From positions 180,120-209,623 of the forward strand of contig WELB01000114.1 of NCBI GenBank assembly GCA_009602725.1: DNA of 29,504 nt. Direction: 5' to 3'. The translations under genes and the position numbers were made by a program. The notes below the pieces were generated by a model, which had not been told where the DNA came from, ran no database searches, and worked only from the letters and a program-made list of their open reading frames with translations. Each line of letters starts with the position of its first letter. The first letter of the stretch is position 1. The stretch comes from Spirogloea muscicola. Lineage: Eukaryota; Streptophyta; Zygnematophyceae; Spirogloeales; Spirogloeaceae. Positions 1-29,504 of the stretch are shown piece by piece.

Positions 1-127
<127 letters not shown>

Positions 128-287
128 CCCGAGCCCCCCCGCCCCCCCCAACCCCACAAACACTTTTCTCTACCATATCCAACCAACCTTCCTCATTGCT
201 GCCTCCCTTCGTCCTCCTTGCTTGCTCTTGCTCCCACCCGATGTCATGCATGGCACATAGAGGTGAAGCTCTTACACCACATGCCAG

Positions 288-2154
288 GCCCAGGGAAGGC
301 CCTGGACCCGGCGCGGTGGTTCATCATTGTACCCAACATGCTTGGCAACGGCCTCTCCAGCTCGCCGTCTAACATGCCTCCGCCAGATGACGGGCCCAAT
401 TTCCCTCCGGTGATAACCCTTCCTCTCCAGCCCTCCTGCCGCTGCTAACCAGCAGTCACTCTCTCCCCCCTCCTCACCCTCTGCCCCCTTCTCTCTCCCT
501 CTGTCCACCCATCGAAGTAGAGCGCACCGTCGCGTTCGCTGACAGCCGCAGCAGCGAGGGTGCCAGAGCAGATCAGCGTGCGCGACAACGTGGCGGCGCA
601 ACACTGCCTCGTGACGGCGCGCTTTGGCATCGCGCGGCTCGCGCTCGTGACCGGCTGGTCCATGGCCGCCGCGCAAGCCTTCCAGGTCAACAGCCGGTAC
701 AGCTGTAAAGCGCAGCTGCCATGCGAGCCAGCATCAGCTACAGATAGGGTTTAGGTTTGAAAGTCTAGGGTTAGGGGTTACAGTTAGGGTCTAGGGTTTA
801 GGGTTTGAAGGGGTTTCGGGTTTAGGGTTTATCTTCTGACTGCATTCCATGTGTCAACCTTGGCGGCGGTGGTCGGCCCTTCAGTGGGCAGTCAGCTTCC
901 CAGACATGGTACCAAGCGTGCTGCCTTTCTGCGGCTCGGCGCGCACCTCGCCGCACAACAAGGTGTTCCTTGAGGGCCTCCGCGCGGCGCTCACGGCCGA
1001 CGCCGCCTTCGCCGGCGGCCGCTACAGTGCGCCGCCGTCGGCAGGCCTGCGTGCTTTCGCTCGCGTCTACGCAGGCTGGGGGTTCTCTCAAAAGTGGTAC
1101 TGGCTTGAGGTCCTCCGTCCCTCCCTCACCTCCCTCCTCCTTCCCTCCCTCATCTCCCTCCTCCTTCCCTCTCCTCCTGCCGCCCTTGTCTCTGCATACG
1201 ATGGCAGTCCACCTCCCTGGCCTTTTGCCTCCACTCCGGCTGCTCTACTTCCACTTGCGCCGCCCTCCCTCCATCCTCTGCTCTTCTTCCCCCCTTCTCA
1301 CGCTGTCCACCCATCATTCTCAAGTGCTGTGCGCTGTAGCTCGCCCTGACCTTGTTCGTTGTGCTGGTAAGTGCTGCAGAAGTGGCGGGAGCTCGGATTC
1401 GGCAGCCTGGAGGACTTTCTGGTGGGCCGCTGGGAGGAGGGCTTTGCACGCGAGGACGCCAACGACCTGCTGGCGATGCTGACTACGTGGCAGGCCACTG
1501 ACGTCGGCAGGACGCCGGGCTTCGATGGTGACCATCGCGCCGCACTGGCGTCCATCAAGGTGGCTCCGAAGCCCCGTGCGAAGCTGGGCCTTGCCTCGTC
1601 GCTGTTCCGCCTCCACATCTCCTTCCCCCCTCTAAACCCAGAACCCCAACTCCAGAGCACCCTCCCTACCTTCCCTCTCCCACTCCTCCTCCAACCCCCC
1701 CACCTCCCTGCTCGTCCCCCCCAAACCGGGTTCTTCTTCCATTCCCCCCTCCTTAGTTCGTCGTCTTCATCTTTGCCTCTTCCTCTCTCCTATGTTACTC
1801 ACCAACCTTGGACCTTCTTCTCAGAGGGTAACTTTGATGGGGTGGATGGTAGGCGCGGGTGATCGTGATGCCGGCCGAGCGCGACCTGTACTTTCCAGCT
1901 GAGGACTCAGCATACGAGGCAGCACTTATTCCGCATGCGGAGCTACGCGTCATCCCCGGCGTTTGGGGTCACATGGCTGGCAAGTTCCTGCTTCCTCCAT
2001 CCGGCTGCATGCTGGCCCACCCGGCTCCCGCAGCCGACTCTGTACTGACTTTGTGCACTGTCATGGTGGCGATTTGGCAGGTCGAGGATACAATGATGAG
2101 GATACCGCTTTCATTGATGCCACGCTCCGCGAGCTCCTCGCTGTGTCCTGCTGA
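288..2154 (+). CDS. MetX-like alpha/beta-hydrolase (homoserine O-acetyltransferase family), 5'-partial
   Basis: This is the C-terminal 280 or so codons of a protein of the homoserine O-acetyltransferase/MetX alpha/beta-hydrolase family. Exons I read: about 288-409, 572-685, 885-1109, 1380-1559, 1853-1979 and 2081-2154 (TGA). Phase is continuous throughout. Family landmarks in order are VPNMLGNGLSSSPSN, the nucleophile elbow GWSMA, FCGSARTSPHN, RVYAGWGFSQ, LGFGSLEDFLVGRWEE, then the acid in ERDLYFPAEDS and the histidine in GVWGHMAG. The Ser-Asp-His triad is therefore present. Odd points: the elbow has Ala where the family normally has Gly (GWSMG). Intron 5 has a GC donor (GCAAGT at 1980). Intron 2 holds telomere-like repeats. 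The N-terminal 50-60 residues must lie left of the window, and the first acceptor near 287 is my best guess. The natural acyl acceptor cannot be told, because this subfamily includes hydrolases not proven to act on homoserine. A TGTAA at 2252-2256 could serve as an algal polyadenylation signal. Confidence 0.85.
744..831 (+). repeat. interstitial telomere-like TTTAGGG repeats
   Basis: About 88 bases made of degenerate TTTAGGG and TTAGGG units (for example GGGTTTAGGGTTT at 818-830) sit inside intron 2 of the MetX-like gene (686-884). TTTAGGG is the telomere repeat of land plants and many green algae. The block is short and imperfect, so it is an internal relic, not a chromosome end. Confidence 0.85.
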
Positions 2155-3290
2155 ACGGTGTGCAGCTCGCTTGCTTCCCGCTGTTCCGCTCCTTGCAATT
2201 TTCATAGCCAATGTAGCCTGGCTCTCATTGCAGCAGAGATGCGGTGGAAGGTGTAAATTAGGCTCCTTCCCCCCCCACCCTCCATGGAGGTCGTCAATGC
2301 CAAGGGCTTGCATCAGGGAGGCCATGCTTGGCGCATCGATCTGCTACGTCGATTCTGATTTGCTGACACGACAACTCCTAGCAAGTAACCCAGTATTGTC
2401 AGGCGCATGCCACGTAAGTACGCCCCAGGATATCCCTGGTCTCACTGGTCAAGTAGATTGATCTAAAAGCACAGGAGAAGGGAGAGGGACAGTCCCAATG
2501 GGGCCCCGCTACTTGGGAGCATGCATTCTGGGAGCAAGCAAGCCCAGCGTCCTGTGCTGTGGTCTATGACTGCTATGTAATGTGAATTTCAGGTTCAATT
2601 TCATGAAGGTCATGTGGAGGTCATCTGTAGCAACCGCTCTGGCCAGTCAATTAAAGGAGAGGTATCGATTTTTAACACACCATCGCACTTGTCTCAGGAT
2701 ACTTTCCTTCTGAGAGTGCAGCATGTGCTTGTAGCGCAACACAACAGCGCTAACAACAACTCATGGACGAGGATCCTTGCCTGGTTCCTGACCTTCTTGC
2801 GCTACTTGGCGCTTCAGTAATGGGAAAGCTCGGAGCCATAGACAGGTCGGAGAGCTGCAACGGCAGTTGCACTGCAGGTGCAGTGAAGGCAATAACTGCT
2901 TGAGTATCAGCAGAGTGCTCAGGACCATATATAGTGCTTAACAATCAATATCCTAGAGAAGCACAATGACGAGTGGGCAGGTCGAAGGCATAGGCACAAC
3001 CTTCAGCGACAGTGACATCTTTTTGGCATGGGTCCTCATTCCCATATCCTACCCGGGAGTACCGCTGGTTTGCAACATGATCGACGTGAGGATGTGCATC
3101 TGGCCGAGATGGGCTTGCCGGCAGCACATTTGTCGTTCTTGCGCAGTTGGTGTCAGCCTGCAAACCAGCTCAGGCCTAGGCTTTGCACTGGTAACCTTCA
3201 GACTGTGGCAGAAGGGATATTGTAACTTGGCTGTCCGGCATATGGACATCAATTAGCATATCTCTACTTTCTCACCCATGTTAGCTGAGG
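2155..3290. other. intergenic stretch, no gene recognised
   Basis: This follows the stop of the MetX-like gene. It probably begins with that gene's 3' UTR. None of the short open frames here resembles a known protein on either strand. I see no RNA gene, tandem array or mobile-element coding sequence before the small insertion at 3308. Confidence 0.6.
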
Positions 3291-3307
3291 CGGATCAGCT
3301 TAGCAGC

Positions 3308-3380
3308 CGACTCCTTCAGACCTTGTCCATTCTTTTGGGCTGGCCTCTCCCAGCCACCAGTTAATCTGGCCGCGCTTGCT
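3308..3380 (+). mobile_element. 73-bp hairpin element flanked by a 17-bp target-site duplication
   Basis: A 73-bp unit is bracketed by a perfect 17-bp direct repeat, CGGATCAGCTTAGCAGC, at 3291-3307 and 3381-3397. The same 73 bases recur at 27084-27156 with a single obvious mismatch, and in the opposite orientation at 26271-26338. It contains the stem GGCTGG/CCAGCC and a second small stem, CCAG-TTAAT-CTGG. It has no coding capacity and no poly(A). Long perfect direct repeats around a unit with one constant end are typical of target-primed reverse transcription. I infer an extremely 5'-truncated LINE tail or a tiny SINE. Confidence 0.8.
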
Positions 3381-3566
3381 CGGATCAGCTTAGCAGCAGG
3401 TGATGTACATCCGCAGATGTGCTTGTCTTTGTACTCAACTACTCAGGCCGCCCTCCATGAAACAACACACGTCTTACCCGTTTGGACGAGCTGGTTCTAC
3501 AGGGGTTCCAAGAGCGAAACAAAGAGCTTCTTTCAACGCAAGGCAATGGCTTTGAGAAAGCAAGTG

Positions 3567-3640
3567 GCGGCTCTCCTAATGGGGGCAAGGGCTGTGGGAA
3601 CAGGCAGCCCGAAAAGAATTGACGAAGGTTAGAAGGGGCC
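3567..3640 (-). mobile_element. hairpin-module copy, opposite orientation
   Basis: The bases match the LINE 3' tail at 27182-27248 closely: GGGGGCAAGGGCTGTG, then CAGCCCGAAAAGAATTGA and AAGG-GGGGCC. Read on the minus strand it carries the same pyrimidine-rich core followed by the GGCTG/CAGCC hairpin. Together with the plus-strand unit at 3308-3380 it forms an inverted pair about 190 bases apart. No direct repeat was found around it. Confidence 0.65.
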
Positions 3641-3938
3641 AATGACGGAGGAGCCTAAAGCGCCATGTCAGAACGGGTTTGAGAGACCAGCCCCAGAATA
3701 CGAAAGAGAAAAAGCACAGCAAGGTCTGAAACGGCCGGAAGGCCCACGACCACCTTACACTTGTGATCCATAGCGCAGACGACGTTGTGAGCTATATCCT
3801 GCCCCGCAGCGCAGGCCCTGCAGCACACCGAGCGCCTGCGGCTGCGGATTGAGCTGCTGCTTGCAAGGCCCACCAGAAGGAGGAGGTCTGTTCCGTCTCA
3901 GGATTGACATTGTTACTTGGGTCTTCCAAGAGGTCTCC

Positions 3939-5778
3939 ATGTTGGCTGTGGCAACGACGGCGGCGGCGGCGCCAGCAAAAGCGGCTTCTCGGGCCGGCGG
4001 TGGGGTGGAGCTGGCCACGGACGCCGCAGTGGCGGCGCCGCTGCGAGCCGGCGCCGCTGGCGGTGGCGTCGACAAAGTCCTCCACTTGGTGCGGTTCCAC
4101 GCTTCGCAACGCTAGCCGCTACTATGGAAGCTCGCTGCAGCTGCTGCAGGCGCTACGAGTGGACTGTGTATTGAGTGATGGAGGGCTTGAGCGGCTAAGT
4201 ACAAAGGCAAGCACGTTGATAGATGTACAGCCGCCATGGCTGCTGCACACTCAGCTCCTGCTGCGGTCTGTCTGGTCGGTGGCAGATCCGACACGGCCAG
4301 ACGGAGATGAACGTGTACATTGCCCGAGCTCCTGCAGGTAAGTCTGGCCGCAGCAAACCCTAAATATGAACCTAAATCTAGCAAGCCTCTCGCTGAAGGC
4401 TGCCCTGCGGCTATCACAGCGTGGGATCTGCAGTTAACTACATGATCTCTGAGTACTTACCTTGTTAGCTTGTACCAACAGCATCATGCTGCCTGCCCGT
4501 TATGTTGGTTAAGGCCACTCAGAGGCCGCTGATGCTGTTCTGACACAGGCTGCAAGGACCCACTCATGTATGACACGCGCCTCACTACCGAGGGCCAGCG
4601 GCAGGTCCGCCTTTCCGACCACCCCCCCCCCCCGCCCCGGCCCTTTCGGCCGGTGCCAGGACTCCAGAAACACAAACTTCGTTTGCTGGTCGTAAGGAGC
4701 GCACTCGTTTGCTGCTCGACATGTATTAATCAAAAACTGTCAAATGCAAAGTTCATTTCATAGATTCAAGAGTTTATTTGGATTCTGTTTCTCCAAAATT
4801 AGCTTAGACGGGTTTGCAGGAGGGTAACTGCGGCAGGCTCCTCCTCCAGGAGGGCTTTGTGGCGGCTGCATGGTGCAGGCCCGGGCTCTGGCAGCGCTGG
4901 CAGCGCGGCGGGCGCCTGCCCCAGAGCTCATCGTCACCTCGCCGCTGACGCGGGCGCTGCAGACCATGGAGCTCGTCTTCCCGGCAGCCAAGGCCCCCAA
5001 GGTCTGTCCTCTTTGGTTGCCTCGGCCTCTCACACAGCCGCGGCAGAGAACATTCATAATAGCTACAAATGGCTACAATGCCTAAGATGCACAAATCCGC
5101 CGCCGGCACCTCTGCGGGACAAGAATGGAGGAACAGCAAGCAATTGGGCCGCTGGGATTTGTGCCAGGTTGTGGAGGCAGCAGCACGGGAGCGGCTATAC
5201 ATGGCATCGGACATGGGACGCAGTCCGGAGGTCGTTGCGCACGAATATCCACACCTCTACTTTGACCACCTTCCTAGTACGATACCAGCCTGGAGGTTCA
5301 CGCTCTTGCAAATCCAGCGCTAGGATTGAAGGTTGACATTAAGATATGGATTCAGGGGTTAAGGTAGGGAACCTGAGCTCTCTTTCCGTGTTACATTGGG
5401 CTGGCATGAGCAGCAATCTGGTGGCACTCGGACGAACGGCAGGACCCCCTGGCTGTTGTAATGGAGCCGCCGGACGTTTTCGCCGAGCGCGTGTCTCGAT
5501 TCCGAAAATGGCTCGCGGCCCGTCCCGAGCACACTATCGCCGTAGAATTTACCCCTTTCTCACTGTTCTTGTAGCTGATGGAGTCCTTGCTCTCACAGGT
5601 ACAGAAAGCATTGCCTGACACAGCAGGCTCTCTAATCTGATGTTCGGGCGCCACCTTGCCACAGGTCGTGTCACACTGGGGCGTGCTCCACCAGCTCACT
5701 GGCCGTGACTTTCGCAACTGCGAGCTCTTCACATGCCGGCTCTCAGAGATCCAGAATGTGCGCGTACCGGTCATGTAG
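3939..5778 (+). CDS. histidine phosphatase (phosphoglycerate mutase-like superfamily)
   Basis: Seven exons join in phase to 243 aa: 3939-4088, 4286-4337, 4549-4604, 4879-5001, 5168-5276, 5414-5541 and 5665-5778 (TAG). The signature RHG is seen as IRHGQTEMN at residues 51-59, with His53 the expected phosphorylated residue. SPLTRALQTME supplies the phosphate-binding Arg (about 111), and VVSHWG near 207-212 supplies the second catalytic His. The segment RERLYMASDMGRSPEVVAHEYP is typical of the plant and algal 'phosphoglycerate mutase-like' group, not true glycolytic PGAM. The first exon is Ala-rich and could be a plastid or mitochondrial transit peptide, but this is only composition. The start at 3939 is the ATG nearest the conserved region; the frame stays open upstream to 3849. 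Exon 1 ends at ...VLHL and the RHG motif begins exon 2. The substrate is unknown. Confidence 0.85.
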
Positions 5779-6712
5779 CATGTAGTCGTGGCGGCACAAG
5801 ATTGTAGTAGACGATTGATAAGCATGCACAATTGCCCTCAGTCGCAAATGAGTTGGAGAAGTCTGGAGCAGCCCACCTGGCATCTAACACGGCATTGGCC
5901 ACAATGCAAGGACCACAGCACTGTGCTCATTTCAGAATCTGAGTAGTGTATGTTTACTTCATTCATTTTATCAAGGCCGTAGTTGGGTCGGATCATGAGC
6001 AGCAGCTGCTGCCACAGACTCAGCCTGCCCTCAAGGGTGCTTAAGTGCTGATTGACTGCACGAAGTTTACAAGTCCTACTATGCATCCAGCTAGTCCAAA
6101 GAAACAATTGTCACTTACTTAGGAACAGCCCACTGCTGGATTGCATCATTTGTGTCTGCAAGTAATTCTGTTGCACATTCCTATTTAACATGGTCTTGCG
6201 TCTGTACTCCACTAGGCATTATTGAGACTCCGAGTGCCAACAAGCGTGCGTCAATTTTGACTGACTGAACTTAGTTCAGTAGTCCTATTCAGCATCCCAG
6301 CTAGTTAGAAACGGTTGTCATATCTACTCACAAGCATTTTTTAACTGACTTGCACTCACAATATCTGCCAATAATCTGAGCACTCCTGCCGAAGACGGTC
6401 TTGCATCTGTACTCCACTAGTCATCTTGTTAATCCAAGTTGGAGAGGTACTCCTGCAATGACTGCTGCGATGATGTAGACTATAGCACGAGTACAAGTTG
6501 ACTTGGGCTGTAAAGATAAGAAGCAGCCTTCATAATACAGGTCGATGGACACGGAAACATAGTTTGCACCAGTGGCGGATGGCTGGCATTGCCACCATGG
6601 ACCATTCCTGAGCGCAGCCCCAAGAGGCTACTTTGGCGGCGCGCGTTCACTGGGCTAGGCGTTTCTGCACACCCGTCCGCCGTGGCCATTTGTGTAGAAG
6701 CGCAACTTACGC
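5779..6712. other. intergenic stretch with a diverged ~209-bp tandem duplication
   Basis: No protein family is recognisable in the short open frames on either strand. The only structure is two diverged tandem copies with a period near 209 bases. AGTCCTACTATGCATCCAGC near 6072 recurs as AGTCCTATTCAGCATCCCAGC near 6281. GTCTTGCGTCTGTACTCCAC near 6194 recurs near 6401. Confidence 0.55.
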
Positions 6713-6905
6713 CTTCCGGCCGCTTTGCTCTTTCTCAGGCTGGCTAGTTCAGCCCTCGCCCCCCTTTGATGAGCTTTAAAGTCTCATACCTTCGTCCCTT
6801 CCCTTCTTACTTATCATTCCTTCAAGGAAAGCTGGTTCTTCCTTTTTCGTTTCATTTTCACAGCCATCGCCCCCTTGTGGAAAAGCTTTTTTGCTCGGAA
6901 GGGGA
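6713..6905 (+). mobile_element. degenerate hairpin-module copies (LINE tail relics)
   Basis: The run CCTTCCGGCCGCTTTG...CAGGCTGGCTAG...CAGCCCTCGCCCCCCTTTGATGAGCTTT (6713-6776) parallels the better copy at 23855-23930. A second fragment, CAGCCATCGCCCCCTTGTGG followed by AAAGCTTTTTT, lies at about 6861-6892. Both sit downstream of the clathrin gene, on the opposite strand. No target-site duplication was found. Confidence 0.5.
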
Positions 6906-7296
6906 GGGGAGAGCCGCCCTAGAGGGGTTTAGCGGAGGTGCATACCCGCCAGATTGCATGTGGGGCCAGGCAGTGTCATCCCACCCCTTCCCCCTTGATA
7001 AAATTGTCAAGGCCACTGCTCGCCGCACTCTTGTCGCGCATCCTTCCGCTGGAGCCGCAAAGTCCATCGAGGGCGGCTGCGACGGCGGCGCCCAATGGGC
7101 TTCGGGGACAAGCTACAAGAATCAAGCTGCTCAAGCGGCCAGCAGAAACGCCGACTGGACCTCCCTTGCCAACGCGGCAAGCACTCAAAAGGCCGGCTCC
7201 TTGGCATGCACCACTACAATTGCAGCCCGTCTGCACAGGCCTGTCATGACCCAACTAACTCTGCCGGCAACCTCAGCACCCCATGGGGGGGCCTTC
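6906..7296. other. 3' flank of the clathrin gene
   Basis: This is presumably the 3' UTR and downstream sequence of the clathrin heavy chain gene on the minus strand. Open frames on both strands here are GC-driven and resemble no family. The stretch next to the stop carries a 24-bp tandem duplication, described separately. Confidence 0.5.
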
Positions 7297-7316
7297 TCAG
7301 TACCCCATGGGGGGCA
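7272..7316. repeat. 24-bp tandem duplication across the clathrin stop codon
   Basis: CTCAGCACCCCATGGGGGG (from 7272) and CTCAGTACCCCATGGGGGG (from 7296) are near-identical units, 24 bases apart. On the minus strand the upstream unit encodes the last residues (PPMGY) and the TGA stop, and the second copy lies just past the stop. The period is a multiple of three. Confidence 0.85.
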
Positions 7317-10300
7317 TGCCGTAGGCGGGCATGGCTCCCACGCCATAGCCGGCATCGTAGCCCACGCCACCCCCAGGCATGCCCATGCCAGGCATTGGAG
7401 GAGCAGGCAAGGCCAATGGCATCAATTGCTGGTACAGATTCTGCAACACGGTCAAAAGGCATTGACAGTGTTAGAAGCTGAACATAAGCAGAGTGCCTTA
7501 GAAGCATGGCAACCGCCACAATCACGACAGTAAGTGAGCCTGACCTGCTGAGCAATGACCTCCTTCTCCTCCGCTTCCTTGTTCTTCTGCTCCTTCTGCT
7601 GCTCCAGCCTGTTCCGCACGAGTTCGTCCACTTTGCTGGAGTATTCGCGTAGGAACTGGTCAAGCAGCACATGAAGCAGTTAGTGACAGCACTAAGCCTT
7701 TGCTGTCGAGTCAATGCAGCAAGAGATGACTATACGCCTTGAATTGGCTACAGTACAGCACAAATTCAGCAATGGCCTTCACCTGAAGCATGTATGGCAT
7801 GACATATTCAAACATGTTGTGAATCCAGGCAAGCTCAACAGCAACATCAGCCCGTATAAGGTCGTAGCAGGTATACAAACAAGCTGCAAAGCACTCCTTC
7901 TTCCCCTGCCGAACACCAGTTCATGCAGCATCGTCAGAGCGATATAGGGGACAACATCAGGTGCTATGCCGACAGCACTGAGTGCCAGGGTGGCGAATAT
8001 GCATTCAAAAGCCTGTAGAAGTGTGTGAAACAACATCGACCTCGTCCACAAAGAACGTGAGTAACTCCTCCGCAAGTTCGCGATCTCCTGATTGAGATGC
8101 AGTCTCCATGGCGTCTTTGTATAGCTTGTCCTTCTTCGAAAGGGAGACAGACTGTCGCCATCTCCCACTGTTCTTGTATATCGTGGCAGCTATTCTTCGG
8201 AACTCCAAGAGCTCATGCTTCTCAATCTGCAAGGGTGATGCACCAGCTGTGGGCCTTAGAAGCCACAGCTTACTAGCAGTGATGACGTGTGGGACTGACA
8301 ATGAGCCAGTCATGTATGGTTACAATTTGTGGGAAGGGAGGTCAAAGGCTAACCTGTTGTGAAAGGGAGATCTGGTCATAGTTGTCGTGCATGTCAATGG
8401 ATTCTCTCAACCTGTCGTAGTCCTCCTCCTCAATGTAGAGACCATTTAGAGCCTCATTTACAGCTGCAACATTGTTGCTCTGAACAGATACCAGGTAAGG
8501 CTTGACGAGCGGAAGATGTCCAGCCTGCAGAACGTATGCAAACTTAGAACCATGTGTGGAATCTAAAATACAGAGCTTGCTGCAACAATGGTGTACTTTC
8601 TATCATTTGTCGTGCATATCATGTGACTTTGAGGGCTAGGTTTTCCACATGACAGAATAAAATGAGTTGGTTTGTTACATATCATACAATGAAAGACTGC
8701 CAGATGCACATTGGAAGCTGGACATAGACATGTGACACATACACTAGCTTGCAGCTTGACGAGTAAAGGAAACGCAGTCAAAGAAGGCTGCATGGCATTG
8801 GTGCATACCTTCCGCATAATGTCCACCACACGCGTATGATCCACCCGTGGTGCAAGGACATTGAGCATGTCATTGATGAGGTCAGGGTGCTCCTGCAGAT
8901 AGAAATGGACTACTCGGTAGTAGAGCTCAACGTTTGCGATCTTGACAGCCACATCCTTGAACTGCACATGACGATCAGTGATGGAGCTCTGTCAGTCTTG
9001 AACTGCACAGCGAAGTCTGGGCAGTCATCATACAGCACATGCTTGGCCCACTTGAGCGTCTGCAAAATCAGCAGCTAAATCTTGCATGTCATCACCTGCA
9101 TGTGGTCCCACGCTTCAGGAGAATGTGACATGATCGTTGTTGCAGCATTGTCATACTCGTCGTATATGATGTAGAGATAGGTGAGCTCTCGCCAGTGCTG
9201 CTGCTCATCACAGACACGAATGAGCTTTGGGATGTTGAGCCTGGTGGAGAAGAGCTTGAGATGCTCCATGAGCTTCTCAGGCCGATACCGAGCATACAAT
9301 GTGCCCAGCTCCGTGAAGATGCCCATGTGGGCGCGCTCCAGGCCCAGGCCACTCTCCATGAGAGAGATGAGCTCGTCAAAGTAGCCCTTGTTCTGGTAGT
9401 ACTCGCTCACTTCCTCCAGGTCATCAACTTGGACGATGATGTTGAGCCCGCACAGCTGTGCTAGCCGGAATTCCTCCGCGTCTACGCAGGCAAAGCAAAC
9501 CTCCTTCCAGGTGCGCGAGCTGTTGGCCTTGCGAGCTGCATCCACAGCAGCCTGGAACTGGCCCAGTCGCACGAGCGTGGATGCCAAGCGCGCCCAGTTT
9601 GAGATGTGGATGAATATGATTTTGGCTGCCTCGTAAAGCTCCTCGTCAAACATCCTGTCTCCCACGGACTGCAGGTTTGCCACATGGGGCTGTGCAAGGA
9701 ACTCTTCAATGTCCCCAAGGCGGTCAACACGTGCATACGCATAAAGGAGTCCCGCATCCACCCGTGGTTCTCTGACCTTCTGCCGCACCATGAGCAGGTA
9801 AGTGACCAGCTCCTGCCAAACGCCAGCCTGCTCAGCTGCTCGCATAACGTCGACAAACTGGGTTGCATCTTGAGCCCGAATGAAGCTCTCAATGGCCTCC
9901 ACGACCAGACCCTGCCGTAGCTGCGCTTTGCCCACTTGGCTCCAGACATCGTCCTCGTCCACTCGGTTTGCAAATTCAACGGCACGATCAATGCTGCCCA
10001 GATTGTCAAGCAACACATCTACAGCCTTCACATTCAGATTGAACTTCTTGAATATGGCAAAGGCTTCCTCATAGAGCTCTGAGCCGACTGCTATGTTTCC
10101 AACTGCAGGGCCGTCAAAGTTGTCCAAGCGACTGATGTAATCCATGACACGCGACTTGTCTGCTTTGATGGCCGTGAGAATAAGCAGATTCTGCAAGTTG
10201 GGATTCCCGCTGAAAGCACTGTTCTGCAGTACAATCTTCTCAAGGAGCTCAATCAGCTCATGTGGCAAGTCTGCCGTCATGAATGCTTTCACTGTCACTG

Positions 10301-13300
10301 ACACCTGATCCGGGTTCTTGCTTTCAGGCAGAGCCGTTGAGACAACCTGCAACACAAAAGACAAGCCCACCAGTCATGTATGCCATCAATTACTTCTATA
10401 CCATCCACCAAAGTGAAAGTTTACCAACTCACAACTTTTGGCTCCAAATCATGCCTTTTGAATAATTGGCCCACCTATATAGCAGAGTGACAAGATTGCC
10501 TTTACCTGGTCAATGAGTTGCCTGCGGTAGTCATTCTCAGGGTCAAGAACCTTGGCCCAGAGGTCAGGCTCCATCCGCTCAACAACATAACTGCAGGAAG
10601 AGATACAAGAAGTATGTAGAGAGACCTTCGACTCTGAAAGATATTTGTGAACCTACTGGAATCAGGCACAAGGTGAAAACAGAAGTGTGCATCTTGTACA
10701 CCCTGCTAATGGATGCACACTAGCAATGGATTGCTCTGCTGCACACATACCGAGCCTGAAGCTTGAAGAGGGAGTTCTTGTTGGTGACAGCCACCAGCTC
10801 GTCGTCGCAAAGGCCACGTTTGTATGCCACCACCGCCAAAGTAGGGTCTCGCTTCTCACAATACTTGCCGACCACTCGTGAATCGTAGTAGGGATTGGTG
10901 TTAAGGAAGTGCTCTGGGTTATTGTTGGTGTCGATAATGATCTTTCCTAGAGCATTGTGCACATGCACATCTTGGCTTCCCTCGCTCACAAGGTGTTCCA
11001 GGAATTGTGTCAGCAGCCTCAGGCGGTTGCTGCAAAAAACGCGGTACTAAATGAGTACAAGCAGCTAGGTTGGAAGATGAGATAGAGTAGTAAATGCTGC
11101 ACACATGTGCTATAAGGAGTCCTCAAGCTGAGCACTTCTTGAAGCTGTCTGCTGAATGAACTCAGCTTCTGGGTGGGAAAGGCCAAGCTTACCGCTTCTC
11201 ACATTCTTCCACCAAGGGCTCAACAGGCAAGAGCGAGCGCACTGAAAGAATGAGGTTCTTGATGAAGTCCTCTGGACATTCGTCATCCAGTAATTGACCA
11301 ACCACAAGCGGAGCGTTGCTAGGGTTCACCTGGAGAAATGTACAGCGAACTATAAGTTTCAGACTGAGGCTCTACAAATGAATGATGCACACCAAGCGCA
11401 ACAGGAACAATCTGTAGGACCCAGCTCGTGGTCCAAGACGCATGATCGATCTCAGAAAGTCACATACTTTCCTATGACCCATAGGCACGCAAATGACAGA
11501 GCCATGAAAGACGAGTACTCCTCAACCAAACTCAAGTGCAAGCTTACCTTCTGAACATAGCCCTCGATGTATCGCAGCATGTTATTGGAGTATAGATAAT
11601 GGGTAAGATCAGGCACAAAGCCAAAACGATCGCAGACGTTGATGAGAGGACGAGCATCTGGGAGCTTGGAGTCCATCAGGAAGTTCTTCGTCCTCTCTGG
11701 GTCATAGAAATTGGACTCGCGAGTGACCCGTTCAACCTCCTTGATCTGCCCAGTCTTGGCTGCTGCTTCAATGTATTTGAAATGAATCTCAGGGTCCTCA
11801 CTGCAAATATCAATAACATATGAACAAGAGATATATGAGAAGACTGCATGCGGCACTACCAAAGATTAAGAAGGGAGGCATGACAGCTTGGACTAGCCAC
11901 CCAAGGTGACCTGAACATGGCGAGGCTTCAGTGGATGCTTTTTAGCCCCCAAGCGTGGATGCGATGCCTGAATCCTAGGCGTCCCTATTGCAGTACAGCT
12001 GACTGCACCTTGAGGAGAGGTATGAGCCCAAGAAAAAGTAGAGGCCCTCATAAGATTTAAAGTCCTCAAACAATCTCACACACTCAGTAACACCCAACTG
12101 CTCCACATACTCTTTAGCTACCTGTCTTGTCGTACATAGACACAAATTAAAATTAGAAACCTTAACAAAACACTTCATTCTCTCTCATTGCAGTAATCCA
12201 GAACAAGACAAATGAAGTCGAGTATACACAGAGTGTGACCAACTACTATCATTCAGAAGCAATGGCAAGGATGCTCAAAGAGCATGCATTCCAGATGAGC
12301 ATTCACCTGCACAACAATCTGCAAGTTGCCTCGCATGTTGACAAGCAACAGCTCCTTCATGCAGTCTAAAGCCCACTCCTTCGACAAGGTTCCAAAAAAC
12401 TCAACAAGGGCCTGCACAATCACAAGCATATCAAGTACAAATTCTTAGACTGGGCCGCCAGAGATGAGCCAATACATAATATGTTTGAGCAACAATGCAA
12501 GTCGCAGCACGCCTGACCATATACAAGACTTGGCACTTTGGAAGAGAGATTGGGTTACAATGTCAATATTCAATTTAGCTGGAAGCTCACACCTGGGGTT
12601 CAATGGCATGCGTGTTGACTATCACGCGCTTGATGTCAGGCAGCTCTGTGTAGTGCTGCAAGGCGAGAACCCAAACATCAGGACACTTTATTAGAGCAGG
12701 ACAGATTGTCTTCTAGCTGTCAAGATTGGCCCTACACAAGCTGCCTAACGACTCTCAGGTCCAAGTTGTGCAGAACCTCTGTCACGTTTGTGCTTGCCAA
12801 AAGACTCAGTTTGGAACACGTAAGGCTTGAAGCATGCTCCAAAACGCACCTGAAGGGCTCTGGTATAAAGACCAGCCTTCTCACATAGTTGTGCTATCCG
12901 CGGCCGATCGTAGTGAGTGAACATGCCGTTTGCCAATATAGCGTCAGCTACATTTGGGAAAGTGACTAGGTTGATCTCAAGGACCTGGCCACACAGCAAT
13001 TGAATCATATCAGCCGCCTGAAATAAACACCTCTAGGTGACGCAAACAATAGTGGAGTTTCAATGCAGCACCTACTTCTGCGACTAATGACACTCCGGGA
13101 ACATTGACAATGAAGGTGAACAGTACCTTCGTTTGCAGAAGCGCATGCTCTGGCAAATTGGGCTTGAGCACGTCCAGAAGGAAAGACGTTGCTTCCCTGA
13201 TCAAATTACGCTGCATACCAGAGTGCACATGTTCTTTACTTCAGTGCGCCAGGCTGAAGATACCTCACACAAAGTAGAATCCAGAAAACCACGTCAACGC

Positions 13301-16300
13301 CCATCAATGAGGCATGTGTCAAACGCAACTGACACCTCCCTTAGTAGTTGCTTGCCTGGAGAAATAGGTCTGTGATGGTGTTGTAGTCCACAGGGCATCC
13401 ACCCTCCATTTGAGCCATCATCAATGCAAAGTTGACAGCGCCCTGGTTCCAAGATCAAACACAAAAATGTGAAGTACTCGTCAGGACACTAGAAAGGGAT
13501 CAAAGCAGATGAAACCGTGGCACTGCATCCATCACAGACAGAGCAGAAAATCCCAGCGTACTTGCCATCCAGCACTCTAAGTTCTAGCCTAAAGGTACAC
13601 TTTCAGCACAATGCAATGACTACAAGTATCGCCATCAAAATGAAGACTAAGCATCTCAGATATATTTCTGTAGCAGATTACCTGAGGGTTGCTCCGTAGC
13701 ATCTGCTGGAGGAGCCATAAGTAGTCTGGAGTATAATTGACCTGCACATCATCAGCAGTCACACTTGAATCCACTTCTTCTTGGCAAAGAGTCCAACAAC
13801 ATCCTGGCCAAAAAGGGACTGACTACCACACAAAGATGCTGTAGGGAGGAGTACCTGCTTGGAGTAAATGAGAATCTTATCGAATTCCCCACGCTCAGCA
13901 AATGCTGCGATGACCTTTGCGGTTGCACGGGCCTTGATGTAAATCTTCAGTGCAAGGTCATTGTCCACTGTCTGCAATGATTCTAGCAAGCATTCGTTAG
14001 GCAGCATCCAGGTTGCTCTTTGATTAGACGAACAGACAGCGTGCAGAGGATACTGAGTGCAATATCTCTGTAGCCTACAGTGAAGGCAGGTGGCTCAGAG
14101 GCACTAAGCAGCAGCTTGAGTCCTGCACTTTGACTCTATGCAAAGGCCGTTCAATTTTCATGCCAATGAAGCTGATGCTTGTTGGAGGCATTAAGTTGAG
14201 GGAGCAATCTCCAGCAGCTATTGGGGTGTACATATTACAGTCCAACTTGATAGGCTGATTTACATTAAAATGTCCTACCTTAACAAGATCTCCAAGTTCT
14301 TCGCTGCACTCCAGCTTATCCTCAGCTAGCCAATTCTCCAGTAGATTCTTCTTGTTCTGATTCACCACCAGTCTAGAGAGCTCAAGGGATTCGTACGAAT
14401 TCAGCTTGCCCTTTGTCAGAAGGGTGCCGAAGTACTGAAGAAGTGGCGAAGTCGTGCCTGGTTGAACAGGAACACTCTGCAGAACACACAGCTACATGTA
14501 AATAGCTGAAGAAGGCTGAAGAAAGCTGAAGAAAGCAAGGCCACCATAATTCTGCTCTGATGCATGGTGGTCTTTAAAACAGGAAACTAGCAAGTGGCAT
14601 AATGGACATGGTGTACCTGGAACTTTGAGACAGTGTCTGGCGTTCGGAGTACCCCTTGTGGAGAGTCAGCTGCAAGCTCTGCAGCTTCTTTGTACTTCAT
14701 CTGAGAAAAGAGCTCCTGAAAACGTTGAACAACCTATGATAGACAACATAAAGATGTTAAATAGTCAGAAGCTCCTCAGCTGACACACAATAAGCAACGT
14801 CATATTTGTCCTTGAGCACAAGCTGCACACAGGACAGCACATGAAGCATGCCCTTCAGGCGAATAAGTTAGCAGAGTGTAGAAAGCACATCCTAGTTGCA
14901 CACCGACTGAAAGCGTCACCAAGCACAGGCCAAGATAGGCAGGACATGCATTTGATTGAGCTGATCAGATGTGTACCAGCTGCTCTGCACCTGGCAGATT
15001 GCCTCGCTTTGCAAGGTTGACAGCAAGATCAAGATTGTTGAGCTGCAGGCACAGTTATCGCACAGCATACACCATATACGATTGTAATAAACGAAGTGCC
15101 TTGACAACTGCCCACAATCTTCATGCTAGAGAGCAGACAAGTGGCAGGCTAAAGGTTTGATCTTCTGCTGCCTTCAGCAACTAACTAGTGAACCATGAGC
15201 CTTCGGTCCTAAGCAATCAAAAGCACGTAGAGGTAAGCAGGCATCCTACTACTGGTGACTATGACTTGAGGAGCAGCTCTTTGATAGTTGTATTTGCAGT
15301 ACCTGCCCGCTGACAAAGGGGATAATAGTTGAAGTGTTGACTGTTGCTAGTAAGACTTGCCCACGTCTATTAACAGCATAAAATCCGCCCACATCTGGGG
15401 CATCTGTTGTTAAGAAAATTGGATCAGGACTGATCCTATTGCGGTAAACCGCCGTTGCCGTCTCCAAGTCATAGACAAACAAAAGCCCCAGCTTTGTGAT
15501 GACATATATGAGGCTGTATTTGCCAGAGATCTGCAGACCACAATGATTGATGCAATTCGAATGTGAGGCAACCTACTTCGGCAGGAGGCCTGACGGAGAG
15601 GCCAGATACAATCTGATGAGATGCTGGCAAATTGGAAAACTTGCTAGGTCAAGAGCGTGACCAGGTCAATGAAGTCAACACTGAGAAAAGGCCAACCACT
15701 CAACTCCAGACTACAACACATAAAATCTTACTTGCATTGCCACCGGGAAATCATCAGCAAAGTCAGGGGGAAAGAAGAGGTCTGCTTGCTTCTTAGAGAA
15801 GCCTGGTTTCCCTGCCACACAGCATCACAGCATACAGGATCTCAAGGACAATCCTGCTAGGCATAGCAGGGTGTCCAATCCATAGGCGTGCACTGCACCT
15901 TCTACAATTTGCAAAGCCCTGGCTTTTGAGGAATTGAGTGGACTAAATGGTTGCTGTGACTCATGCAGGTGCAGGCAGAATACACAGTGCCAGCAAACTG
16001 CCTTGCTCATGCTTCTTGTCGCCGTATAGCATGATCTCACCACAACATGGGTCAAAAAGTTCGTCATCACTGTTGTGGTACTAACCTGGCTGTGCTCCCA
16101 GCTCAATCACGTGCAACTTTGACGTAAGCTGCCCAGCGCTGATGGTCTTAGTGGCAAATGCGATGACGCACGACTGGTAATCATTCCCTGGTACCTGTTA
16201 TTAAGTAAGCACGGTGAATCTCAAAAACGCTGTCTAGTCAGCCACTGTTCTTGCGAGAGTCCCTGAGGCTGCACAGGATCCTTGTCTGCTGGTCTGCTGG

Positions 16301-17939
16301 CCTTTCCTTTGACTGCTGGTCTGCTAGCCTTACCTTGAAGGTAGCAAAAGCAGCGGCATGAGCCTCCAAAGCTTGGCTTCTCTGCTGATCGACTGAGTAC
16401 AACTGCATGTTGCCCTTGACAAGTTGCGGCCGCTGCAGGCAACACCAAAAAAGATGTGCTTTTAAGACAACCTTGATCTCCAAACCCCACAGCATTGAGA
16501 CCCAAAGTTGGCAGGTCGACAGTGGACTGGTCTGAGCTCAGAAGCACACTCAGGCACACAGTTGTTCCTGAAGGTGGCTGCCCGACTAAGGAACTACAGC
16601 ATCTTCTGTCGTATGTTCCTACTTCAAGCAACATACAATGGACTTGGTGACCTAGCATAGGCAGGAATACACGCCTCTGGAGCTCCAGGTGCTATGCCTA
16701 TGAGGACTAGCCACTTCTCAGTCGGATCGCATCTGTAGTTGATTATCTGGTTGCCACTGAGGTTTGCAGTCCTATCAAACATCTTCACAGGATCACCCTC
16801 GCCTTCAGGTATCACAAACAGACTCCAGTCAGACAAGTGGATAACAATGCAGGTTGACCAGAATTCATTGTGCAACATTGTGCTTTTTAACGAGACAGGA
16901 CTAGTGAATGGCTGCACGAAACAACCTGCATTTGCTCATGAAGTCAACAGGGAAAGCCAGTATGCGGCAAGAGCTTGAAGAGCAATGTGTAACACTTTCT
17001 CTAGCTTACCTTCTATAGACCAGTGGTAGACAGAGGTTTGAGTCACTAGTCCTATGAGTCTTTGCGATATCCACTTCCAGAAGACGACCTGCAATACATC
17101 TCATCACGCTCAGCCTACAAGTACTTAAAAGGTCTGAGACAAGCATTGTAGCAGAAGTCAAACAGAGGATCTTACACAGAGAATCTTACACGTCCCCTCC
17201 CTGACATACCTGCTCGGGCATTTGGTACGACTTGATTTTTGCCTTCAACTCGATGTTAAAGATCTGTAGATGGTCTTGCGTCGTGCCCTGTATTTGGGCT
17301 GCGGTCAAAAGAGCTTAGTCAGTGAGGTGCTGTATTTAGGTCAGAGGTTGTGACTAATGTCCTACGTGTAACAGCATGCGCAGCCTGTCTTGTGCTCTCC
17401 CGACAGTAACAATGTGCCGCAGATACCTTTAAGGGCTAGGATCTTGCTGGTAGGGTTCATGAGGGCGGAGTCTGCGGTGATGGGCCGCCGCAGGGGCTGC
17501 ATCGGCGTCGCCATGTCGATGATGACGACACTGTTGGAGGGAGCCGTCTCACGCACGCAGATGAACTTGTCGGACTCCATGGTGACATGCGTGAAGGTGA
17601 TGAACTGGTTGTTGATGCCGAGGCTCGTCAACTGGCAGAAGCACCACTCAATAAGGCGCTGGTCAGCGGGACAGTAACCTTAACGACCAATGGTACTGGC
17701 TCGCACCACGGGAAGCCGACGCTCGTGGCCAGCCATGGCTTCGCAGCCGGCACTTTGCGACAGAGGGGCCCGGGAAAGCGGTGGCGTCCCCAAAGGGAGC
17801 GCCAGCAGCGGCTGTTGGCCAGCTGCCCGATCGGGACCTGCGCGACGGCACAGCCATGCAGCGGCGCGCGGGGAGGGCCTCGGCGAAGGCTTGCCGTAAG
17901 GGCCTCCCGCATCGTGATGGGGGCGCTGGCGGCCGCCAT
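7297..17939 (-). CDS. CHC: clathrin heavy chain, complete, 31 exons
   Basis: The heavy chain of the clathrin triskelion coats trans-Golgi and endocytic vesicles. Exons in transcription order: 17939-17895, 17631-17427, 17298-17210, 17088-17010, 16802-16675, 16432-16334, 16194-16086, 15811-15732, 15530-15303, 15042-14977, 14733-14617, 14476-14279, 13971-13855, 13741-13682, 13442-13356, 13210-13127, 12984-12850, 12655-12593, 12411-12307, 12121-12009, 11800-11548, 11329-11193, 11029-10751, 10590-10506, 10346-9096, 8961-8809, 8524-8354, 8226-8041, 7905-7783, 7655-7545, 7440-7297. They sum to 5100 bases, 1699 aa (plant CHC is about 1705). The start reads [15 protein letters not shown]. The N-terminal beta-propeller covers roughly residues 1-330 (for example TMQPL-type [18 protein letters not shown]). 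The alpha-solenoid leg of clathrin repeats follows ([35 protein letters not shown]). The trimerisation region and the conserved tail [15 protein letters not shown] complete it. Introns 1, 5 and 15 use GC donors. No frame break was found. Confidence 0.97.
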
Positions 17940-18741
17940 GGCGGCGGCGACCGGGGGGCGGCGGCGGCGGCCTCGCGGGGGGACCTTGAACGAAGGTCCC
18001 GCCCGAGGGGGGGACTGTAGGCCGGGGAGGGGCGGGGGGTGTCCCAAATAGCTTCGTCAAAACAAGCTCTCCCACCGTTAGAAAGGGGCTCTTCCAACGG
18101 GGGCGAGCGTCGCTAACACGCCCGCAACGAGTTGGTGCCCCGGTAACCGGCAGCGGAACAGGAACACGTTCCACTTACGTCACAGACTGGTGTCATCGCC
18201 GTTATCTGCCGTTGGAGAGTCAGGGTCAGCTGGCACCCCGAAGTCCAATTGCGATATGATAGATCGTTTCACTCTTTCGGAGATCACCCAAGTGAGCTAT
18301 CTCCATATCTGCCCAGTTTCAAAGTGTCTCTCCCCTAGTCGAGCTCATCGCCGGCACTCCTGCCGACGCTGCGGAGTCCGTAGCGTGCGGCGCGACGGCG
18401 GCGACGGGCGTCGGCGGCGGTGTTGGCGACGGCGTCGCGACCGGCGGTTGCTAGAGGAGCCTTCCGAGCCCGAGATTGCCGCAGCCGTTGCGGGGTACTC
18501 CAGGGCGGCCGCTGGAGGGCTGACCAGGGCGTCGACGGCAGCAGGGACCTCCTCCGGCACCAGGCTTTGCAGGATGTGCCGTGACGGCACTGCCTATGGC
18601 CGCCCGCGGCGATAGGCAGGACCTCTGGGCCTGGCGATCGCGTGACTAGGTGCGGCCTGCGCCTCAGCGCCATTGCAATGGCCATCGGCACCATGTGCAG
18701 CCCTCTGATCAGCTGAGGGGGCTCAGGCGGCCTGCTTGGTC
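17940..18741. promoter_or_regulatory. divergent promoter region between the clathrin and DUF248 methyltransferase genes
   Basis: These 802 bases separate the start codon of the clathrin gene (minus) from that of the methyltransferase (plus). They must hold both 5' UTRs and both core promoters. Two GC-rich CGG/GCC-repetitive blocks (about 17940-18040 and 18340-18560) flank a less GC-rich centre. I see no convincing TATA box. Open frames here, such as 18190-18615, are Arg/Ala-rich products of the base composition and match nothing I know. Confidence 0.6.
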
Positions 18742-21700
18742 ATGACGGGCAAGACCAGCCCCACTGGGAGGAAGCTCTTCGCCTCGTCCAGCCTCGCCTT
18801 CACGGGTAAGCCTGGGCTCTCTGCGACCGCCTCCTGGTCGGACGTCCAAGCTTCGTCTGCCTGAGTTGCAGATATGGCTCGTCATGATGGTGACACTGTT
18901 TCAAGATCAGCCAATCGCCTTTGCCTCACATTCTACTTGGCCAGCTGAGCTGAGTCCTCTCATGGCCTTGGCGTCCTTCAGGAGCATTATGTGTGGCGCT
19001 CGTTGTGCTCGGCGTGTGGGCCTTCAGACCACCGCTGCCCAGTATACAGATCGACCAGACAGCTGTGTATGCGGAGGACCAAGCAATAAGGGCAGCGCCA
19101 GAGCAGAGTTTGGAGGTAGAATCCATCTCGGAGGTATGTACGCGTTGGACAGCGTCCATAAGCGTCCTTGCTCTCTGGTTTCTTACAACCATAATCGTCC
19201 TGGACTCAGTTTGGCTTTAGTGCCTTGTGGAGTTGGTGGAAGTTGCTCGCCACCTCTCTATGCTGAGCTCCTGGAAATTGCTGTGATGCTACTCAATCTC
19301 TTGCTTGCACTTGCATCTCGCAGTTAGTGCCTGTGCTTTCACTTCCTACAGCACCTTGTTCCTCCAGTACAAGATGGACATTGATGACAGCAGCCACACT
19401 GCAATTGCTGACAATGTCTGCTTGGCATGCACATAATCAGGACCTGCTCCTCGCTGGAGCCTGTCTGAGTCTGATCTTTTTGCTTCCTCGTCACAGCTTG
19501 ATGACAGCCTAGACCCGTCCTCCTTTCTGAAGGCAAAGCCCCAAACGCCAACAAACGACGACTCAAGCACAGTACCAACTCCTACCGTCAGCGAGTCCAT
19601 CGACACCGACGTCAAGGATGCGCTTGAGAGCCTTGCGAAGATGGAGGCCCAGGAACTACGCGAGGAAGTAACAACATCAAAGCAAGACCAGCAGGAGGAG
19701 TCAGGCCCTGACTTGGAGGTCTGTCAAGCCTATGACATCGTCATCTGCTAATCTGTCCATCGGCCGCCATTGACCTGCTTCCTGTATGCTTCACTTGGCT
19801 TATTCCCAGGCATTATACTCGTGTTCATGAGCAATTTCACTTCTCTCCAGGAAAGCAAAAGCGTCGCAGATGCTTCTCAAGGTGGAGAAGCAGCAGGTGA
19901 AGCCTTGAATGAGGTCCTTGAGCCTGCTGGCAAGAGCGTCGATAGCCAAGGCGAGGACAAGGTAGACGAAGGTGGCGATGGAGAAGCAGCAGGCGAAGCC
20001 ATTAATGAGGTCCCTGAGCCTGCTGGCCAGAGCGGCGATGGCCAAGGAGAGGACAAGGTAGACAAAGGTGGCGTTGGAGAAGTAGCAGGCGGAGCCACAA
20101 ATGAGGTCCCTGAGCCTGCTGGCCAGAGTGTTGATGGCCAAGGCGAGGACAAGGTTGTCGAAGGCGGCGACGGAGAAGCAGCCAGCGAAGCCGTGAAAGA
20201 GGTCCCTGAGCCTGCTGGCCAGAGTGTCGATGGCCAAGGCGAGGACAAGGTTGTCGAAGGCGGCGACGGGGAAGCAGCAGGCGAAGCCTTGGATGAGGTC
20301 CCTGAGCCTGCTGACCAGAGTGTCGATGGCCAAGGCGAGGACAAGGTTGTCGAAGGCGGCAATGCAGAAGCAGCAGGCGAAGCCTTGAATGAGGTCCCTG
20401 AGCCTGCTGGCCAGAGCGGCAATAGCCAAGGCGAGGACAAGGTAGTCGAAGGCGGCGACGGGGAAGCAGCAGGCGAAGCCTTGAACGAGGTCCCTGAGCC
20501 TGCTGACCAGAGTGTCGATGGCCAAGGCGAGGACAAGGTTGTCGAAGGCGGCGATGCAGAAGCAGCAGGCGAAGCCTTGAATGAGGTCCCTGAGCCTGCT
20601 GGCCAGAGTGTCGATGGCCAAGGCGAGGACAAGGTTGTCGAAGGCGGCGACGGAGATGCAGCAGGTGAAGTCGTGGACGAGGTCCCTGAGCCCGCTGGCC
20701 AAAGTGGCGATAGCCAAGGCAAGGACAAGGTAGTAGAAGGTGACAATGGAGAAGCAGCAGGCGAAGCCTCGGTTGAGGCTCCTGAGCCTGCTGGCGAGAG
20801 CAGCAATAGCCAAGGCGAGGACAAGCCAGACAATGGAGATGACGGTGAAGCAGCAGGCGAAGCATCAAAGGAGGTTCCTGAGCCTGCTGGCGAGAGCAGC
20901 AACAGCCAAGGCGAGGACAAGGTAGACAAAGGCGGCGATAGTGAAGCCGGAGGTGAAGCCTCGAGTGAGGTCCCTGAGCCTGCAGGCCAGAGCGACAACA
21001 GCCAAGGCGAGGACAAGGTAGATGAAGCTGATCATGCACTGATAGGAATAGATGTGATTAAGAAGAAGCCTCAGATTATCTTACGAGTCATGGACAAATC
21101 CTTGATATATTGCTAATATGATGGGGATAGGGTGCAGGACAAGGGCCACCAAGAGGAGCAAGGAGGCCAACTCGAGTCTCCAAGCAATGTGGAGGAAACT
21201 GGACATGCAGGCGAGGTAGAGGTGGCGAGTGCGACCAAGGAAGCAGTTGGGGCCAATGCAGAGCTTGACAACGAAGCCAAGGAGAGCCCTTCGACTGATC
21301 TTGCCACGCAGAGAACAGAGTCTATAGTGGAGAACACATTCGAGAAGGGGCCTGATGGTGCAGGTATGTCAGTATGCTCCACTCTCAAGCACTTGTAGCT
21401 CTGCAAATGCTTATATTGCTTCCTTGGGATGCCACGGCCTTCTTCTATTGCTTTGCACTTTTATGTGGCTTGTTCTGCAAAACCCAAGATATCAATACTT
21501 CATAGTCTGGATGTGAAGCTGCACAGTCACATTCAGAGAATGTGTACAATCACTTGAAAGCATCGTACATACTGAAGAACGTCACACTACTGTCTTGCTT
21601 GCAGGCGCAGAGCAAAGTGTGGCAAGTTCTCAAGCTGGGGCTGGACAAGGAGAAAATCTGGTCCAAGTTGTGGATGACGAGACCGAGAGCCACGATTATC

Positions 21701-24700
21701 CGCTCTGCCCAGAAAGCAAAACTGATTACATTCCCTGCTTAGACAACACAAAGGCCATCAAAGCTCTGAGATCCAGACACCATTTTCAACACAGGGAGCG
21801 ACATTGCCCTCCTCCTCAAGAGTTTGAGCGGTGCTTTGTGCCCCTGCCAGAAGACTACAAGCTCAGAATTGACTGGCCGGCCAGCCGGGATACGGTAGGC
21901 TTTTGCATTGCCTGTATCAGCAACCTTTCTGCGTATCTATGGCGAGGCCTTACAGTTGTTCCTGATTGCTTAGCTGGCAAGTAGACTGATGCAATCGTTG
22001 AGAGGTTTTTGCTGTGTCCTGCGTAAGAGGAGACTGGATATTCGATGCATTTGCTTTCTTTCAGTGGTTGTTACAGCACTGGCAATACTCCTTTCCACCT
22101 GCTTAATGTCAAAGACTAGCTTCTGTCCATGCTCTAGTCCCCACTGGGGTTGACTAGGTCAGCCCCAACTGTAGTGAAGGCACATGACGCGTGCTTCAAG
22201 AAGTTGCTTGAATGTGTGCAGATATGGTACAGCAATGTTCCTCACACCAAATTGGTTACTTACAAGAAGGATCAGAACTGGGTGAGGCAAAAAGGCGACA
22301 AGCTTGTTTTCCCGGGGGGGGGCACACAATTCAAATTTGGGGCAATGCACTACATCAACTTCATAGAAGAGGTACGTTACGTACGATGGTATGAAGATGG
22401 AAAAGACTTGGGGCAAGTGCGTTGTGCTGTGCACACACTTGTGATGTCTGTAGTTTCCATGTTATTTGTTGAAGGAGCCTACAGGGAGGATGAGCCATGT
22501 TGCAAGTGGTGCTATGCAGGTTCTCCCAGAGATACAGTGGGGCGAGAGGGTCTGCCAAGCGCTTGACATAGGCTGTGGAGTGGCTAGCTGGGGAGCCTAC
22601 TTGTTCAAGAAAGGTGTGACGACTATGTCAGTGGCCCCCAAGGATGAGCATGAAGCACAAGTGCAGTTTGCACTCGAACGGGGGGTGCCTGCGCTTCTAG
22701 GTGTCATGGGAACACAGCGACTCACTTTCCCAAGCAACTCCTATGACCTCATCCACTGTGCCCGGTGCAGAGTTGGCTGGCACCTGGACGGTGGGTCCAC
22801 ACTCTAACAATGAGCATTACTTATGCATAGCATTAAGCTACAAAGAGTGACGTAAATTGACTTGCAGAACGTCCCAGAGACAGGTCTCAAAGAACAAGCC
22901 AGGTTGAAGCTGTGCCGTGATCATTGCACATGTAGTTGTAGACCTTGACAGTGGTCCAGTCATTTGAATTCTCTTAATGCACTGGTAGTCAACTCAAGAC
23001 ATCAACTGTCCAGGTGGTATGCTGCTTGTGGAGCTTAACCGCATATTGCGACCGGGTGGCTACTTTGTGTGGTCTGCTACACCTGTATACAAAAGTGACA
23101 AGGCGGATACGGATGTCTGGAATGGTGAGGTGCAAAAAGACGTGGAAGTCTGGAAAGGTGCTATGATGAAGTTTTTGCCTTCTTGGCTGTTCCTTCTTAT
23201 TGTCGGCAGTGCTAAGATACTGAGATCTATGTGGACAGTACAATCTGATATTCACTGTCAATAGAAGCACTAGGTAGCTGCCAAGAGGTTGTTATGCACA
23301 AGCATGTCTTAGCTCTAGAAAATGAATGTGGAGTGCAGCCTTGGGCATATGGCTGCAAAGCAGCATGTCAATGCTTCTCCTCCTTGTCTTGTGTGTAGCT
23401 TAAAAGAAAGGCAAATGCAGTGGTCTTCGAGATACCTGACTCAATCTGGTGGTATTCTTTGTGGTAGCAATGTCGGACCTCACGTCCAAAATGTGTTGGA
23501 CCTTGGTCGCTTTGGAGAAAACCAATGCTGTTGGCGTCGCCATTTGGAAAAAGAGTGTCAACAATACCTGCTTGTATGATCGACCACAGGGCACTGAGCC
23601 TCCACTGTGTGATCCTGATGACAACCCTGATGCAGCCTGGTGAGGTCGCAATGTGCTATGTGCTCGGCCTCACAATTCCTCCTGCTTCACTGTCATGCCT
23701 AGGAAATTTGATGCTTGTCCTTGCGAGCTGCTTAGGCATGAAGCACTGGAAGTACTCGTCCTGCTCAATGCTGTATAAAATCAGATCCTTATCACAGACA
23801 AGACAATCTGGTAATCAGGATATTGCTACACGATAGATAGTTAATTTAGCGCTTTCCGGCCCCTTCAGACCTTGTCCTCTGTTTTCGGGCTGGCTTTTCA
23901 CAGCCTTCGCGGGCCCCCTTTGAATGAGCTTTTTCCTCTACTTGATAGAAGCATCCTATGTACTCCCAGGTATGTGCCAATGAACACCTGCCTGCACCGG
24001 ATCCCTGTGGAGGAGGGTTTGCGGGGCACTGAATGGCCACCTCCCAGGAAGGCCCGCTTGGCGGACCCCCCTGCTTGGCTTGCCAGTGTTGGCACTGGCA
24101 TTTATGGCCAGCCGGCTAGAGAGGACTGTCGACGGGACAAAAAACACTGGGCAAAAGTTGTCAACCGCTCGTACTCCATGGCTGCTATGGGCATAGTGTG
24201 GACGCATGTCCGCAACGTGATGGATATGCGAGCTGGTTATGGAGGGTATGTGTAGCATAGTGCCCTGTGTCATTCATTCTTTGTGATTGGAATGATTGAT
24301 TGATCAAGGTTTTGTCATGACAGTGTACACCTCTGTATTTCTGGTCACTCTATGTATATCACATTCTCTACCACATCCTTCTTTGGCTTTGCAGAGTGAT
24401 AATATAGAGGCCTTGCATTCTGCAGGTTTGCCGTGGCGCTCTCAAAGAGGCCAATGTGGGTAATGAATGTAGTGCCCACCAGCAGCCCCGACACGCTGTC
24501 CATCATCTTTGACCGTGGGCTGATTGGGGTGTACCACGATTGGTGCGAGTCCTTCAACACGTATCCTCGAACATATGACCTTCTTCACTGCGATCACGTC
24601 CTTTCCATTGACGCCCAAAGGTGACCATAGCTCCACTGTATATAATGTTGGCAACTCTGTATCTGAGGATTATCTCCTTTTTGTTTTTTGGAATACCAGC

Positions 24701-25071
24701 TTGACCATCGGTTGGAAGCTGGCAGTGATGGATTTCAGAACGTAATGTTGATGCACAGTCTTCCATTCTCTTTGGTCTAGCTAATCAACTCGCAGTCAAG
24801 AAGCTTGCAGAGCTTTTAGGAGCTGTGGTACCTGCTAAGCTCTGCTTTGCATTGGGCTGTGGCGTGCAGGTGTAAGATCTCCGACATAATGCTCGAGATG
24901 GATCGTATCCTGCGGCCAGGAGGTTATGCCATCATCCGTGACACAGTGGACGTCCTTATCAAGGCCAAGGCAATAGCTGCCGCCTTCCACTGGAACACAC
25001 TGCTGGAATACAACGAAGGGAAGGAGGGCTTCCTTGCAATTAACAAGACAATGTGGCGGCCGAAGGCCTGA
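18742..25071 (+). CDS. DUF248 (PMT/QUA2-like) SAM-dependent methyltransferase with acidic repeats
   Basis: Thirteen exons join in phase to 1165 aa: 18742-18805, 18982-19133, 19497-19718, 19851-21017, 21138-21363, 21605-21894, 22222-22371, 22520-22790, 23014-23124, 23468-23639, 23970-24245, 24426-24620 and 24870-25071 (TGA). The N-terminus is MTGKTSPTGRKLFASSS, then a membrane anchor at about residues 22-37 (ALCVALVVLGVWAF), typical of type II Golgi proteins. A Ser/Thr/Glu-rich stem and twelve 32-aa acidic repeats follow. The methyltransferase domain starts at about residue 650: YIPCLDN, HRERHCP, FPGGGTQF, the SAM-binding LDIGCGVASWGAYL (from about 772), APKDEHEAQVQFALERGVPA, LNRILRPGGYFVWS. 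The second half has NVMDMRAGYGGFAVAL, RGLIGVYHDWCESFNTYPRT and MDRILRPGGYAII. In land plants the family includes Golgi pectin (homogalacturonan) methyltransferase candidates. The algal substrate is unknown. The donor of exon 4 (21017|21018) is my choice because the same GACAAG|GT sequence recurs in the repeats. Confidence 0.92.
19881..21030 (+). repeat. coding minisatellite, 12 x 96 bp
   Basis: Twelve tandem units of 96 bases encode 32-aa repeats of the type GEAAGEALNEVPEPAGQS followed by VDGQGEDKVVEGGD. They lie inside exon 4 of the methyltransferase, between the membrane anchor and the catalytic domain. Units differ by scattered substitutions but not in length, so the frame is kept. The encoded region is strongly acidic and poor in hydrophobics, so it is probably a disordered stem. 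The last unit is split by the exon 4 donor. Confidence 0.95.
23852..23938 (+). mobile_element. hairpin-module copy inside intron 10 of the methyltransferase
   Basis: The sequence CGGCCCCTTCAGACCTTGTC, then TTTTCGGGCTGGCTTTTCACAGCC, matches the core of the 73-bp element. It continues into CCCCCTTTGAATGAGC, as in the 6.7 kb copy. It lies wholly inside the intron 23640-23969. CTACACGATAG on the left (from 23826) and CTACTTGATAG on the right (from 23938) form a possible imperfect target-site duplication. Confidence 0.65.
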
Positions 25072-25796
25072 GAGCCCTGCTTGGTGCATGGCTTAAGTCA
25101 ATGTGTCCATCCCCTTGTTCGTGAGACGACTGGAATATTGGTGCTGAGACCACTCTAGGAGACAGCCACTCGGAGTCCTAAGTCTGCGTGCATTGCTTTG
25201 TACAAGTAGTCGCACCCTTGGCCCACTTAGTGTGCCTCAATTCAGGTGCCCGCCTGTTAGTGATGCTTGTGAAGTGAGCCTCAAGCAGATTGCTCAGCAG
25301 CAAGGCGTGGCAGCATGCCCTGCTACTATTGCTATGCAGGACACAATGAAATTGAAGGTCTCTATGGCCATTTGATGTCGCATCCAGTGATGGAAGGTGA
25401 TCAGGAGCCACAGGCAGAGTCGAATCTGCATCGTGTAGCCACTCTCCGGCTGTGACATTGTGCAAGGCAACAGCAGGTGGTGCAGCCTCAGCTTTGCTAT
25501 AATGTTTGGGCTCAGATTTTGGTCGTCACCCACTCGCCTTTCATCCAAAGCCGGCCTCCGCATGTGAGTGGTCGTGGTGGCACGCAGGGCGCTGGGCTTG
25601 ATGCACTTGACTGCCGGAGGCTCGCCGGTCAGGGCTCAGCGAGTCAGGGGCTGGCGGAGTCCCTGATTTGACTTGGATTTCTATGGGTGAAGTAGGGGTA
25701 AGGGATTTGGGATGGAGGTTTGGAGTGCAGGCCTTCGGGGCACTACAGCAATGACAAGTAAGCACTGGGGATGGAGGGCTCCTTCGAAAGGAGGTG
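25072..25796. other. 3' flank of the methyltransferase, no gene recognised
   Basis: This begins with the presumed 3' UTR of the methyltransferase. Open frames on either strand are short and resemble nothing known. No RNA gene or tandem array is seen. The hairpin-module family begins just beyond it. Confidence 0.55.
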
Positions 25797-26040
25797 GTGG
25801 CTGTGAAAGGTCAGTCCCAACAATGGACAAGGAGTGGACAAGGTTTTTGTGAAAGCCCCGATAATGAATATGCACTAAGCACTCAGCAAAGACGTGGCTA
25901 TTACGAATTGCCACTGAGGACCCCCTGCTCAACAGCGGTTAGTCTGGATGGCTGGCAGCACATTCTTGGCTCTTCCATAAAAAAGCAAAGGCTGTGAAAA
26001 GCCAGCCCAAAAGGCTGGACGAGGCTGACAGAAGGTCCCA
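25797..26040 (-). mobile_element. two degenerate hairpin-module copies
   Basis: On the plus strand, GGCTGTGAAAGGTCAGTCCC with AATGGACAAGG (about 25798-25850) and AAAGGCTGTGAAAAGCCAGC with GGCTGGACGAGGCTGACAGAAGG (25987-26036) follow the pattern of the inverted module. The hairpin arms are GGCTG/CAGCC, weakened in the first copy. The intervening bases carry no recognisable gene. They are probably relics of minus-oriented LINE tails. Confidence 0.5.
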
Positions 26041-26270
26041 GCACGAAAGTGCAATTTTAGAAGGAAGCCAAGTTCGTATTAGAACAATGGGGGCCCTGAT
26101 TGTCTAGATTTTAAGGCAACGATATGTACAGATGTACATCACCTAACTGCTGAGCTGACCCGCTCAGCAATCACAATCAGCAAATAGAGATTGCTAACCA
26201 CTGCCCAAATTTCGGAGAGAGGATTTCTCAAGCTCTTCTGCCACCAATTAAAATACGGTCAAGAAAGAAG

Positions 26271-26338
26271 GCGCGGCCAGATTGACTGGTGGCTGTGAGA
26301 GGCCAGCCCAAAGGAATGGACAAGGTCTGAAGGAGCCG
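26271..26338 (-). mobile_element. near-full copy of the 73-bp hairpin element
   Basis: Read on the minus strand, this gives CTCCTTCAGACCTTGTCCAT, the GGGCTGG...CAGCC hairpin, CCACCAGTCAATCTGG and CCGCGCC. It therefore matches the whole 73-bp unit at 3308-3380 apart from a few substitutions and its last bases. The second stem CCAG...CTGG is conserved despite a T to C change in the loop. Confidence 0.75.
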
Positions 26339-26410
26339 GATGGTGCAGAAAGCAAGGTGCTAAGTGCTAAGACGGCAGCAAGGGGACTCTCAGTAAGCTC
26401 TAGTCAGTAG

Positions 26411-27080
26411 ATGCAAATCAGAACAGCTAGCAGGCGGACAGACGTCCAGCTTTCTGGTGCAAAGCATGAGCTCCGAGAGCTCCAAACTGCTCAAAGAGCT
26501 CAAGTGAGACCCGAAGGCCCCGTGGACATCGTTGGCCAGTGGGACGAGCTCGTCCTCCTTCCGTGCTGCAAACGAGCTTACACTGGAGCATCTCCGGAGT
26601 CTCCTCCAAGGAGATGCCAGGCTCGGCTCCTATCTGTTTCGTCTCTAGGAGCGTCTGAGTGGCTCCGCGCTTTGCCTCTGCATGCGGGCTTGCGGATTGA
26701 AAAGGCTTTTATTTGCGATGCTATGCGCCGCCGTCTTGGCTTAACATCCCTGTGCTTGGCAGGGTGACCCAATGTGAATGTGGGCGTATTGAGCACGATG
26801 CATTGCTCGTGGGTGACCACATGCTCAGGTGTGCCAAAGGCAGCGAGCGCACGGGCTCCCACAACCTCCTACGGGATGCGTTGTATGGCATCGTCAAGGA
26901 GGCGGGATATCAAGTGGCGTTGGAGAGCACCGGGGTGGTGCCCGTCCAACTCCTCAACGGGGTCCCTCGGCCGAAGCCTGTCGATCTGGTCGGCGTCCCC
27001 TTGGGAGCGGCTCCTCATGGACGTCGTCCTAACCGACGGCTTCCGGAAGAGTTCGCTTACTGCTGTCTCAGTCCTTAGCA
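26411..27080 (+). pseudogene. LINE reverse transcriptase C-terminal fragment, frameshifted
   Basis: This is the C-terminal part of a non-LTR retrotransposon reverse transcriptase protein, downstream of the polymerase domain, which is missing. GASEWLRALPLHAGLRI and MRRRLGLTSLCLAG are in one frame up to a stop near 26765. The reading then shifts to RVTQCECG, a Cys/His cluster CECGRIEHDALLVGDHMLRC, and RTGSHNLLRDALYGIVKEAG. A second shift near 27000 leads to RLLMDVVLTDG. This order (Cys/His knuckle, 'RxHxxLRDAL', then 'DVxxTD') is common in algal LINE proteins. At least two frameshifts make it non-functional. It is followed at once by a hairpin module, as expected for the element's 3' end. Confidence 0.7.
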
Positions 27081-27083
27081 CTC

Positions 27084-27156
27084 CGACTCCTTCAGACCTT
27101 GTCCATTGTTTTGGGCTGGCCTCTCCCAGCCACCAGTTAATCTGGCCGCGCTTGCT
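27084..27156 (+). mobile_element. 73-bp hairpin element, second copy
   Basis: This is nearly base-for-base identical to 3308-3380 (one obvious C/G difference in the spacer before the hairpin). The stem is GGCTGG 27114-27119 with CCAGCC 27126-27131. Its right end (CCGCGCTTGCT) is the same as in the 3.3 kb copy. GCTTCCGGAAGA occurs at 27039-27050 and again at 27154-27165, overlapping that right end. This suggests a direct repeat around a version extended at its 5' side. Confidence 0.8.
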
Positions 27157-27165
27157 TCCGGAAGA

Positions 27166-28060
27166 AGAAAGAAGAAGTGGCTCTCCCAACGGGGGCAAGG
27201 GCTGTGAGAAGCCAGCCCGAAAAGAATTGACAAGGTTCGAAGGGGCCAAACTACGAGCTAAGCAGCGACTGCGGGGCCTGAAGAGGCTATGGTAGAACGG
27301 GGGAGGATGGACCGCTTAGTAGTTACGAGTGAGGAGCCTCACATCCGACAGACTAGCTGCCGGTAAACTATCCCCCTGACGAAAACCGGAGGCCGCAGCG
27401 AGAGCACGGCCAGCACGCAGATGCAAAAAGAAGGAACAGAGTACGAGAACGGGGCCAGGGGAAGCGCTAAGAAGAAAAGCACAACAAGAAACAAAGCAGC
27501 TACGTATTACTCAGTAACCCCTGCTAAGCAGCCTCAGGTCAGAGATGATAGGCTCCTGGAGGTGGGTCCCCTGGCCAGAGCCAGAGGCAGCAGCGTGGGC
27601 TCTGCCGGCACGCAGGTGCAGCGCGCGGGCCATAGACCTCTGCAGCGAGACGGCCAAGCGCATCCGGTACACCTGCGCTAGCGACCCGGCTGCAGGAAAA
27701 TTTACTGGCTCCCCATGGAAGGGGCGGACGATGGCGTGGCGGGTGTGTTGGTTGAGCAGCTCGAGCCACCGAGCGCCCAACGCCCCATGCGTGTCGATAG
27801 CCAGCGGGAAGAACTCGTCTTCCCGCGGATGATCAGCATATTTGAGCTCCTTAGCTCGAACGGCGCAGGCTACCGCATACCCAGCCTTGATGGCACATTG
27901 GGCTGGGTGTGAGCGGTCTTATGCGTCTGTGGTCACCACGTCCAGGATAAGACGTGGCCCGCCGGCTTGTGGGGTGGCCACAAGGTCTACACGACGTGCG
28001 CGGAGACCGTCGGCCCTTTGCTGGAGCGGCATGAAGAAGGACCCCGTAACTTCTGAGACC
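27166..28060 (-). pseudogene. minus-strand LINE 3' end: reverse transcriptase C-terminus plus 3' UTR with hairpin
   Basis: Reading the minus strand from about 28060: MPLQQRADGLRARRVDLVAT, GGPRLILDVVTTDA, a TAA stop at 27919-27921, then in the same frame IKAGYAVACAVRAKELKYAD, REDEFFPLAIDTHGALGARW and LAQVYRMRLAVSLQRSMARA, with a final stop at 27511-27513. Apart from the single internal stop the frame is intact, so this is a fairly young copy. About 270 bases past the stop come the core CCTTGTCAATTCTTTT and the hairpin GGGCTG/CAGCCC (27248-27182). That ties the hairpin module to the LINE 3' UTR. The 5' part, including the polymerase domain, is missing: the copy is cut at about 28060, where an opposite-strand copy begins. 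Confidence 0.75.
27441..27606 (-). repeat. direct repeat, copy 1 (LINE tail)
   Basis: About 166 bases beginning GTACGAGAA and ending GGCTCTGCC closely match 28546-28712 (same orientation, few substitutions and small gaps). They cover the last codons and proximal 3' UTR of the minus-strand LINE. The shared core is CAGCTACGTATTACTCAGTA. Confidence 0.9.
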
Positions 28061-28500
28061 GGCTATGCCGTGAAGGTGGCCGAACAGAAGAAGTTGCACA
28101 AGGACAAGGACCACCCGGCGGGTGATACCTTTTACCCCCTGGCCACGGACATCCACGGGTGTTACGGCGGTCGGTGGTCCTCGTTACTTCGGCTGCTGGC
28201 ATCTCAGGCTGACCAGCGGCGCCGGGAACAGGGTGCAGCACTTCCTGGAGGCTCGGTGCCTTTGGGTCTTGTGTCCTGCTACCGCATGCGATTGTCTATG
28301 CCCCTCCAGCGCTCCCAAGCGCCGGTCGCGCCCTTGCAGCAGCCTCTGGCTTGCGCAGCGGGGTTGCTCTTCCTCCCCTCAGCTCATCTGACTTCCTACT
28401 GCTGACCCGGGGGTACTGAGAGCGCCCTGTCTGCCTAGCCTGTGGCTCCGTCAAGAACACCTGTATGCATCTGGCTGGCTTTCACAGCCGCTCTTTCAAT
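28050..28500 (+). pseudogene. plus-strand LINE 3' end: reverse transcriptase C-terminus plus hairpin
   Basis: The frame ending at 28405 reads GYAVKVAEQKKLHKDKDHPA, GDTFYPLATDIHGCYGGRW and CYRMRLSMPLQRSQ. This parallels the minus-strand copy's GYAV...K...DHP..D.FFPLA.D.HG....RW and YRMRL..SLQRS. It is clearly a diverged relative of the same protein tail. A GGGTACTGAG motif just past the stop is shared with the other copies. The hairpin GGCTGG-CTTTCA-CAGCC lies at 28473-28489, so again the module follows the coding tail. The 5' part is absent. Confidence 0.7.
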
Positions 28501-28545
28501 ATCAGAAGAAAGGGTCGCCCATTGAGGATAGCGGCTGTACGAGAA

Positions 28546-28964
28546 GTACGAGAAGGGGGCCAGGGGAAGCGCTAAGAAAAACAAGCACTACAAGAAGCAA
28601 AGCAGCTACGTATTACTCAGTAACCCCTGCTAAGCAGCCTCAGGTCAGAGAAGCTGTGCTCCTGGAAGTGGGTCCCCTGGCCAGCCCCAGAGGCAGCAGC
28701 GAGGGCTCTGCCTCTGGGTCTTGGCAGAGTGCCTCTTTCCCTGCAGCGGGCTACTCAGACCTGATGTTGCTCACTCGTGGGTACTGAGCTTCCCTCTGCA
28801 TCGTTTCTGTGTTCTGCAGTGTTTTGTAGTGTAGTCCTTTTTCCGGCTCCTCTTTCTTTGGCTTTGGACATTGTCCACTCTTTTTTGGGCTGGCTTTGCC
28901 AGCCCCTCTTCTCTATGGGCGCGCACTTCTTCTGCCGGCACGCAGGTGCAGCGTGCGGGCCATA
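28546..28964 (-). mobile_element. second minus-strand LINE tail, interrupted by a nested insertion
   Basis: Bases 28546-28712 repeat the LINE tail at 27441-27606. In that copy the sequence continues directly with TCTGCCGGCACGCAGGTGCA. Here the continuation is found only at 28931-28964 (34 bases, one mismatch). The two halves are separated by about 218 foreign bases. The bases (T)CTGCC occur at both edges of the interruption. Confidence 0.75.
28713..28930 (+). mobile_element. nested LINE 3' end with an 8-bp perfect hairpin
   Basis: These 218 bases split a minus-strand LINE tail. They contain CTCGTGGGTACTGAG, as just past the stop of the 28.4 kb copy. Next comes a T-rich 3' UTR, TTGGACATTGTCCACTC, then the best hairpin of the window: GGGCTGGC (28887-28894), loop TTT, GCCAGCCC (28898-28905). 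The short edge duplication TCTGCC (28707-28712, 28931-28936) fits insertion by target-primed reverse transcription of a heavily 5'-truncated copy. Confidence 0.65.
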
Positions 28965-29190
28965 ACATCAGCAGCCGCCTTCCGGGTGGTCCGCGTACTC
29001 GGCCTCGCTGCCACGAGCGGCGGGACGCACACGAGTCTCTATCCGTCCTAGTCAGCGCGACGGTGGAGGGACCGATCGTCGTTGGGAGCAGACCTGGAAT
29101 GCCGTTCATGTGGACGGCGGGAGGCTGGGGGGCCCAAGTGGGGATTGGGGAATGGGGGGTCAGTAACGTAGTCATAAATACACTGTACTG
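28965..29190. other. intergenic stretch, no gene recognised
   Basis: Following the LINE fragment, the open frames on both strands show no family I recognise. The frame from 28871 to 29386 runs through LINE relics and then GC-repetitive DNA, so it is not counted as a gene. Confidence 0.5.
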
Positions 29191-29204
29191 TGAGCCAGGC
29201 TTTC

Positions 29205-29400
29205 CCCGGGCGAGCCCCTGGCGGCGGCGACGGCGGCGGCGAAGGCGGCGGGAGCTGCGGCGGGAATTGCGGCGAGGAGCGGGCGGAGGAGCGGCGCAGG
29301 GAGAGCCGCGGGGGGCCCGGCGGCGCTTCTCGGCGCGCAGCGCGGGGCAGCCGCCGGCGGAGGCGCGCTGCGCGGGCCGGCGCTGAGAGGAGAGCCCTGC
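29205..29400. other. extremely GC-rich block
   Basis: This is a run of GGCGGC/GCGCGC-type sequence with frames open through Arg/Ala/Gly-rich translations. It could be a CpG-island-like 5' end of a gene beyond the right edge, or low-complexity DNA. Nothing in it is diagnostic. Confidence 0.5.
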
Positions 29401-29404
29401 CGGG

Positions 29405-29504
29405 GGGAGGAGAGCGAGAGAGAGAGCGAGAGAGAGAGAGGGAGAGGGAGAAGGAGAGGGAGAGGGAGAGGGAGAGGGAGAGGGAGAGGGAGAGGGAGAG
29501 GGAG
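29405..29504. repeat. purine simple repeat, (GA)n then (GGGAGA)n, at the right edge
   Basis: GAGAGA tracts pass into a regular hexanucleotide GGGAGA array that runs off the window. This mirrors the (CT)n tract at the left edge on the other strand. Confidence 0.95.

Follow-up and report, generated by a model that had tools for sequence, protein, structure and literature searches.

We analysed a 29,504-nt stretch of the Spirogloea muscicola genome (contig WELB01000114.1, positions 180,120 to 209,623 of the forward strand), hereafter called the window, and made all genome-wide counts over the assembly of 153 Mb in 471 contigs. Matches to the chlorophyll-binding domain numbered 68, and one exon matched chlorophyll a-b binding proteins in the PDB, which points to a green-lineage host. 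In the window, the sequence CGGATCAGCTTAGCAGC is present at 3291–3307 and again at 3381–3397 with 17 of 17 bases identical, and a 73-bp unit that ends in ..GGCCGCGCTTGCT lies between the two copies. The initial annotation had read this as a perfect 17-bp duplication around the unit, which is correct, and its statement that there is neither coding capacity nor poly(A) is true of the 73 bp itself. The surrounding sequence is a fragment of the 3′UTR of another LINE family (family H), whose two parts, 3280–3307 and 3398–3435, are split by the insert and the second copy of the target-site duplication (TSD). An exact flanking repeat of 17 bp is far beyond chance: in a matched control, for which right flanks were taken from other copies, repeats of 12 bp or more were found in 4 of 6,006 mismatched pairs.

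The unit recurs almost unchanged near the other end of the window, as had also been noticed. The copy at 27084–27156 differs from it at 1 of 73 bases, and the inverted copy at 26338–26271 differs at 4 of 68 and reaches 26266 at 91.8% identity over 73 bp. The 27084 copy carries its own TSD, TCCGGAAGA, which becomes 12 bp long when the GCT common to the element end is included, and therefore the insert there is 106 bp (27051–27156) rather than 73 bp. Decayed ORF fragments of the same LINE lineage lie just upstream of this second insertion. The features related to the insertion are collected in Table 1. Among the seven frames of the window that were scanned, the clearest host gene was a clathrin heavy chain exon-like frame at 9075–10370 on the reverse strand (Pfam Clathrin, 2e-90; PDB match, 1.4e-172). 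A 448-aa frame at 19770–21116 on the forward strand gave a Cornifin score of 6.2e-18 over three stretches, possibly from a low-complexity repeat.

Table 1. LINE-derived features in the window (positions are those of the window).
Feature	Position	Strand	Basis
Left 17-bp TSD copy	3291–3307		Exact repeat; part of a family-H LINE 3′UTR; similar sequence unbroken at five other places
73-bp 5′-truncated 3′ tail of a family-A LINE	3308–3380	+	Longer copies continuous with LINE 3′UTR and ORF; predicted fold
Right 17-bp TSD copy	3381–3397		Exact repeat
Insertion host, family-H LINE 3′UTR fragment	3280–3435	+	BLASTN with joined flanks; related sequence after LINE stop codon in L027
Paralogous empty site, family-H sequence without insert	26113–26197	−	75% identity over the junction
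Third, older family-A tail	26266–26338	−	91.8% identical
Decayed LINE ORF fragments, same lineage	26495–27015	+	tblastn with family-A ORF; two stretches, 41% and 49% aa identity
Second family-A insertion, 106 bp	27051–27156	+	TSD TCCGGAAGA at 27042–27050 and 27157–27165
Family-B LINE tail	27171–27244	−	98.6% identical to the tail behind a nearly complete family-B frame, L109
Decayed LINE C-terminus, family D by 3′UTR start	27514–28104	−	54.5% aa identity; 2 in-frame stops; KELKY motif
Family-C LINE tail	28860–28933	+	92%

We then followed the unit into longer copies. Thirty copies from the fetched loci and the window start at the first base of the unit, and five of them were taken as references. 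With locus L011 as the reference, 22 of the 29 other full-unit copies were collinear upstream and broke off 31 to 1,086 bp before the unit, and seven, including the copy at 3308–3380, had no upstream match. L011, on contig C248, has a frame of 921 aa in which residues 196–396 match the RVT_1 domain (E 1.5e-14), and the last codon of this frame lies 38 bp before the unit. Because the unit is continuous with the frame at this distance, the 73 bp represent the terminal 73 nt of the family-A LINE 3′UTR, which is about 110 nt long. The initial annotation had regarded the unit as a mobile element of this small size, a view that does not hold, since 73 bp is one of many truncation lengths of a longer LINE. 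It had also named membership in a longer conserved gene as counterevidence; the unit does belong to something longer, namely the parent LINE, and this leaves the reading as a LINE tail unharmed. Among the 50 genomic matches listed for the parent ORF (scoring covered 49 of 17,296 first-look candidates), 33 span residues 1–921 without a stop, in open frames of 921 to 1,558 aa, so intact-looking parents exist.

Versions of the hairpin tail are carried by at least four related LINE families (A to D); the tails clustered into four groups with at least 15 members each, corresponding to these families, plus many singletons. With at most one mismatch allowed, the family-A tail-end motif was found at 3,114 places, and three tail-end motif sets together were found at 3,114 + 6,350 + 3,749 = 13,213 places, while the reversed-pattern controls gave 0 in each case. 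The reading as LINE tails thus accounts for a type of repeat that is abundant in this genome, and such fragments would easily be misannotated as SINEs, MITEs or satellites.

The copies share their right end and differ at their left end. In the larger loci and the window, the 3′ end was kept at 28 of the 31 places that have the left core, and the left core at 28 of the 41 that have the 3′ end; the larger loci had been picked by good matches to the unit and are therefore biased towards complete units. When loci were sampled by the 3′ end, the 3′ end was kept in 26 of 32 and the left part in 26 of 64. Several copies without the 3′ end (at L078 and L090, for example) owe its absence to interruption by another tail and not to 3′ truncation. 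Genome-wide counts of exact 23-mers taken from one subfamily were 765, 299, 124 and 28 for starts at 23, 106, 300 and 800 nt from the 3′ end, with 0 occurrences of the reversed controls; divergence of the subfamily with distance may contribute to this fall, the direction of which is clear. A constant right end with a variable left end, proposed beforehand as the mark of LINE-type reverse transcription, was accordingly the pattern found. At L078 and L090, family-B elements lie inside family-A tails with duplications apparent by eye (TCTCCCAGCC in L078 and CCAGCCACC in L090), and tails therefore act as targets for other tails.

Copy lengths were estimated at 65 of 100 listed places (25 of 25 on contig C1, 18 of 21 on C2, 22 of 26 on C5 and none of the 28 on C3 and C4). 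At least three of the seven places omitted on C2 and C5 match over 80 bp, so the sample is slightly biased to short copies, and since the listed places are exact matches, older copies are absent from it. A rough rule flagged 14 of the 65 copies in which the break is probably due to a later insertion and not to truncation. The 51 uninterrupted copies had a median of 114 bp and no dominant size, and they ranged from 23 to 413 bp, the upper value being bounded by the fetched stretch; 13 were at most 60 bp long, 25 were at most 100 bp long and two reached the limit of the fetched stretch. This median replaces an earlier value of 82 bp for all 65 copies, which was too short because copies interrupted by later insertions were included. 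All lengths are estimates whose breakpoints can be off by several bases, the copy at 3308–3380 having measured 82 bp against its actual 73 bp. Truncated LINE copies are typically 100 to 1,000 bp long according to a section of a review (PMC3747384), and relative to that range the copies in this genome are at the short end.

These lengths bear on the other origin that the initial annotation had considered, a very short SINE, that is, an independent small RNA with a LINE tail that uses LINE machinery. Copies as short as 23 bp with a LINE tail do exist, and sharing of the 3′ end with a partner LINE is described as well known for SINEs in part of the same review (PMC3747384). A SINE would, however, be hard to reconcile with a length distribution without a dominant class, and the upstream sequence shared among the copies is LINE 3′UTR and ORF, the longer copies entering the LINE reading frame. 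A common non-LINE head was not seen by eye in the 65 copies. We consider a SINE very improbable and did not retain it.

We then asked how often the copies are flanked by direct repeats. From 104 copies, 78 were used after exclusion of 14 flagged copies, five that were too long for the fetched stretch, one near an end, five with N and one with a duplicate flank. Exact flanking repeats of at least 7 bp were found in 25 of these 78 copies compared with 110 of 6,006 mismatched flank pairs, and none of 5,000 shuffles reached 25 copies with a TSD, the maximum being 8. With the flagged copies kept, the count was 26 of 93 at the same threshold versus 25 of 1,860. The examination of flanks that the initial annotation had suggested thus did reveal direct repeats. 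The exact TSDs were 7–11 bp long in 24 of the 25 copies, and the remaining one, at 3291–3397, was the longest with 17 bp. The 53 of 78 copies that lack an exact TSD of at least 7 bp may owe this to age, imprecise breakpoints or target deletions. A pyrimidine (T or C) was the first base behind the 3′ end in 57 of the 65 sampled copies and the first base of the TSD in 21 of 25, which may reflect either a preferred target or base pairing between the target and the end of the RNA.

Hairpins, TSDs and a high copy number would also be found with a MITE-like DNA transposon or another hairpin element moved by a transposase. The exact TSD length nevertheless varies from 7 to 17 bp, terminal inverted repeats were not seen by eye, and the copies have one fixed and one variable end and are continuous with an element that encodes a reverse transcriptase (RT), so that we assign transposase-mediated movement a negligible probability.

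When the flanks of the insertion at 3291–3397 were joined, they matched five other places over the junction without the insert (window 26197–26113, L084, L027, L015 and L010) with 75–85% identity; these empty sites are paralogous copies in one assembly and not orthologous alleles. At L027, the family-H sequence lies behind a related LINE frame, following its C-terminal end and stop codon. The five insert-free sites and this context together indicate that the family-A tail landed in the 3′UTR of a family-H LINE copy. Given the fixed 3′ end, the variable 5′ end, the excess of TSDs and the insert-free paralogous targets, we conclude that 3291–3397 is very probably a severely 5′-truncated family-A LINE insertion made by target-primed reverse transcription. 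The minimal LINE tail that the initial annotation had offered as one possibility is thus borne out, with the fixed right end, the variable left end and the direct repeats all present.

The target of this insertion contains CTTAGCA, which is similar to the sequence of the element immediately upstream of the break and may be a microhomology. It could be taken as a trace of ectopic duplication or microhomology repair, in which the unit would be filler DNA and the 17-bp repeat a product of staggered-break repair; it is general knowledge that short repeat fragments can be captured at breaks. Captured fragments would be expected from any part of the LINE, whereas the 3′ end was present at 28 of 31 left-core places and the counts dropped with distance from it, and the preference for T or C behind the 3′ end in the sampled copies also stands against capture. 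Such an origin is in our judgement extremely improbable.

The insertion by target-primed reverse transcription would have proceeded as follows. The LINE protein would nick a site in the 3′UTR of the family-H LINE and recognise the tail RNA, perhaps by its hairpin; reverse transcription would then start at the RNA 3′ end and halt once 73 nt had been copied; and a second cut at a distance of 17 bp, followed by fill-in, would leave the 17-bp duplication. The second cut and fill-in are taken from the general model for LINEs with a restriction-like endonuclease (RLE) as outlined in part of PMC6895275. The copy at 3291–3397 was dead on arrival and by itself serves no function.

The 73-nt RNA was predicted to form two stems, GGCTGG/CCAGCC (3338–3355) and CCAG/CTGG, with a minimum free energy of −17.1 kcal/mol. 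The initial annotation had likewise counted two potential stems, yet the stability of the fold is ordinary, with no excess over shuffled sequences (z −0.34; 66 of 200 shuffles were at least as stable). The hairpin GGGYTGG..AGCC was present in every one of the 19 3′ ends that were fetched from LINE copies judged complete or nearly so, out of the 50 listed matches to the parent ORF; at L111 and L116, the hairpin tail resembles a later insertion or exchange. In 12 hand-chosen tails, four of the seven main-stem pairs were invariant and none of the seven was changed on both sides. RNAalifold on the same tails yielded a second stem of 3 bp, with one pair changed on both sides in three rows, which is too weak to claim as a real structure. 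A pseudoknot pairing the hairpin loop with a GAGC further downstream, which had looked promising by eye in several tail families, was rejected by a permutation test (p 0.34) in which partners were exchanged among 97 tail representatives after 24 tail-like places had been removed by hand; the tail common to L113, L114, L115 and L117 also lacks most of the complementarity by eye.

The tail RNA is perhaps recognised through this hairpin. In the ZfL2 elements, which are stringent-type LINEs, the endonuclease is an APE. The short 3′ tail with a predicted stem-loop found here is like that of ZfL2-1 and ZfL2-2, which the LINE protein binds in ZfL2 according to a portion of PMC4176376. A role for the hairpin is proposed because of this binding in stringent-type LINEs, and covariation gives it no support. 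Unlike the lineage described here, the ZfL2 elements belong to the L2 clade (PMC4176376, in part); the stem here is without changes on both sides, and the tail binding cited is that of ZfL2.

We next considered the endonuclease of the parent LINE. The C-terminal region of its ORF contains a Cys-His motif, D-X14-D and KX2KY (KERKY). The motif spacing of RLEs is PD-X(12-14)-D/E; D-X14-D is present here, with A, V or L in place of the P in the aligned fragments. In six aligned fragments, the first K and the Y of KX2KY, which lies downstream of the RT, were invariant and the second K was variable. This fits the description of RLE LINEs in part of PMC5678591, where the first K of KX2KY is the catalytic one and the second K is less conserved. 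The Cys-His motif, with a spacing of CX1CX12HX3C by eye, did not match the knuckle CX2-3CX7-8HX4C published there as preceding the endonuclease (PMC5678591). A solved RLE such as that of R2 was not found in the PDB by sequence comparison, as a single-sequence search returned 0 hits and a profile search (profile A1) returned only a designed helical protein (E 0.12). A frame of 1,517 aa on contig C411 showed two CX2CX12HX3C (C2HC) fingers near its N-terminus by eye, and a Pfam domain was not found in the N-terminal 626 aa of this one frame, where there is therefore no recognised APE. Judged from these motifs, the endonuclease is most likely restriction-like, of the type of the R2, NeSL and HERO elements.

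The parent LINE is like the RLE LINEs (R2, R4, CRE, NeSL/Utopia and HERO) in having one long ORF with N-terminal Cys-His fingers (one frame, by eye), RT, a further Cys-His motif and a C-terminal KX2KY, and the same domain order is given for Utopia in a section of PMC4640811. The TSD size range of the lineage also fits those of R8 (9 bp) and R4 (13 bp), as reported in part of PMC6895275. The lineage differs from the RLE LINEs in its dispersed insertions and in its zinc-motif spacing; most RLE LINEs are target-specific, and HERO is a clade with many non-specific members, according to passages in PMC4640811. RandI/Dualen is a LINE group listed for green algae, with 3′ repeats that are not poly(A), as summarised in a section of PMC3747384. 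Dualen, for which a passage of PMC4640811 gives both APE and RLE, is unlike the parent LINE, in which the 626 N-terminal residues of the C411 frame contain no recognised APE.

The insertion is not new in kind, being real and having an ordinary cause; what is notable is a lineage that is dispersed and extremely truncated. RLE-type LINEs are known mostly from site-specific elements, and the lineage here is apparently RLE-type and dispersed. About half of the sampled uninterrupted copies were at most 100 bp long (25 of 51), with a minimum of 23 bp. One may tentatively suppose, although we think it rather doubtful, that an RLE-type LINE lineage in a green-lineage genome lost its target specificity and fills the genome mainly with micro-copies, a few dozen nucleotides of cDNA being routinely enough for a completed insertion with TSDs. 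If this were true, tail recognition and the second-strand steps would be separable from processive reverse transcription. The copy set offers a natural experiment on the minimum length of a LINE cDNA that still integrates, in an apparent RLE-type LINE. A paper describing this element was not recognised in the literature searched, which is not proof of its absence.

Other RT-encoding sequences were encountered in the same assembly. The RT loci L029 to L036 were considered as the parent and rejected; L029, the one scanned, is a Gypsy-type LTR element, whose long open frame includes protease, RT, RNase H and integrase. Frames of 1,237 aa were present in nine of the ten best RT matches of the genome. 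At L064:341-463 (reverse strand) and L067:6-176 (forward strand), what comes after other LINE frames of the lineage is a hairpin-free sequence (..TTTCATTTCATGCGCCCCGCGCG..CCTTCTC) that may be a further type of tail. Finally, L013 and L016, on two contigs, share a pair of tail copies together with their flanks, representing a segmental duplication or an unmerged haplotype.
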